This document shows positions 1-64,000 of a DNA stretch of 64,000 nucleotides, piece after piece. The stretch is taken from assembly GCF_023540835.1 (NCBI RefSeq), contig NZ_JALKCU010000002.1, positions 496,001-560,000 on the forward strand. The letters are read 5' to 3'. The stretch is from Marivivens geojensis. GTDB lineage: Bacteria; Pseudomonadota; Alphaproteobacteria; Rhodobacterales; Rhodobacteraceae. Position 1 is the stretch's first letter. Each line of letters opens with the position of its first letter. A program made the position numbers and the translations under genes. The notes beneath the pieces were generated by a model, which was not told the origin of the DNA, did no database searches, and was given only the letters and a program-made list of their open reading frames with translations.

Positions 1-615
1 GCCCAACCGTTTTATCAGGCGCTGGCTGCGAACAATTCCAAAGACTGGTGGGAGGCAAACCGCGCCACCTATGACAAAGCGATCAAGCCAACCGCACTTG
101 CGCTGCTCGATGAAATTGCACCGCGATTGAGCGATCTTTTGGGCGATCCCGTCACCACCAAACTGTTCCGCCCGCATCGGGACACGCGGTTCTCTAAGGA
201 CAAGACGCCCTACAAAACGCACCTGCATGTGCTCTGGCAAGTGAATGAGGGACGCCAGCCCGTGGCCTATTTCTTTGGCATCGAACCAGATCAAGTCCGC
301 ATCGGTGGCGGGATGATGGCGATGGAGAAAGACGTCCTCGACGATTGGCGCAAGTTCGTTGATCTGGATGCGCCGCGTGTGGCGCGGATCGTGGATGGGG
401 TGAAAACGGCAGGCTTTGCCTTACGCGATCCAGAACTGGTGCGGGCGCCGCGTGGTTTTGCGCCTGATCACCCGAATGCGGACCTCTTGCGCCACAAGTC
501 GGTGATTGCGACCCGTCCCTTGGGCGGCACTGGGCCCCTTTGCGATCGGATCATGGACGGGTTAAAGGAGTTCAAACCCCTTGGGGATCTTTTGCTTTCG
601 GTGGCCTGCGCATGA
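1..615 (+). CDS. DUF2461 (TIGR02453) family protein, 5'-truncated
   Basis: The reading frame is open from base 1, so the start lies outside the window; 204 residues are visible. The visible N-terminus contains the family-typical N-N-S-K-D-W-W-E-A-N-R block, followed by a long alpha/beta domain with R-D-T-R-F-S-K-D-K-x-P-Y-K-T and a glycine-rich IGGGM turn. These match the DUF2461 family, whose biochemical role is not established. The stop codon overlaps the start of the LysR gene by an ATGA junction, so the two are probably co-translated. The family call is firm; no function can be given. Confidence 0.85.
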   Translation, partial: AQPFYQALAANNSKDWWEANRATYDKAIKPTALALLDEIAPRLSDLLGDPVTTKLFRPHRDTRFSKDKTPYKTHLHVLWQVNEGRQPVAYFFGIEPDQVRIGGGMMAMEKDVLDDWRKFVDLDAPRVARIVDGVKTAGFALRDPELVRAPRGFAPDHPNADLLRHKSVIATRPLGGTGPLCDRIMDGLKEFKPLGDLLLSVACA

Positions 616-1499
616 TCGACAAATTAGAGATGTTCATCGCCCTCGCCCGCGAGGAACATTTCGGACACGCCTCCGAAAGTTTGGGGATCACACAGCCGAC
701 GCTCTCTGCGGGGATCAAGCAGCTCGAGAACCAGTTGGGGGTTCAGCTGGTCTATCGCGGATCGCGTTACGGCGGCCTGACCCCCGAAGGTGCGCGCGTG
801 TTGGATTGGGCGCGACGGATCGTGGGCGACGTGCGCGTCATGAAGCAAGAGATGCGCGCCGCCCGCGAGGGTCTGTCTGGTGACATCCGTTTGGCCGTGA
901 TCCCGACAGCCCTGCCGATGGTGGCCGATCTGACCTCGGCCTTTTCCAAAGAACACACCAACGTGCGGTTCACGATCCTATCGCGGTCGTCGATTGAAAT
1001 CCTCGATATGCTTGAGGGACTGCAGATCGACGGCGGGATTACCTACCTCGACAACGAACCTTTGGGCCGCGTGGCGACTGTCCCGCTTTATGAGGAAGAC
1101 TACGCCGTCATCTGCCAAAAGGGTTCCGACCTCGCAAAACGGTCAAAACTGGAATGGTCCGATCTGGCGGATGCGCCCCTGTGTCTACTGACACCCGATA
1201 TGCAGAACCGACGGATCATCAACCAAAACCTCGCTGCGGCGGGCATCACCCCGACCCCGACCGTCGAAAGCAACTCGACCTTGGTTTTGGTGAGCCACGT
1301 GGAAACGGGGCAATGGGTGACTATCCTACCCCTGCGGATTGCCGCGTTCCTAACGACAGGCAAAGACCTCACGTCTGTACCACTCTCCGCGCCGGAGCGG
1401 AGCCATAGCATCGGGTTGATTGCAGCCGACCGTGACCCGCAGACCCCCGTGATGGCTGCGCTTTTGGGCTACGCCTCCCGCATCGCAAAACGCCGCTAG
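612..1499 (+). CDS. LysR-family transcriptional regulator
   Basis: A 295-aa protein. The N-terminal winged helix-turn-helix spans about residues 1-60 (HFGHASESLGITQPTLSAGI), followed by a linker helix and a two-lobed substrate-binding effector domain (about 90-290), the normal LysR layout and length. I chose the ATG at 612 because it overlaps the previous stop (ATGA) and puts the HTH at the usual distance from the N-terminus; an earlier in-frame ATG at 540 lies inside the upstream gene. LysR regulators usually control a neighbouring or divergent gene, but here the next gene is convergent (4-bp overlap), so the target is not evident. Confidence 0.9.
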   Translation: MIDKLEMFIALAREEHFGHASESLGITQPTLSAGIKQLENQLGVQLVYRGSRYGGLTPEGARVLDWARRIVGDVRVMKQEMRAAREGLSGDIRLAVIPTALPMVADLTSAFSKEHTNVRFTILSRSSIEILDMLEGLQIDGGITYLDNEPLGRVATVPLYEEDYAVICQKGSDLAKRSKLEWSDLADAPLCLLTPDMQNRRIINQNLAAAGITPTPTVESNSTLVLVSHVETGQWVTILPLRIAAFLTTGKDLTSVPLSAPERSHSIGLIAADRDPQTPVMAALLGYASRIAKRR

Positions 1500-2005
1500 A
1501 ACCGCGCAGCGGCGGAACGAATGATGCGAATGATCATCTTTCCAAAGATCACAAGATACCACCGCATAAACCTGTTGTGCAAAATCGCGGAGCCTGTGAG
1601 GACAACGTCCTCTTGGTCCGCGGACATGGTGATGCAGAGCATCCCTCTGCGCACCTTATCATCCACGATCAAACACAGTTTGTGATCATTGATGGTTTCG
1701 ACGGTGAAGCTACCGATCCTCGCCCCTTTTTTCGGCGGAAAATCGATATCCATTTGGGCGGGTTTGAATGGCTTCGTCCCGAACGGCAACAAAATAAGGT
1801 TGCGAACCGTGAGAATGAACCGCGACGACCATGGTAACGAGGCGATCGCTTTTGCCCATACTTCCCACGCGGTCATGGGATGGTGCAGCGGCTGCGCGAG
1901 TGACACAAAGAAATCGAGTTCTTCCAACGGCGCAATGATAGAGGCTGGATTAGGTCGCACCTGTCCATTCGTCTCTAACGTTAAAGTGGTGATGCGCGAT
2001 GCCAT
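1496..2005 (-). CDS. DUF2867-like protein
   Basis: A 169-aa soluble protein. Its pattern resembles the DUF2867 family: a central FPPKKGARIGSFTVETIND segment, a hydrophobic beta-strand region, and a C-terminal HNRFMRWYLVIFGKMIIRII block, where the H-N-x-x-x-R-x-Y arrangement is characteristic. The molecular function of the family is not known; in some bacteria the domain is fused to NAD(P)-binding SDR proteins. It overlaps the end of the LysR gene by 4 bp (convergent) and is divergent from parE. The family assignment is from motif memory only. Confidence 0.65.
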   Translation of the reverse strand: MASRITTLTLETNGQVRPNPASIIAPLEELDFFVSLAQPLHHPMTAWEVWAKAIASLPWSSRFILTVRNLILLPFGTKPFKPAQMDIDFPPKKGARIGSFTVETINDHKLCLIVDDKVRRGMLCITMSADQEDVVLTGSAILHNRFMRWYLVIFGKMIIRIIRSAAARF

Positions 2006-2161
2006 TATACCCCCTCACCCCTAAAGTATAACACAAGTTCTAATTTTCAACTCGATAAAACGACGACCGTTTCGATCATCATGTGGATAAAGCAAAACCA
2101 GAGATTGCCCCTCCGCGTCTGTTAGGCCACTATATGCGGCAACAAAGCAAAGAGCAGCGAT

Positions 2162-4120
2162 ATGGCCGACGACCTTCTATCCGGCACAGAGCCGACCGAC
2201 TACGACGCATCCTCCATCGAAGTCCTCGAAGGACTTGAACCTGTCCGCAAGCGTCCAGGCATGTATATTGGCGGCACGGATGAACGGGCGCTGCACCACA
2301 TGGTCGCAGAAATCCTCGACAACTCTATGGACGAGGCCGTTGCAGGTCACGCCAATCGGATCGAGGTCGAGCTTCACGCGGACTACTCGATTTCGGTGCG
2401 CGATAACGGTCGCGGGATGCCCGTCGACCCCCACCCGAAGTTCCCTGGCAAATCCGCACTCGAAGTGATCCTGACCGTTCTGCACGCGGGCGGTAAATTT
2501 TCGAACAAGGCCTATTCGACCTCTGGTGGTCTGAACGGCGTTGGCTCTTCGGTCGTGAACGCATTGTCGGATTCAATGATCGTGCAGGTCGCACGGAACA
2601 AAGAACTCTACGAACAGAAGTTCTCGCGCGGGGTGCCACTTGGCCCGATCGAGAAGATCGGTGCAGCCCCAAATCGCCGCGGCACGACTGTGACCTTCCA
2701 CGCGGACCCCGAAATCTTTGGCTCGCAGAAATTGAAACCTGCCCGCCTGTTCAAGATGACGCGGTCCAAGGCCTACCTGTTCTCGGGCGTTGAAATCCGC
2801 TGGAAATCTGAAATCGACGACGGGGAAACCCCGACCGAGGCCACGTTCCGTTTCCCGAATGGCCTGTCGGACTTCCTCAATGAATCGCTCGAAGGGGTCA
2901 GCACCTATTCCGAAAAACCCTTCGCTGGCAAAGTCAGCTTTGAAGAGAAATTCGGCGTACCGGGGTCGGTCGAATGGGCGATCAACTGGACGCCGTCGCG
3001 CGATGGCTACCTCCATTCCTACACCAACACCGTTCCCACGCCCGAAGGCGGCACCCATGAAGCGGGTTTCTGGGCTGCGATCCTCAAGGGCATCCGCGCC
3101 TACGGTGAACTGGTCAGCAACAAAAAAGCCGCGCAGATCACCCGCGAGGACCTGATCACGGGCGGCTGTGCGCTCTTGTCTATCTTTATCCGCGAGCCCT
3201 CTTTCGTCGGCCAGACCAAAGACCGACTGTCGACCGAGGAAGCCGCGAAATGGGTGGAAAACTCGGTCCGTGACCACTTTGACAACTGGCTTGCGGCCGA
3301 TACCAAATCCGCGGGCGCGATCCTTGATTTTCTGGTGCTACGCGCCGAAGAGCGTCTGCGTCGCCGTCAGGAAAAAGAGACACAGCGCAAAACGGCGACC
3401 AAAAAACTCCGCCTACCGGGGAAACTCGTCGATTGTTCGGCGACCAACCGCGAGGGCACCGAACTGTTCATCGTGGAAGGTGACTCTGCGGGGGGCTCTG
3501 CGAAAATGGCGCGGGATCGCAAGACCCAAGCGCTCCTGCCGCTGCGTGGTAAAATCCTGAACGTCCTTGGCGCCGCTTCGAACAAACTCGGCACGAACCA
3601 AGAGATCAGCGACCTGACCCAAGCGCTCGGCGTTGGGCTGGGCACGAAATTCAACGTCGATGATCTGCGGTATGACAAGGTCATCATCATGACCGACGCG
3701 GACGTGGACGGGGCGCACATTGCCTCGCTCCTGATGACGTTCTTCTTTACCCAGATGCGCCCGATGATTGACCACGGGCACCTCTACCTCGCCTGCCCGC
3801 CGCTGTTCCGCGTCACCCAAGGGGCAAAGCGCGTCTACTGTCTGGACGAGGCCGAAAAGAACGCCGTGCTGGAAAAAGGGCTCGGTGGTAAGGGCAAAAT
3901 GGATGTGTCCCGCTTTAAAGGCTTGGGCGAAATGGACGCCAAAGACCTCAAAGAAACAACCATGGACCCCGCGTCCCGCAAACTCATCCGCGTCACCATC
4001 GACGAGGACGAACCGGGCGAAACCGGCGATCTGGTCGAACGCCTCATGGGCAAGAAACCAGAACTACGGTTCCAGTATATTCAGGAGAATGCGCGGTTTG
4101 TTGAAGAGTTGGATGTTTAA
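2162..4120 (+). CDS. parE: DNA topoisomerase IV subunit B
   Basis: A 652-aa type IIA topoisomerase ATPase subunit; with ParC it decatenates daughter chromosomes. The GHKL ATPase domain shows the N-box EILDNSMDEAVAGHANRIEV and the glycine loops DNGRGMPV and GGLNGVGSS. The TOPRIM domain shows EGDSAGGSAKMARDRKTQAL and the metal-binding DADVDGAHI. The C-terminus ends in the normal short ParE form (FVEELDV), which favours ParE over the longer GyrB. Length is usual for alphaproteobacterial ParE. The gene stands alone, with about 150 bp of promoter space upstream, and its last 8 bases are shared with the start of the AT-rich gene behind it. Confidence 0.96.
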   Translation: MADDLLSGTEPTDYDASSIEVLEGLEPVRKRPGMYIGGTDERALHHMVAEILDNSMDEAVAGHANRIEVELHADYSISVRDNGRGMPVDPHPKFPGKSALEVILTVLHAGGKFSNKAYSTSGGLNGVGSSVVNALSDSMIVQVARNKELYEQKFSRGVPLGPIEKIGAAPNRRGTTVTFHADPEIFGSQKLKPARLFKMTRSKAYLFSGVEIRWKSEIDDGETPTEATFRFPNGLSDFLNESLEGVSTYSEKPFAGKVSFEEKFGVPGSVEWAINWTPSRDGYLHSYTNTVPTPEGGTHEAGFWAAILKGIRAYGELVSNKKAAQITREDLITGGCALLSIFIREPSFVGQTKDRLSTEEAAKWVENSVRDHFDNWLAADTKSAGAILDFLVLRAEERLRRRQEKETQRKTATKKLRLPGKLVDCSATNREGTELFIVEGDSAGGSAKMARDRKTQALLPLRGKILNVLGAASNKLGTNQEISDLTQALGVGLGTKFNVDDLRYDKVIIMTDADVDGAHIASLLMTFFFTQMRPMIDHGHLYLACPPLFRVTQGAKRVYCLDEAEKNAVLEKGLGGKGKMDVSRFKGLGEMDAKDLKETTMDPASRKLIRVTIDEDEPGETGDLVERLMGKKPELRFQYIQENARFVEELDV

Positions 4121-4814
4121 GAGTTTTAAATTAACAGCGGTAGATACTGGAGTTTTTTTAACCTCCTTTTATATCGCTATTCTCAGCCAATATATTTATC
4201 ATAATTTTTCATATTTGAGTAGCCTAGGGGCAAATGGGGTCGGTGATTTTCTTGCGGGCACAATCAGCCCAATCGCGTTCATCTGGCTAATATTCGGATA
4301 CCTTCTTCAAGGTAGAGAGTTTAAGGAAAATACCGCGGCCCTTACACTTCAGCTTAACGAGATGGCTAAATCAAACGATCTAATGTTAGAAAATAGCCGG
4401 CAGGCCAAAGCGCAGCATGACGTAAACCTGAAAATAAAGAACACTGAATTTGAGAACGCTGAAATAGAACGTTTTTTAAGCATTCGAAAAGAGGCCAGTG
4501 AACTCATATATGAAGTAGAAGTTATTCTTATCGAGCTAGCCGAAAAACGTCTAGAAATACTTAACTTGCTAGCTTCAAAACTCCCTACATCAATCGAAGC
4601 TCGTTATTATAAGATCCAGAATGAACTTAAAAGTATGATAGAAACGCTTGAAAAAACGCACAGCACTTTAGAAGAAATCACAAAATATTCAGACTTTAAA
4701 TTATTTAACGAAATACAAAACTTAACAATAATCATCGACTATTTGTGCAGGTCTCGAATCGTTCTTCAGTCATCGAAAGAACTGCGTGTCAGGCTTGATA
4801 AAATGATATCGTGA
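4113..4814 (+). CDS. AT-rich membrane-anchored coiled-coil protein of unknown function
   Basis: A 233-aa protein. The ATG at 4113 lies inside the last codons of parE, in another frame, and is the only plausible start before the first membrane helix. Two hydrophobic segments (about residues 10-28 and 46-65) are joined by a short loop; the second carries G-D-F-x-x-G-x-x-x-P-I followed by Q-G-R-E-F. After this comes a long charged, heptad-like helical region (about 66-180) with no enzyme motif. The G-D-F-G-x-x-P-helix-Q-x-x-E arrangement recalls the N-terminus of small membrane proteins annotated as putative phage abortive-infection (putAbiC-like), but the similarity is by eye. Hand counts of two 60-base lines gave 30-32% G+C against near 60% around it, so recent transfer is likely. 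Confidence 0.7.
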   Translation: MFKSFKLTAVDTGVFLTSFYIAILSQYIYHNFSYLSSLGANGVGDFLAGTISPIAFIWLIFGYLLQGREFKENTAALTLQLNEMAKSNDLMLENSRQAKAQHDVNLKIKNTEFENAEIERFLSIRKEASELIYEVEVILIELAEKRLEILNLLASKLPTSIEARYYKIQNELKSMIETLEKTHSTLEEITKYSDFKLFNEIQNLTIIIDYLCRSRIVLQSSKELRVRLDKMIS

Positions 4815-4821
4815 CCCTCTC

Positions 4822-5190
4822 TCACTCCTGAATGCTCTCCAGATACCCTGCGAGGGCCAGCAACTCGGCGGGCACGGGGGTGCGGTCGACCATGATGATC
4901 TCGCCCATGTCGGTCGCTCCGAACTCTGGCATCGGGTTGTCGGGGGAGTGGTGCAGGCCGTCGATGGTGCTCATCACCGCGTTCACGTCAAAAATGCCAC
5001 CGTTACGGGCTGCAATCTGGGTCAAATCGGGCGGCATTTTCGCGAGGCCAGCGGCGGCAAAGCCGTTCCCCTTGGCATCCTCACCATGGCAGGCGGCACA
5101 TTCGTCGGCGAAAATCTTGCGGCCATCCGCGACCTCTTCGACGCAGGCGGACAGACCAAAAGCGGCAAGAAGGATAATGGCGGGTTTCAT
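4822..5190 (-). CDS. small c-type cytochrome lipoprotein
   Basis: A 122-aa exported monohaem cytochrome c. The N-terminus is a lipoprotein signal (MKPAIILLAAFGLSAC) with cysteine in the L-S-A-C lipobox, so the mature protein is probably tethered to a membrane. Haem attachment is shown by CAACH at about residues 33-37; a later Met in the N-P-M-P-E-F segment is a candidate sixth ligand. It probably transfers electrons in the periplasm, but no partner oxidase or dehydrogenase is adjacent. A GGGGAG ribosome site precedes the ATG. It is divergent from the YdcZ-type gene. Confidence 0.88.
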   Translation of the reverse strand: MKPAIILLAAFGLSACVEEVADGRKIFADECAACHGEDAKGNGFAAAGLAKMPPDLTQIAARNGGIFDVNAVMSTIDGLHHSPDNPMPEFGATDMGEIIMVDRTPVPAELLALAGYLESIQE

Positions 5191-5308
5191 GACTGCTCTC
5201 CCCTGTGTTTGTTACCCCTATTGTCCCAAAGCGCGGGGCAAAGGTAAACAGGAATTGCACGCCCCTGTCCGATCGGTCTAACGTCCCGCAGGGGCAGGAG
5301 GAATTTTC

Positions 5309-5743
5309 ATGAACAGTTCGTATATTGTGATGCTATTCGCAGGGATCGGCGTCCCCGTTTTGGCAGCGTTAAACGCGGCTCTGGGGCGCACAATCGGGTC
5401 ACCAGCAGCGGCGGGCTCGGTGCTGTTCATTGTCGCGTTCTGCGTCGCGCTGGTGGTGGCCTTGTTCACGGGACCAGAGGGCTACGGCAAACTGTTGAGC
5501 GCACCGAAACATTTGTTCCTCGCAGGGTTCCTGATCGCGTTCTACCTGCTGTCGATCACGTGGATCGCGCCAAAGATCGGCATCGGCAACGCCGTATTTC
5601 TGGTACTAATCGGCCAGTTGATTTCGGCCGCGGCGATTGACCATTTTGGGCTGTTTGGCGCGAACCAGACGCCGATCTCCCTGACCCGCGCGGCAGGGAT
5701 CGCGATCATGGCTGTGGGTGTTTTCGTTACGCAGAAGGTGTAA
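5309..5743 (+). CDS. DMT-superfamily (YdcZ/DUF606) membrane transporter
   Basis: A 144-aa protein made of about five hydrophobic helices, starting at an ATG with a strong AGGAGGAA site 5 bases ahead. The N-terminal helix with [11 protein letters not shown] and the S-P-A-A-A-G-S motif match the half-size YdcZ/DUF606 branch of the drug/metabolite transporter superfamily, which is thought to work as a dimer. The substrate is unknown. Its end overlaps the end of lolD by 17 bp (convergent). Confidence 0.82.
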
Positions 5744-6410
5744 CAGCACCCGCGTCGAGGCGCACAATGCGGTCCATCCGCGCCGCGAGGTCGTGGTTGT
5801 GCGTGGCGATGAGAGCCGAGAGGCCCGTCGCACGAACGAGCGTCATCAGCGCTTCAAACACGCGATCAGAGGTGTCAGGGTCGAGGTTCCCCGTCGGTTC
5901 ATCCGCGAGAAGCAGCGCAGGCCCATTGGCGAGCGCCCGACAAAACGCGACACGTTGCTGTTCGCCCCCCGAGAGTGCCGCAGGACGATGAGACGCGCGT
6001 TCGGCAATCCCGACAGTATCGAGAAGCTCCAGAGCCCGCGCCTTGGCCGCGCGTTCGCTGACACCATTGGCGAGCTGCGGAAGGGTGATGTTTTCGAGCG
6101 CGGTGAATTCTGGCAGCAGATGGTGAAATTGATAGATAAAGCCGACCCCTGCCCGACGGATCGCGGTGCGCCGCCGATCAGAGAGGCCGGTCATATCTTC
6201 GCCCCCGATCATCACGGTACCCGTGTCAGGCGTGTCGAGAAGCCCCGCGATATGCAGGAGCGTTGATTTCCCCGCACCGGAGGGCGCGACAAGGGCAACC
6301 ACCTCGCCCTCGCCCACGGTCAGATCAACGCCGCGCAGGACCTGCACTTCGTTCGGTTTGCCGTGGTTGTAACCTTTGGTGATGCCCGAGAGTGCGAGGG
6401 TGTTATTCAT
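5727..6410 (-). CDS. lolD: lipoprotein-releasing ABC transporter ATPase LolD
   Basis: A 227-aa ABC ATPase that powers extraction of outer-membrane lipoproteins from the inner membrane for hand-over to LolA. Visible motifs are Walker [10 protein letters not shown] (an Ala replaces the usual first Gly, so the P-loop Gly-x4-GKS pattern is slightly altered), signature [15 protein letters not shown], Walker B ALLLADEP and the H-loop ATHNHD. It overlaps the permease gene upstream by 8 bp, giving a two-gene operon. The MacB/LolD subfamily is indicated by the permease partner and by the [15 protein letters not shown] segment. Confidence 0.93.
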
Positions 6411-7704
6411 AGCGCAGCGCCTCCACCGGGTTCATGCGGGCTGCACGGCGTGCAGGCAAAAGGGTGATCGTCCACGACAGACCGAGCGATAGCGCGACGG
6501 CCGAGACGACATTCGACAGGCGCAATTCGGCGGGCAAATGATAGATGCCACGGATCGATGGGTCCCAAACACCACCGCCAGAGACATAGTTAATCAGGCT
6601 AAAGATTGGGTCGATGTAGATCGCAAAGAGACACCCAAGGATCACGCCCGCAATGGTGCCAACGGTCCCAATGCTCGCCCCGCAGATAAAGAACACGCGC
6701 AGGACGGACCCTTCGGTCAAGCCCATGGTGCGCAGGATGCCGATATCGCGGCCCTTGTTTTTCACCAGCATAATCAGGCCCGAAATGATGTTCATAGAGG
6801 CGATCAAAACGAGGATCGCCATGAGGACGAACATCACGTTATCCTCGACCGTGAGGGCGCGCAGGAATGCCCCCGCACTGTCGCGCCACGTCCAGATCAA
6901 CGCGCGATCCCCTGCCGCAATCAGGATCGGGGCCAGCAGATCATCGACGGATTCTGGGTTCTCGACCATCACTTCGATCTCATCTGCGACACCGTCCTTG
7001 TTAAAGAACAACTGCGCCTGCGCCATCGGCAGGTAGACCCGCGTGCGGTCGATGTCCCAACGTCCAGCGGTAAAGATATAAACCACCTCATAGGCGCTCA
7101 CCCGTGGGCTGGTGCCAAAGGCAGTGCGGGTGCCATTCGGGGAAATCAGCTTTATAGTGTCACCAATGGTCACGCCAAGTTCGCGCGCCACGCCAGACCC
7201 AATCGCGATACCATCCTCAAAGCGGGATATATCACCCAAAGCGACCTCGGGTTCGCCGATGCGCGGAATGGTCAGCAGGTCGTCGTAGGAGATGCCATAA
7301 ACCTCTACCCCTGCGTTTGCGTTGGTAAAGTTCGCCATGACCTGACCGCGCACCAACGGCGCAGCACGGGTCACGCCCTCCACGCCTCGAAGGGCCGCGG
7401 CCATATCGGCGGCGTTTGAAATCGTGCGGCTCACCTGCCCGTTCTGATCGACCTCCATCGTTTGATAGACGGTCACATGGGCATTCGCGCCAAGGATCGT
7501 ATCCACGAAATCTGAGCGGAACCCCGACCGGATCGCCATAGTCGCAACAAGCGCAAAAACAGCCAACATGATGCCGATGAGGCTGATCCACGTCATCACC
7601 GAAACGCCACCCTCTGCACGGCGGGCGCGGATATAGCGCCACGCGATCATCCACTCAAAGCGGGAAAACGGTGCGGTGGATCGTGCCTTTGGCAGTTCGG
7701 TCAT
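6403..7704 (-). CDS. lipoprotein-releasing ABC transporter permease LolC/LolE type
   Basis: A 433-aa FtsX-like permease. It has an N-terminal helix (about residues 27-55, [20 protein letters not shown]), a periplasmic domain of about 200 residues, and three further helices (about 275-430) ending in [12 protein letters not shown], a standard end for LolC/E proteins. With LolD it forms the lipoprotein exporter. Only one permease gene is present, so the complex may be a homodimer, or the second permease lies elsewhere. A copy of the GC-rich hairpin repeat sits about 75 bp upstream of the start. Confidence 0.92.
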
Positions 7705-7778
7705 AACGGCTCCTGTCTGTCGGAACGGACCTTATGGAAAGGGCACAAAGGGTCAAGTCACTCTCCCGTGGCTTGCGC

Positions 7779-7830
7779 GCCTTTGTGCCCAAAATAGTCA
7801 GAATAGTGTGGGGACAGTGCCCCCGCCCCA
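7779..7830. repeat. GC-rich hairpin intergenic repeat, copy A (degenerate)
   Basis: It begins CCTTTGTGCC, continues with an AAAATAG-like centre and ends with GGGGACAGTGCCCCC, matching copies B, C and D in order and spacing but with more changes. It lies between the proS stop and the lolC/E start, so on the minus strand it follows proS and precedes lolC/E. The imperfect GC stem could end proS transcription. Confidence 0.6.
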
Positions 7831-7832
7831 GA

Positions 7833-9188
7833 TTACGCGCCTTTCGGGTGCGGATGCTTTGCGTAGATATCTTTGATCTTCGCGATAGCCTCAGCGGGCG
7901 CCATCTCAACGCTTTCGCCGGTACGGCGCGAGGTCAGTTCGACAACGCCATTCGCCAGACCACGCGGACCAACAGTGATGCGCCATGGCAGACCGATCAG
8001 GTCCATCGTCGCGAATTTACCGCCAGCGCGTTCGTTGCGGTCGTCATAGAGCGGCTCGAACCCAGCAGCGGTCAACTCAGCATAGAGGCTCTCACAGGCC
8101 GAATCCGCCGCATCGTCACCCTGTTTCAGGTTCACGATACCAACGTGGAACGGGGTCACGCCTTCAGGCCAGATGATGCCCTTTTCGTCGTGGCTCGCCT
8201 CAATGATCGCACCCAGCAGACGCGATACGCCGATGCCATGTGACCCCATGTGAACTGGAACCTTGTTGCCTTCGTTGTCGACAACGGTTGCGCCCATGGC
8301 GTCCGAATATTTGGTACCAAAGTAGAAAATCTGACCCACTTCGATACCACGAGCCACACGACGGCGCTCTTCTGGCACCTCGTTAAAGGCGGCCTCATCG
8401 TGGGTCTCATCGGTGCGGGCGTAACGGCTGGTGAATTCTTCCAGAACCGCCTGACACTCTTCACGGCTATCGTAGTCAATCGCACGATCGCCAAAGGTCA
8501 GATCGGTGATCTGGCTATCGTAGAACACCTCGGACTCACCCGTTTCCGCGAGAACGAGGAACTCGTGGGTGTCATCGCCACCAATCGGACCAGAGTCCGC
8601 ACGCATCGGGATCGCCTGCAGGCCCATACGCTCATAAGTGCGCAGGTAGCTGACAAGGTGACGGTTATACGCGTGCAGCGCGTCCTCTTTGGTGAGGTCA
8701 AAGTTGTAACCGTCTTTCATGTAGAATTCGCGGCCACGCATTACGCCGAACCGCGGGCGGACTTCGTCGCGGAACTTCCACTGGATCTGGTAGATCGTCA
8801 GCGGCAGGTCCTTGTAGCTGTTCACATGGGCGCGGAACACGTCGGTGAACATCTCTTCCGCGGTGGGCGAGAACAGCATGTCACGGTCATGACGGTCCTT
8901 CATCCGCAGCATTTCAGGGCCATATGCGTCATAACGCCCAGACTCGCGCCACAGATCCGCAGGCTGAAGCGTCGGCATCTGCATCGGGATGTGACCCGCT
9001 TTGATCTGTTCATCGTGAACGATGTTCTCGATCTTACGAAGAACTTTGAACCCGAGGGGCAGCCACGAATAAATCCCCGCGGCCTGCTGCTTGATCATAC
9101 CGGCACGCAGCATCAAGCGGTGCGATACAATCTGCGCTTCGGCAGGGTTTTCTTTCAGAACAGGAAGGAAGTAGCGGGAAAGGCGCAT
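7833..9188 (-). CDS. proS: prolyl-tRNA synthetase
   Basis: A 451-aa class II aminoacyl-tRNA synthetase that charges tRNA-Pro. I chose the ATG at 9188 ([11 protein letters not shown]) because it matches the family N-terminus; the frame is open further upstream but that part is not conserved-looking. Motif 2 is seen around [20 protein letters not shown] and motif 3 around [13 protein letters not shown], with an anticodon-binding domain from about residue 340. The length and lack of the roughly 180-residue editing insertion fit the short ProRS typical of alphaproteobacteria. The gene is flanked on both sides by copies of the GC-rich repeat. Confidence 0.96.
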
Positions 9189-9273
9189 ATCACGGTCCAG
9201 CAATTTAATGACAAGGTTACCCCTTCCGCTATCGGAAACCGCCCCCATGGGCAAGTCAGACCTCGCGATCCCT

Positions 9274-9333
9274 GCCTTTGTGCCGCAAATATCCCGGGGG
9301 AGGCCACCGCAGGTGGACGGGGGCAGCGCCCCA
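9274..9333. repeat. GC-rich hairpin intergenic repeat, copy B
   Basis: It starts GCCTTTGTGCCGCAAATATCCC, then has an inverted repeat CCACC-GCA-GGTGG and a terminal GGGGC-AGC-GCCCC hairpin. It lies in the divergent gap between proS and the perM-like gene, about 86 bp upstream of the proS start, with its TTTGTG end facing proS. Copies C (45885) and D (62722) share the same order of blocks. Confidence 0.75.
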
Positions 9334-9416
9334 TACCCCGCATCTAACCCCGCGCAGGACTTGATTTATCTGGCCAGAAGGCTGACATAGACAGTAGCGT
9401 GGATGAGGGGCATGGC

Positions 9417-10541
9417 ATGGGACTTCCAGTCAAAGAACAGGTGAAATACTGGGGCATCGCCACAGCTATTTTGGTGTTTTTGCTCTATTTTCTCGGCAAC
9501 GTGATCCTGCCCTTCGTTTTGGGCGGAGCGGTCGCCTACATGCTCGACCCCGTTGCGGATCGGTTGGAGCGGGCGGGCTTTAGCCGCGCGGCCTCTGTCG
9601 GAGTGATCAGTATCGGCGCAACGATCCTATTTGTCATCGCGGCTCTCTTGATCATACCCGTGCTGATCCAACAAACCGCGTCGCTCTTTAATTTCATTGG
9701 TACATCGGTCGATACTGCCCCCACAGTTCTGCGTGACCTCGACAAATGGCTGACCGATACCTTCCCTGCCCTCGCGCAGAATGACATCACCTTGTCCGGC
9801 AGCCTCAAAAACGTGGCCGCCACCGTGCAGAGCAAAGGCGGCGATTTCCTGAATGGTGTGCTCTCTTCAGCGATGAGCCTCATCAACGTAATCGTCCTCT
9901 TGGTCGTCGTGCCCGTTGTGGCGGTCTATTTGCTCTATGATTGGGACAATATGGTGGCCCAGATCGACAGCCTTTTGCCGCGCGATCATTTGAGCCAAAT
10001 CCGCGGCATCGCGACCGAGATCGACAAAACGCTTGCTTCTTTCATCCGTGGGCAAGGCACCGTCTGCCTGATCCTCGGCATTTTCTACGCGGTAGGCCTC
10101 ATGGTCGTGGGCCTTCAGTTTGGCCTCGTCGCAGGTGCGATTGCGGGGCTTTTGACTTTTATCCCTTACGTCGGCGCTCTGGTCGGTGGTCTTTTGTCGA
10201 TTGGCCTCGCGCTGTTTCAGTTCTGGAATAGCGTTGAAGTGATCGACGGCGCGACCACGACCTTTGCCACCGATTGGCTGCGGATCGGGATTGTCGCTGT
10301 GATCTTTGGCGTCGGCCAGTTCCTTGAGGGGAACTTCCTAACGCCGAAACTCGTCGGGAGCTCAGTCGGCCTGCATCCTGTTTGGCTGATCTTTGCGCTG
10401 TCGGTCTTCGGTACATTGTTCGGTTTCGTCGGGATGCTCGTCGCAGTGCCGGTGGCTGCGGTAATCGGCGTTGTGGCCCGTCACGCCATCCGAAGCTACA
10501 AAAATGGACGCCTCTATCGGGGCTTTAGCGATACCGAATGA
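9417..10541 (+). CDS. AI-2E/PerM family membrane protein
   Basis: A 374-aa polytopic protein of the AI-2E transporter (PF01594/PerM) family: two N-terminal helix pairs, an amphipathic region (about residues 100-150), then further helices including LTFIPYVGALVGGL, the family's conserved P-Y-V-G-A block, and a C-terminal PKLVGSSVGLHPVWLIFAL segment. The ATG at 9417 is preceded by GAGGGG; a GTG at 9399 is possible. Family members export various small molecules or ions, and the substrate cannot be read from the sequence. It overlaps hdaA by 4 bp (ATGA), an arrangement seen in other alphaproteobacteria. Confidence 0.9.
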   Translation: MGLPVKEQVKYWGIATAILVFLLYFLGNVILPFVLGGAVAYMLDPVADRLERAGFSRAASVGVISIGATILFVIAALLIIPVLIQQTASLFNFIGTSVDTAPTVLRDLDKWLTDTFPALAQNDITLSGSLKNVAATVQSKGGDFLNGVLSSAMSLINVIVLLVVVPVVAVYLLYDWDNMVAQIDSLLPRDHLSQIRGIATEIDKTLASFIRGQGTVCLILGIFYAVGLMVVGLQFGLVAGAIAGLLTFIPYVGALVGGLLSIGLALFQFWNSVEVIDGATTTFATDWLRIGIVAVIFGVGQFLEGNFLTPKLVGSSVGLHPVWLIFALSVFGTLFGFVGMLVAVPVAAVIGVVARHAIRSYKNGRLYRGFSDTE

Positions 10542-11203
10542 CCCCGCGCCAACTGTCCTTTGATCTGCCCCCTAACGTTGCGTTGGGCCCTGACGACTAT
10601 TTTGTGTCAGAGGCCAATGCCCACGCCTATGTCATGGTCACGAACCCTGACGGCTGGGCCGATGGCAAGCTTGCCCTGATCGGCCCCAAGGGAAGCGGCA
10701 AAAGCCACCTTTCGCGGGTGTTTCAGCACCTCACAGGTGCCACCGTTTGGAAGGCTGGGGACATTGGCGCGACGCTCGACCTGCCTTCCTGCCCGATTGT
10801 TCTTGAGGACATGGAGGCCCTGTCTCCCCAGTCCGAAGAACCTTTGTTTCACCTGCACAATCACCTGCGCGCACAGCGATTACCGCTGCTGCTGACCGCG
10901 ACAACACCGCCGAGCCGTTGGAGCATCGCCCTCCCCGACCTTGCTAGCCGTATGCAAGCAGCACCCACCGTCCACATCGCGGACCCCGATGATCGTCTGC
11001 TGAGCGCCGTGTTGATGAAGCATTTTGTCGATCGCCAACTGACGCCGAAACCGGCGCTGATCTCATACCTCGCGGGTCGGATTGAACGGTCGTTTTCCGC
11101 CGCTGACGACATCGTTTCGGCCCTCGACAAAGAGGCTCTTGCGACGGGGCAACCGATTGGAATTAAACTAGCTGGTAGGCTGCTGGACAATCCATCGGAA
11201 TAG
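10538..11203 (+). CDS. hdaA: DnaA-related regulator HdaA
   Basis: A 221-aa short AAA+ protein related to DnaA domain III but lacking the DnaA DNA-binding domain. The N-terminus carries RQLSFDLP, a beta-clamp (DnaN) binding motif of the Hda type, then a P-loop [12 protein letters not shown], a Walker-B-like IVLEDME segment, and a sensor-2-like region near the C-terminus. HdaA with the loaded clamp stimulates ATP hydrolysis on DnaA and so prevents over-initiation of replication. It is translationally coupled to the PerM-like gene and lies 49 bp ahead of ppk. Confidence 0.9.
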
Positions 11204-11252
11204 GCGCGATAATGGTCACATAATCGTTGCAATTACGCAGCATAAGGCCGCC

Positions 11253-13421
11253 ATGACACTCGCAAATTTTCTGACCGCAAAGTTCCCCGAAGCCGTTGAG
11301 GCCGAGTTTGACCTCACCAGCCCATCGCGTTTCTATAACCGAGAGTTAAGCTGGCTTGGCTTCAACTGGCGTGTCTTGGAAGAGGCCGAAAACCTGCGTG
11401 TGCCGCTGTTGGAACGCCTGCGATTCTTGTCCATTTCGGCAACCAACCTCGACGAGTTTTATACCGTGCGCGTGGCGGGGCTGCGGGAACTTGCGCATGC
11501 GGGCAATATGACCCCTGCGCTGGACGGTCTGACACCTGTCGAACAACTCGCGCTGATCAACGCGGACGCCCGCGATCTGATGATGCGCCAACAGTCGACG
11601 TTTAACGCGCTCAAAGGCGAACTGGCCCAAGAGAAAATCCATATCCTGTCGCGAACTGACCTGATCGAAGGTGACGCAGAGTTTCTGGAAAATGTGTTCC
11701 TGAACAACGTATTCCCTGTGCTTTCTCCACTAGCCGTTGACCCCGCGCACCCCTTCCCGTTCATCCCCAACACGGGCTTTGCGCTGGCGCTGCAGTTGGA
11801 ACGGACAGCAGACAAACGGTCCATGCGGGCACTCTTGCCTGTGCCGCATCAAATCGACCGCTTTATCGCGCTGCCGACGGTTGACGGGGATCGGTTCCTG
11901 CCGCTCGAAGAACTACTGTTGCTGCATATTCACCGCCTCTTCCCCGGCTATAAGGTCAAAGGCGACTGTGCGTTCCGCGTCCTTCGTGACAGCGACCTTG
12001 AGGTCGAAGAGGAAGCCGAAGATCTGGTGCGTGAATTTGAGGTCGCCCTCAAACGCCGTCGCCGCGGCGAGGTCGTTCGAATGAAGATGACTGCGGGCGC
12101 GCCCGACGGGCTGCGCGACATGATCATGCACGAACTTCACGTCGACGAATCCGAGGTGGTGATCGTGGACGGTATGCTCGGTATGGCCGACCTCAAACAG
12201 CTAGTCCTCGACAGCCGTCCCGACCTCCTGTGGTCGCCTTACACGCCGCGCGTTCCCGAACGGGTTCAGGACCACGGCGGTGACATGTTCAAGTCGATCA
12301 AACAAAAGGACATGCTGCTGCACCACCCCTACGAAACCTTCGACATGGTGGTACGGTTCCTGAAACAAGCCGCTGCCGACCCGAATGTGGTCGCGATCAA
12401 ACAGACGCTGTACCGCACGTCCAAGAACTCCCCGATTGTTGAGGCGCTTTGCGAGGCGGCAGAGGACGGCAAATCCGTCACAGCGCTGGTCGAACTCAAG
12501 GCCCGCTTTGACGAGGCCGCGAACATCCGTCAGTCGCGCCGTTTGGAACGGGCTGGCGCGCATGTCGTGTATGGCTTTACCACTCTGAAAACACACGCGA
12601 AAATCTCGACCGTGGTGCGCCGTGAAGGGGATCAACTGGTCACCTATACCCACTACGGTACAGGCAACTATCATCCGATCACCGCAAAGATTTACACCGA
12701 TCTGTCGTTCTTTACCTGCGATGCGGCCTTGGGTCGGGACGCGACCAAGGTGTTCAATTACCTGTCAGGCTATGTGCAGCCAGACGGGCTAGAGAACCTG
12801 ACGATTGCGCCGATGGGCCTCAAGCAGCGCCTCATCGAAATGATCGACCTAGAGATCGAACATGCCCGCGCGGGCCGCCCTGCTGCGATCTGGGCCAAGA
12901 TGAACAGCCTCATCGAAGAAGACGTGATGAACGCGCTTTACCGCGCGAGCCAAGCGGGCGTGAAGATCAGCCTCGTCGTGCGTGGCATTTGCGGCATTCG
13001 TCCGGGTATCAAAGGACTGTCGGAAAACATCCGCGTCAAATCCATCGTCGGTCGGTTCCTCGAACATTCACGCATCGTCTGTTTTGGCAATGGCGGCGGG
13101 CTTCCGGGCAAAGAGGCGCGGGTATTTTTCTCGTCTGCGGATTGGATGGGGCGTAACCTCAACCGTCGTGTTGAGACACTGGTCGAAGCCAAGAACCCAA
13201 CCGTCAAAGCGCAGATCGTCGATCAGATCATGTCGGCCAACATGGCGGACATCGCGCAGAGCTGGATCATGGGACCGGATGGTAAATTTACGCGGGTCGC
13301 CGTGCCCGAGGATAAATTCGCCTTTAGCTGCCATAAGTTCTTTATGGAGAACCCGTCACTGTCCGGTCGCGGATCGGCGGGGGCCACGGGTGTCGTGCAA
13401 CTAACACACACCGAAGATTGA
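11253..13421 (+). CDS. ppk: polyphosphate kinase 1
   Basis: A 722-aa PPK1, which makes polyphosphate from ATP reversibly. The N-terminal domain begins [20 protein letters not shown], the family hallmark. The catalytic C1 domain includes [17 protein letters not shown] and LKTHAKI, whose His is the phosphorylated residue in the family; the C2 domain carries FLEHSRI with the second conserved His, and [15 protein letters not shown]. Length is usual. It is followed by ppx after 46 bp, so synthesis and breakdown of polyphosphate are encoded together. Confidence 0.97.
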
Positions 13422-13430
13422 CACCGCCCC

Positions 13431-13454
13431 CCTCCCCGTCCAAAGGTCGGGGAG
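13431..13454 (+). promoter_or_regulatory. hairpin between ppk and ppx
   Basis: CCTCCCCG and CGGGGAGG form a perfect 8-bp stem around a 9-base loop, directly ahead of the GGAG ribosome site of ppx. There is no T-run, so it is unlikely to be a strong terminator; it could protect the 3' end of ppk mRNA or tune ppx expression. Confidence 0.5.
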
Positions 13455-13467
13455 GACCGGAGAATCC

Positions 13468-15021
13468 ATGACGACCACGACCCAGACAGACGACACCGAC
13501 TGGGGCCCCTTTGGGCGGCCTTTGTTTGACGATCCTCAAGCCAAAGCGCTCGCGCGTGTCGGCGTGTTGGACGTTGGCTCTAACTCTGTTCGTATGGTGG
13601 TCTTTGACGGCGCTGCCCGTAGCCCTGCCTATTTCTACAACGAAAAGGTTATGTGCGCTCTCGGTGCTGGACTTCGTGAAACGGGACGGTTGAACCCGAC
13701 AGGCCGCGCCCGTGCACTCGCCGCGATCCGACGCTTTGCCGCTCTCGCCGAAAGCATGGATGCACCTTTGACCGCTGTTGCCACGGCTGCCGTGCGCGAA
13801 GCCGAAGATGGCGATGAATTCAGTCGCGAAGTACTGGAAAAAGCAGGCGTCAAGCTGCACATCATCGATGGTCGCGAAGAGGCCCGCCTGTCGGCGCAAG
13901 GCGTTCTACTGGGATGGCCGGGCAGTTTCGGGATGGTCTGTGATATTGGCGGCTCTTCAATGGAGTTGGCGGATATCAAAGATGGCAAGGTTGGCCACCG
14001 CCTCACGTCGCCCCTCGGTCCGCTACGGCTCAAGGGGTTCACGTCGAAACGCGACCTAAAGGCCCATGTCAAAGAGATCATGCAGGGTATGCATGCCGAG
14101 ATGGACTATGAGACAGGGATGCGCCTGTTTCTGGTCGGCGGCTCATGGCGTGCGATTGCGCGCATCGACATGGAGCGGCGCGGCTATCCCCTGACCGTTC
14201 AACATGAATACCGAATGACCGCCCGCAACGTCTCCACGACGGCGGATTACATCGGCTCTGCAAACCTCGACGACCTGCGCAGCCGTTGTGGTATTTCGTC
14301 CGAGCGTATGGCGCTGGTGCCCATCGCGATCCACGTGCTCAAGGAACTGGTGAAAACCTTCCGCCCCAAAGATATCGCAGTGTCGTCCTATGGTATCCGC
14401 GAGGGTCTTTTGTACGAACAGATGCCCCAAGAGCTACGCGACCGCGATCCGTTGATTGAAGCCAGTCGTTATGCGGAATCAAAAGACGCGCGTTTGCCCG
14501 GATTTGGTAAAGTTCTCTATGATTTCGTGACGCCGCTGTTCCCCAATGCAAATTGGCAGAAATTGCGCATCATCAAAGCCGCTTGTCTGTTGCACGATGT
14601 GACATGGCGCGCCCACCCTGATTACCGAGATGAGGTGGCATTCGATAACGCGACGCGCGCTAATTTGGGCGGGCTGAAACACGAAGAACGGGTGTTGCTC
14701 GGTCTTTCGCTGTTCCATCGCTATTCCAGCAAACGTCAGGGTTCGCGTCTGGAACCTCTATTTGCCCTGCTCGATGAACAGCAAATCCGCGAGGCAGAGA
14801 TCCTAGGTCGAGCGATGCGCTTGGGCGCAATGCTGTGGCTCAAGGCCGAGGGAAATCCGGGGCAGTTTATTTGGAAGCCCAAGAAGCGCGAATTGGAACT
14901 GGTGCTGAACGCAGAGACAGAGCCGCTATGGGGTGAGGTTTCTGAGGCCCGTTATAACTCTCTAGCCAAGGCGATGGACGCGGTGTCTGCAACCGTCCGC
15001 ATCCTGCCCAAAACGTCATAA
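13468..15021 (+). CDS. ppx: exopolyphosphatase (Ppx/GppA family)
   Basis: A 517-aa member of the sugar kinase/actin-like Ppx/GppA phosphatases. Motifs are the N-terminal phosphate loop VLDVGSNSVRMVVFDGA, the catalytic region IIDGREEARLSAQGV and the second phosphate loop VCDIGGSSMEL. The C-terminal part has an HD-like helical domain (LHDVTWRAHPDYRDE). It hydrolyses terminal phosphate from polyphosphate, and possibly pppGpp; the two activities cannot be separated by sequence alone. It follows ppk in the same direction. The stop overlaps the end of the EEP gene by 6 bp (convergent). Confidence 0.93.
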   Translation: MTTTTQTDDTDWGPFGRPLFDDPQAKALARVGVLDVGSNSVRMVVFDGAARSPAYFYNEKVMCALGAGLRETGRLNPTGRARALAAIRRFAALAESMDAPLTAVATAAVREAEDGDEFSREVLEKAGVKLHIIDGREEARLSAQGVLLGWPGSFGMVCDIGGSSMELADIKDGKVGHRLTSPLGPLRLKGFTSKRDLKAHVKEIMQGMHAEMDYETGMRLFLVGGSWRAIARIDMERRGYPLTVQHEYRMTARNVSTTADYIGSANLDDLRSRCGISSERMALVPIAIHVLKELVKTFRPKDIAVSSYGIREGLLYEQMPQELRDRDPLIEASRYAESKDARLPGFGKVLYDFVTPLFPNANWQKLRIIKAACLLHDVTWRAHPDYRDEVAFDNATRANLGGLKHEERVLLGLSLFHRYSSKRQGSRLEPLFALLDEQQIREAEILGRAMRLGAMLWLKAEGNPGQFIWKPKKRELELVLNAETEPLWGEVSEARYNSLAKAMDAVSATVRILPKTS

Positions 15022-16020
15022 ATTAAGGTCGATCGTCACGGGGAAATGGTCAGACGCGGTCAATAAGGCCTCGCGCAGTTCTGGTGTGCCGTAGCAAACA
15101 GGGTTATCGAAAGGATGCCAAATCCGCCACCGCGGACTATGGTCTAGTAACTCTGGCGACACCATGACGTAGTCGAGCAAGGCACAGAGGTAGTTGTCAT
15201 CCCCACCCATCCGAAACCGCGAAGTCGTCGGCACAGCGCCTAGTTTTTGCGTAAGAGCTGCCCGCGCGTGGGGATCAAACAGGCGTGGCTGATCACTTTC
15301 GCCCATAACGATCTCAATACTCGACCGACCAAAGAGTTTTTCATATTCGTCCAGCCCAGGTCCGTCGTTGAAATCGCCCAGCACGATTAAGTTATCGCCC
15401 TGCGCCAAATGGTGATCAATCCGACGACGCAGCCAGAGACATTGAGCCAATTGCTTGCGCCTGTTCTCAATCGCAATCCGCATTTGTTCGTGGATATTGC
15501 GGGCTCCGTGCGGCGCTTTTGATTTCGCATGAACGCCGATCAGCCGCAACTCGTGCCCCGCCTTAGTCCGCAATGCGACCTCGTTCGGGGGTTTAGACCA
15601 TTGCACGAGATCGAGATCGGCATCGACGTCCAGATCAATCTCAAACGCCGCATCGAACCTCGGGGCGTCGGGATGAGACAACGGATCGTGCCGCGCCTCA
15701 AACACATCAGGATCATAGAGCAGAGTGATCTCTTGCTGCGTGTCGTTCGAAAACCCGATCAGTGCCTTTCGCGCCCGTAACCCATATTCGACGGCAAAGT
15801 TCTGGAGGGCGATCACTCCACTCCGCCGACGATTGTCGTCTGGGGCCTCAATCACCATCACGGCATCGGCGTCTAGCGCGGTGAACACAATCCCCAAGGC
15901 ATCGAGCTGTTCGCCCCGTTTTACATTCAATCGTCCCGACCAACGCTGATCGTGCAAAAGCCGCCCTTCATCATCAAACAGGTTGGTAAACCATTCGACG
16001 TTGTAGGTGGCTATCCTCAT
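15016..16020 (-). CDS. endonuclease/exonuclease/phosphatase (EEP) superfamily protein
   Basis: A 334-aa metal-dependent hydrolase of the DNase I-like fold. The catalytic blocks are ATYNVEWF (Asn and Glu), GVHAKSK (His region), VLGDFNDGP (Asp/Asn pair) and ASDHFPV (C-terminal Asp-His). The ATG at 16020 overlaps the stop of the DnaJ/TerB gene (ATGA) and starts right at the first strand; upstream residues in the open frame look non-coding. No signal peptide is visible, so it is probably cytoplasmic. It could act on nucleic acid or on a phosphoester metabolite; the sequence does not decide. Confidence 0.85.
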   Translation of the reverse strand: MRIATYNVEWFTNLFDDEGRLLHDQRWSGRLNVKRGEQLDALGIVFTALDADAVMVIEAPDDNRRRSGVIALQNFAVEYGLRARKALIGFSNDTQQEITLLYDPDVFEARHDPLSHPDAPRFDAAFEIDLDVDADLDLVQWSKPPNEVALRTKAGHELRLIGVHAKSKAPHGARNIHEQMRIAIENRRKQLAQCLWLRRRIDHHLAQGDNLIVLGDFNDGPGLDEYEKLFGRSSIEIVMGESDQPRLFDPHARAALTQKLGAVPTTSRFRMGGDDNYLCALLDYVMVSPELLDHSPRWRIWHPFDNPVCYGTPELREALLTASDHFPVTIDLNL

Positions 16021-16697
16021 GCGGCTTTGCCGTTGATCTGATCCCACGCGGTATTCACGGCGATGAGACGCGCTTCGGCCAGTTTGATCGCCTCTTCGGG
16101 GAGGCCCCGCGCCATCAAGCGGTCAGGATGGCTTTCGCGCACGGCATCGCGCCAGACCCTGCGAATGTCGTCGAGTGGCATATCGGGCGAAACGCCCAGC
16201 ACGTCATAGGGATCACGCTCTGCATCGGGCACGAACTGCGCGCGGATGGTGCGAAACCGACGGTCATCAAACCCAAGAATCTCTGCCACACGCTGCAAAA
16301 ACGCATCCTCGGCTTCGTGATATTCACCGTCCGCCATCGCGATATGGAACAAACCTTCCATAAGGTCGCAGAGCGGTGCGCGATCATCACCGAACATCTT
16401 TGCGACGCGAGCCGCGTAATCCTCAAACCCTGCAACGTCTTGTCGGGCAAGGTTAAATAGCTTTGCCGCTTGCGCCTCGTCCTCGGGTGCGATGGTGAAC
16501 ACCTCGCGGAATGCGGCCACCTCGTCGCGGGTCACGAGTCCATCGGCCTTGGCCATTTTGGCGCCCAAGGCAATCACCGCGATGGTAAAGGCCACCGACC
16601 GTTCGGGCGGCGTGCGGAATTGTTCAAACACAGCCGCCAACCCCTCGCCCTTGCGAAGAGCGGCCAGAGCATCAGCGATACGTGTCCAAATCGACAT
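16017..16697 (-). CDS. TerB-like plus C-terminal DnaJ domain protein (DjlA-like)
   Basis: A 226-aa protein. Residues about 30-150 form a TerB-like helical domain (A-K-A-D-G-L-V-T and M-A-D-G-E-Y repeats with acidic positions). Residues about 165-226 form a J domain with DPYDVLGVSPDMPLDDI and an intact HPD tripeptide (ESHPDRL), so it should stimulate a DnaK partner. E. coli DjlA has an N-terminal membrane helix, which is absent here. The ATG at 16697 was chosen because it begins the conserved SIWTRIADAL segment. It is coupled to the EEP gene by an ATGA overlap. Confidence 0.87.
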   Translation of the reverse strand: MSIWTRIADALAALRKGEGLAAVFEQFRTPPERSVAFTIAVIALGAKMAKADGLVTRDEVAAFREVFTIAPEDEAQAAKLFNLARQDVAGFEDYAARVAKMFGDDRAPLCDLMEGLFHIAMADGEYHEAEDAFLQRVAEILGFDDRRFRTIRAQFVPDAERDPYDVLGVSPDMPLDDIRRVWRDAVRESHPDRLMARGLPEEAIKLAEARLIAVNTAWDQINGKAA

Positions 16698-16831
16698 CGA
16701 CGGGTTTCCCGTTGTGCTAGAATCGACAAAGTCACCTGCAATTATGCACAGACAAACCGTGTTCAACTGGTTGATGCAAGCGCCTGAGTGCTTACTTGAC
16801 CTTAAATTAACTATAATTGTCGGGAATTACC

Positions 16832-18010
16832 ATGTCTCTTGCCTCTGCCCTCGATCGCTTTTTCCGCCATGAAGCGGCGGGAGGGATCGTTCTCATGCTG
16901 TCCGCAGCCTTGGCGCTTATCGTCGCCAATTCTGGATTAACGGACCTCTACCACGGTGTTCTCAATACATATTTCGCCATCACCTTTGACGGTGAGGGGC
17001 TGCAAAAACCGCTGATCCTTTGGATCAACGACGGTTTGATGGCGGTATTCTTCTTCCTGATCGGGCTAGAGCTGAAGCGCGAGATGTTAGAGGGCAAGCT
17101 GAAAAACCCACGCGACGTGATCCTGCCAGGGATGGCGGCGGTCGGCGGCATGGTCGTGCCTGCGGCGATCTATGCGGCAATCAACTGGGGCAATCCTGAA
17201 ACCATCCGTGGCTGGGCAATCCCTGCTGCCACCGACATCGCCTTTGCGGTCGGCGTGCTTGCGCTTTTGGGCACACGGGTGCCGTCCGCACTCAAGGTGT
17301 TCCTGCTGACGCTCGCTATCCTCGATGACCTTGGTGCGATTATCATCATCGCGCTGTTCTACACCGCGGACTTGAAAATCGACTACCTCTGGCTGGCGCT
17401 GATCCCGCTCGCGGGTCTGTGGTTCCGCAACTACATGGGCTTCCACCGCGTTGCACCGTCGGTCCTGCTGGGCATCATCCTATGGTTCTTCGTTCTTAAA
17501 TCGGGCGTGCATGCGACGCTGGCTGGCGTGATCACTGCGTTCTTTATTCCGCTCAAAGATAAGTACGGAAAATCGCCGCTGCATTCGGTCGAACATGGCC
17601 TGTCGGACTATGTGTTTTTCTTGATCGTGCCCATCTTTGCCTTTGCGAACGCTGGTGTTGTCCTCAAAGGGATCACGATTGACCAGATGTTCGCGCCGCT
17701 TCCTATCGGCATCGCGCTCGGCCTCTATCTAGGTAAGAAAATCGGTGTGTTTGGCCTGACGTGGCTGATGGTGAAATCTGGCATCGCTAAACTGCCCTAC
17801 GGCGTCAACTGGCGGCATATCTACGGTGTCAGCTGCCTTGCGGGCATCGGGTTTACCATGTCGCTCTTTATCGGTGGCCTGAGCTTTGGCGAAGGTGGCG
17901 TTCTAATGAACGAGGTCCGCATCGGCGTTCTGCTCGGCTCGATCCTCTCGGCGATCACGGGTTATCTGGTGCTGCGCAACGCAGGCAATCCAGAGGCCGA
18001 AAAAGCCTAA
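16832..18010 (+). CDS. nhaA: Na+/H+ antiporter NhaA
   Basis: A 392-aa inner-membrane antiporter that exports Na+ in exchange for H+. It shows the NhaA N-terminus FFRHEAAGGIVLMLSAALAL, the AVFFFLIGLELKREMLEGKL block and the paired catalytic aspartates in LAILDDLGAI, and the terminal GIGFTMSLFIGGL segment. Length is that of E. coli NhaA. The ATG at 16832 is chosen over an upstream TTG. A strong terminator follows the stop codon. Na+ export fits a marine organism. Confidence 0.96.
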   Translation: MSLASALDRFFRHEAAGGIVLMLSAALALIVANSGLTDLYHGVLNTYFAITFDGEGLQKPLILWINDGLMAVFFFLIGLELKREMLEGKLKNPRDVILPGMAAVGGMVVPAAIYAAINWGNPETIRGWAIPAATDIAFAVGVLALLGTRVPSALKVFLLTLAILDDLGAIIIIALFYTADLKIDYLWLALIPLAGLWFRNYMGFHRVAPSVLLGIILWFFVLKSGVHATLAGVITAFFIPLKDKYGKSPLHSVEHGLSDYVFFLIVPIFAFANAGVVLKGITIDQMFAPLPIGIALGLYLGKKIGVFGLTWLMVKSGIAKLPYGVNWRHIYGVSCLAGIGFTMSLFIGGLSFGEGGVLMNEVRIGVLLGSILSAITGYLVLRNAGNPEAEKA

Positions 18011-18013
18011 CGC

Positions 18014-18041
18014 AAAAGGGGGCCTCGCGGCCCCCTTTTTT
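18014..18041. terminator. bidirectional rho-independent terminator
   Basis: AAAAGGGGGCC-TCGC-GGCCCCCTTTTTT: a long GC stem with A-run and T-run on either side. It can end nhaA on the plus strand and the methylmalonyl-CoA mutase block on the minus strand. Confidence 0.92.
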
Positions 18042-18058
18042 CAGTCTGATCGCTGATC

Positions 18059-20159
<2,101 letters not shown>

Positions 20160-20185
<26 letters not shown>

Positions 20186-21128
20186 GATCGGGTCCTCCGA
20201 TTGCCGAACGCCAATAGGCGTTGGTCACTTCTGTCTGTCTTGAATGGGTCGTATCCAACCCATACTGGGTCGGTATTTCGATAAGCCGCGCCTGTGCGAT
20301 TGCGCCATCGCGCAACTCCGTCAGATCGTCAGCATATGTGCGTTGCATCGCGGCGCGTTGATCGGCATCAAACGGCATCCAAGCGCCGCTGCCCTGCCCC
20401 AAACGGATCGCCCCGTCGAGGTCGCCACGGTTCACCAGTTCCTCGCGCAGTTTGCGCAGGCGCGGCGACGGGTTGCGCCAATCGTCTGCCTCAGACAGCG
20501 AAACGCGCTGGCCGATTAAATGCGACAGTTCCGCGTCGGGATGGCTGACCATCGCCTCAAACGGGAACACAACGATGTCAGTCTGCGGGAACACCCGTGC
20601 GACATCGCGGATCACATCACCCCAAGTGCGCGACTGAGACGCCAGACGGCAGATTAGATCGGTCTGCGGCATCGAATGGCCGTTCATCACCGAATAGGCG
20701 AGGACAGAGGCCCAATAGCTGTCGTAGCTACGAAGGCTGATCGCGATACGGGCAACGGGCGCAGCCAGTGCCGCACGAAACCGCAACAGCCTTTCGAGGA
20801 CATCGGAATAGAGCGCACCGTCACGCAGGTTATTGCGGGCCGACCCAAGGAGGTTCTCTTCGGTGATCATCAGGGGGTCATAGCCAGCTTCGGTCAAACG
20901 TCCGACCTCGCGGCGAATGGCAATGCGGGACCGTTCAGAGCGGCGTGCGATCTCAGCCGTCACGCGGTCGGGACGATGAACCAAGCCATCGAACAGCCCT
21001 GCCCGCGTTTGTTTCGGTGTCCAAACGGCCGTACCACCGTGGGACAGTGTCCCGCGATGACGTTGGATATGACATTGAAACGACGTTGTGCCCGTACGAT
21101 GGGCCCCCAAATGAAGACAGATTTCCAC
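20160..21128 (-). CDS. sulfotransferase-like P-loop protein
   Basis: About 322 aa from the GTG at 21128, which follows AAAAGGTGA and gives the family-like N-terminus [15 protein letters not shown]; an ATG at 21191 would add 21 basic residues of unclear worth. The L-H-x-G-x-H-x-T-G-T-T-S motif is the 5'-phosphosulfate-binding loop of PAPS-dependent sulfotransferases, and a downstream R-I-A-I-S-L-R-x-Y-x-x-Y-W-A-S block (about residues 127-140) fits the 3'-phosphate-binding strand. The acceptor substrate is unknown. It is located just upstream of, and overlapping, the mutase gene, which makes co-transcription likely. Confidence 0.75.
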
Positions 21129-21293
21129 GGCGCGATCACCTTTTCGGCGTTGGGCCGCGCGTTGGTGCGCGGGATGGACGATAGCGATCATGCTGCGTCC
21201 CCCAATCTCACCAGAGGCTTAATGCTAAAATTGTTCGCACCGAGGGTGTCTGCCCCCTTAGAAACCTGAATTCCACACCCTATATTGACATGT

Positions 21294-21761
21294 ATGAAAC
21301 CAATTCTTAGCGCCAGTTTTACGTTCATATTCATGGCTTTGACAGGCATTCCTGCCGCAGCGCAGTCCGTCACGCCTGACGACTGGATCGCCGCGCCCGA
21401 CCAATTTGTCGAAGCATCAGAGATAAATTTGAACGATTTTCTGTGGCGCGCGCGGGCCATCGTTGTCTTTGCCGACACACCCTTTGATCCGCGATACATC
21501 GAACAGATGGACAATCTTGGCGCGGACATCCCTGCGCTCGTCGAACGCGATGTCATCGTCATCACAGACACGGACCCCGCTTCTGAGACCGCGTTGCGCG
21601 AGCGGCTGCGACCACATGGGTTCATGCTTGTGTTGATCGACAAGGACGGCACAGTTGCGTTCCGCAAACCTGCCCCTTGGGACATGCGCGAAATCGGGAG
21701 GTCGATTGATAAATCCCCTCTCCGCCAGCAAGAGATCAACGCGCGGCGCATCACGCAATAA
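21294..21761 (+). CDS. DUF4174 domain secreted protein
   Basis: A 155-aa protein with a signal peptide (about 22 residues, ending A-A-A-Q-S) and then a thioredoxin-fold-like domain beginning WRARAIVVFADTPFDP and ending FMLVLIDKDGTVAFRK. This matches the DUF4174 family, in which the catalytic cysteines of thioredoxins are absent; no cysteine is seen here. The role is unknown. The ATG at 21294 is chosen as the first that opens a clean signal peptide. It converges on the 57-aa gene with an 11-bp overlap. Confidence 0.82.
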   Translation: MKPILSASFTFIFMALTGIPAAAQSVTPDDWIAAPDQFVEASEINLNDFLWRARAIVVFADTPFDPRYIEQMDNLGADIPALVERDVIVITDTDPASETALRERLRPHGFMLVLIDKDGTVAFRKPAPWDMREIGRSIDKSPLRQQEINARRITQ

Positions 21762-21924
21762 TCCCCTCAACTAGGGCATAAAGCCCAACTGCCAATGCAG
21801 GTGCCCCAAGGGCGATCACAGGGGCGACGTCGCCGCCCCCATGCAGCACAACTGCCCACCAGCCCGCATAGGCGACCACAAAGGCCGCCATTTGCGTGAG
21901 AACTGTGTGAGCGTCGCGCATCAT
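21751..21924 (-). CDS. 57-aa small membrane protein coupled to pccA
   Basis: The start codon overlaps the pccA stop as TAATG, a strong sign of translational coupling. The peptide runs MMRDAHTVLTQMAAF, then two hydrophobic segments (about residues 13-27 and 34-55) separated by HGGGDV, and stops at 21751. No family is recognised. It is a likely two-helix membrane protein made together with the propionyl-CoA carboxylase alpha subunit. The coupled start, uninterrupted frame and hydrophobic pattern support it as a real gene. Confidence 0.72.
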   Translation of the reverse strand: MMRDAHTVLTQMAAFVVAYAGWWAVVLHGGGDVAPVIALGAPALAVGLYALVEGIIA

Positions 21925-23924
21925 TATTCGAACTCGATGATGACTTCATCGACGGCCATGCTGTCGCCAGCCGCTGCTTTCACCGCTTTGACGATGCCCT
22001 TGCGTTCAGCGCGGAGGATGTTTTCCATCTTCATCGCTTCAACAGTGCAGAGCGCCTGACCCTCTTGGACTTCGTCCCCTTCGGCCACGTTGACCTTAAC
22101 GATCAGACCCGGCATCGGGCAGAGCAGCAGTTTCGAGGTATCTGGCGGCAGTTTCTCAGGCATCAGTTTCGCGAGTTCAGCCTGACGCGGGGTGCGCACG
22201 TGAACTTTGATGTCTGCACCGCGGAAACGAATGCGGAAGCCGTGGGTGATCTTATCGACCTTCAGAACGAGCGGTTCGCCACCAACGCTCAGACGCGCAA
22301 GGCTGTCACCCGGTGTCCAGTCGCTCTCGACTCGCAGAACAGTGCCGTCGATGGTGACGTTCGACCCATCGCGGTCTGCCGCGATTGTGGTCGCAAAGTC
22401 TTCGCCCTGCAGCGACACAACCCAATCAGTGCCAACGCGACGTTCGTGGTTACCCAGACGGCCCGACACTTGGGTCCGACGGATTTCGGCCACGCGGCTC
22501 ATCGCAGAGGCAGCCGCAGCAACCTTAACCAGCGCATCTTTCGGCAGGGTCACACCGTCGAAACCTTCGGGGTATTCTTCGGCGATGAACGCGGTGGTCA
22601 TGTTGCCCGAGGTGAAACGCTCGTGGTCCATCACAGCCGCAACGAACGGCAGGTTGTGACCGATGCCTTCGACCTCGAATGTGTCGAGAGCAACGCGCAT
22701 CTCTTCGATCGCAGCCGCACGGGTTTCACCCCATGTGCAGAGTTTCGCGATCATCGGGTCGTAATACATGCTGATCTCGCCGCCTTCGTAGACGCCGGTA
22801 TCGTTACGCACGATGCCACCAGTGTTGGTTTGGCCTTCCACCGGCGGGCGGTAGCGGGTCAAGCGACCAATCGACGGCAGGAAGTTGCGATATGGGTCTT
22901 CTGCATAAAGACGATTCTCAATCGCCCAACCGTTGATTTTCAGGTCTTTCTGTTCGAACGGCAGCTTTTCACCAGCAGCCACACGGATCATCTGTTCAAC
23001 AAGGTCGATGCCCGTGATCAGCTCTGTCACAGGGTGTTCCACCTGCAGACGGGTGTTCATTTCGAGGAAGTAGAAGTTCCGTTCGCCATCGACGATGAAT
23101 TCCACAGTACCCGCGGATGCGTAGCCCACAGCCTTGGCCAGCGCGACCGACTGTTCGCCCATCGCCTTGCGGGTTTCTTCATCGAGGAACGGCGACGGAG
23201 CCTCTTCGACCACCTTCTGGTTACGACGCTGGATCGAACACTCACGCTCGTGCAGGTAAACGGCATTGCCGTGGCTGTCAGCGAGAACCTGAATTTCGAT
23301 GTGACGCGGCTGGGTGACGAATTTCTCGATAAAGATACGGTCGTCGCCGAAAGAGTTCGCCGCTTCGTTCTTGGAGGACTCGAACCCTTCGCGGGCTTCG
23401 GTGTCGTTCCACGCGATGCGCATACCCTTACCACCGCCACCAGCGGAGGCTTTGATCATGACCGGATATCCGATCTGGTTCGAGATTTTCACGGCCTCTT
23501 CGGCGTCCTCGATCAGACCCATGTAACCGGGAACAGTGTTCACCTGAGCGTCCTGAGCGATCTTTTTCGAAGTGATCTTGTCGCCCATTGCTTCGATGGC
23601 GCCAACCGGCGGTCCAATGAACGCAACGCCAGCAGCCGACAGGGCCTCGGCGAATTTCGAGTTCTCAGAGAGGAAGCCATAGCCAGGGTGAACCGCTTCG
23701 GCGCCCGTTGCCTTGATCGCTTCCATGATCTTGTCGATCACGATGTAGGACTGGTTCGCGGGCGGCGGGCCGATGTGGTAGGCTTCGTCCGCCATCTGCA
23801 CATGCAGGGCGTGACGGTCAGCGTCCGAATAGACAGCAACCGTTTTGATGCCCATCTTGCGGGCGGTCTTAATGACACGGCATGCGATCTCGCCACGGTT
23901 GGCGATCAGGATCTTCTTGAACAT
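21924..23924 (-). CDS. pccA: propionyl-CoA carboxylase, biotin-containing (alpha) subunit
   Basis: A 666-aa subunit with a biotin carboxylase domain (about residues 1-450; FKKILIANRGEIACRVI, ATP-grasp loop KASAGGGGKGMRI, and EMNTRLQVEHPVTE) followed by a BT domain and a C-terminal biotinyl domain whose attachment lysine lies in VEAMKMEN. It carboxylates biotin and, with PccB, converts propionyl-CoA to methylmalonyl-CoA. The ATG at 23924 has an AAAGGACC ribosome site and matches the family start. It is followed by the coupled 57-aa gene and precedes the mutase on the same strand. Confidence 0.96.
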   Translation of the reverse strand: MFKKILIANRGEIACRVIKTARKMGIKTVAVYSDADRHALHVQMADEAYHIGPPPANQSYIVIDKIMEAIKATGAEAVHPGYGFLSENSKFAEALSAAGVAFIGPPVGAIEAMGDKITSKKIAQDAQVNTVPGYMGLIEDAEEAVKISNQIGYPVMIKASAGGGGKGMRIAWNDTEAREGFESSKNEAANSFGDDRIFIEKFVTQPRHIEIQVLADSHGNAVYLHERECSIQRRNQKVVEEAPSPFLDEETRKAMGEQSVALAKAVGYASAGTVEFIVDGERNFYFLEMNTRLQVEHPVTELITGIDLVEQMIRVAAGEKLPFEQKDLKINGWAIENRLYAEDPYRNFLPSIGRLTRYRPPVEGQTNTGGIVRNDTGVYEGGEISMYYDPMIAKLCTWGETRAAAIEEMRVALDTFEVEGIGHNLPFVAAVMDHERFTSGNMTTAFIAEEYPEGFDGVTLPKDALVKVAAAASAMSRVAEIRRTQVSGRLGNHERRVGTDWVVSLQGEDFATTIAADRDGSNVTIDGTVLRVESDWTPGDSLARLSVGGEPLVLKVDKITHGFRIRFRGADIKVHVRTPRQAELAKLMPEKLPPDTSKLLLCPMPGLIVKVNVAEGDEVQEGQALCTVEAMKMENILRAERKGIVKAVKAAAGDSMAVDEVIIEFE

Positions 23925-24017
23925 GTGCTGGGGTCCTTTGAATGCAAAACCGCCGTGGGGGCGCAATGCACCCCACGGCGGTTCAGGTGGTTTAGACGCC
24001 CCGAAGGGCAGAATGGG

Positions 24018-24221
24018 TTAGCGGCAGGCCGGGGCGTAGCTGTCGCAGGTTGCGCCAGCGAGGCCGCCCGCTGCTGCGCCAATGACCGGATCGACACCGA
24101 GCGCATCTGCCGTGATCGCACCGGCGGCAGCGCCGGCAAGCCCACGTTCGAGGTCGGTATCAAGGCAGGCCGAGAGACCTGCGAATGCGACGAATGCGAC
24201 GATCCAAATTTTGTTGACCAT
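24018..24221 (-). CDS. 67-aa lipoprotein with glycine-rich segment
   Basis: The N-terminus is a lipoprotein signal ending A-G-L-S-A-C. The mature part is rich in Ala and Gly with two glycine-zipper-like runs (LAGAAAGAITA and IGAAAGGLAGA) and ends in a short C-D-S-Y-A-P-A-C-R tail with two cysteines. No enzyme motif is present. Glycine-zipper lipoproteins usually sit in the outer membrane or periplasm. It lies directly ahead of pccA on the same strand, within the propionyl-CoA block. Confidence 0.75.
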   Translation of the reverse strand: MVNKIWIVAFVAFAGLSACLDTDLERGLAGAAAGAITADALGVDPVIGAAAGGLAGATCDSYAPACR

Positions 24222-24546
24222 GAGTGACTGCCCTTTTCGTTTTTATTCTGCGCCAAAAGACCACGAGCAATGCGCGGCGAGGCCAAAGTAAGAAATAGGT
24301 CGAGACGGTCCTCTCCCGAAGTCGATCCGGTCTGGGGAAAGCCGGACCGACAAGGGGAAGGGTAACAGTCTTGACTGCTTGTCTTGGACGACCTGCTGGT
24401 TACGTCCTCAACACAGGCAGCGTGGCACGAAGTTTCGCCATAGCCAAAGGCGAAATTTGTCAGGGCAGCCGCATGGGCTGTTTCCTGCCAAATCGCTGCC
24501 TTCATGGGCAAAATCGTGCCGATCCGTGTCATCTAACCCAGCACCC
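24222..24546. other. 325-bp stretch without a supported gene
   Basis: No frame here has the composition or family signature of a real protein. The stretch contains two possible hairpins: TCCGG-N11-CCGGA (about 24328-24348) and TTTCGCC-N9-GGCGAAA (about 24433-24455). It lies inside the minus-strand propionyl-CoA block between a small lipoprotein gene and a 123-aa gene, so it may hold a promoter, a processing site or a small RNA. I cannot identify any of these from the bases. Confidence 0.5.
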
Positions 24547-24918
24547 TCACTCAAAGAAATCGCTGTCAGGGTCAAAGACCGCTGGGAAACTGACCATCGC
24601 CTTATCGACGTCGATACGCAGAACGGCGTCATAGCTCTCTGGATCAAAGTCTTCGGGATATGCAGCGACGACCTCGCGGCCAAAGAGCCAGCTCAGACGG
24701 CCAGCATCCAGATTGCCGCGCTCAAACGGTTGGTCGCCGAAGTGGTGCCAGAGGGCAGCCATAAACGCCTCGTCCACGCGTTTATCCATGGCCTTACGGT
24801 CACGGAAACGTTCGCGGCGGGTCAGAGGGGTCACGCCACGCGGGTTGGCACGGCGAATAACAAATTGGAATTCCGAACCAGGGAAACGACCTGGGAAACC
24901 ACGATGTTTCAGCATCAC
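24547..24918 (-). CDS. 123-aa uncharacterised protein in the propionyl-CoA block
   Basis: A soluble, charged protein. It begins with two Met codons (ATGATG) behind GGAGGG. The N-terminal third is basic (GVTPLTRRERFRDRKAMDKR), the C-terminal third is acidic (FDPESYDAVLRIDVDK and a final DPDSDFFE). No signal peptide, membrane helix or known motif is visible. The frame is open over 124 codons with typical codon use and lies in line with neighbouring same-strand genes. A hairpin overlaps its ribosome site. Function unknown. Confidence 0.68.
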   Translation of the reverse strand: MMLKHRGFPGRFPGSEFQFVIRRANPRGVTPLTRRERFRDRKAMDKRVDEAFMAALWHHFGDQPFERGNLDAGRLSWLFGREVVAAYPEDFDPESYDAVLRIDVDKAMVSFPAVFDPDSDFFE

Positions 24919-24919
24919 A

Positions 24920-24942
24920 CGCGCCCTCCAACGACGGGCGCG
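24920..24942 (-). promoter_or_regulatory. hairpin that partly covers a ribosome-binding site
   Basis: On the minus strand CGCGCCC and GGGCGCG form a perfect 7-bp stem around a 9-base loop. The GGAGGG ribosome site of the 123-aa gene straddles loop and 3' arm, and the start codon follows one base after the stem. A second hairpin lies just upstream (24950-24971). This could limit translation of the gene. Confidence 0.5.
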
Positions 24943-24981
24943 AGGGTCAGGACAGCCCCGTGGGACTGTCCCGTTTGCGCA

Positions 24982-25131
24982 TTAGTTGCCGTATTTGCCG
25001 GTGAAAACAGGCTCTGTTGAGAGCGGTGCTGGCTCAACATAGACGGTTTCAGTGGGGTGTTGGCGGGCAGAACAGGCTGCGACGACAACGAGTAGTCCAA
25101 GCGCACAGAGCGCTTTGATGGAATGAGACAT
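24982..25131 (-). CDS. 49-aa lipoprotein
   Basis: Read directly from the minus strand: a signal of about 19 residues (MSHSIKALCALGLLVVVAAC) ends in a V-A-A-C lipobox, and the mature part is only about 30 residues, with a Pro- and Thr-rich chain ending in P-V-F-T-G-K-Y-G-N. The ATG at 25131 and stop at 24982 give an uninterrupted frame. Short lipoproteins of this kind are often outer-membrane anchored. No family is recognised. It sits between two other unknown genes of the propionyl-CoA block. Confidence 0.65.
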   Translation of the reverse strand: MSHSIKALCALGLLVVVAACSARQHPTETVYVEPAPLSTEPVFTGKYGN

Positions 25132-25342
25132 GATATGCTCCAGACACTGCCTATGGGGTTTGTCCGGTATTTGTTCCGGCTTTCCCCTAACTTGTTACGG
25201 GCTACCATTTGGTAACCTGCTGTCAGGATAGCAGAAATGCCGTTTCCAGCATATCGGGAGCCATGCAGATTTGCGCCCTGTGTCGGGCCTGCATCAATTC
25301 GGGTCATGATGAGTTCGAGCCTCGCAAGATATTGTGGAGTCA

Positions 25343-25714
25343 TCAGAATGGCTCCCACATGCAGCGACCGTCTTCAATCACGAAAGGGTCAAAGAACTGG
25401 GTTATTTCGGGTGCGGTCTCTCCAAACGGGACAATTTCCGCCGAAAGTGAGATCACAACCTGCTCTACACCCTCGTCGAGTGAGGGAATCGCGACCGTCT
25501 CGCAGAGCGTCGCAATGTCAGCGGACACATCAGCGTAGTCGAGGTCGGCAATCGCAGGCGCGATAAAGCGGAACCGCGTCAGGCCCTCTTCGGCAATCAC
25601 TTCATGCAGGCTCACAGACAGGCCAGACGGCATAGCGAAGTCTTCCGCTACCGCTGGAACAGCCAAGTTCCCTGCTAGAATGAGTGCACCAAAGATCACC
25701 TGTGTCCCTCCCAT
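25343..25714 (-). CDS. DUF6497-like secreted protein
   Basis: A 123-aa protein whose ATG at 25714 gives a clean signal peptide (GGTQVIFGALILAGNLAVPA-V-A). The mature part contains P-S-G-L-S-V-S-L-H-E-V, F-R-F-I-A-P-A-I, a D-x-x-x-L-C-E-T core, and a C-terminal block VPFGETAPEITQFFD ending with C-M-W-E. I associate this pattern with the DUF6497 family found in Rhodobacterales, usually near pccB; that label is from memory. Function unknown. Confidence 0.72.
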   Translation of the reverse strand: MGGTQVIFGALILAGNLAVPAVAEDFAMPSGLSVSLHEVIAEEGLTRFRFIAPAIADLDYADVSADIATLCETVAIPSLDEGVEQVVISLSAEIVPFGETAPEITQFFDPFVIEDGRCMWEPF

Positions 25715-25721
25715 GGTCGGA

Positions 25722-26075
25722 TCACACCTCCGACTGAGTGATTTGCGACCGCGCCACCCAGCGCGCTCTTTTCGTCGTATCGGCCAGCAGATCAGCAATG
25801 ACCGACTGAGTGGTGGTGGCAGGAAACGGTCCCGCCACCGATCCTCCGGCCCGCACAACAAGTCCTCCCTCTTGTGTGCGGACCTCGACAACCGGGGAAA
25901 AGCCGCGAAGCCCTTTCAGCGCGCGCCACAAATCCTGACGGATTTGAGTGGCAAGCCGGCCTCGTCTCAGCAACGGGAACGTCGTCTCTGCCGATACATC
26001 GAAATGTGCAGGCAGGCGGCGGGTGTGAGTAACCACACCCTCGTTGCGGATCGTATGCCAGCGGCTTTGCGCCAT
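25722..26075 (-). CDS. 117-aa uncharacterised basic protein
   Basis: A soluble protein, rich in Arg and Thr, with no signal peptide, membrane helix or catalytic motif. It shows two beta-strand-like blocks (FSPVVEVRTQEGGLVVRAGG) after a helical stretch with LATQIRQDLWRALKGLRGF. It lies 22 bp behind pccB and 7 bp ahead of the DUF6497-like gene, all on the same strand, so it should be part of the same transcript. Function unknown. Confidence 0.68.
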   Translation of the reverse strand: MAQSRWHTIRNEGVVTHTRRLPAHFDVSAETTFPLLRRGRLATQIRQDLWRALKGLRGFSPVVEVRTQEGGLVVRAGGSVAGPFPATTTQSVIADLLADTTKRARWVARSQITQSEV

Positions 26076-26097
26076 ATCCCCTACTTCCGCCCTGAAA

Positions 26098-27630
26098 TCA
26101 GAGCGGAATGTTGTCGTGTTTCTTCCACGGGTTCGTCAGCTTCTTATTGCGAAGCGAAGCGAACGCGCGGGTCACGCGGCGGCGGGTCGAACGGGGCTGG
26201 ATGACCTCGTCGATAAAGCCTTTTTCTGCAGCCACGAATGGGTTTGCAAAACGGTCCTCATAGTCTTTGGTCCGTGCCGCGATTTTGTCAGGATCGCCCA
26301 GTTCGTTGCGATACAGGATCTCAACTGCGCCCTTAGCACCCATCACCGCGATTTCCGCAGTCGGCCAAGCGTAGTTGAAGTCACCGCGCAGGTGTTTCGA
26401 CGCCATAACGTCATAAGCACCGCCGTAGGCCTTGCGGGTGATAACGGTCACTTTCGGGACGGTCGCTTCGCCGTATGCGAACAGCAGTTTCGCGCCGTGT
26501 TTGATGACGCCGTTGTATTCTTGGCTGGTGCCCGGCAAGAAGCCCGGAACGTCGACCAGCGTCAGGATCGGAATTTCAAACGCATCACAGAAGCGCACGA
26601 AACGCGCAGCTTTGCGGGACGAGTCGATATCGAGGCAGCCCGCCAGAACCATCGGCTGGTTCGCAACAACGCCCACAGTCTGGCCTTCCATGCGGATAAA
26701 GCCTGTCAGGATGTTCTTTGCGTAATCGGCCTGAATTTCGAAGAAGTCGCCTTCGTCCGCGATTTTGCCGATCAGCTCTTTCATGTCGTAAGGCGTGTTC
26801 GGGTTATCGGGGATAAGAGTATCCAGCGATTCCTCCACACGGTCCACTTCATCAAAGAACGGACGAACGGGCGGCTTTTCGCGGTTGTTGAGCGGCAGGA
26901 AGTCTACCAGACGACGCACTTCGGCCAATGCCTCAACATCGTTTTCAAACGCGCCATCCGCGACCGACGATTTCTTGGTGTGAGTCGATGCACCGCCAAG
27001 CTCTTCTGCGGTCACAACTTCATTCGTCACGGTCTTAACCACGTCAGGGCCGGTTACGAACATGTAAGAGCTGTCACGCACCATAAAGATGAAGTCGGTC
27101 ATCGCAGGCGAATACACCGCACCACCCGCGCACGGCCCCATGATCACAGAGATCTGCGGAACAACACCCGACGCCATGATGTTACGCTGGAACACGTCCG
27201 CATAACCAGCGAGCGAGGCAACACCCTCTTGGATACGTGCACCGCCAGAATCGTTCAGACCGATAACTGGCGCGCCGTTTTGCATCGCCATATCCATGAT
27301 TTTGCAGATCTTTTCAGCGTGAGTTTCAGAGAGTGAGCCGCCAAATACGGTGAAGTCCTGAGAGAACACATAGACCATACGGCCATTGATGGTGCCCCAG
27401 CCCGTAACAACGCCGTCACCCGGCATTTGCTGTTCCTGCATACCGAAGTCGGTGCAGCGGTGCGCTTTGAACATGTCAAATTCTTCAAAGCTACCTTCGT
27501 CTAGCAGCAACTCGATACGCTCGCGCGCGGTCAGCTTGCCTTTAGAATGTTGTGCATCAATCCGCTTTTGACCACCACCAAGCCGCGCAACTTCGCGACG
27601 GCCTTCGAGTTCTTGCAGGATATCTTTCAT
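26098..27630 (-). CDS. pccB: propionyl-CoA carboxylase, carboxyltransferase (beta) subunit
   Basis: A 510-aa carboxyltransferase that moves CO2 from biotin to propionyl-CoA. The family blocks are [20 protein letters not shown] near the N-terminus, [13 protein letters not shown] and [12 protein letters not shown] in the first crotonase-like half, and VDVPGFLPG and [11 protein letters not shown] in the second. The ATG at 27630 gives the standard PccB N-terminus. It heads a minus-strand block that ends with the mutase. TTTGCAAA-type sites sit 75-115 bp upstream, pointing to PccR control. Confidence 0.96.
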
Positions 27631-27705
27631 CTGGGGTCCCCTCCGACAGGTCGTTAGCGGGACCGTATGTGAAAGATTATTGCGCGACAAATGAAATCGG
27701 GCAAA

Positions 27706-27745
27706 TTTGCAAATAGTTGGATTAGCAAGACTTTGCATTTGCAAA
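27706..27745. promoter_or_regulatory. PccR-type binding sites upstream of pccB
   Basis: Two exact TTTGCAAA octamers (27706-27713, 27738-27745), an overlapping CTTTGCA (27731-27737) and a TTAGCAA variant (27722-27728) lie between pccB and the divergent MFS gene, with another TTTGCAG at 27803. In Rhodobacter sphaeroides PccR binds a pair of TTTGCAAA elements at its targets. The spacing here differs from a simple N4-spaced pair, so the exact operator is uncertain. Confidence 0.72.
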
Positions 27746-27846
27746 TCAGCTAACTTTTCGCAACCGATCTGCTCGTCCCTTTCGCACAGATCATCCGTCA
27801 ACTTTGCAGATAGACAGGGGCGGGTTTTGGGCGTAGCCAATCCACC

Positions 27847-29073
27847 ATGAGCATTGATCAATCGGTCAAGATTTTGGACCGCACCACCCCGCCCCATACG
27901 CTGACGCTGGTTTTATTGGCCGGCATGTCCGCGCTCACCATGTCGATCTTTCTGCCATCCCTGAACGGTATGACAGTGTATTTCGGCACAGATTACAGCG
28001 TGATGCAGTTCGCCGTTTCCGGCTACTTTATCATGACGGCGCTTTTGCAGCTGATCATCGGCCCGATGTCGGATCGCTACGGGCGGCGGCCTGTTCTGCT
28101 CATCTCACTCGGCCTGTTTGTCATCGCGACCTTCGGCGGTATCCTTGCCTCGAACGTCTGGGTGTTCTTAGGCTTCCGTATGCTCCAAGCCTCTGTCGCA
28201 TCTTGCATGGCACTCAGCCGCGCAGTCGTACGTGACATATATCCTGCAGATCAGGCAGCATCGAAACTTGGATATGTGACAATGGGTATGGCGCTCGTAC
28301 CGATGCTCGGCCCTGTGATTGGCGGTGTTTTGGATCAGGCCTTTGGCTGGCAATCGGCCTTTGCCTTCCTCCTTGCCGCTGGCATCGGCGTCTTTGCCCT
28401 GACCTATTTCGACCTAGGCGAAACCGCCAAAGGCACCGGGATGAAGTTCCGCGACCAGATCAAAACCTATCCCGAACTGTTCCGCTCAGTACGGTTTTGG
28501 GGCTACGTCGCATGCACCGCATTTTGCTCGGGTGCGTTCTATGCACTCCTCGGTGGGGCGTCGTTTGTAGCGGGAACCGTGTTTGAACTGTCGCCCTCCA
28601 TGACGGGGGTTGCCCTCGGCGCGCCGTCGATCGGTTATCTCTTTGGGAACTTCTTGTCGGGTCGCTACTCGGTCAAACTGGGGATCAACAAACTCGCGCT
28701 CTTTGGCTGCTCGATCACAGTCACAGGCCTCATCGCCGCGTTGATCGTTACAACGACAGTCGTGTCGCATCCTTTCGTGTTCTTCGGCTTCACCACCGTT
28801 ATGGGCCTCGGCAACGGCCTGACGATGCCGAACGCCACATCGGGATCGCTCTCGGTGCGTCCGCACCTCGCAGGAACTGCGTCTGGCCTTGGTGCTGCTA
28901 TCATGATGGCAGGCGGTGCGGGACTGTCGGCACTTGCGGGATCGCTCCTCGACCCTACGCAACGCGAAGTGCCCCTACTGATCATCATGCTGATCAGCGC
29001 TTCGCTTTCACTTCTGTCGATCATCCTCGTAATTTATCGTGACCGCCGCATCGGTTCGGACTTGCTGGATTGA
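27847..29073 (+). CDS. MFS exporter, Bcr/CflA type
   Basis: A 408-aa protein with about 12 hydrophobic helices. Motif A ([14 protein letters not shown]) lies between helices 2 and 3, and [19 protein letters not shown] in helix 1 is the pattern of the Bcr/CflA drug-export branch. The central region has a basic cytoplasmic loop. The substrate is unknown. It diverges from pccB and is separated from pccR by 47 bp containing TTTGCAAA-type sites, so it may belong to the PccR regulon, although it could also simply lie between. Confidence 0.88.
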
Positions 29074-29074
29074 G

Positions 29075-29113
29075 TTTGCAAACGTAACTTTGCAGGAACT
29101 CTATTCTGCAAAG
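29075..29113 (+). promoter_or_regulatory. PccR-type sites ahead of pccR
   Basis: TTTGCAAA (29075-29082), TTTGCAG (29089-29095) and CTGCAAAG (29106-29113) fill the short gap before pccR. The first pair has a 14-bp start-to-start distance. Position suggests autoregulation. Confidence 0.68.
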
Positions 29114-29120
29114 GTGCCCT

Positions 29121-30518
29121 ATGGCTGTCCAGAAACTCTATGCTGGTGTGAAACTGCGTGAATTGCGCGGGCGACTGGGGCTGACGCAAAAGACCTTTGC
29201 CGAAAAACTGGGCGTGTCCCTGCCCTATCTGAACCAGATGGAAAACAACAATCGCCCCGTATCGACGGCGGTGGTTCTGTCACTGGCCCAAGAGTTCGGT
29301 TTTGACGTGACCGAATTGCAATCTGGCGACGAGGCACGCCTGATCTCTGACATGCGAGAGGCGTTGGCTGACCCTGTGTTCACGGGCTCTGCCCCGTCGG
29401 TCGCGGACCTGCGATTGGTGGCCTCCAACGCGCCGACAATGGCGCGGGCGCTGCTGGATCTGCACGCGGCCTACCGCCAGACCCACGAACGGCTTGCCTC
29501 ATTGGATGAGGCTTTGGGCCGCGAAGATGCCCGCCTGCAACCTTCCCCTTGGGAAGAAGTACGAGACTTCTTTCACTACTGCGACAACTACATCGACGCC
29601 GTGGACCGCGCGGCTGAGAACTTTGCTCTCAATTCTGGCGACCTGCCAATCCGCGAGTCTGCCATCAAGACGCTTGAAGGGCGCGGCGTCACCGTGCGGT
29701 TCGATGATACCGAGGTTATTCGTCATTACGATGCCGCCACCCGCACTCTGACCCTGTCGCGTCGCGCAGCCGAAGGCACGCAGACCTTCCAACTGCTCTT
29801 ACAGCTCGCGCTTCTGACCAAAGATCAACTGATCGAGGCCACGCTCGACCTTGCGCGGTTCCAATCGCCCGAGGCACGATCCATCGCCAAAGTTGGTCTT
29901 GCGAACTATTTCGCAGGCGCTGCACTCATGCCCTATGGACGGTTCCTTGAGGCCGCCCAAGAAACACGGCACGACCTCGAACGGTTGGCAGATTGGTTTG
30001 GCGCTTCGCTCGAACAGGTAGCGCACCGACTATCGACCCTGCAAAGACCAGGAGCCAAGGGCATCCCGTTCTTCTTTGTCCGTGTGGACCCCGCAGGCAC
30101 GATTACCAAACGCCACTCTGCCACCACACTGCAATTCGCACGATACGGCGGGGCCTGTCCGCTCTGGAACGTGCACCGCGCGTTTGAAAACCCGAACCGT
30201 TGGCTGCGCCAGTTGGCCGAAACGCCCGACGGTGTTCGCTATTTCTGCCTCGCCCGCGACACGACGAAATCGGGGGGATCGTTCCACGCGCCCACCCGCC
30301 GCTTTGCAATCGGTCTGGGGTGCGAGGTGAAACATGCGCGCGCGCTGGTCTATGCCGATCACATGGATATCGACACAGCCGCCGCCTTTGAGCCCATCGG
30401 GATTTCTTGCCGGATTTGTGACCGTCGCGATTGTCACCAGCGATCCGTGCCACCGCTTGAACGTCGCCTAACGGTCGATCCGGACCATCGCGCCGTTCTG
30501 CCCTATCAGGTCGAATAA
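29121..30518 (+). CDS. pccR: short-chain fatty acyl-CoA responsive regulator PccR
   Basis: A 465-aa ScfR-family regulator. The N-terminal XRE helix-turn-helix (about residues 8-65; LGLTQKTFAEKLGVSLPYLN) is followed by a long DUF2083-type ligand domain with an IrrE-like region, and by a C-terminal cysteine cluster C-R-I-C-D-R-R-D-C-H-Q-R-S-V. In Rhodobacter sphaeroides the orthologue controls propionyl-CoA carboxylase genes in response to acyl-CoA. The linkage to pccB and the TTTGCAAA sites in both flanking gaps support the same role here. Confidence 0.93.
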   Translation: MAVQKLYAGVKLRELRGRLGLTQKTFAEKLGVSLPYLNQMENNNRPVSTAVVLSLAQEFGFDVTELQSGDEARLISDMREALADPVFTGSAPSVADLRLVASNAPTMARALLDLHAAYRQTHERLASLDEALGREDARLQPSPWEEVRDFFHYCDNYIDAVDRAAENFALNSGDLPIRESAIKTLEGRGVTVRFDDTEVIRHYDAATRTLTLSRRAAEGTQTFQLLLQLALLTKDQLIEATLDLARFQSPEARSIAKVGLANYFAGAALMPYGRFLEAAQETRHDLERLADWFGASLEQVAHRLSTLQRPGAKGIPFFFVRVDPAGTITKRHSATTLQFARYGGACPLWNVHRAFENPNRWLRQLAETPDGVRYFCLARDTTKSGGSFHAPTRRFAIGLGCEVKHARALVYADHMDIDTAAAFEPIGISCRICDRRDCHQRSVPPLERRLTVDPDHRAVLPYQVE

Positions 30519-30521
30519 AAA

Positions 30522-30543
30522 GGGCGGCACCCTCGCGCCGCCC
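30522..30543 (-). terminator. rho-independent terminator
   Basis: GGGCGGC and GCCGCCC form a 7-bp stem around an 8-base loop. The A-run at 30517-30521 becomes a T-run on the minus strand, so it terminates the DUF465 gene; it may also protect the pccR 3' end. Confidence 0.82.
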
Positions 30544-30550
30544 CATCTGA

Positions 30551-30799
30551 TTAGGCTGTTGCCGCAGCTTTGAGCGCCGCTGCGATCTCGTCCTTGAGCT
30601 TCATGCGCTCTTTACGCATCTCGATGATGAACATGTCATCCGCGGGTTCGACGTTGGTCTCTGCGAGGTGGATTTTGTCATTCACCTCTTCATAGCGATC
30701 AACGGTTTTCGCGAAATGCGCATCAGATTGTTTCAGCGCGTGCAGCGCATCAATCTGGGCTGGAAATTCTTCGTTCAGGCGGTGCGGTGTGTTCGACAT
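30551..30799 (-). CDS. DUF465 (YdcH) family protein
   Basis: An 82-aa, highly helical protein with the DUF465 pattern H-R-L-N-E-E-F-P near the start, D-x-H-F-A-K in the centre and a final M-R-K-E-R-M-K-L-K-D-E-I helix. Such proteins are thought to form short helical hairpins; their function is unknown. The ATG at 30799 is chosen because the family motif begins there; an upstream Met is possible. A terminator follows. Confidence 0.85.
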   Translation of the reverse strand: MSNTPHRLNEEFPAQIDALHALKQSDAHFAKTVDRYEEVNDKIHLAETNVEPADDMFIIEMRKERMKLKDEIAAALKAAATA

Positions 30800-31037
30800 A
30801 GTAGTCCCTTTCCTCAGGTTTCGATTCAACCTAGGCCCCGCGCAGCCCCCTCACTTTGACCAAAATCAATAAACGGGAACGAGTTTAACATTCTACTGCA
30901 CTTTGCAATCTCAAGCTGCTTAATGAGAATTAATTCAGTCCTTTTGATTGAAATCACTACAAAATAACGAATTATCGCGTAGAGTTGTCCCATGGATGGA
31001 ATTGACCCTCGTGAGGTCCAACAGACGGAGAAGACCT

Positions 31038-31493
31038 GTGCAACACCTTGGAACGCTTATCAGCGCCGCGATCTTCACGGCCATGTCGACTGCTGCTTCG
31101 GCATGTCCGGACTATAACCAATACGGCGCCGAATATCGGTATTCAGGTTCGGATCTTTATTCCGCGCGTCAATTCAGCGTTGTCGCAGGTGGTGACAACA
31201 ACCTGCAATCCTGCGGTTTCAAGAACAACTCTGGCTATGTGATGACCGCGCCAGACTTTAGCTTCGACCTCTATAAAATGGGCGGCTTCGACGTTGAAAT
31301 CAGCGTGCTCAGCAACTGCGACGCGATGCTATTGGTCAATGATGCCAATGCGAACTGGTATTATGACGACGACAGCAACGGTCAGGCTGATCCCAAAATC
31401 CGCATCAGCGGCAGCGATGGCTACCTCGACGTTTGGGTCGGCACCTATAACGGGGAATATTGCGACGCGACGCTCTACCTCGAAACCTTCTAA
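31038..31493 (+). CDS. secreted protein with PPC-like beta domain
   Basis: A 151-aa protein with a probable GTG start at 31038, preceded by GGAG 7 bases upstream; an earlier in-frame start is possible but would place an unlikely basic stretch before the signal peptide. A signal of about 22 residues ends S-T-A-A-S-A before C-P-D-Y. The mature part has a beta-sandwich-like pattern with MLLVNDANANWYYDDDSNG and DVWVGTYNGEYCDATLYLE, resembling bacterial pre-peptidase C-terminal domains. Four cysteines could form two disulfides. There is no protease domain. Its role is unknown. Confidence 0.7.
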   Translation: MQHLGTLISAAIFTAMSTAASACPDYNQYGAEYRYSGSDLYSARQFSVVAGGDNNLQSCGFKNNSGYVMTAPDFSFDLYKMGGFDVEISVLSNCDAMLLVNDANANWYYDDDSNGQADPKIRISGSDGYLDVWVGTYNGEYCDATLYLETF

Positions 31494-31498
31494 GACAA

Positions 31499-31522
31499 AG
31501 GGCCGCGTGATGCGGCCCTTTC
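31499..31522. terminator. rho-independent terminator
   Basis: AGGGCCGC-GTGAT-GCGGCCCT with T-rich sequence on the plus strand (TTTCCTTTT) and AAG on the other side. It lies between two converging genes, the secreted protein and betA. Confidence 0.85.
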
Positions 31523-31525
31523 CTT

Positions 31526-33184
31526 TTATCGCTGGGATGTTTCCCAATTCGGATTGATCCACGGCTCTGCGTTCTCAGCAGGGAGCGGTGTCCGACCAAG
31601 GATATGATCCGCCGCCTTTTCGCCTGTCATAATCGACGGAGAGTTGAGGTTCCCGTTGGTGATCCGCGGGAAGATCGAACTGTCGGCCACGCGCAAACCA
31701 TCAACGCCGATGACACGACATTCGTGGTCCACAACCGCCATCGGATCGTTTCGGTCACCCATCTTACAGGTACCACAGGGATGGTAGGCCGATTCAACGT
31801 GTTCGCGGGTGAACCCGTCCAGCTCATCATCGGTCTGACAGTCTTTGCCTGGTTGGATTTCCTTGCCTGCGTAAGGTTTGAATGCATCCTGAGCAAAAAT
31901 CTCGCGCGTGAGGCGGATCGCGGTGCGGAAGTCGGCCCAGTCCTTTTCGTGCGACATGTAGTTGAACAGGATTTTCGGCTTATCCTTCGGGTCCGCCGAC
32001 CGCAGCGTCACCGACCCGCGTGACGGCGACCGCATCGGGCCGACGTGTGCTTGGAACCCGTGCCCTTCGGCAGCGGCCTTACCATCGTAGCGAACGGCGA
32101 TGGGCAAGAAGTGATACTGGATATCGGGGTAATCCACGCCAGCAGCCGACCGCACAAAAGCCGCACTTTCAAACTGGTTTGACGCGCCTAGGCCCTTTTT
32201 CGTCAGCAGCCACTGCGCGCCAATGATCCCTTTCCAGAACAGGTTCCAGTATTTGTAGAGGCTCACAGGTTGGGTCGCCGCCACCTGAATATACATTTCA
32301 AGGTGATCCTGCAGGTTCTGACCAACGCCCGCACGATCCGCAACCACATCAATACCATGCTCGGCAAGGTGCGCGGCAGGCCCGATGCCTGACAACATCA
32401 ACAGCTTTGGCGAGTTGATCGACGAGGCCGCAATAATCACCTCGTTCATGGCAGAGATCACTTCGGACCCGTTGCCTTTGTTGATCTGAACGCCCGTCGC
32501 CCGACCGTTTTCAATCACGACCTTTTCGGCCAGACCTTTGACGACCGTCACACGCCCCGTTGCAATCGCGGGTTTGAGGTAGGCGTTTGCAGCCGACCAG
32601 CGGCGCCCTTGCCAAATGGTGCTGTCAAACGGGCCAAAGCCCTCTTGTTGTTCGCCGTTATAATCGCCCGTCACAGGATAACCCGCCTGACGACCAGCCT
32701 CGACAAAGGCGCGGGTCAGAGGGTTCGTGCGCGGACCACGGGTCACATGCAGCGGGCCAGAGTTCCCGCGCCATGACGCGTCACCACCATGACCACCGTC
32801 ATGCCAGTTCTCCATCCGCTTAAAATAGGGCAGCACATCGGCATAAGACCATCCATGCGCACCGCTTTCAGCCCAGTGATCGTAGTCTTTGGCGTGACCG
32901 CGGACGTAGATCATCCCATTGATCGAGGACGATCCACCAATGACCTTACCACGCGGCGTCGCCATGACGCGCCCACCCAGATGCGGTTCAGGCTCTGTCT
33001 GGAAACCCCAGTCATAGAGCCCCATGTTCATTGGATAGGACAGCGCTGCGGGCATCTGAATGAACGGGCCAGCATCGGTGCCGCCGAATTCTACGACGAT
33101 GACCGACTTGCCCGCCTCGGCCAATCGATAGGCCATGGCGCAGCCAGCGCTTCCCGCGCCAACGATTACATATTCAGCCTGCAT
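31526..33184 (-). CDS. betA: choline dehydrogenase
   Basis: A 552-aa GMC-family flavoenzyme that oxidises choline to betaine aldehyde at the membrane. The FAD-binding start is [23 protein letters not shown] signatures are seen at [18 protein letters not shown] and [19 protein letters not shown], and the C-terminal catalytic His region near [12 protein letters not shown]. The ATG overlaps the betB stop (TAATG), so it is translated with betB. It is the last gene of the minus-strand bet operon. Confidence 0.95.
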
Positions 33185-34647
33185 TAGAATGGCGCCTCGC
33201 ATTTGTTCATGGACACGTAGACGGTCTTCACTTCGGAATAGTGATTGATCGCCACTTTGGAGTTCTCGCGCCCAACGCCGGACAGTTTAGAACCGCCGAA
33301 CGGAGCCTCCACTGGTGCGAGATTGTAGGTGTTGATGTAGCAGGTGCCTGCCTCAAACCCTGCGACGACGCGATGCGCACGGGTCAGGTCAGACGTAAAG
33401 ACGCCCGCCGCCAATCCGAATTCGGTGTCGTTGGCACGGGCCATGACGTCTTCCTCAGTCTCGAAATCAAGGACAGACAGAACAGGACCAAAGATTTCCT
33501 CGCGGGCGATGGTCATATCGTCGGTCACATCGGCAAAGAGCGCGGGTTCGATATAAAACCCTTCGTTGCCGATGCGTTTGCCGCCTTTAACCAGACGCGC
33601 GCCCTCTTCGATGCCTTTCTGAATGTAGCTTTCGACGATACCCAACTGACGTTCGTTCGACATCGGCCCGATCGTCGTTTCGATTTGCAGCGGGTCACCA
33701 ATGACAGCGTCATCCATGCGTTCCGCCAGACGTTTCAGAAACGCCTCTTTGATGCCCTTCTGGACGAACACACGGGTGCCATTCGAACAGACCTGCCCCG
33801 TCGAATAAAAGTTCGCATTGATCGCGCCGGAGATCGCGCTTTCCAGATCGGCATCGTCAAAGATGATGAGAGGGGATTTCCCGCCCAACTCCATCGTGAC
33901 ATGCTTCATACCTGCGGCAGCGGCGGCATAGACTTTTTGCCCTGTCGGCACCGACCCTGTGAGCGAAACTTTGGCCACGCGCGGGTCAGTGACCAGTTGC
34001 GCACCGACGGCGCCCAGACCTTGGATCACGTTATAAACGCCTGCAGGTGCGCCCGCCTCATGCAGGATTTCCGCAACTTTGAGTGCGCAGAGCGGCGTGG
34101 TTTCGGACGGCTTAAAGACCATCGTGTTGCCACATGCCAATGCAGGCGCGCCTTTCCAGCAAGCGATTTGGGTCGGATAATTCCATGCGCCGATGCCAAC
34201 GCAAACGCCCAGAGCCTCGCGGCGGGTATAGACGAAATCACCCCCGCCGAGAGGGATATGTTCGCCCGTCAGCGACCCAGCCAGACCGCCGAAATATTCC
34301 AACGCATCCGCGCCAGAGGTCGCGTCAGCAATCGTCGTCTCGGACAGGGGTTTGCCCGTGTCATAGGTTTCCAGAACAGACAGATCGTAGTTCCGATCCC
34401 GCATGATATCCGCCGCACGGCGCAAAATACGACCGCGCTCTGTGCCCGTCATCGCGGCCCACTCTGCCTGCGCCCGTTTTGCCGAGGCAATCGCACGTTC
34501 GACGATCTCTGGCGTAGCCGCATGGACACGGGCAATCACCTTACCTGTCGCGGGGTAGATGACTTCGATCAGCTCGCCTGCGGTGTCTTCGACATATTGA
34601 CCATCGATGAAATGGCTTGCGGTGGGTTGGGTATCATAGGGCATCAT
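33184..34647 (-). CDS. betB: betaine aldehyde dehydrogenase
   Basis: A 487-aa NAD(P)+-dependent aldehyde dehydrogenase that forms glycine betaine. The catalytic glutamate is in [12 protein letters not shown] and the catalytic cysteine in [15 protein letters not shown], with the E-E-I-F-G-P-V-L motif further on. Length is standard. A second Met codon directly follows the first, so either could start translation. It lies between betC and betA on one strand. Confidence 0.95.
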
Positions 34648-34689
34648 TCGGCCTCCGTTGGGAGTATTTCGGTAGCAAAGAAAAAGCGG

Positions 34690-36204
34690 TCATTCCCCAC
34701 GGGGGAAGCGCTTGTTCTCTTCAAGAACGTTCAGGTCCATGTGGTTGCGCATGTATTGTTCAGACGCGAGCCGCAGCGGTTGGTAATCCCATGGGAAGTA
34801 GGCCCCATTGCGAAGCGCTTCATAGACGACCCAACGGCGGGCTTGGCTTTCGCGCACAGCCGCGTCAAAGCGGTCAAGGTCCCAACGCGCCAGCGATTTC
34901 GCCTTTAGATCCGCAAGGACGTCGGCGTGAGCGGGATCATCGGCGAGGTTGGTCAATTCGTTCGGATCGGTCGCGAGGTTGAACAGCTGATCTGGGTCCA
35001 GTGCACAACGGGTGTATTTGTAGTCGCCTTCACGAATGGACACGAGGGGCGCATAGGACCCTTCGGCGGCGTATTCCATCAGAACGGGTTCGGTGCGCTG
35101 ACCACCCTGCCCCAAGGACACAAGGCTCTGCCCATCGGTCCACGGCATCACCTCATCCATGCTGACGCCTGCGAGGTCACACATGGTGGGGCAAACGTCG
35201 ATGGTGGAAACGGGCGTTTCGACCAGACCCGGTTCCATCTGCGGGGCAGCGATCATCAGGGGCACGCGGGCGGACCCTTCGAAGAAGGACATCTTGAACC
35301 ACATACCGCGTTCGCCCAGCATATCCCCGTGATCCGAGACAAAGAACACGATGGTGTTGTCGTCCATGCGAGTGCGTTTGAGCACGTCGAGAATTTCGCC
35401 AATCTTATCGTCTAGATAAGAGATGTTCGCGAAATACGCCCGACGCGAGCGGCGTACGTTCTCGTCAGTGATGTCAAAGTTGCGCCAATCGTTTGCGTCC
35501 ATCAGACGTTTGTTGTGCGGGTCGAGGTCCTCGTAGGGGATCGTCGGAACCGTCGGTTCCAGATGCTCGCAATCCTCGTAGAGGTCCCAGTATTTCTTAC
35601 GTGCAACATAGGGGTCGTGCGGGTGGGTGAACGACACGGTCATCATCCACGGACGATCATCAAGACCGCGCGACAGATCATAGAGTTTCTTGGTCGCGTT
35701 AAAGGCAACTTCGTCGTCATATTCCATCTGGTTGGAAATCTCGGCAACGCCAGCACCCGTGACGGAGCCCATGTTGTGATACCACCAGTCAATCCGCTCA
35801 CCGGGTTTGCGGTAGTCAGGGGTCCAGCCAAAATCGGCGGGATAGATGTCCGTGGTCAGGCGTTCTTCAAACCCGTGCATCTGGTCGGGACCGACAAAGT
35901 GCATTTTGCCCGAGAGGGTCGTTTGATAGCCCGCGCGACGCAGGTGGTGCGCATAGGTCGGGATGTCCGACGCATATTCAGCGGCGTTGTCATAGACACG
36001 GGTGCGGCTCGGCAATTGGCCCGCCATGAACGAGGCCCGCGCAGGCGCGCAGAGCGGAGAGCCCGTATAAGTGTTTTTGAAACGCGTGGACCGCGCAGCG
36101 AGCGCCTTGAGGTTCGGCGCATGGAGCCACTCTGCAGGGCCGTCAGGGAACAAAGTACCGTTTAACTGGTCGACCATAATGATCAAAATATTCGGCTTGG
36201 TCAT
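34690..36204 (-). CDS. betC: choline-sulfatase
   Basis: A 504-aa arylsulfatase-family enzyme that releases choline from choline O-sulfate. The sulfatase active-site motif C-A-P-A-R in GSPLCAPARASFMAG carries the Cys that is converted to formylglycine in this family. Metal ligands are visible in IIMVDQLNGTLF and near VSDHGDMLGERGMWFKM. The C-terminus has the choline-sulfatase tail with F-P-W-D-Y-Q-P. Its start overlaps the betI stop (ATGA). It lets the cell use choline sulfate, common in marine algae and fungi. Confidence 0.93.
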   Translation of the reverse strand: MTKPNILIIMVDQLNGTLFPDGPAEWLHAPNLKALAARSTRFKNTYTGSPLCAPARASFMAGQLPSRTRVYDNAAEYASDIPTYAHHLRRAGYQTTLSGKMHFVGPDQMHGFEERLTTDIYPADFGWTPDYRKPGERIDWWYHNMGSVTGAGVAEISNQMEYDDEVAFNATKKLYDLSRGLDDRPWMMTVSFTHPHDPYVARKKYWDLYEDCEHLEPTVPTIPYEDLDPHNKRLMDANDWRNFDITDENVRRSRRAYFANISYLDDKIGEILDVLKRTRMDDNTIVFFVSDHGDMLGERGMWFKMSFFEGSARVPLMIAAPQMEPGLVETPVSTIDVCPTMCDLAGVSMDEVMPWTDGQSLVSLGQGGQRTEPVLMEYAAEGSYAPLVSIREGDYKYTRCALDPDQLFNLATDPNELTNLADDPAHADVLADLKAKSLARWDLDRFDAAVRESQARRWVVYEALRNGAYFPWDYQPLRLASEQYMRNHMDLNVLEENKRFPRGE

Positions 36205-36782
36205 TTCGTTTTCCCTAGTTCGAGATCAAGTGCAGCAAGCACATGTTTGGTCGCGGCTTTGCTGCTGGTTTTCGTTATGGTGAGGGCTTCGCGCAGATAG
36301 ATACCGTCGATCAATCCGCCGATCCGATAGGCTGCATCCTGCGCGTCATCGCCCAAAAGCGGGCGCAGGTTAAACATGAGATTCGCGTGCAAACGGCGCT
36401 GGTAGATCGTCAGCAGCCTTTTCGCTTCGCTCGAAGTTTGGGCAAGAACGTAAAAATTAAGCCAAGCAGCAATCACCTCGCGGCGGAAGTTCGACGTTCC
36501 GAATCCTGCCCGAATGATCGCCTCCAGCCGTTCGCGCGGCGTGTCAGCCATAATCAGCGCACCGCGAACTTCCGCGGCGTAAACGGATAAAGTGTGTCGC
36601 ATTGCAGCCAGAAATATCTGTTCTTTTCCACCGAAGTAGTGGTGTGCAAGTGCCGATGACATACCCGCACGTTTCGCGATCTGGCTAACCGTTACATCCA
36701 ACGACCCGTTTGCCCCGATTTCATCAATCGTGGCTTTAACCAAAGCGGCGCGGCGTATAGGTTCCATCCCGAGCTTGGGCAT
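36201..36782 (-). CDS. betI: transcriptional repressor BetI
   Basis: A 193-aa TetR-family repressor that releases DNA on binding choline in the family. The HTH spans about residues 10-55 (VTVSQIAKRAGMSSALAHHY). The start ATG at 36782 is preceded by GGATGAAAAG; a TTG four codons earlier is also in frame. The rest is the all-helical ligand domain. It opens the minus-strand bet operon and faces choX across a palindromic operator. Confidence 0.93.
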   Translation of the reverse strand: MPKLGMEPIRRAALVKATIDEIGANGSLDVTVSQIAKRAGMSSALAHHYFGGKEQIFLAAMRHTLSVYAAEVRGALIMADTPRERLEAIIRAGFGTSNFRREVIAAWLNFYVLAQTSSEAKRLLTIYQRRLHANLMFNLRPLLGDDAQDAAYRIGGLIDGIYLREALTITKTSSKAATKHVLAALDLELGKTK

Positions 36783-36821
36783 CTTTTCATCCAAAATAGC
36801 TTGCCACGTGAAACTAGGTGG

Positions 36822-36847
36822 TTGTTTATTGACTCGTCAATCAACAA
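36822..36847. promoter_or_regulatory. palindromic operator between betI and choX (probable BetI site)
   Basis: TTGTTTATTGAC-TC-GTCAATCAACAA: 12-base arms around a 2-base centre with one mismatched pair. It lies between the divergent betI and choX starts, the expected place for a BetI operator controlling both directions. Confidence 0.85.
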
Positions 36848-36873
36848 AAAACCATCACCAACGGGAGACCAAC

Positions 36874-37788
36874 ATGAAACTCAAATCTGCTCTGTCCGTG
36901 CTTGCCATTTGTGCAGCCGCACCTGTGCTTGCCGATTGCGGCACCGTAAACATGTCCGATGTGGGCTGGACCGACATCACCACCACCACCTCTGCGTCCA
37001 AGCACGTTCTCGAAGCACTGGGCTACGACGTAGACGTAAAGATTCTCTCGGTTCCAGTGACCTACGCGTCGCTGTCCTCGGGTGATCTGGACATCTTCCT
37101 CGGTGCTTGGATCCCTGCTCAGTCGGGCGTTCTGGACCCATATCTGGCTGACAAAACCATCGACGTTCTTGCAACGAACCTCGAAGGCACCGTCTACACG
37201 CTGGCCGTTCCGACCTACACCTTTGAAAAAGGTCTGCAGTCTTTCGCTGACATCAACAAATTCGCTGAGTCGCTCGACGGCAAAATCTACGGCATCGAGC
37301 CGGGCAACGAAGGTAACACCTACCTCGTCTCGCTGACCGAAAAAGCGGGTTCTGGCCTCGAAGGCATGGAGGTCATCGAATCGTCCGAACAGGGCATGCT
37401 GGCTCAGGTTGCTCGCGCTTATGACAAGCAAGAAGACGTTGTCTTCCTCGGCTGGGCACCGCACCCGATGAACGCAAACTTTGAACTGTCCTACCTGCCG
37501 GGTGGTGAAGAGTTCTTTGGCGGTATCGGCACCGTTCAGACCCTCGCACGCGCTGGCTATGCCGAAGAGTGCCCGAACACTGGCAAACTCTTCAGCCAGA
37601 TTTCGTTCACCCTCGACATGGAAAACGGCATCATGGGCCAGATCCTCGACGAAGGCGCTGATCCGGATGAAGCAACCATGGCTTGGCTGCAGGCAAACAA
37701 AGATGCCGTTATGGCATGGGTTGACGGTGTGACCACCGCTGACGGCGGCGACGCTGCTGCAGCTGTTTCGGCTGCATTCGGCTACTAA
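36874..37788 (+). CDS. choX: choline ABC transporter substrate-binding protein
   Basis: A 304-aa periplasmic protein with a signal peptide (about 20 residues, ending A-A-P-V-L-A) and the ChoX-like start C-G-T-V-N-M-S-D-V-G-W-T-D-I. Aromatic residues for quaternary-amine binding are suggested by W-I-P-A-Q and Y-G-I-E-P-G-N-E-G-N-T-Y. It captures choline for ChoWV. It starts at the ATG at 36874 behind GGGAG. A 10-bp-stem hairpin follows it before choW, probably raising ChoX over the membrane parts. Confidence 0.92.
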   Translation: MKLKSALSVLAICAAAPVLADCGTVNMSDVGWTDITTTTSASKHVLEALGYDVDVKILSVPVTYASLSSGDLDIFLGAWIPAQSGVLDPYLADKTIDVLATNLEGTVYTLAVPTYTFEKGLQSFADINKFAESLDGKIYGIEPGNEGNTYLVSLTEKAGSGLEGMEVIESSEQGMLAQVARAYDKQEDVVFLGWAPHPMNANFELSYLPGGEEFFGGIGTVQTLARAGYAEECPNTGKLFSQISFTLDMENGIMGQILDEGADPDEATMAWLQANKDAVMAWVDGVTTADGGDAAAAVSAAFGY

Positions 37789-37800
37789 TCCCGACCAAAC

Positions 37801-37830
37801 GAAAGGCCCCGTTGATCGGGGCCTTTCTGT
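37801..37830 (+). terminator. partial terminator between choX and choW
   Basis: GAAAGGCCCC-GTTGATC-GGGGCCTTTC: a perfect 10-bp stem followed by TGTTTCCCT. The weak T-run inside an operon suggests attenuation, or 3'-end protection of choX mRNA. Confidence 0.8.
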
Positions 37831-37879
37831 TTCCCTCAAACAGGCAAAGACCTGTCGCTGCATTTCAAAGGAGGTTTGG

Positions 37880-38746
37880 GTGATTAGTTTAGGTGAGTTT
37901 TGGCAATCGATGGCGGACGGAGAGCTGGGCAGCAAAATCCCTGTAGGGAAAGCTGCGAAGACCGTTTTCGATTGGCTACAAGACAATTTCGAATTCGTAT
38001 TTGACTGGATTTCTGCGGTGATGGATTGGTTGATTGAAGCCATCCTTGCCGTTCTGGAATACCCGCACCCTATCGTGATCATCGGTGCCTTTGTCGCGCT
38101 GACATGGGTGCTTCAGCGCAATTGGAAGACCTGTGTTCTGATCGCTGTCGGGTTCCTCTTTATTCTGAACCAAGAATATTGGGACGAAACCCTTGAGAGC
38201 CTCACGCTGGTCTTGTCGTCTTGCCTCGTCTGTATGGCAATTGGTGTGCCGCTTGGCATTTTCGCTGCCCACAACCCCAAATCCTACCGTTTCATGACGC
38301 CTGTGCTCGACCTGATGCAGACGCTGCCCGCGTTCGTCTATCTGATCCCCGCGATCGTGTTCTTTGGCATCGGCACCGTTCCGGGTCTCTTGGCGACCGT
38401 GATCTTTGTTCTGCCTGCACCGATCCGTCTGACCCACCTTGGCATTTCGTCGACCCCGCAAGCGCTCCTCGAAGCGGCGCGTGCCTTTGGCGCGACGAAC
38501 CGTCAGGTACTGTGGAAGGTCGAACTCCCCTCTGCCCTGCCGCAGATCATGGCAGGTCTGAACCAAACCATCATGCTGTCGCTGTCGATGGTTGTTGTTG
38601 CCGCGCTCGTGGGCGCAAATGGTCTGGGCGTTCCAGTGCTGCGTGCGCTGGGTCAGGTGCGCACCGACCTCGGCTTTGAATCTGGGTTCGTGATTGTGGT
38701 CGTGGCCATCATCCTAGACCGCATGCTGCGGATGGAGCGTAAATAA
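37880..38746 (+). CDS. choW: choline ABC transporter permease
   Basis: A 288-aa inner-membrane permease with a GTG start behind AAAGGAGG. The BPD-transport domain (about residues 100-280) includes EAARAFGATNRQVLWKVELP, the EAA loop that contacts the ATPase. The N-terminal part carries extra hydrophobic segments typical of ProW/ChoW proteins. It is coupled to choV by a TAATG overlap. Confidence 0.92.
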   Translation: MISLGEFWQSMADGELGSKIPVGKAAKTVFDWLQDNFEFVFDWISAVMDWLIEAILAVLEYPHPIVIIGAFVALTWVLQRNWKTCVLIAVGFLFILNQEYWDETLESLTLVLSSCLVCMAIGVPLGIFAAHNPKSYRFMTPVLDLMQTLPAFVYLIPAIVFFGIGTVPGLLATVIFVLPAPIRLTHLGISSTPQALLEAARAFGATNRQVLWKVELPSALPQIMAGLNQTIMLSLSMVVVAALVGANGLGVPVLRALGQVRTDLGFESGFVIVVVAIILDRMLRMERK

Positions 38747-39759
38747 TGGCCAAAACCGCAGTAGAATTCGACAACGTTTCCATCGTTTTCGGCGATCAAC
38801 CCGACCGTGCCCTGCCCCTCATGGACCAAGGTCAGACCCGTGGCGACATTCAGGCCAGCACGGGTCAGGTCCTCGGCGTGCATAACTGTTCGCTCACCGT
38901 AGCTGAGGGTGAAATCCTCGTCCTGATGGGCCTCTCTGGGTCTGGCAAATCCACGCTTCTGCGCGCTGTGAACGGGTTGAACCCCGTGGTGCGCGGCTGT
39001 GTTCGGGTGTCGGACGGCAATGGCCTCGTTGATGTGACCCACGCCAAACCGGCAGACCTGCGCCATATCCGCCAGACCCGCGTTGCGATGGTGTTCCAGC
39101 AGTTCGGCCTTCTGCCGTGGCGGACCGTTCGTGAAAACGTCGGCCTCGGGCTGGAGCTTGCTGGACAAACGCCTGCACAGCGCAAAGCGGCCGTCGATGC
39201 GCAGCTCGAACTTGTCGGTCTGGCGGACTGGGCTGAACGCAAGGTAGGCGAACTATCGGGCGGTATGCAGCAGCGCGTCGGCCTCGCCCGCGCCTTTGCG
39301 ACCGAAGCCCCGATCCTGTTGATGGACGAACCCTTCTCGGCACTCGATCCTCTGATCCGTGCAAAGCTGCAGGACGAACTCCTCGACCTACAGGCCAAGC
39401 TGAAACGGACAATCATCTTTGTGTCGCACGACCTTGATGAAGCGTTCAAAATCGGCAACCGCATCGCCCTGATGGAGGGTGGCCGCATCGTTCAGATCGG
39501 CACCGCCCGCGAGATCATCGCGAACCCTGTCGACGATTACGTGCAAGACTTTGTCGCGCATATGAACCCGCTCGGCGTTCTGACCGCACGTGATGTGATG
39601 ACCACTGGATCAGGCGACGGCGTTGAGATCGACGCTGAACTGCCAATCCGCCAGATCATCGCACAGCTTCAAACGGACAAGGTCCTGACGGTCGTTGAGA
39701 ATGGCACCGCCATTGGGCAAGTGACCGAAGCTTCGGTTCTAACGCGCCTGAGCCGCTAA
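38746..39759 (+). CDS. choV: choline ABC transporter ATPase
   Basis: A 337-aa ABC ATPase of the ProV/ChoV type. Walker A GLSGSGKSTLLRAV, signature LSGGMQQRVGLARAF, Walker B ILLMDEPFSALDP and the H-loop FVSHDLDEA are all present. The last 70 residues form a CBS-like region (LTARDVMTT...LTVVENGTAIGQVTEAS), as in osmoregulated family members. The start overlaps the choW stop (TAATG) and a terminator follows. Confidence 0.93.
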   Translation: MAKTAVEFDNVSIVFGDQPDRALPLMDQGQTRGDIQASTGQVLGVHNCSLTVAEGEILVLMGLSGSGKSTLLRAVNGLNPVVRGCVRVSDGNGLVDVTHAKPADLRHIRQTRVAMVFQQFGLLPWRTVRENVGLGLELAGQTPAQRKAAVDAQLELVGLADWAERKVGELSGGMQQRVGLARAFATEAPILLMDEPFSALDPLIRAKLQDELLDLQAKLKRTIIFVSHDLDEAFKIGNRIALMEGGRIVQIGTAREIIANPVDDYVQDFVAHMNPLGVLTARDVMTTGSGDGVEIDAELPIRQIIAQLQTDKVLTVVENGTAIGQVTEASVLTRLSR

Positions 39760-39777
39760 GAGCCTCTGCAAGACAGC

Positions 39778-39807
39778 AAAACGCCGGTCCATTGGGCCGG
39801 CGTTTTT
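39778..39807. terminator. bidirectional terminator after choV
   Basis: AAAACGCCGGTCC-ATT-GGGCCGGCGTTTTT: strong stem with A-run and T-run, located between converging choV and the EamA-family gene. Confidence 0.92.
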
Positions 39808-39810
39808 CGT

Positions 39811-40719
39811 TTAAACCTTTGTCTGGTTCACAACTGGCGTCACCTTGCGCCGTAATTGCGCCTCGCGCCATGTCATATAGCTGATCGCCCCGATGATGAG
39901 CGCCCCGCCTGCCAGAACAAAGGGATCAACGGCCTCACCAAAGAGAACCGCACCAAAGATGCTCGCCCAGACAAGCTGGAGGAAAGTCACAGGTTGCGTG
40001 ACCGTCATTGGGGCAGAGGCAAATGCCTTGGTCATGCAGTAGTGCGCCGCAGAGGCAAACACAGCGACGCCGCCCAGCCACATGACCTGATGCAGCTCTA
40101 CGGGTTCCCAGACAACAATTGCGATCGGTGCGAGGCAGATCGTCACCACCCCCGACAGCATCGCCACAACGACACCCGCAGGGGCGATCCCGCTCAGCTG
40201 TTTGGCCACAAGATAGGATAGGCCAAACGAGAACGCTGCGCCCAGCTGGGACAGGTGGCCGATTTGGATTTCGCGCATACCAGGGCGGATCACGATCAAC
40301 GCCCCTATCAGGGCAACACCAATCGCGATCATACGACGTCGAGCAAACCCTTCGCCTAAGAGAAGCGCCGCACCTACCGTCACCACAATCGGGTTCAGAT
40401 AGCCAATCGCCGTAACTTCGGCCATCGGGATACGCGCCATGGCAAAGAACCACAGGATAATCGCGACCGTATGCAGAGCCCCGCGTAGACCAAAGAGCTG
40501 CCATGCCCGCGCACCGATTCCGCCCTTGAGGTAAGGCCCGAGCGTTGGGACGAGGAATACAAAGCTCCACGCGAAACGGATGAATGCACTTTGCGCGGCG
40601 GGGAGGTCCTCGCCCAGATAGCGCACGATCACGTTCACCACGACAAAGCAAAAGCCCGTGGCAAGCATCCACAACACGCCCTGAACGGGCCGATCCTGAG
40701 AGGGTGATGAAACTGTCAT
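39811..40719 (-). CDS. EamA (DMT) family transporter
   Basis: A 302-aa protein with about ten hydrophobic helices in two EamA repeats (about residues 12-145 and 155-290). The second repeat shows V-T-Q-P-V-T-F-L-Q-L-V-W-A and the first R-F-A-W-S-F-V-F-L-V-P. Family members export metabolites or amino acids; the substrate cannot be read. It is a single gene, convergent with choV. Confidence 0.88.
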   Translation of the reverse strand: MTVSSPSQDRPVQGVLWMLATGFCFVVVNVIVRYLGEDLPAAQSAFIRFAWSFVFLVPTLGPYLKGGIGARAWQLFGLRGALHTVAIILWFFAMARIPMAEVTAIGYLNPIVVTVGAALLLGEGFARRRMIAIGVALIGALIVIRPGMREIQIGHLSQLGAAFSFGLSYLVAKQLSGIAPAGVVVAMLSGVVTICLAPIAIVVWEPVELHQVMWLGGVAVFASAAHYCMTKAFASAPMTVTQPVTFLQLVWASIFGAVLFGEAVDPFVLAGGALIIGAISYMTWREAQLRRKVTPVVNQTKV

Positions 40720-40764
40720 TTCACCTTCATGAACCTGCGCGCTGACCGCCGCAAGTGGATTTGA

Positions 40765-41367
40765 TCACATGTCTGCGAAGATCAATGTTGCGGCCACAGA
40801 CCACATCAAAAGCCCCACGCAGGTATCAAGGATACGCCACGCCATGGGTCGCTCAAACACAGGCGCCAGTAGCCGTGCGCCATAGCCAAGCGTGGTGAAA
40901 AAGAGGACAGACCCCGACATCGCGCCCGCCCCAAAGACCCATTCACGGCCTTCGAATTGCGCCGATAGGCTGCCGATCAGCACCACCGTGTCGAGGTAGA
41001 CATGCGGGTTCAGCCACGTGAACGCGAGGCAGGTCAGCATGACCTTTGCCAGCGGAACGCGGTCGCCGTCGCCCGCGGTCATGACCGCCCCGCCACGCCA
41101 TGCGGACAGGAACGAACGCGCGCCATACCATCCCAGAAACGCGACACCACCCCAGCGCAACAGTGGCATAAGCCACGGCAGGGCATCCACCGCCGCGCCG
41201 ATCCCTGCAACGCCCGCCGCGATTAACACAGCGTCCGACAAGGCGCAGGTCGCAACCACCGCCAAGACATGTTCCCGCCGCAGTCCTTGCCGCAGCACAA
41301 AGGCATTCTGCGCCCCAATTACGAGGATGAGCGCGATACCTGTTCGAAGTCCGATCCAATATTCCAT
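40765..41367 (-). CDS. argO: LysE/ArgO-type amino acid exporter
   Basis: A 200-aa protein with about six hydrophobic helices. The first part GAQNAFVLRQGLRREHVLAV is the LysE/ArgO signature, and LAFTWLNPHVYLDTVVLIG contains the conserved N-P-H-V-Y-L-D-T motif that marks the lysine/arginine exporter branch rather than the RhtB branch. It diverges from an ArgP-like regulator over a 60-bp gap, the usual arrangement, so it probably exports basic amino acids when they accumulate. Confidence 0.9.
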   Translation of the reverse strand: MEYWIGLRTGIALILVIGAQNAFVLRQGLRREHVLAVVATCALSDAVLIAAGVAGIGAAVDALPWLMPLLRWGGVAFLGWYGARSFLSAWRGGAVMTAGDGDRVPLAKVMLTCLAFTWLNPHVYLDTVVLIGSLSAQFEGREWVFGAGAMSGSVLFFTTLGYGARLLAPVFERPMAWRILDTCVGLLMWSVAATLIFADM

Positions 41368-41427
41368 GGGGTTGACCTAGCGCGGCACAACAGGATTAAT
41401 CAAATTAAATAATCTGAGTTAGAATTA

Positions 41428-42300
41428 ATGTTGCTAATGTATGATCCTGCCCAACTCTCCGCGCTCTCTGCCGTGATCCGATTAGGTGCCTTTGACGCCG
41501 CGGCCCATACGTTGGGCGTCACGCCATCCGCAATTTCGCAACGGATCAAGGCACTTGAGGACCGTATTGGAACCACATTGATTCAACGCGGCACTCCCTG
41601 CACCGCGACACCGACGGGCGCGCGATTGGCGCGGCACTTTGATGACCTCACGATTTTGGAGACGGCATTGGCTGCCGACATCGGACAAACGACGGCCCCC
41701 GCGCGGCTGCGGGTTGCAGTTAACGCGGATAGCCTCGCCACGTGGTTTTTGCCTGCTATTGCCGACCATCCCATGCTGTTCGACCTCTTGATCGACGATC
41801 AGGACCACTCTGCCGATTGGCTGCGCAAAGGCGAAGTCTCTGCCGCCATCACAGGCGAGGCTGGCCCCGTTCAGGGCTGCGATAGTTTTCCCCTCGGCGC
41901 GTTGACCTACCGCGCGACTGCGAGCCCAACCTTTGTCCTTCAGCATTTCCCGAACGGCGTCACGGCCGAGGCGCTCGCGACCGCCCCTGCCCTGACATTC
42001 AACGCCAAGGACGCGCTGCAAAACCGCTGGGTGGAGATGATGGTCGGGAAACGGGTGCCGTTGAACACCCACCTCGTCCCATCGTCGAGCGCCTTTGTCG
42101 ACGCGAGCCTTTTGGGCATGGGCTGGGGCATGAACCCTGCGGCGTTGATTGATGGGTTGATCGCTGAGGGTAAACTGGTTGACCTCTCGCCAGAGCGTCC
42201 CCTTCTCACCCCGCTACATTGGCAAGTGAACCGTCTGGTTGCGAAACCGCTGGCTGGTCTGACGGCTTCGATCCGCACAGCGGCGAAACAAACGATCTAA
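41428..42300 (+). CDS. argP: LysR-family regulator, ArgP type
   Basis: A 290-aa LysR regulator. The HTH lies at about residues 15-55 (FDAAAHTLGVTPSAISQRIK). The sequence Y-D-P-A-Q-L-S-A-L-S-A-V near the start and the G-x-P-C-x-A-T-P-T-G-A-R block are typical of ArgP/LysG, the activators of argO/lysE. A second in-frame ATG at 41437 could be the start. It is divergent from the exporter gene and so probably activates it in response to basic amino acids. Confidence 0.9.
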   Translation: MLLMYDPAQLSALSAVIRLGAFDAAAHTLGVTPSAISQRIKALEDRIGTTLIQRGTPCTATPTGARLARHFDDLTILETALAADIGQTTAPARLRVAVNADSLATWFLPAIADHPMLFDLLIDDQDHSADWLRKGEVSAAITGEAGPVQGCDSFPLGALTYRATASPTFVLQHFPNGVTAEALATAPALTFNAKDALQNRWVEMMVGKRVPLNTHLVPSSSAFVDASLLGMGWGMNPAALIDGLIAEGKLVDLSPERPLLTPLHWQVNRLVAKPLAGLTASIRTAAKQTI

Positions 42301-42303
42301 ATG

Positions 42304-42326
42304 AAAACGGCGCCCGAAGGCGCCGT
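42304..42326 (-). terminator. rho-independent terminator for yebC
   Basis: ACGGCGCC-CGAA-GGCGCCGT: a perfect 8-bp stem; the A-run on its left becomes a short T-run on the minus strand. It lies between converging argP and yebC. Confidence 0.85.
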
Positions 42327-42348
42327 AAATCAGGGATGATCCCAAGGA

Positions 42349-43092
42349 TTAACCGAGCTGAGCAGCCACATCTTCTGGCACGTCAAAGTTCGCGGTGACG
42401 GTCTGAACGTCATCGTCGTCTTCGAGCGTGTCGATCAACTTCATCAGCTTCTGAGCCGTTTCGAGATCCACATCGGTGCGGTTCTGCGGTTTCCAGATCA
42501 GTTTCGCTTCGGTCGCTTCGCCGAGTTCGGCCTCAAGAGCTTCGGACACCTCAGAGAGGTTTTCCATCGCGCAATAGACCCAGTGGCCGTCCTCATCGGA
42601 TTCCACGTCGTCAGCGCCAGCTTCGATTGCAGCCATCATCACGGTGTCCGCATCGCCAACGGATGCCGGATAGGTGATTTCGCCCACGCGATCGAACATA
42701 AAGGATACCGAGCCCGTGGTGCCGAGGTTGCCGCCACCTTTGGTGAAGGTCGAACGCACGTTCGATGCGGTGCGGTTCACGTTGTCGGTCAACGCCTCAA
42801 CGATGATCGCGATGCCGTTCGGGCCGTAGCCTTCGTAACGGATTTCGGTGTAATCGTCGCCATCACCCATCTGCGATTTCTTAATCGCGCGTTCGATTAC
42901 GTCTTTAGGCATGGACTGCGATTTCGCAGCTTTGATCGCCAGACGCAGACGCGGGTTTTTATCAGGATCAGGGTCGCCCATCTTTGCGGCTACGGTGATC
43001 TCTTTGGAAAATTTGGAGAACATTTTGGACCGCGCAGCGTCTTGACGCCCTTTGCGGTGTTGGATGTTAGCCCATTTACTATGGCCGGCCAT
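42349..43092 (-). CDS. yebC: YebC/PmpR-family protein
   Basis: A 247-aa protein of the YebC family; members act as DNA-binding regulators or as translation factors that help ribosomes at proline-rich stretches, and the two cannot be told apart here. It starts [20 protein letters not shown], the family hallmark, and contains [19 protein letters not shown] and the [13 protein letters not shown] block. Length is standard. It stands alone with its own terminator. Confidence 0.95.
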
Positions 43093-43161
43093 GGGGACCT
43101 CTTTTCAGTCTATCGGACAGTTCGCGTCTCTATATGTCAGTCAGGCGGCTGGCTGCAAGCC

Positions 43162-44943
43162 TCAGAGCGGCCAGATCAACGGGATGATCGCGGAACATAA
43201 GAAGGCAAGAGATGCGTTAAGGGGCACACCGACCTTTAGGAAGTCCGAAAACTTATAGCCACCGGGACCGTAAACGAGCGTGTTGGTCTGGTATCCGATG
43301 GGTGTCGAGAAGCTCGCCGAAGCGGCGACCATGACCGCAACGACCAAGGGCCGAGGGTCCACACCGATCGCATTGGCGAGGCCGATCGCGATGGGCGTCA
43401 TCACCACACCGACTGCATTATTCGACACCAATTCGGTCAGAACCATCGACAGCGTGTAGACTGCAAAGACCACGACATAGGGCGGCAGATCGGCCATAAA
43501 CGGCGCAAGACCATTGCCAATGAGCGCAACAGCCCCCGAATGATCCAAGGCAGCGCCGACCGCCAGCATCCCAAATATCAGCGCCAAGAGACTGCCATCG
43601 ACGTGTTCGAACGCCTCTTCTGCATCGATACAGCCCGTGAGCAAAACCACAGCCACAGCAACAATGGCCAACAACAAGATCGGCGCCACGTTGAACGCCG
43701 CCAAAATCACCACGCCAAACATCGCAGCAATCGCAATCGGCGCATGGCTACGACGATAAGCGCGAACCGAGGGTTTCGACACATCGCCGAGGCTCATGTC
43801 CGCAGCAAGTTTCTGAATGTCCTCAGGTGCACCTTCAAGAAGGAGCGTATCCCCCACACGCACGATCAAATCTTCGATCTGGTTGCCGATGTTTTTGTCA
43901 CGACGGTGCACCGCGAGCGGATAGACACCATACCGACGACGCAGGCGCATCTGCCCCAGCTTGCGCCCAACCATCCGCGATTCAGGGGTAATCAGAACTT
44001 CGACCGTGGTGGTTTCGACGGCTGACAACTGGTCCATCCGACGCAGTTCTTTGTTGCGCTGGAGGCCCAGCAGCTCTGCCATCGGTGTCCGCAGTACAAC
44101 ACGGTCCCCGACCTGAAGGGTAATGCCCGTCAGATCGCGCCGCAGCGACTGGTCGCCACGCACCACATCGATCAACCGTACACCTTCGCGTTTGAACAAC
44201 TGAACGTCGAGCACCTCACGACCAACAAGGTTCGATTCAGGTGGGATGACCGCTTCGGTAAAGAACCGCATCCGCGACCGATCAGACAAAAGCGAGGCCA
44301 TGCTCGTGCGATCAGGCAGCAGCTTGCGCCCGAAAATCAAAAGATAAGCCATCGTCCAGAGCGAGATCACGATGCCAATAGGCGTGATTTCAAAGATTGA
44401 AAACGGCTCCATCCCCGACTGACGGGCCACCCCATCCACCAACAGGTTGGTCGATGTGCCGATCAGCGTCATCGTGCCGCCCACAATCGCGCCATAAGAC
44501 AATGGGATCAGCAGTTTCGAGGCTGAAACGCCCAAGGTCCGCGACAACTGCACAAAGACGGGCAGCATCACAACGACCACAGGGGTGTTATTCACAAAGG
44601 CCGAGGAAACAATGACAAAGCCCATCAAACCCGCAAGCGCTAACTTGGGCCGCTCTTCAGCATGAGCTTGGGCGAATTCCGTCATCCGCGCGAGAGCCCC
44701 CGTCCGCACAAGCGCCCCCATGACGATAAACATTGCTGCAATCGTCCAAGGTGCGGGGTTCGACAACGACGACACGGCCACATCATAGGGCAAAATGCCC
44801 AAGGCCAGCATGATCGCAACACCCGTGATCGCCACAACTTCGGTCGGGTAGGTTTCCCGCAAGAACATGACGAACATGCCGACAACGATCAACAACGCGA
44901 CGATGGCCTGACCTGTCTGTGACAGGTGTATTAGGTCGACCAT
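43162..44943 (-). CDS. SLC13/DASS-type anion transporter with two TrkA-C domains
   Basis: A 593-aa membrane protein. N-terminal helices (about residues 5-180, with S-A-F-V-N-N-T-P-V-V-V-V-M-L-P), a central pair of TrkA-C (RCK-C) domains (about 210-385), and C-terminal helices with LTELVSNNAVGVVMTPIAIG. The paired S-N-N/N-N-T motifs are the sodium/anion-binding loops of the SLC13 family. The substrate could be sulfate, a dicarboxylate or another anion. The ATG at 44943 was chosen; a TTG four codons upstream is possible. Confidence 0.9.
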   Translation of the reverse strand: MVDLIHLSQTGQAIVALLIVVGMFVMFLRETYPTEVVAITGVAIMLALGILPYDVAVSSLSNPAPWTIAAMFIVMGALVRTGALARMTEFAQAHAEERPKLALAGLMGFVIVSSAFVNNTPVVVVMLPVFVQLSRTLGVSASKLLIPLSYGAIVGGTMTLIGTSTNLLVDGVARQSGMEPFSIFEITPIGIVISLWTMAYLLIFGRKLLPDRTSMASLLSDRSRMRFFTEAVIPPESNLVGREVLDVQLFKREGVRLIDVVRGDQSLRRDLTGITLQVGDRVVLRTPMAELLGLQRNKELRRMDQLSAVETTTVEVLITPESRMVGRKLGQMRLRRRYGVYPLAVHRRDKNIGNQIEDLIVRVGDTLLLEGAPEDIQKLAADMSLGDVSKPSVRAYRRSHAPIAIAAMFGVVILAAFNVAPILLLAIVAVAVVLLTGCIDAEEAFEHVDGSLLALIFGMLAVGAALDHSGAVALIGNGLAPFMADLPPYVVVFAVYTLSMVLTELVSNNAVGVVMTPIAIGLANAIGVDPRPLVVAVMVAASASFSTPIGYQTNTLVYGPGGYKFSDFLKVGVPLNASLAFLCSAIIPLIWPL

Positions 44944-45005
44944 GAAATTCCCCAAGCTATTGGCACTCTATAGTTGCCGCGCCGCATGTTCGGACGCAAG
45001 CCCCC

Positions 45006-45830
45006 TCAACTCAGAGGCGACGGACCGCTTTGTGACAACCGGCCTCCATGGCGCACCATTTCCACGCGGGTTGCTTTGCCTGTGCGATCATCAGTCTCCA
45101 CATATAGACCCGATACAGTCACATCGCCCATCGCGGGTTCAAAACGGTTCTTCGCCATGCCCGTGATGAACCGACGCAGCGGCTCCGCCTTAGTCATGCC
45201 GATCACGCTGTCATAATCGCCGCACATGCCCGCATCAGACTGAAACGCCGTACCAGCAGGCAAAATCTGCGCGTCGCCTGTCGGCACGTGAGTATGCGTC
45301 CCCACCACGACCGAAGCCTTACCATCGCAAAAATGACCCATCGCCATTTTCTCTGATGTCGCTTCGCAGTGCACATCAACCAATGTCGCCTGCACCAACC
45401 CACCTAACGGGAACTGACGCAATACCTGATCCACGGCAGAGAACGGGTCATCAAACGGGCGCTTCATGAACACTTGACCCAGCACTTGGGTCACGAGAAC
45501 CTTTTGGCCCCGACGCGCGGTAAACACCCGCGCCCCTTTGCCAGGAGCCACCTTGGAAAAATTCAACGGACGAATGATCCGCGGCTCTTGTTCGCAAAAG
45601 GCCATCATGTCCTTTTGATCAAAGGCGTGATCGCCCAAGGTGATCACATCCGCGCCCGCGTCCAACATCATCTTGGCGTGCTCGCCCGATAAACCCATGC
45701 CGCGCGTTGCATTTTCGCCGTTCACCACAACGAAATCGAGCCCCCACGCTTCCCGCATTTTCGGGATCGCATCCACCACAGCCGCGCGTCCGCCACGACC
45801 CATTACATCGCCAAGAAAGAGTATTTTCAT
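45006..45830 (-). CDS. YmdB-type (TIGR00282) metallophosphoesterase
   Basis: A 274-aa di-metal phosphoesterase. Motifs in order are LGDVMGRGGRAAV (first Asp), VNGENATRGMG (Asn/Glu), TLGDHAFDQKD (Asp/His), and VGTHTHVPTGDAQILPAGTA with the metal His pair. In Bacillus the family member YmdB hydrolyses 2',3'-cyclic nucleotides and affects biofilm and RNA turnover; the role in alphaproteobacteria is not established. Copy C of the GC-rich repeat lies about 55 bp upstream. Confidence 0.9.
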   Translation of the reverse strand: MKILFLGDVMGRGGRAAVVDAIPKMREAWGLDFVVVNGENATRGMGLSGEHAKMMLDAGADVITLGDHAFDQKDMMAFCEQEPRIIRPLNFSKVAPGKGARVFTARRGQKVLVTQVLGQVFMKRPFDDPFSAVDQVLRQFPLGGLVQATLVDVHCEATSEKMAMGHFCDGKASVVVGTHTHVPTGDAQILPAGTAFQSDAGMCGDYDSVIGMTKAEPLRRFITGMAKNRFEPAMGDVTVSGLYVETDDRTGKATRVEMVRHGGRLSQSGPSPLS

Positions 45831-45884
45831 GAAACACCTCTAGGCCCGCGCCAATAAATGCGCAACCTCCGCCGCTCTCTGCGC

Positions 45885-45950
45885 TGCCTTTGTGCGTCAA
45901 ATATCCCAGGGGTGAATGGGCCAATGGCCCAGAGGGGGCAGCGCCCCCCT
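45885..45950. repeat. GC-rich hairpin intergenic repeat, copy C
   Basis: It starts TGCCTTTGTGCGTCAAATAT, then has GGGCC-AAT-GGCCC and GGGGGC-AGC-GCCCCC hairpins. It lies downstream of the 5-formyl-THF cyclo-ligase gene and upstream of the YmdB-type gene, with its TTTGTG end facing the latter. Confidence 0.8.
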
Positions 45951-45955
45951 GCCCT

Positions 45956-46510
45956 TTAACCGACCTCGATCACACCGTTTTCGGTGACGATGAGGTTCAA
46001 CGGCTGGTCCACGGGTTCGAGCGGGATATTCGCATCCTCTTGGGCGCTATAGGCAAACCCAATCGCGAGCGTTGCGCGTTTGGCGCGCAGCTGCTCTAGC
46101 GTGCGATCGTAGAAGCCACCGCCATATCCCAAACGACCACCTGTCCGCGAAAACGCGACAAGAGGCACGATGAGGATCTCTGGCTCGATCCACTCCCCAC
46201 TCTCGGGGATCATTGCACCGAACTCTCCCGCGATGAGGGCGCAATCCGGCTCCCACTGGCGGAATTTGAGCGGCGTTGCGGCCCCCATGATCACAGGCAC
46301 CCCGACAGGGCCGTGCGCTGCGGCTTCGGCCATTGCGGGCAGTGGATCAATTTCGGTCCGCATCGGCATGTAACCGGCGAGAGGTACACCACGATATCCT
46401 GCAAGAACCTCTGACAGATGTGCGGATGTACCGACGCCGGCCTGATGGGCCTCTTTACGGCGGGAAAAGGCGGCAACGCGGGCCGCGTTTTTTTGGTCTT
46501 CGAGCGTCAT
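45956..46510 (-). CDS. 5-formyltetrahydrofolate cyclo-ligase
   Basis: A 184-aa enzyme that converts 5-formyl-THF to 5,10-methenyl-THF using ATP. The C-terminal motif RLGYGGGFYDRTL is the family's ATP/Mg site, and the N-terminal S-R-R-K-E region fits the usual start. The ATG at 46510 overlaps the mgtE stop (ATGA); the frame stays open further upstream but that part lies inside mgtE and is not coding. It forms a pair with mgtE. Confidence 0.93.
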   Translation of the reverse strand: MTLEDQKNAARVAAFSRRKEAHQAGVGTSAHLSEVLAGYRGVPLAGYMPMRTEIDPLPAMAEAAAHGPVGVPVIMGAATPLKFRQWEPDCALIAGEFGAMIPESGEWIEPEILIVPLVAFSRTGGRLGYGGGFYDRTLEQLRAKRATLAIGFAYSAQEDANIPLEPVDQPLNLIVTENGVIEVG

Positions 46511-47880
46511 AGGAGCATCCATCCAGCCAAGCCAAGGAAAGCAAAGAACCCGACGACATCCGTCACCGTGGTCACAAAGGCGCCAGAGGCCAATGCGGGG
46601 TCCACACCTGCGCGTTCGAGTGCGACAGGCACCATCGTCCCCGCAAGCCCAGCAACCACAAGGTTGATTACCATCGCCAGCGCGAGGACCACACCCAGCA
46701 TCGGCGTGCCGAACCAGATATAACCGACCAAGCCCATGAGCACCGCAAAGACCAACCCATTCAAAAGGCCGACCATCATCTCTTTGCGGATCACGCGCCA
46801 AACGTTCGAACCTGTTAGGTCACGTGTCGCCATCGCACGCACAGCAACGGTCAGCGACTGTGTGCCCGCGTTGCCCCCCATCGAGGCCACAATCGGCATC
46901 AACACAGCCAAAGCGACAAGCCCCGAAATCGTCGTCTCAAACAGGCTGATCACCATCGAGGCAAGGATCGCAGTTACGAGGTTCACGCCGAGCCACGGCA
47001 AACGCTGGCGCGTCGTTTCGAGCACGCTGTCCGACAGGCTACCTTCGCCCACACCCGCAAGGCGCAGGATGTCTTCTTCGTGTTCTTCGTCCAGAAGGGT
47101 CATCGCGTCGTCGATGGTGATGACACCGACGAGGCGGTCGTCCTCGTCCACGACAGGCGCCGAAATGAGGTGGTAGTGGTTGAACGCATGCGCCACATCA
47201 GCAGCCGTATCGTTCACGTCAAAGACGCGGAAACTTTCCTCGCAAATGTCACGCAGTTTGGCGCTGCGAGGCGAGGAAAGGATACGTCCGAGGGTCGCGT
47301 AGGCCACGGGTTTAATCTTGGGATCGACCAGTACGACGTGGTAAAACTGATCCGGCAGATCGATACCCGACCGCATGAAATCAATCGTTTCTCCCACCGT
47401 CCAATGTTCGGGTGCGCGGACGATCTCCACCTGCATGTGGCGGCCTGCGGATTCTTCGGGATAGGCGAGCGCTTTTTCAACAACGACCCGTTCTGGTCCT
47501 TCGAGAATATCCAGAACCGCTTCTTGTTGGTCCTCGTCGAGGTATTCAACAAGGTCGACAACGTCATCGGATTCGAGTTCACGGAAGGCTTCGGCCAGTT
47601 CTGCAGGCGCGAGGCTCTCGATGATCTCTTCGCGGATACCTTCGTCGAGTTCTGACAGGATTTCCCCGTCCATCCCGCCTTTCCAGACGTCCAGCAGGTC
47701 CCGCCGTTCGCGCGGCGAGATCTGTTCGATCACATGGGCAATGTCCGCAGGGTGCAAGGGATCAAGCAGGAAATAGACCTGCTCTGCGTCGCCCGCATCA
47801 ACAGCCTCGAGAACCCCGTCAACGAGACTTTCTGTGACACCAAATGCCTCTTCTTCGTGGTCTTCGATCAGCTCGGCCAT
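46507..47880 (-). CDS. mgtE: magnesium transporter MgtE
   Basis: A 457-aa Mg2+ channel. The N-domain (about residues 1-130, with DPLHPADIAHVIEQISPRER) is followed by two CBS domains (about 140-265, including SAPVVDEDDRLVGVITIDDA) and five C-terminal helices with the Mg-filter region PIVASMGGNAGTQSLTVAVRA. In the family, Mg2+ binding to the N/CBS domains closes the pore. The ATG at 47880 was chosen over an upstream start because the acidic N-domain begins there. It is coupled to the cyclo-ligase gene. Confidence 0.95.
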   Translation of the reverse strand: MAELIEDHEEEAFGVTESLVDGVLEAVDAGDAEQVYFLLDPLHPADIAHVIEQISPRERRDLLDVWKGGMDGEILSELDEGIREEIIESLAPAELAEAFRELESDDVVDLVEYLDEDQQEAVLDILEGPERVVVEKALAYPEESAGRHMQVEIVRAPEHWTVGETIDFMRSGIDLPDQFYHVVLVDPKIKPVAYATLGRILSSPRSAKLRDICEESFRVFDVNDTAADVAHAFNHYHLISAPVVDEDDRLVGVITIDDAMTLLDEEHEEDILRLAGVGEGSLSDSVLETTRQRLPWLGVNLVTAILASMVISLFETTISGLVALAVLMPIVASMGGNAGTQSLTVAVRAMATRDLTGSNVWRVIRKEMMVGLLNGLVFAVLMGLVGYIWFGTPMLGVVLALAMVINLVVAGLAGTMVPVALERAGVDPALASGAFVTTVTDVVGFFAFLGLAGWMLL

Positions 47881-47989
47881 GACGCCCCCGTTTGTTGCCC
47901 CCAAAATACGTATTTGCCGTGCGGTCACAACACATAGAGGCTGCTTTTCTGCGATTTACGCAAAGGTTTGATCAGATTAGCATGACAGT

Positions 47990-49276
47990 ATGACAAAACA
48001 TCTTCTCATCGGGCAGACGCTCTCCTATTCGGGCAATCCTTTTTCCTCAGCATGGGAAGAAGTTAGCCATCATTCCTCTCGCGGGGCGGTGTTGATCGAC
48101 GGCGATACAATCGCTGCTGTGGGCGAAGCAGATGACCTGCGCCGCGCCCATCCAGACGTGCCCGTGACCGATTACGGTGATGCGTTGATCACCGCAGGTT
48201 TTGTCGATGCGCATATGCACTATCCCCAAACGGGCATTATCGCGTCTTGGGGCAAACAACTGATCGATTGGCTGAACACCTACACCTTCCCCGAAGAATC
48301 GCGGTTCCATGATTTGACCTATGCTGAGGAGGTCGCGGGTCGGACGCTCGACCTCGCCTTGGCGCATGGGACCACGACCCTGACGAGCTTTTGCACCATC
48401 CACCCAGAATCGGTGGATGCGTTTTTCGGGGCCGCAACGGCACGCGGGATGGCGGTAGTTGCGGGTAAGACCTGCATGGATCGCAACGCGCCAGACACGC
48501 TGCGCGACACGGCACAGTCCGCATATGACGACAGCAAGCGGCTGCTGGAGAAATGGCACGGCGTCGGGCGCAACACCTATGCGATCACGCCACGATTTTC
48601 GCCGACCTCGACACCTGAACAGCTCGAGGCGCTGGGCGCATTGTGGGCCGAACACCCTGATTGTCTGATGCAAACGCACCTGAGCGAACAGCTCCCCGAA
48701 ATTGAGTGGGTGAAATCGCTATTCCCTGAGTGCCGCGACTATCTGGACACCTACGAACGGTTTGGCCTTCTGGGCAAAGGTGGCCTTTATGGGCACGCCA
48801 TCCATTTGACTGAACGTGAGATTGCCCGCCTGTCCGAGGTTGGTGCATCGGTGGTGCATTGTCCGACCTCCAACACCTTTATCGGGTCTGGATTGTTCGA
48901 CCTGATGGGTCTTGCGCAAACAACGATCCGTATCGGGCTTGCCACGGACACAGGCGGCGGATCGAATTTTTCGATGCTGCGGACGATGGCGGCGGCCTAT
49001 GAGATCGCGCAACTGCGCGGGGTTGCCGTGCATCCGAGCCAGTTGATGTGGCTTGCGACAGAGGGGTCCGCCTCAGCCCTGCATATGTCGGGACAAATTG
49101 GTCATCTGGGTGTTGGCGCGAAAGCCGACATCACGGTGATCGATCTGGCCTCAACGCCTGCGATTGCGCAACGCAGCGCTCGTGCAAATGACATTTGGGA
49201 TGCACTGTTCCCGACCATCATGATGGGCGATGATCGGGCCATTCGCGATGTTTGGGTCGCAGGTCGGGCCGTTTAG
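47990..49276 (+). CDS. guaD: guanine deaminase
   Basis: A 428-aa amidohydrolase that turns guanine into xanthine. The zinc site is visible as VDAHMHYPQTG, the His in QTHLSEQ, and G-H-A-I-H-L-T-E, and the catalytic Asp in ATDTGGGSNFSML. The Y-P-Q-T-G-I-I-A and P-R-F-S-P-T-S-T blocks are typical of GuaD. It ends with a 4-bp convergent overlap with the CAP-domain lipoprotein gene. Confidence 0.93.
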   Translation: MTKHLLIGQTLSYSGNPFSSAWEEVSHHSSRGAVLIDGDTIAAVGEADDLRRAHPDVPVTDYGDALITAGFVDAHMHYPQTGIIASWGKQLIDWLNTYTFPEESRFHDLTYAEEVAGRTLDLALAHGTTTLTSFCTIHPESVDAFFGAATARGMAVVAGKTCMDRNAPDTLRDTAQSAYDDSKRLLEKWHGVGRNTYAITPRFSPTSTPEQLEALGALWAEHPDCLMQTHLSEQLPEIEWVKSLFPECRDYLDTYERFGLLGKGGLYGHAIHLTEREIARLSEVGASVVHCPTSNTFIGSGLFDLMGLAQTTIRIGLATDTGGGSNFSMLRTMAAAYEIAQLRGVAVHPSQLMWLATEGSASALHMSGQIGHLGVGAKADITVIDLASTPAIAQRSARANDIWDALFPTIMMGDDRAIRDVWVAGRAV

Positions 49277-49752
49277 CACGGCCCACCAAGAACCAGAACC
49301 CATTCGTTCTGATACCGACCAAGGCCAAATCGCGCGACCCCGTCGAGCAGCATATTCGCTCGATGACCAGGCGATGAGAGCCACGCGTTGAACACCTCAG
49401 CCTCGGACCGCTGGCCCCACGCGATGTTCTCGGCGACATAGCCCGAACAATAGCCCTGCGCCTTTGCGCGATCCCACGGCATTGACCCATCAGGCCCACG
49501 GTGTTCGTGTGACCCCGCCTCAACCAAGGTGCGCGCATAGGCATTCGCCGTCGCCGTCAGCACCGCGTTTTCTTCGACCGGACCCAGCCCGTTCTGCGCC
49601 CGAAAATCGACCAGCATTTTGCCAAAGCCCGTGGTCGCGGGCGTAATTGTAATACTGCTCATGTCTGGCGTTGCGGGACCAAGCGGGATCGGCACCACAA
49701 CGCAGCCAGACAATGCGGCAATCGATGCAGCGGTGAGTAATGTGTAACGCAT
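49273..49752 (-). CDS. CAP (SCP/PR1) domain lipoprotein
   Basis: A 159-aa exported protein. The signal ends I-A-A-L-S-G-C, a lipobox. The CAP domain shows FRAQNGLGPVEENAVLTATA, the SHEHRGPDG region containing the conserved His, and WLSSPGHRANMLL with the second His, plus G-R-Y-Q-N-E-W-V-L near the end. Bacterial CAP proteins have varied or unknown roles at the envelope. It is separated by 25 bp from the 8-oxoguanine deaminase gene on the same strand. Confidence 0.88.
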   Translation of the reverse strand: MRYTLLTAASIAALSGCVVVPIPLGPATPDMSSITITPATTGFGKMLVDFRAQNGLGPVEENAVLTATANAYARTLVEAGSHEHRGPDGSMPWDRAKAQGYCSGYVAENIAWGQRSEAEVFNAWLSSPGHRANMLLDGVARFGLGRYQNEWVLVLGGPC

Positions 49753-49777
49753 GGCAATGCCCCCAAAGCCGTTTCGT

Positions 49778-51109
49778 TTATTGAATGAGCGCCTTCGCCA
49801 AACGGTTTTGCCGTCCGATCATCTGTTCAAGGTCAATCGACACCAAATGGCCGCCCTGAACAATCTGCCGCCCTTCTACAAAGAGTTCCTTAACACGAGT
49901 TGGCCCTGCAAGCAAAATCGCAGCCTTATCCCAGCTTCCTGCAGCCTCAATCCCATTCATATCCCAGATCGCAATATCGGCCCGCTTACCGACGGCGATT
50001 TGTCCGCAGTCGTGACGGCCCAGAACCTCTGCGCCGCCGCGTGTCGCGATCCAAAGCGCCTCGCGCGAGGACATGGCATCTGCTCCACGCGCAACCCGCT
50101 GGAGGAGCATCGCCTGACGCGCCTCGGCAATCAGATTGCCCGCATCATTGCTCGCCGATCCATCAACGCCAAGACCGACAGGCACGCCTGCATCCCGCAT
50201 ATCGCGAAGCGGCGCGATCCCCGACCCAAGGCGGCAGTTCGAACAGGGGCAATGGGCGACGCCCGTGCGCGAACGGGCGAACATGTCGATCTCTGACCCG
50301 TCAAGCTTCACACAATGCGCGTGCCACACGTCCGACCCCGTCCAGCCGAGGTCTTCGGCATATTGTCCCGGACGGCACCCAAACATTTCAAGGCTATAGG
50401 CAATGTCCTCGTCGTTTTCGGCAAGGTGCGTGTGCAGCATCACGCCCTTATCTCGCGCGAGGATCGCCGCATCCCGCATCAAATCACGCGTGACAGAGAA
50501 CGGCGAACAGGGCGCAATCCCCACACGAACCATCGCCCCGTCGCGGGCATCGTGGAAGGTGTCCACAACGCGAATACAGTCCTCTAGGATTGCGGGTTCG
50601 CGTTCAACGAGGCTATCGGGCGGCAAGCCACCGTTGCTTTCGCCAATACTCATAGCACCGCGCGTGGGGTGGAACCGCATCCCGATGTCTTGGGCCGCTG
50701 CGATGGTGTCATCGAGCCGCGACCCGTTCGGATAAAGGTAGAGGTGATCCGAGGTCAGGGTGCAGCCCGACAGCGCCAGTTCAGCGAGTCCGATCGAGGC
50801 CGAGACATACATTTCCTCAGGGCCAAACCGCGACCAGATCGGATAGAGCGTCTTCAGCCACCCAAAGAGCAGCGCATCCTGCCCACCCGGAACCGCTCGG
50901 GTCAGGGTTTGATAAAGGTGGTGGTGCGTATTCACCAATCCGGGCGTCAGAAGGCAGCCGTCAGCATAGACGACCTTCGCGTCCCCGTGCGGCAAGTCGG
51001 GACCAACTGCGGTGATCAAGCCGCCATCAATCAAAACATCGCCGGTGAATTCACGCGCATCATCATCCATCGTCAGGATGGTCGCGCCTTTGATCAGTGT
51101 CTGTGTCAT
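49778..51109 (-). CDS. 8-oxoguanine deaminase
   Basis: A 443-aa amidohydrolase of the ATZ/TRZ branch. The metal site is shown by LVNTHHHLYQTLTR, LHTHLAENDED and VWHAHCVKLD with a later GVDGSASNDAGN carrying the catalytic Asp. H-C-P-C-S-N-C-R-L-G-S-G and the S-D-H-L-Y-L-Y-P-N-G block match enzymes shown to deaminate 8-oxoguanine to urate; guanine or cytosine-type substrates cannot be excluded by sequence. Its closeness to guaD suggests a purine-salvage or damage-clearing role. Confidence 0.85.
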   Translation of the reverse strand: MTQTLIKGATILTMDDDAREFTGDVLIDGGLITAVGPDLPHGDAKVVYADGCLLTPGLVNTHHHLYQTLTRAVPGGQDALLFGWLKTLYPIWSRFGPEEMYVSASIGLAELALSGCTLTSDHLYLYPNGSRLDDTIAAAQDIGMRFHPTRGAMSIGESNGGLPPDSLVEREPAILEDCIRVVDTFHDARDGAMVRVGIAPCSPFSVTRDLMRDAAILARDKGVMLHTHLAENDEDIAYSLEMFGCRPGQYAEDLGWTGSDVWHAHCVKLDGSEIDMFARSRTGVAHCPCSNCRLGSGIAPLRDMRDAGVPVGLGVDGSASNDAGNLIAEARQAMLLQRVARGADAMSSREALWIATRGGAEVLGRHDCGQIAVGKRADIAIWDMNGIEAAGSWDKAAILLAGPTRVKELFVEGRQIVQGGHLVSIDLEQMIGRQNRLAKALIQ

Positions 51110-51167
51110 ATTTGGCCCGTCTGGAGTGTCCGCCCCAGTCTACAGTGCTTTGTCAGACCCGTCAGTC

Positions 51168-51479
51168 TTAAAGAGCAACGGGCGTGTTCTGGCGTTCATA
51201 TTTGAACACAGAGATCGTCGAATATTTTTCGACCTTGCACGTAAAACTGTGCCGCAGTTGTTCAATCAGCGCATCGCCATAACGGGTGAACTTGTTCATA
51301 TCATTCACCGAGGCGCAGCCGACTTGGAGAATAATGCTCCCCTCTGCGTCAAACAGGATTTCTGCGGTCAGGATCGGTAGACGATCACCGTCTTTTTCTA
51401 AGGACTCGGTAAAGAATGCAGCCGCGAGTTTAGACGTCGGCTGGGACCCAAATTTGATGGCATAAAATCTGTAAAACAT
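51168..51479 (-). CDS. 103-aa uncharacterised protein
   Basis: A soluble protein with no recognised family. It starts MFYRFYAIKFGSQPTSKLAA and ends with a basic tail. Beta-strands alternate with short helices (L-T-A-E-I-L-F-D-A-E-G-S-I-I-L-Q-V-G-C). The ribosome site is weak. The reading frame is clean over 104 codons. It lies alone between the 8-oxoguanine deaminase gene and the BI-1 gene. Function unknown. Confidence 0.55.
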   Translation of the reverse strand: MFYRFYAIKFGSQPTSKLAAAFFTESLEKDGDRLPILTAEILFDAEGSIILQVGCASVNDMNKFTRYGDALIEQLRHSFTCKVEKYSTISVFKYERQNTPVAL

Positions 51480-51582
51480 CGTGCCGTGCGAGTCCTTGGC
51501 TGGTGATCTGCCTCCATCAACGACACTTCAACCTGAATTTGCACCACGTTTAACCAAATGATCGTCGGACCTATCCAAACGA

Positions 51583-51606
51583 AAAGGCCGCCCTGAGGCG
51601 GCCTTT
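51583..51606 (-). terminator. terminator after the BI-1 family gene
   Basis: AAAGGCCGCC-CTGA-GGCGGCCTTT: perfect 10-bp stem with A-rich sequence on its left, which becomes a T-run on the minus strand. Confidence 0.88.
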
Positions 51607-51629
51607 GAGTGTGTTGTGTTCAGTTTCGA

Positions 51630-52367
51630 TTAATCGCGATTGCCGAAAAGTTGCAGCAAGAACATGAACATGTTGATGAAATCGAGGTAGAGGTTCAGCG
51701 CGCCCATGATAGCGGCCTTGCCGAGCCATTCCTGATCCATCGCATACGCGTGCTGGATGTAATCGTTTTTGATTTTCTGGGTGTCATAAGCGGTCAGACC
51801 AGCAAAGATCAGAACGCCGAGGATCGACACTGCGTATGCAATCGCAGGCGACTGCAGGAACATGTTAACGATCATCGCAACCAGAAGGCCGATCACGCCC
51901 ATCACAAGGAACGAACCCATGCCGCTCAGGTCTTTTTTGGTGGTGTAGCCAACCAGCGACAGACCCGCGAAGGCGATCGATGTGATCAAGAAAACCTGCG
52001 CGATCGATACGCCTGTGAAGGCCATAAAGATCCACGACATCGACAGGCCCATGACGGCTGCGTAGGCGTAGAAGTAAAGCTGCGCACCAGCAGCCGACAG
52101 GCGATTCAACGCAGCGCCAAAGAAGAACACCATGCCCAGCGGCGCGAACATAACGATCCAGCCCAGAATGTTGGGCTGCAGGGTCCGCGGGTCACGCAGG
52201 ATCGAGAAGAGCGCATCGCTCGTCCCGAAGGCCCAAGCAACGATAAAGGTCAGCAGGGTGCCGACAGACATCGTCGCATAGACTTTGTTCATGTGGGTAC
52301 GAAGACCCTCGTCAATGGCAGCGGTGCGGACACCGGCATTGGCGCGCATCGTGCGGAAATCAGCCAT
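51630..52367 (-). CDS. Bax inhibitor-1/YccA family membrane protein
   Basis: A 245-aa protein with seven hydrophobic helices. The start M-A-D-F-R-T-M-R and the HMNKVYATMSVGTLLTFIVA helix 1 fit the alphaproteobacterial BI-1 group; the C-terminal LYLDFINMFMFLLQLFGNR is the family's conserved end. Family members include pH-sensitive calcium leak channels and, in E. coli, YccA/YbhL, which interact with the FtsH protease. The start at 52367 is chosen for its GGAGG site. Confidence 0.93.
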   Translation of the reverse strand: MADFRTMRANAGVRTAAIDEGLRTHMNKVYATMSVGTLLTFIVAWAFGTSDALFSILRDPRTLQPNILGWIVMFAPLGMVFFFGAALNRLSAAGAQLYFYAYAAVMGLSMSWIFMAFTGVSIAQVFLITSIAFAGLSLVGYTTKKDLSGMGSFLVMGVIGLLVAMIVNMFLQSPAIAYAVSILGVLIFAGLTAYDTQKIKNDYIQHAYAMDQEWLGKAAIMGALNLYLDFINMFMFLLQLFGNRD

Positions 52368-52460
52368 AAAATCCTCCAAGAGTAGCTGTGGTGGTGCCCC
52401 AATGGGGCTTTGGTTACCATATTGGCATGGAGCTGCGAGGATTCAAGGCTTTATGCCCGA

Positions 52461-52688
52461 TCAAAATGTCGAACGTGTCCAATGATCTTGCGCGTCCCAA
52501 ACGGGGCGCTGCGCCTCGGCCATCGCATCCCGACGCGTCACACCGATATCGGCTAGCATATGATCATCGAGAGCACTTAGCTGGCGACGGCTCCGTCGCA
52601 GACCAATGGCACGGAAGATAACGCCCCAAAACCGACGGAAGGCAGAGCGGTTCTCTGCGAGGGCGGAGTTACAGCAAAGGTCAGACAT
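52461..52688 (-). CDS. DUF1127 small protein
   Basis: A 75-aa basic protein. The C-terminal half holds the DUF1127 (YjiS-like) motif R-S-R-R-Q-L-S-A-L-D-D-H-M-L-A-D-I-G-V-T-R-R-D-A, in which the conserved D-x-x-L-x-D-I-G-x-x-R is intact. Such Arg-rich proteins can affect RNA turnover and phosphate or carbon metabolism in some alphaproteobacteria. The ATG at 52688 sits behind AAAGGA. The gene is divergent from a LysR regulator. Confidence 0.85.
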   Translation of the reverse strand: MSDLCCNSALAENRSAFRRFWGVIFRAIGLRRSRRQLSALDDHMLADIGVTRRDAMAEAQRPVWDAQDHWTRSTF

Positions 52689-52734
52689 ATCATTTCCTTT
52701 CGTGATACAAGCATGGGGTTCATCATTTCCCTTG

Positions 52735-52759
52735 ATAATGCACACTAGAATTGCATTAT
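52735..52759. promoter_or_regulatory. inverted repeat, probable LysR operator
   Basis: ATAATGCA-N9-TGCATTAT: perfect 8-bp arms, 25 bp overall, containing a T-N11-A core. It lies in the divergent gap between the DUF1127 gene and a LysR gene, a normal position for a LysR-type site. Confidence 0.75.
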
Positions 52760-52801
52760 GAAAATGAATGTATTTGAAGCAAACCATCACGGATTGTGAT
52801 C

Positions 52802-53659
52802 ATGGCCCGAAATCTCGACCTAACTGCCCTACGCGCCTTTGCCACTGTTGCGGAAACGGGAGGTGTGACCCGCGCGGCGACCCTACTGAACCTGACGCAA
52901 TCGGCCGTTTCGATGCAACTCAAACGGCTTGAGGAAAATCTGGGGCTATCGCTCTTGGATCGGTCAGAGCGCACCATTCGACCGACTTCAGAAGGCGAAC
53001 AACTGCTCGGCTATGCGCGAAAAATGCTCGACCTCAACGACGAGGCCTTGGGCCGTTTGACGGCTGACAGCTACGAGGGAGAAATCACCTTGGGCGTGCC
53101 ACATGACATCGTCTATCCCGTGCTGCCGCCTGTTCTGCGTCAATTTTCAATGGATTTCCCACGGATGCAGGTGCGGCTGATTTCGTCCTACACCAAACAG
53201 ATGAAAGAACAGTTCGAACGGCACGAGCTCGACGTGCTGTTGACCACCGAATACGGAACGCCTGAGGACGCAACGCTGTTGCGGTCAGTGCCTCTGGTTT
53301 GGATCGGCGCGCCTGATGGAACTGCCTATCGCAATCGCCCGCTGCGGTTGGCACATGAAGCACACTGTATTTTCCGCCAGATCGCCCAGCGCAGTTTGGA
53401 CACTGCGAACCTGCCGTGGGAAATGGCTCTTGATACCGATTCCACGCGGACAGCCGAGGCGACCGTTGCCGCTGACCTCGCTATTCATACGATGCTCAAA
53501 GGGACAGAGCCGCCGCAATTGGCAGAGATCGACCACAATGGCGCCCTGCCCGATCTGCCTGTGACGAACATCAACCTCTACATCCAAAAGGGCCGCAATT
53601 CGCCGGTGATCCCTAGCCTCGCGGACCTTCTGACCAAAGCCTACAGCGTCAAGGCGTGA
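52802..53659 (+). CDS. LysR-family transcriptional regulator
   Basis: A 285-aa LysR regulator with the HTH at about residues 17-55 (VTRAATLLNLTQSAVSMQLK) and a periplasmic-binding-like effector domain with GEITLGVPHDIVYPVLPPVL at its start. The ATG at 52802 is chosen; a GTG two codons earlier is in frame. It is divergent from the DUF1127 gene with a palindrome between, so that gene is a candidate target, and it overlaps the end of the quinone oxidoreductase gene by 11 bp. Confidence 0.9.
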   Translation: MARNLDLTALRAFATVAETGGVTRAATLLNLTQSAVSMQLKRLEENLGLSLLDRSERTIRPTSEGEQLLGYARKMLDLNDEALGRLTADSYEGEITLGVPHDIVYPVLPPVLRQFSMDFPRMQVRLISSYTKQMKEQFERHELDVLLTTEYGTPEDATLLRSVPLVWIGAPDGTAYRNRPLRLAHEAHCIFRQIAQRSLDTANLPWEMALDTDSTRTAEATVAADLAIHTMLKGTEPPQLAEIDHNGALPDLPVTNINLYIQKGRNSPVIPSLADLLTKAYSVKA

Positions 53660-54605
53660 TAACCACTTTGCCCGTAGATTTACGAGAGGCGAGCAGGTCT
53701 ATCCCCTCCGCCGCTTGATCCAGAGGAAGGACATGGCTCACATGTGGCTTTAGTCGCCCCTGCGCGTACCAATCGAGCAATTCAGCGAGGCTTTCGGTCA
53801 GAGCCTCGGGTGCGAATTTTAGATACCCGCCCCAGTAGACGCCAATCACGTCGACGTTTTTGACCAGAAGGTGGTTGGCGGGCACCTGCGGCACATCCCC
53901 ACTGGCAAACCCGATTGCCAAGAGCCGAGCTTCGCGTTTTGCGGCCTTAAGCGCGGCTGTAAAGCTATCGCCCCCGACCGCGTCATAAGCCACATCAATG
54001 CCGCCCAGCGCCTTTAGCTCTGCCGCTAAATCGGCATCCGCGTCGATCAAATGATCCGCGCCTGCCGCCTTTGCCACCGCCAGCTTCTCGGCCCCACGCG
54101 CCACCGCAATCACCCGCGCGCCGAGTTGTTTGCCGATCTCGACCGCTGTCAGACCAACGCCACCCGCAGCGCCCAAGACAACGAGCGTCTCGCCTGCCTT
54201 TAGCCGTCCCCGCCGCGTGAGCGCGAGGTGAGAGGTGCCATAGGCCACCATGAACCCTGCCGCCTCGGTCGAGGGCATCGCATCAGGCACCGCAATACAT
54301 CGGTCCGCAGGAAAGACCCCGTGCTCTGCCAAACCGCCCTGCCCGCCAAAAACGGCCACGCGCTGACCGACCTTTGGCCAAGTGACACCCTCACCCTGTT
54401 CTGTCACCACGCCGCAGACCTCTAGCCCCAGAGTGAACGGCGGTTTTGGCGTGTCCTGATATTTGCCCTTGGTCATCAGCATGTCGGCAAAATTCAACCC
54501 ACAGGCTTCTATCCGCAAAGAGACCTCTCCAGCCGCTGGTTGCGGCACGTCGATCTCGACCAACTGGGCGGGGCTGTCAAAATCGACGACTTGGAAGGCT
54601 TTCAT
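53649..54605 (-). CDS. NADPH:quinone oxidoreductase-like MDR protein
   Basis: A 318-aa zinc-free medium-chain dehydrogenase/reductase. The GroES-like N-terminal domain contains CGLNFADMLMTKGKYQ, and the nucleotide-binding domain starts with VVLGAAGGVGLTAVEIGKQL, an A-x-x-G-x-x-G pattern for NADPH. Zinc-ligand cysteines are absent. It is of quinone oxidoreductase type; the physiological substrate is unknown. The ATG at 54605 gives the family N-terminus M-K-A-F-Q-V-V. Confidence 0.9.
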   Translation of the reverse strand: MKAFQVVDFDSPAQLVEIDVPQPAAGEVSLRIEACGLNFADMLMTKGKYQDTPKPPFTLGLEVCGVVTEQGEGVTWPKVGQRVAVFGGQGGLAEHGVFPADRCIAVPDAMPSTEAAGFMVAYGTSHLALTRRGRLKAGETLVVLGAAGGVGLTAVEIGKQLGARVIAVARGAEKLAVAKAAGADHLIDADADLAAELKALGGIDVAYDAVGGDSFTAALKAAKREARLLAIGFASGDVPQVPANHLLVKNVDVIGVYWGGYLKFAPEALTESLAELLDWYAQGRLKPHVSHVLPLDQAAEGIDLLASRKSTGKVVITP

Positions 54606-54876
54606 ACGGCGGGACTCCTTGAAGTTAACGGCTTTTTCCATAGCCTAAAGGATCAAATCCTTCTCGCCAACATGTGCGTTGGTGTGGACTATCGCACAGT
54701 CACTGAGCGAAAGAGCGGCACAACCTGTCCTAAAGGTCAGGTTCAAAACGCAACCGTTACGTGTTTATTATCAGGCGTCAAAACAAAAAATCGCCGCGCA
54801 CGGTAACGGCCTTCGACTGTTGATGGGGCAACGGTGCGAAGTGTGAGTGCTAGGCGAAAACCCGAGAGGAAACCCT

Positions 54877-55245
54877 ATGAGCCATCCCGTTGATATCCAT
54901 GTCGGTAAACGTGTCCGGCATCGTCGTTGGATGATCGGCACTACGCAGCAGCAGCTTGCCGAAAAAGTCGGCATCAAGTTTCAGCAGATCCAGAAGTATG
55001 AAACCGGTATGAACCGCGTTTCCGCATCCCGTCTTTGGGACATCGCCCATGCGCTGGGCGTCGATGTGTCGTTCTTCTTTGAAGGTCTGGAAAGCAATGC
55101 TCCGGTCTCTGAAGGCAACATGCCCAACGACATTCTGTCGGACAAAGAAGCACTGGAACTTCTGCGGTCGTACTATGCGATCCCCGAAGCACAGCGCCGT
55201 CGTTTGTTCGATCTGGCCCGCGTGCTGAGCGACGCTGCCGCCTGA
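54877..55245 (+). CDS. XRE-family transcriptional regulator
   Basis: A 122-aa protein with an N-terminal Cro/CI-type HTH (about residues 10-66; TTQQQLAEKVGIKFQQIQKY) and a helical C-terminal part (LSDKEALELLRSYYAIPEAQ). The ATG at 54877 has a GAGAGGAAA site; a GTG 10 codons earlier is open but lacks a good site. Proteins of this size are common in alphaproteobacteria and regulate varied genes. It is followed 59 bp later by the hisN-like gene. Target unknown. Confidence 0.88.
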   Translation: MSHPVDIHVGKRVRHRRWMIGTTQQQLAEKVGIKFQQIQKYETGMNRVSASRLWDIAHALGVDVSFFFEGLESNAPVSEGNMPNDILSDKEALELLRSYYAIPEAQRRRLFDLARVLSDAAA

Positions 55246-55304
55246 GCACTTGACCGATAGGCGCAGCCCGCGTTACCGCAGCAGCGGAACAAAGGGGACG
55301 CGTC

Positions 55305-56117
55305 ATGTCGAATACAATTGATACAGCTACTATGGGCGATCTGATCAGGGTCGCCCATTTGCTTGCCGATGCGGCGCGTCCCGAAACCCTGCGTTACTTC
55401 CGCAGTGCGGGACTGGATGCCGACAACAAACGTCCCGCCGATTTTGATCCCGTGACCGAAGGCGACCGCGCCGCAGAGCGCGCCATGCGCGATGTTCTGG
55501 CACGCGAACGCCCCGATGACGCGATCTTTGGCGAGGAATATGGGAAAAAAGACGGCACCACTGGTCTGACATGGGTTCTCGATCCAATTGACGGCACCCG
55601 GGGCTATTTGTCCGGCACGCCGACATGGGGCGTTTTGATCGCCGTCGGGCCAGAGAGCGGCCCTGTGGTTGGTGTGATCGATCAGCCCTATATCTGTGAG
55701 CGTTTCATCGGCGCCCCGACACTGGCAGAGGTTACAGGTCCGATGGGAACATCGCTACTCTCGACCCGCCCGCCCCGTCCCTTGGCTGAAGCGATCGTCT
55801 TTACCACCTTCCCTGAGGTTGGCAGCACCAATGAGCGTGACGGGTTCACCGCTGTCGCGTCGAAGGCGCGTTTGGTCCGCTATGGCTGCGATTGTTATGC
55901 CTACGCTCTGCTTGCTGCGGGTCAGATTGATCTGGTGATCGAGGCGGGTCTACAGCCCTATGATATCCAAGCCCCCATCGCCGTGATCCAAGCCGCTGGT
56001 GGTGTTGTTACCGATTGGCAAGGCAACCCCGCACACAATGGAGGCCGTGTGATCGCTGCGGCGAATGCTGCGATCCATGCCGAGGCGCTGGCGATCCTCA
56101 AACACATCGAAGGCTAA
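55305..56117 (+). CDS. hisN: histidinol-phosphatase of the inositol monophosphatase family
   Basis: A 270-aa Mg2+-dependent phosphatase. The metal sites are DFDPVTEGDRAAERAM, GEEYG, and WVLDPIDGTRGYLSGTPTWG (the D-P-I-D-G-T motif); a later D-I-Q-A-P-I-A-V-I-Q-A-A-G-G motif completes the fold. The pattern is that of alphaproteobacterial HisN, which removes phosphate from histidinol phosphate; other phosphate monoesters are possible, as the family is broad. The 4-bp convergent overlap with the GNAT gene ends it. Confidence 0.85.
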   Translation: MSNTIDTATMGDLIRVAHLLADAARPETLRYFRSAGLDADNKRPADFDPVTEGDRAAERAMRDVLARERPDDAIFGEEYGKKDGTTGLTWVLDPIDGTRGYLSGTPTWGVLIAVGPESGPVVGVIDQPYICERFIGAPTLAEVTGPMGTSLLSTRPPRPLAEAIVFTTFPEVGSTNERDGFTAVASKARLVRYGCDCYAYALLAAGQIDLVIEAGLQPYDIQAPIAVIQAAGGVVTDWQGNPAHNGGRVIAAANAAIHAEALAILKHIEG

Positions 56118-56614
56118 AAATCGAGCTTCAGCCAAATCACGGGAAACAGAATCGACCCATCCCCCGTGAGGTCGAGCATATCGTCACCTGAAAGAACGAA
56201 ACCTTTATTGCGGAAGAACCCGACGGAGTTCCGCGTAGCAGGCCCATAGAGCCCTTTTAGGCCCGCAAGTTTGCTTGCCGCGATGATCTGGTTGAAAACT
56301 TCGGAGGCACAACCGTGCCGCACATGGTCTGGGTCAGCGACGAGCATCCTGACAGTGCCATAGCCTTTGGGCGTCTTTGACGTAACAGGCCCTTCACGAG
56401 ACCACCCGCCAGCGGCGTAGATCACACCATCCTGTTCATAAACGTAATATTGGCCGCGAATGATCAAATCGACGGGGGGCCTTGCCATATATGGGACGGC
56501 CCGTTCGATAAGGGACGGCGCATAATCGTCTGTTAGCAGCTGATTAAAGCTACGGTTACAGAGCCGCGTGATCGCAGCAAGGTCCGATAGAACCGATTCC
56601 CTCACAATTCCCAT
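56114..56614 (-). CDS. GNAT-family N-acetyltransferase
   Basis: A 166-aa protein with the GNAT layout: N-terminal strands, then V-R-M-L-V-A-D-P-D-H-V-R-H-G-C-A-S-E-V, where the R/Q-x-x-G-x-A/S acetyl-CoA loop is present as R-H-G-C-A-S, and a C-terminal N-S-V-G-F-F-R-N-K-G-F motif. The ATG at 56614 was chosen over an upstream TTG. The acceptor is unknown. Confidence 0.82.
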   Translation of the reverse strand: MGIVRESVLSDLAAITRLCNRSFNQLLTDDYAPSLIERAVPYMARPPVDLIIRGQYYVYEQDGVIYAAGGWSREGPVTSKTPKGYGTVRMLVADPDHVRHGCASEVFNQIIAASKLAGLKGLYGPATRNSVGFFRNKGFVLSGDDMLDLTGDGSILFPVIWLKLDF

Positions 56615-56631
56615 AATAGAACGATACAACG

Positions 56632-56660
56632 AAAAAGACCGCGCTGGTGTCGCGCGGTCT
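56632..56660 (-). terminator. terminator after rpmG
   Basis: AGACCGCGC and GCGCGGTCT pair in a 9-bp stem with a 7-base loop; the A-run on the left is a T-run on the minus strand, where rpmG is transcribed. Confidence 0.88.
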
Positions 56661-56691
56661 ACAATCGATGTCGATTAGACAAAGGGTAAGA

Positions 56692-56859
56692 TTACTTAAT
56701 CTTGCCTTCTTTGTATTCGACGTGCTTGCGAACAACCGGGTCGTACTTACGGACAACCATTTTTTCGGTCATTGTGCGTGCGTTTTTCTTAGTAACGTAG
56801 AAGTGGCCAGTACCCGCGGTGGAGTTCAGGCGGATTTTGATAGTGGTCGGCTTCGCCAT
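56692..56859 (-). CDS. rpmG: 50S ribosomal protein L33
   Basis: A 55-aa protein read directly from the minus strand: it starts [20 protein letters not shown] and contains Y-V-T-K-K-N-A-R-T, then ends with [10 protein letters not shown]. This is the cysteine-free form of L33 (no C-x-x-C pair), which does not bind zinc. It has its own terminator and lies downstream of the rnpB gene. Confidence 0.96.
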
Positions 56860-56989
56860 GTCTCATCTCTCCTGATCGCGGGCCGTTATCAGAACGGCAC
56901 ATCGCGTGAATTCGTATGAAGCCCGCCTTTTACAGCCGCCCGCCCCCGAGTCAACCGCTATTGTAGCGGGAAACGTAAAGATTATGCGC

Positions 56990-57360
56990 GGACAGCCTAT
57001 AAGCCGGATTTTGTCCAAGGGTTGCCCCTCTGGATGACCATTCATCTAGACGACCTGTTACCAGACCGCCTCTAGCTGCCAACCCGGACCTCTCGGGGTT
57101 AGGCGTCCCTGCCCCATAAGAGGCGCGAGGTCCCTATTTGGCATTGCACCCGGTGGGGCTTGCCGTGCCGGTCCTGTTGCCAGTCCCGCGGTGGGCTCTT
57201 ACCCCACCGTTTCACCTTTTCCCTGCATGCAGGGTAGTCTGTTCTCTGTGGCGCTTTCCCTGGGGTTACCCCCGCCGGGCGTTACCCGGCACCGTGCCTT
57301 CTGGTGTCCGGACTTTCCTCGGACCCAAAGGCCCGCGGTCATCCAGCCATCCGCGCGTCA
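56990..57360 (-). ncRNA. rnpB: RNase P RNA (bacterial class A)
   Basis: On the minus strand the 5' region contains GAGGAAAGTCCGGAC (57311-57325 region), the P4/J hallmark of RNase P RNA, and the 3' region contains GGACAAAATCCGGCTTATAG (56996-57015 region), the conserved 3' partner. The middle has many GC-rich complementary segments (e.g. GGTAACGCCCGGCGGGG near 57275) consistent with stems P7-P12. About 370 nt, a little short of the usual 380-400, so the ends are approximate. It processes pre-tRNA 5' ends. Confidence 0.95.
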
Positions 57361-57456
57361 TCGTCGCTATGCGGTTCTGCGGCATCGGTCAACGGGAAAG
57401 GTTGCTTAGCGCGCGCCAAAGACTAGCTCTGCGCTCTAAGCAACAGAAGTGTAGCG

Positions 57457-58992
57457 ATGAAAACAGCAGTTCATGTCGTTTGGTTCAAACGCGATTTGCG
57501 GGTCGAGGATCACGCCCCGCTGTATGCGGCATCGCTGCTTGGCCTGCCCATCGTGCCGCTGTACATCGTCGAACCTGACCTATGGCGCCAACCCGACGCA
57601 TCTCGTCGACACTGGCATTTTGTCAACGACTGCCTGAGCGAACTTAACGAACATCTCACCCAGCTCGGCCAGCCATTGATCATTCGTATCGGATCAACGG
57701 TCGACGTGTTAGCCCAGTTGCACGCAGAACATGGGATCGCTGGCATTTCATCTCACGAGGAGAGTGGGAACGACTGGACCTATCAGCGTGACCGAGCCGT
57801 GATCCGCTTTTGCCGTTCTCAGGGTATCTCTCTGCAAGAGTTGCCATCAAATGGCGTTGTTCGCCGACTCGCCTCACGCGACGATTGGGCTGCGATCCGC
57901 AACAGTCGGATGGCCGATAAAATCATCCCAAAGCCGCAGCGCCTCGCGCCCGCACCACATGTGCGCTCTGCACCTCTGCCCCAAAAAAACGACCCAATGT
58001 TCGGTCCGCCCCTGAGCGGCAGCACACAAACTGGCGGTCGACGTGCCGCCGTCGCAGACCTAAGATCATTTCTGTCAAACAGGTCACGCGGCTACCTGCG
58101 CAATATCTCTTCCCCCCTTGGGTCGGACTATCATTGCTCTCGCATGTCGGCCCATCTTGCGTGGGGCACGATGTCGGTTCGCGAGGTCGTCCAATCCATC
58201 AGCAAACGGCGGAACCAACTCAACACGGTCGATAGGGCGTCCTACAGTCGAAATCTCTCCGCCTTTGGATCGCGTCTCGCGTGGCGGTGTCATTTCGTCC
58301 AGAAAATCGAGGACGAGCCCTCGATTGAGACACACTGTATGCATCCTGCGTTCGAAGCTCTTGACCGACACGACGACAGCCATCCCCATTTCACTGCTTG
58401 GGCCGAAGGAAGCACAGGTTTCCCTTTTGTCGATGCCTGCATGCGGAATTTGACCGCGACAGGCTGGATCACCTTTCGCATGAGGGCAATGTTGGTCAGT
58501 TTTGCCAGTTACCAACTCTGGCTCGACTGGAGGGTTACGGGACAACACCTCGCGCGGCTGTTTACCGACTATGAGCCGGGCATTCACTACAGCCAACTGC
58601 AGATGCAATCGGGGGTTACGGGGATCAATACGATGCGGGTCTATAATCCCATTAAACAGTCCCAAGAGCACGATCCAGACGGTCGCTTTATCCGGAAATG
58701 GGTTCCTGAACTGGCTCACCTTCCAAACGAAGCAATTCATACCCCTTGGACTTGGGAAAAAACGTTTCTGGATCGGTCCGATTTTGTGCTGGGCCGTGAT
58801 TACCCAATGCCGATTGTCGACCTTGCCTCGGCAACCAAAACGGCCAAAGATCAAATTACGTCGATCAAACGCGGCATCGGATTTAGCGATGTGGCGCGGG
58901 GGGTGCACCAAAAGCTAGGCAGTCGGAAGCGCCCATCGACCCGACGAAAAGCGGTAAAACGGGCAAACCCTGACCAACTTAGCCTGTTCTAA
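57457..58992 (+). CDS. photolyase/cryptochrome-family flavoprotein, divergent
   Basis: A 511-aa protein with an N-terminal Rossmann antenna-type domain (starting [20 protein letters not shown]) and a C-terminal FAD-binding helical domain (about residues 220-480, [20 protein letters not shown]). By ungapped hand alignment from D-W358-R to E. coli PhrB D-W359-R, Asp372 is kept (Asp371) and Arg344 is kept (Arg343), but Asn378, the FAD N5 contact, is His377, Trp382 is Leu381, and the Trp306 position is not Trp. The final residues are N-P-D-Q-L-S-L-F, ending in a consensus beta-clamp motif after a basic linker. It is likely a light-dependent DNA repair enzyme or a cryptochrome; which is open. Confidence 0.85.
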
Positions 58993-59063
58993 GTCCCGAG
59001 AGCCTTGCGGGTTCTGGCCTGCGGCGTTAAACGCGACAACGACCCAAATATTCGGAGAGGCCC

Positions 59064-59351
59064 ATGTCGATCGACACGGATACCGCCCGCCGCGTTGCCA
59101 AACTGGCCCGCATCAAGGTGGAAGAAGACGCACTGCCCGCACTGGCGCAAGAATTCAGCGCCATCCTCGGCTTTATCGAGCAACTGGAAGAAGTGGATGT
59201 AGACGGCATCGAACCGATGACCTCTGTCACACCACAACGCCTGAAACGCCGCGACGACGTCGTGACGGATGGTAGCCAGCAGCAAGCCGTGCTGAAAAAC
59301 GCGCCCGATGCGCGTGAAGGGTTCTTTGCCGTGCCGAAGGTGGTGGAATAA
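59064..59351 (+). CDS. gatC: Asp/Glu-tRNA amidotransferase subunit C
   Basis: A 95-aa subunit that holds GatA and GatB together in the tRNA-dependent amidotransferase. It starts [16 protein letters not shown] and contains [11 protein letters not shown], then ends with [11 protein letters not shown], the conserved tail. GAGAGG precedes the ATG. The stop overlaps the gatA start (TAATG). gatB is not in this window. Confidence 0.95.
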
Positions 59352-60829
59352 TGACCGATCTGAACAAACTCACCATCGCTGAGGCGCGTGATGCGCTGAA
59401 AAAAGGCGAAACAACTTCTGTGGCCCTGACCGAAGCCTGTCTGGCTGCAATCGACGCCCAAGGCGTTCTGAATGCTGTGGTTCATAAGACCCCAGAACTT
59501 GCGATGGAACAGGCCAAAGCAGCGGATGCACGCGGTTACGCTGATGCACCTGCCCTGTCGGGTATCCCTCTCGGGATCAAAGACTTGTTCTGCGTCAAAG
59601 GTGTCGACACCCAAGCCGCGTCGGGCATCCTCAAGGGGTTCAAACCTGAATACGACAGCACCGTCACAACCAAGCTATTTGAAAACGGCGCGGTTATGCT
59701 CGGTAAGACAAACATGGACGAATTCGCCATGGGGTCGTCGAACGAACATTCGGCTTACGGCCCGTCCGTGAACCCGTGGAAAGTCGATGATCGTCAACTG
59801 ACACCCGGTGGGTCCTCGGGTGGTTCGGCGTCGGCGGTTGCTGCTGACCTCTGCATCGGTGCGATCGGCACCGACACAGGTGGTTCGATCCGTCAGCCTG
59901 CGGCCTTCACTGGCACCGTCGGCATCCGCCCGACCTATGGACGTGTGTCGCGCTATGGCATCGTCGCTTATGCGTCCTCGCTGGACCAAGCAGGCCCAAT
60001 GACCAAAACGGTTCGTGATACTGCGATCATGCTGACCGCCATGTCAGGTCACGACATGCGCGACAGCACCAGCGCAGACATCGCCGTTCCTGATTTCGAA
60101 GCTGCCCTCACTGGCGACATCAAAGGCAAAACCATCGGTATTCCCCGCGAATACCGTCTGGACGGCCTGAACGCTGAGATTGCAGGTCTTTGGGACAAAG
60201 GGGCAGACATGCTCCGTGATGCAGGGGCTAAGGTCGTTGACGTAAGCCTGCCGCATACCAAATACGCGCTTCCTGCCTATTACGTGATTGCCCCTGCTGA
60301 GGCCTCGTCCAACCTTGCCCGCTATGACGGTGTACGGTTCGGTCACCGCGCCACCCTCGGCGCTGGCGACGGCATCAATGAAATGTACGAGAAAACCCGC
60401 GCCGAAGGTTTTGGCGCCGAAGTACAGCGCCGCATTATGGTCGGCACCTATGTGCTCTCGGCTGGTTTCTACGACGCCTATTACAATCGCGCCCGCAAGG
60501 TCCGCACTCTCATCAAGCGCGACTTTGAAAACGTGTTTGCAAGCGGTGTTGATGCGATCCTCGCCCCGACCACCCCATCGCCCGCCTTTGGCATCGGCGA
60601 AGTGTCGGATGCTGACCCAGTGCAGATGTATCTCAACGATGTGTTCACCGTGACACTGAACCTCGCGGGTCTGCCGGGTGTATCCGTCCCTGCAGGACTG
60701 GATGCGAACGGCCTGCCGCTTGGCCTGCAGCTGATCGGCAAACCGTGGGAAGAGGCTGATCTGCTGAACATCGCCTATTCTCTCGAAGGGTCCACCGGAT
60801 TTGTAGCCAAGCCCCAGAAGTGGTGGTAA
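59351..60829 (+). CDS. gatA: Asp/Glu-tRNA amidotransferase subunit A
   Basis: A 492-aa amidase-signature enzyme that releases ammonia from glutamine for transamidation of Glu-tRNA-Gln or Asp-tRNA-Asn. The Ser-cisSer-Lys triad is visible: Lys in [12 protein letters not shown], Ser in [16 protein letters not shown], and the nucleophile Ser in [11 protein letters not shown]. Length is standard. It is coupled to gatC. Confidence 0.96.
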
Positions 60830-60862
60830 ACGGCGGTAAATCTGGGATTAGAGGTTCACGGT

Positions 60863-61573
60863 ATGCGTGTGAATAAACTGTGGTTGGTTGGATCGGCACT
60901 TTCGGTGCTTGTCGCATGTGGAGAGACCGTTCCGGCCAGCAATGGTCCCGGTTTTGGTGATCCGTTGGATTGGCAGCGTGAAAACGCGCTGACAGGCGCG
61001 CCTGTACAGTCGACATCTCTGTCGTCGACCACAAACACATCACAAGCGATTCCGACGGGTCAGCTGATCTCTGCCGGTATTTTGCCTGAAACCTCTGGTG
61101 ACGGCACCGCCACTTACGTGCGTAGCACAGGTGTCGAGGCTTCGCCAAGCAACGCGGCCCCGACCCTGATCGGCGCAAACCTGTCAGACGAACAGGACTT
61201 CGAAGCCGTCTCGGCTCGCGAAACCATCCAGTCCGACGCAGAACGCCGCGCAGCTCTGGCCTCGCAATACGAAGTGGTGCAACCGACCGCGCTGCCAACC
61301 CGCGTCGCCTCTGGTCCAAACATCGTGGAATACGCGCTCACCGCGCCCAACACCAAAGGTCAGGAATGGTATAGCCGTTTCATGCTCTCTGGCGAAGGTC
61401 GGTTCCTGCGCAACTGCGCCAAATACGCCAGCGCAGATGAGGCTCAGCGTGACTTCCTTGCCCGTGGTGGGCCTGACCGCGATCCGCGCGGGCTCGACCC
61501 TGATGGCGACGGCTTTGCTTGTGGCTGGGATCCAGCCCCCTACATCGCCGCAGCTCGTTCGAGCGGCAACTGA
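60863..61573 (+). CDS. lipoprotein with C-terminal Excalibur domain
   Basis: A 236-aa lipoprotein. The signal ends A-L-S-V-L-V-A-C. The middle is a low-complexity Ser/Thr/Ala-rich linker (about residues 30-150). The C-terminal 45 residues form an Excalibur Ca2+-binding-like domain, F-L-R-N-C-A-K-Y-A-S-A-D-E-A followed by LDPDGDGFACGWDPAPY, where D-P-D-G-D-G-F-A-C is the core. It lies just ahead of an amidase gene, 8 bp apart, suggesting a role at the cell wall. Specific function unknown. Confidence 0.85.
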   Translation: MRVNKLWLVGSALSVLVACGETVPASNGPGFGDPLDWQRENALTGAPVQSTSLSSTTNTSQAIPTGQLISAGILPETSGDGTATYVRSTGVEASPSNAAPTLIGANLSDEQDFEAVSARETIQSDAERRAALASQYEVVQPTALPTRVASGPNIVEYALTAPNTKGQEWYSRFMLSGEGRFLRNCAKYASADEAQRDFLARGGPDRDPRGLDPDGDGFACGWDPAPYIAAARSSGN

Positions 61574-61581
61574 TCCGCAAG

Positions 61582-62235
61582 GTGACATCCCCCAATTACG
61601 GGCCGCGACGTGATAACGCGCGGCCCGACCTCGTTGTGATCCACTACACGGCGATGGACGATTGTGATGCGGCCGAGCGGGTGCTGTGTTCCACCGAATA
61701 CGAAGTTTCTGCCCACTACCTCATCACGACCCAAGGCGACGTAATCCAACTCGTCGAAGAGGCCGATCGCGCATGGCACGCAGGCGCTGGTGCATGGGGC
61801 AGCGTCACGGATGTGAACTCTCGCTCCATCGGGATCGAACTCTCCAATATCGGCACAGCGCCATTTGCAGCATCTCAAATGGACGCGCTCGAAACCCTGC
61901 TCCTCGGCATCATGGATCGCTGGTCGATCCCCCCCGAACGGGTGATCGGCCACTCTGACCTCGCCCCAGGACGCAAAATTGACCCAGGTGCGCGGTTCGA
62001 CTGGAACCGCTTGGCGTGGCAGGGTCTTGCCATTCGTGCCAAAAAAAGTCCCCCAGCGCCCACCAATCCCGCGACCTTCGACGCGCTTCTGACGACGATC
62101 GGCTATCCGCAGGTGCCCGCTGATACCCGCCTCTCTGCCTTCCGCCTGCGCCACAGACCACATCACACAGGGCCACTCGACGGAACGGACATGGCCCTGG
62201 CGCTCGATCTGGCGAAACGGTTCCCGGCGACCTAA
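61582..62235 (+). CDS. N-acetylmuramoyl-L-alanine amidase (amidase_2)
   Basis: About 217 aa from a GTG at 61582, chosen because the family begins near S-P-N-Y-G-P-R-R; a GTG at 61519 would overlap the preceding gene. The amidase_2 fold is shown by LVVIHYTAMDDCDAAERVLC (zinc His), V-S-A-H-Y-L-I, R-A-W-H-A-G-A-G-A-W-G, and V-I-G-H-S-D-L-A-P-G-R-K-I-D-P-G, with the second His and catalytic region. It cuts the bond between MurNAc and the stem peptide. No signal peptide is visible, which favours cytoplasmic recycling (AmpD-like). Confidence 0.85.
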   Translation: MTSPNYGPRRDNARPDLVVIHYTAMDDCDAAERVLCSTEYEVSAHYLITTQGDVIQLVEEADRAWHAGAGAWGSVTDVNSRSIGIELSNIGTAPFAASQMDALETLLLGIMDRWSIPPERVIGHSDLAPGRKIDPGARFDWNRLAWQGLAIRAKKSPPAPTNPATFDALLTTIGYPQVPADTRLSAFRLRHRPHHTGPLDGTDMALALDLAKRFPAT

Positions 62236-62681
62236 CGCTTTGCTGCAAAGAACAATTTGAGCATCTCTTCGGCCTCACGCGCCGCGATGCCATCGTAGAC
62301 CTCAGGCGCATGATGACACTGGGAGTGCGAAAACACACGCGGGCCCTGAGCCACGCCACCCGATTTCGGATCCGCCGCCCCATAATAAAGCCGCCCGATC
62401 CGCGCAAACGAGATGACCGCCGCACACATCGGGCACGGCTCGAGCGTCACATAGAGATCATGCCCGACCAACCGTTCGCTCCCTATCACCGCGCAGGCCT
62501 CACGTATGGCCAGCGTTTCGGCATGCGCCGTGGGATCCGACAACTCTCGCGTCCGGTTCCCTGCGCGCGCCACGACTGATCCGTCAGGCGCAACGATCAC
62601 AGCGCCCACAGGCACTTCGCCGCGCTCTGCAGCCATCCGCGCCTCATCCAATGCCTGATCCATATAGCTTGTGAATGTCAT
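62232..62681 (-). CDS. tadA: tRNA adenosine(34) deaminase
   Basis: A 149-aa zinc deaminase that makes inosine at the wobble position of tRNA-Arg(ACG). The zinc/catalytic motif is T-A-H-A-E-T-L-A-I (H-A-E) and the paired cysteines are in TLEPCPMCAAVISFARI. The ATG at 62681 is chosen because the family start M-x-F-x-x-Y-M-D-x-A-L lies there. It overlaps the amidase gene end by 4 bp (convergent). Copy D of the GC-rich repeat lies 41 bp upstream. Confidence 0.94.
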   Translation of the reverse strand: MTFTSYMDQALDEARMAAERGEVPVGAVIVAPDGSVVARAGNRTRELSDPTAHAETLAIREACAVIGSERLVGHDLYVTLEPCPMCAAVISFARIGRLYYGAADPKSGGVAQGPRVFSHSQCHHAPEVYDGIAAREAEEMLKLFFAAKR

Positions 62682-62721
62682 GCCCTCTTGTGTGCCGCCG
62701 CCGCGCAATGCGCAAGCCCCC

Positions 62722-62776
62722 TGCCTTTGTGCTGCAAATATCCCCCGGGGGGTCTAAGGGGGGGCAGAGCCCCCCC
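62722..62776. repeat. GC-rich hairpin intergenic repeat, copy D
   Basis: It starts TGCCTTTGTGCTGCAAATAT, then CCCCCGGGGGG and a GGGGGGC-AGA-GCCCCCC hairpin. It lies in the divergent gap between tadA and rluB with its TTTGTG end facing tadA. Confidence 0.78.
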
Positions 62777-62852
62777 TTGCCCACTCAGTATTTTCACACC
62801 TGCCCTTCAGGGATGATTGCGCCGCAACCCGCTTAGGCGCTATGGGACGGGT

Positions 62853-63659
62853 ATGAGCACGCAAACACCGGACGGCGACCGCATCGCCAAAGTTCTTTCT
62901 CGCGCAGGCGTCGCATCCCGACGTGAAGCCGAACGTATGATCGCGGAAGGCCGCGTAAAGGTGAACGGGGTCGTTATCGACAGCCCTGCCCTGAACGTGA
63001 GCAGCAGTGACCGCATTATCGTCGACGGCAAACCCGTGTCTGAACCCGAACCCGCGCGTCTGTGGCTTTACCACAAGCCCGCTGGCCTTGTGACGACAGA
63101 ACGCGATGAGAAAGGCCGCGATACGGTCTTTGGCGCTCTCCCCGAAGATATGCCACGCGTGATGAGCGTGGGTCGCCTCGACTTGAACTCCGAAGGGTTG
63201 CTTCTGCTGACCAACGACGGGGAACTGAAACGCAAGCTCGAATTGCCCGCAACGGGCTGGCTGCGTCGCTACCGAGTCCGCGTCAAAGGCGATGGGTCGA
63301 AAATCGATATCGACGCACTACGCCGCGGTATCACCGTAGACGGCGTCAAATACGCCCCCATGGAAGTTGGCTTTGACCGTCAGCAAGGCGCGAACGCGTG
63401 GTACACCATTGCACTGCGCGAAGGGAAAAACCGCGAAATCCGTAAGGCGATGATGGCCGTCAACGCCACTGTGAACCGCTTGCTTCGCGTGTCCTATGGC
63501 CCGTTCCAGTTAGGCAACCTCAAACCGGGTGAAGTCGAAGAAGTGAAACGCCGCGTTCTTCGGGATCAGATGGGTTGGGACAACTACCAAAACCCCACCG
63601 AGACGCCTAAACCAAAACCCGTGCGCTCCCGCAAACTGCGTCCGCCACGTAAACCCTAA
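62853..63659 (+). CDS. rluB: 23S rRNA pseudouridine synthase, RluB/RsuA family
   Basis: A 268-aa enzyme. The N-terminal S4 RNA-binding domain (RIAKVLSRAGVASRREAERM) is followed by the catalytic domain with GRLDLNSEGLLLLTNDGEL, whose Asp is the nucleophile, and REGKNREIRKAMMAV. The C-terminal 20 residues are a basic Lys/Arg/Pro tail. RluB of E. coli makes pseudouridine at 2605 of 23S rRNA; RluE/F or RsuA specificity is not excluded. The ATG at 62853 is preceded by GGGACGGG. Confidence 0.9.
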   Translation: MSTQTPDGDRIAKVLSRAGVASRREAERMIAEGRVKVNGVVIDSPALNVSSSDRIIVDGKPVSEPEPARLWLYHKPAGLVTTERDEKGRDTVFGALPEDMPRVMSVGRLDLNSEGLLLLTNDGELKRKLELPATGWLRRYRVRVKGDGSKIDIDALRRGITVDGVKYAPMEVGFDRQQGANAWYTIALREGKNREIRKAMMAVNATVNRLLRVSYGPFQLGNLKPGEVEEVKRRVLRDQMGWDNYQNPTETPKPKPVRSRKLRPPRKP

Positions 63660-63793
63660 CATTCAAGGCCTTGCTACCGACAGTTGCAGGGTCCATGTTA
63701 TGTATTGGGAACTTGGGGGGCTACCACACGCGCAATGTCATGCGGATGTTGCGTGCAGGGGCTAGTCCTCCTGATTACGTGTGGAAGGTTTTA

Positions 63794-63880
63794 ATGCCCA
63801 AATCTGTTAAGAACATCGCGTTCGCGCTTTTGATTATGCTGCTCTTCGGCACAACCTTTGGCTGGATCGGAGGTCTATAA
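63794..63880 (+). CDS. 28-aa membrane peptide
   Basis: The ATG at 63794 has GGAAGG 5 bases ahead. The peptide M-P-K-S-V-K-N-I-A-F-A-L-L-I-M-L-L-F-G-T-T-F-G-W-I-G-G-L has a basic start and one hydrophobic helix. The stop overlaps the next start (TAATG), so the two are probably translated together. A longer frame with an upstream start exists but has no ribosome site. Confidence 0.6.
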   Translation: MPKSVKNIAFALLIMLLFGTTFGWIGGL

Positions 63881-64000
63881 TGGCGCAGAAATTTGGCGGT
63901 AAATACAGCCCACAGGCCCAGCATTCCCCTTCTGCCCCCGCAGCCCCCGATCATCGGGTCAAGGAAGCGGCAGGTGCGCGTGCGAATGTTCTCTTTGTTC
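63880..64000 (+). CDS. 3'-truncated gene, product unknown
   Basis: The first 40 residues are visible: M-A-Q-K-F-G-G-K-Y-S-P, then a Pro/Ala-rich stretch and R-A-N-V-L-F-V at the window end, likely the start of the first membrane helix. The start is coupled to the 28-aa peptide (TAATG). The sequence resembles a conserved Rhodobacterales gene of unknown function, by memory only. Confidence 0.6.
   Translation, partial: MAQKFGGKYSPQAQHSPSAPAAPDHRVKEAAGARANVLFV

Follow-up and report, generated by a model that had tools for sequence, protein, structure and literature searches.

The window, as the whole analysed stretch of 64,000 nucleotides of Marivivens geojensis DNA is called here, contains a gene for a flavoprotein of the photolyase family (Table 1). 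Pfam searches identified a DNA_photolyase domain at residues 7-135 (E 2.4e-25) and a FAD_binding_7 domain at residues 272-467 (E 2.5e-69) of the encoded protein. A divergently oriented RNase P RNA lies just upstream of the gene, and the two ORFs on its other flank, recognised by eye, are presumably gatC and gatA. An AlphaFold2 model computed from 49 sequences reached a mean pLDDT of 86.9. Most blocks of the body scored between 80 and 98, five lay at 62-79 and the block 481-490 at 64. A Foldseek search of the PDB returned the class III photolyase 4u63, which we take to be Agrobacterium PhrA, as the best match (TM 0.79, 26% identity), and the PDB sequence matches were other photolyase and cryptochrome classes. 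Both the domains and the fold place the protein in the photolyase/cryptochrome superfamily. Its nearest named relative among the best 80 of 168 relatives is found in Marivivens donghaensis (92% identity), and a genome of the same genus (G117) holds a copy that is likewise 92% identical.

Table 1. Features discussed in the text, with positions numbered within the window
Feature	Position	Strand	Basis or remark
QLSFDL near the N-terminus of the ORF named HdaA in the original prediction (ORF 10538-11203)	10550-10567	+	hexapeptide form of the motif
RNase P RNA (class A)	56984-57354	-	
Photolyase-family flavoprotein CDS, 511 aa plus stop	57457-58992	+	Pfam domains
Folded body, residues 1-487, last helix 476-487	57457-58917	+	AlphaFold2 model
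Arg273 codon (Glu in class I enzymes)	58273-58275	+	alignment
Phe340 codon (Asn in class I enzymes)	58474-58476	+	alignment
Basic, probably disordered linker, residues 488-506	58918-58974	+	8 of 19 residues Lys or Arg; low pLDDT; linker entropy
QLSLF, predicted beta-clamp (DnaN)-binding motif, C-terminal	58975-58989	+	kept in relatives; matches canonical QL[S/D]LF
TAA stop of the photolyase gene	58990-58992	+	directly after QLSLF

The original prediction had stated that the photolyase ends in exactly QLSLF, and both the coordinates and the letters agree with the translation of the ORF. The linker that precedes the pentapeptide had been described as basic and probably flexible, which is borne out by its content of lysine and arginine and by the low confidence of the model in this region. 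The block means over residues 491-511 are 48, 46 and 39, and residues 495-501 and 506-511 fall below 50, which points to an exposed and flexible segment around the motif. QLSLF is also, as had been noted, an exact match to the canonical clamp-binding motif QL[S/D]LF; PMC13254535 gives this motif and two revisions of it, Q-phi-x-[LM]-[FL] and the longer Q-phi-x-[LM]-x-[FL]. The tail of the protein thus presents the clamp-client motif, whether this is defined as QL[S/D]LF or as Qhx[LM](x)[FL].

The host genome was inspected for the clamp and for other potential clients. DnaN (L283:1501-2616) has 372 amino acids and keeps the segments TDGHRL, FPDY and VMPM, which we take to line the clamp pocket in E. 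coli DnaN. The claim that HdaA in the window also has a clamp motif was confirmed for the ORF to which this name had been given, and its hexapeptide QLSFDL is in addition the ending of three photolyases from other genomes (L199, L205 and L244). A frame for a DNA polymerase III alpha subunit (L303), which is cut by the end of the locus, contains QVSLF at residue 934 as one of four loose matches. No QLxLF-like motif was detected with the loose pattern in the two host Y-family polymerases, probably DinB (L301) and ImuB (L302); these expected clamp clients may reach the clamp in another way. A search at the DNA level for Q[LF]x[LF]F followed by a stop codon (or TGG) gave seven matches in the genome, and only the photolyase match ends a long ORF.

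Conservation of the terminal motif in bacterial relatives

Relatives were collected from named contigs (best 80 of 168) and from genomes of the family, class and phylum to which the host belongs. Three surveys of these genomes contributed up to 30 loci apiece and 80 further loci were added by place, so that the loci used are part of the matches listed. The resulting set comprised 244 loci (L001 and L003-L245, with L002 excluded as a class I photolyase). Before the count, one sequence at a contig end (L179), two with an internal stop (L222 and L227) and one with a low score (L234) were dropped, and the 240 sequences were reduced to 228 distinct ones, the window's own among them, by merging identical entries.

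A wider motif pattern, Q[LMI]x[LFM](x)[FLI] within the last 12 residues, was found in 171 of the 228 distinct sequences, including the window's own, versus 0.13% of shuffled tails. The published consensus taken literally was present in 117/228, versus 0.17% of shuffles. Orthologues had been expected to keep a QLSLF-type end while the linker varies, and this is the case among the 59 sequences with at least 55% identity (the window's included), of which 56 carry the wider pattern and 50 the published consensus. Sorted by identity to the window's protein, the published consensus occurs in 43/49 (at least 58%), 15/41 (50-58%), 51/91 (45-50%), 7/29 (40-45%) and 1/18 (below 40%), and these uneven counts are partly due to Ile or Phe replacing the consensus F/L or L/M. 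When each cluster at 62% identity was represented by one sequence, the motif was detected in 49 of 86. It is also present in proteins that are only 36-50% identical to the window's. If the last 40 residues are considered, 176/228 sequences contain the wider motif, which reaches the very last residue in 133 of them and is followed by one or more further residues in 43. Endings observed include QLSLF, QLPLF, QLTLF, QLDLF, QIDLF, QLQLI, QLSLDL, QLKLDL, QMSFDF and QLSLPF. They represent both the penta- and the hexapeptide form, each of them known, and the two forms are spread across the tree of relatives.

Entropies were calculated for the same 59 sequences, which had been chosen by identity irrespective of the motif. 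Values of 1.02, 1.16, 0.60 and 1.30 bits were obtained for motif positions 1, 2, 4 and 5 and 2.65 bits for the free position 3, and the linker, anchored at its right end, showed 1.9-3.4 bits per position. The exact ending QLSLF is shared by 28 of the 228 distinct sequences, again with the window's included, and is encoded by 24 different 15-mers. It is therefore the protein sequence that is conserved, and conservation of the DNA was rejected as an explanation.

The motif is not universal in the clade. Degenerate variants only were seen in 31/228 tails, and in 21/228 no recognisable motif was found; many of the latter end soon after the body. The tails without the motif include those of alphaproteobacteria with small genomes of 1.4-2.0 Mb (families f8 and f25) and of a group with Vibrio and Salinivibrio. 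A tether would thus appear to be dispensable in some lineages. Some genomes hold two copies of the gene: in G136 both photolyases (L090 and L166) end in a clamp motif (QLSLF and QLMLF), and in G1073 (L165 and L233) one ends in QGSLFD and the other lacks a clear motif. A near relative with 68% identity over residues 187-511 is encoded on a contig (L294:79-1038) from the viral collection IMG/VR and ends in TQLSLF. A phage origin of the gene was considered and rejected, as phage records matched in only 10 cases and none at 60% identity or above.

Tails of other proteins served as controls. Within the bacterial family of the host, the motif was found in none of the 30 tails of class I photolyases (30 loci out of 53 genomes with a match) and in none of the 22 FeS-type (PF04244) tails, for which 0/20 is the safer count since L313 and L326 appear to be read in the wrong frame. 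A further control consisted of the remaining open frames with 150 codons or more, taken from the window and from the fetched loci; this set includes spurious frames, and 318 of 2280 had been set aside from it as photolyase-like. Here 2 of 1889 had a motif-type tail with either pattern. Conservation and control tails together led to the rejection of a chance occurrence, and the class I and FeS tails, which lack the motif, to the rejection of a general feature of photolyases.

The surroundings of the gene were also surveyed. The photolyase gene is often followed directly by one for a small, Cys-rich protein of the DUF2256 type (for example L284:4142-4279 and L286:7442-7690). A regular expression detected this protein for 65 of the 225 sequences with enough downstream DNA, and the window's gene is not among the first twelve matches listed. 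SOS boxes of the form GTTC-N7-GTTC were counted upstream of 23/228 genes, versus 1.2 expected from shuffles, and upstream of 0/23 class I genes; many of the counted boxes fall within the coding start or overlap it (positions -3 and -14), and 10 are clean upstream sites by eye. LexA-type boxes stand just upstream in a minority of loci (L111, L144, L150, L162, L163, L244 and a few others) and could tie the gene to the SOS response in those lineages. As many of the boxes coincide with the coding start and the 300 bases that precede the window's gene contain none, we draw no conclusion on regulation.

Active site and haloarchaeal members of the clade

The class I active-site residues, which we take to be E. 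coli E274 (residue 275 with the first Met) and N341 in the usual numbering, are replaced in this clade. Arg stands at the place of Glu and Phe at the place of Asn, each in 90 of 91 family rows, in all seven haloarchaeal rows and in the sole Nostoc row; all five class I rows have Glu and Asn. Where the E. coli enzyme has WQW, the window's protein has LQM, a haloarchaeal example WQY and Nostoc WQM. Compared with E. coli, the stretch reads Thr339, Phe340 ... Ala344, in an alignment that was built without any (6-4) sequence. Eukaryotic-type (6-4) photolyases have a pair of active-site histidines. With Arg273 and Phe340, the window's protein does not belong to the class I CPD photolyases as defined by Glu and Asn. 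Five NCBIfam models matched the protein, each with a score below its cut-off, among them the class I equivalog NF007955 (185.6 bits, cut-off 506) and the DASH cryptochrome model TIGR02765 (166.2 bits, cut-off 317.05). No PF04244 domain, presumably the model of the FeS photolyases of the PhrB/CryB type, was detected at E <=0.001.

The host genome possesses in addition a class I gene (L002/L246) and a PF04244 gene (L320), and in genomes of the same family a class I photolyase was found in 53/61 and the FeS type in 22/41. Many residues are invariant across the 49 aligned sequences of the clade. The light repair originally proposed for the protein would follow from its fold and family and not from its active-site residues, which differ from those of class I CPD photolyases. 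Judged from the conserved domains and the clamp-type tail, repair is retained as the most likely function.

More distant relatives were found in haloarchaea. The set was drawn from plasmids and holds seven of the eight records that matched; the remaining record belongs to a species already represented. Three of the seven come from one genus, and L298 is annotated in two pieces. Two of these relatives were measured and are 31-32% identical to the window's protein. The haloarchaeal PIP box is given as QxxLxxFx in PMC7776575. Tails of this type were observed in six of the seven sequences (GQASLDAFE, GQSSLDAFE, GQASLDAFEKN, GGQASLSDYS, DQQQLADYS and QQRGLDAYTETDKE), and the seventh, from Natronomonas, has no PIP-type ending. 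The pattern QxxLxx[FY] within the last 16 residues, which describes these 6/7 tails, occurs in 0.08% of shuffles, and Tyr takes the place of Phe in three of the six (L297, L298 and L300). Six of the seven haloarchaeal relatives thus carry the ending of archaeal PCNA clients. The bacterial clamp pattern was found in 0/7 haloarchaeal tails, and the PIP pattern in 2/228 bacterial tails and in 0/8 archaeal class I or DASH control photolyases, among which are one truncated frame (L330) and two identical tails (L328 and L329).

In a tree built with a quick method, with SH-aLRT support only and with long branches flagged, the haloarchaeal and bacterial sequences were united with a support of 80 alone and 98 together with Nostoc, and the bacterial clade itself received 99. 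Class I, E. coli, Thermus and one DASH sequence fall outside this union. At the C-terminus of the single Nostoc relative, neither the bacterial motif nor a PIP box is present. A DinB-annotated gene adjoins this relative on the Nostoc plasmid (L290:1-427); its frame ends in IQLPLFEYVMNEL and holds a clamp-type motif. As the sliding clamp of haloarchaea is PCNA and the tails there are PIP boxes, the type of motif appears to follow the type of the host's clamp. Of all the results, this exchange speaks most strongly for a clamp tether and against other interpretations of the tail.

A putative sliding-clamp tether

The protein very probably represents a separate photolyase/cryptochrome clade whose disordered C-terminal tail serves as a tether to the sliding clamp. 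This reading is favoured because the motif is kept in relatives, because the two published forms alternate and because a PIP box is present in haloarchaea. Against it stand the tails with a degenerate or no recognisable motif, the uneven fit to the published consensus, the two host Y-family polymerases and the Nostoc relative without a motif, the substituted active site, and the small haloarchaeal sample with its moderately supported place in the tree. What the sequences show is the motif, its position, its conservation, its clade specificity and the haloarchaeal PIP box, and from there we infer binding to DnaN or PCNA, a location at forks and the repair of a UV photoproduct. The terminal QLSLF would occupy the hydrophobic DnaN pocket, with the linker, basic and approximately 19 residues long, allowing the flavin domain to reach nearby DNA. 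Tethered in this way, the enzyme would accumulate at replication forks, at post-replicative gaps and at leftover clamps. UV photoproducts are expected to block synthesis at these sites, and reversal by light could precede the arrival of translesion polymerases if the protein is a repair enzyme.

Other explanations have to be weighed against a clamp-tethered repair enzyme. The tail could bind the clamp and the protein nevertheless be a cryptochrome-like sensor of light or redox state that adjusts replication or polymerase exchange. The change from the class I Glu and Asn to Arg and Phe (90/91 rows each) and from WQW to LQM would suit a sensor, and the class I and FeS genes of the host could cover ordinary repair. 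Against a sensor, the protein retains both photolyase domains, many residues are invariant across the 49 aligned sequences, repair enzymes make more natural clients of the clamp, and other photolyase classes repair DNA using other active-site residues. A sensor is regarded as unlikely. The terminal residues might also be a different signal, such as a protease degron or another docking site, that resembles a clamp motif by accident. Short hydrophobic C-terminal tags are known degrons, and the exactly terminal position of the motif in 133/176 sequences would be in line with one. A degron would hardly be expected, however, to need the Gln, to alternate between Q-h-x-h-F and Q-h-x-h-x-L/F and to read QxxLxx[FY] in Archaea, and in 43/176 sequences the motif is followed by extra residues. 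This explanation is quite improbable.

Least credible is that the motif is a neutral relic of common descent, even though the relatives do share ancestry and some lineages are without the motif. Against such a relic, the adjoining linker diverges freely, 24 DNA words encode QLSLF in 28 cases and the motif persists in proteins with an identity of only 36-50% to the window's.

A broader reading than the clamp tether itself is possible and is offered tentatively. In this case, a clade that spans Bacteria and Archaea and is distinguished by its Arg/Phe active site would ride on whichever clamp the host provides, by means of a beta motif in bacteria or a PIP box in haloarchaea. Driven by light, it would belong to the replisome and would remove or sense photoproducts at the fork through undescribed photochemistry.

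In the usual picture, photolyases scan DNA by diffusing freely. If the tether is conserved, light repair would compete directly with polymerases and translesion synthesis for the same pocket of the clamp. Tethering could also explain why the gene is retained beside a class I photolyase in the host genome, and, as the motif changes with the clamp of the host, the idea can be put to the test in Bacteria as well as in Archaea. The statement that no clamp-tethered photolyase is established agrees with a literature search, which, subscription journals and preprints aside, gave no report of one.

Comparison with known systems

Among the known photolyases, the E. coli class I enzyme PhrB (1dnp) has the same two domains and 25% identity to the window's protein in the fold match, and the class I paralogue in the host genome is 28% identical to it. 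Class I CPD photolyases differ in their tails, which lack the clamp motif, and in their Glu/Asn active site. The alignment with the class III enzyme 4u63 ends at profile position 472, corresponding to chain residue 496 of the 498 that were crystallised, before the region of the tail. The bifunctional CPD/(6-4) enzyme PhrSph98 groups with class II and keeps Glu and Asn (E310 and N384), and it and its relatives are found, like the window's clade, in Proteobacteria and cyanobacteria (PMC9649867). Assignment to this bifunctional group was rejected, as the published description, with E310 and N384, sets it apart from the Arg and Phe found here.

Among the known clamp clients, the haloarchaeal relatives resemble the archaeal PCNA clients of PMC7776575 in their endings QASLDAFE, QASLSDYS and QQQLADYS, and the photolyase passages of this source mention no PIP box on a photolyase. 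The transposases of the IS1634 family carry a C-terminal clamp motif in a bacterial beta and an archaeal PCNA version (PMC4549789), which provides a precedent for both versions within one protein family. IS1634 transposases and other beta-clamp clients share with the photolyases described here a Qhx[LM](x)[FL] motif at the very end of the protein and the same two forms of it. They differ in the body to which the motif is attached, which is a photolyase-type flavoprotein in the present case; no photolyase or cryptochrome is named as a beta-clamp client in the consulted passages of PMC4549789 and PMC13254535. Photolyases and clamp clients are each known, and it is their combination, in two domains of life, that appears to be new.
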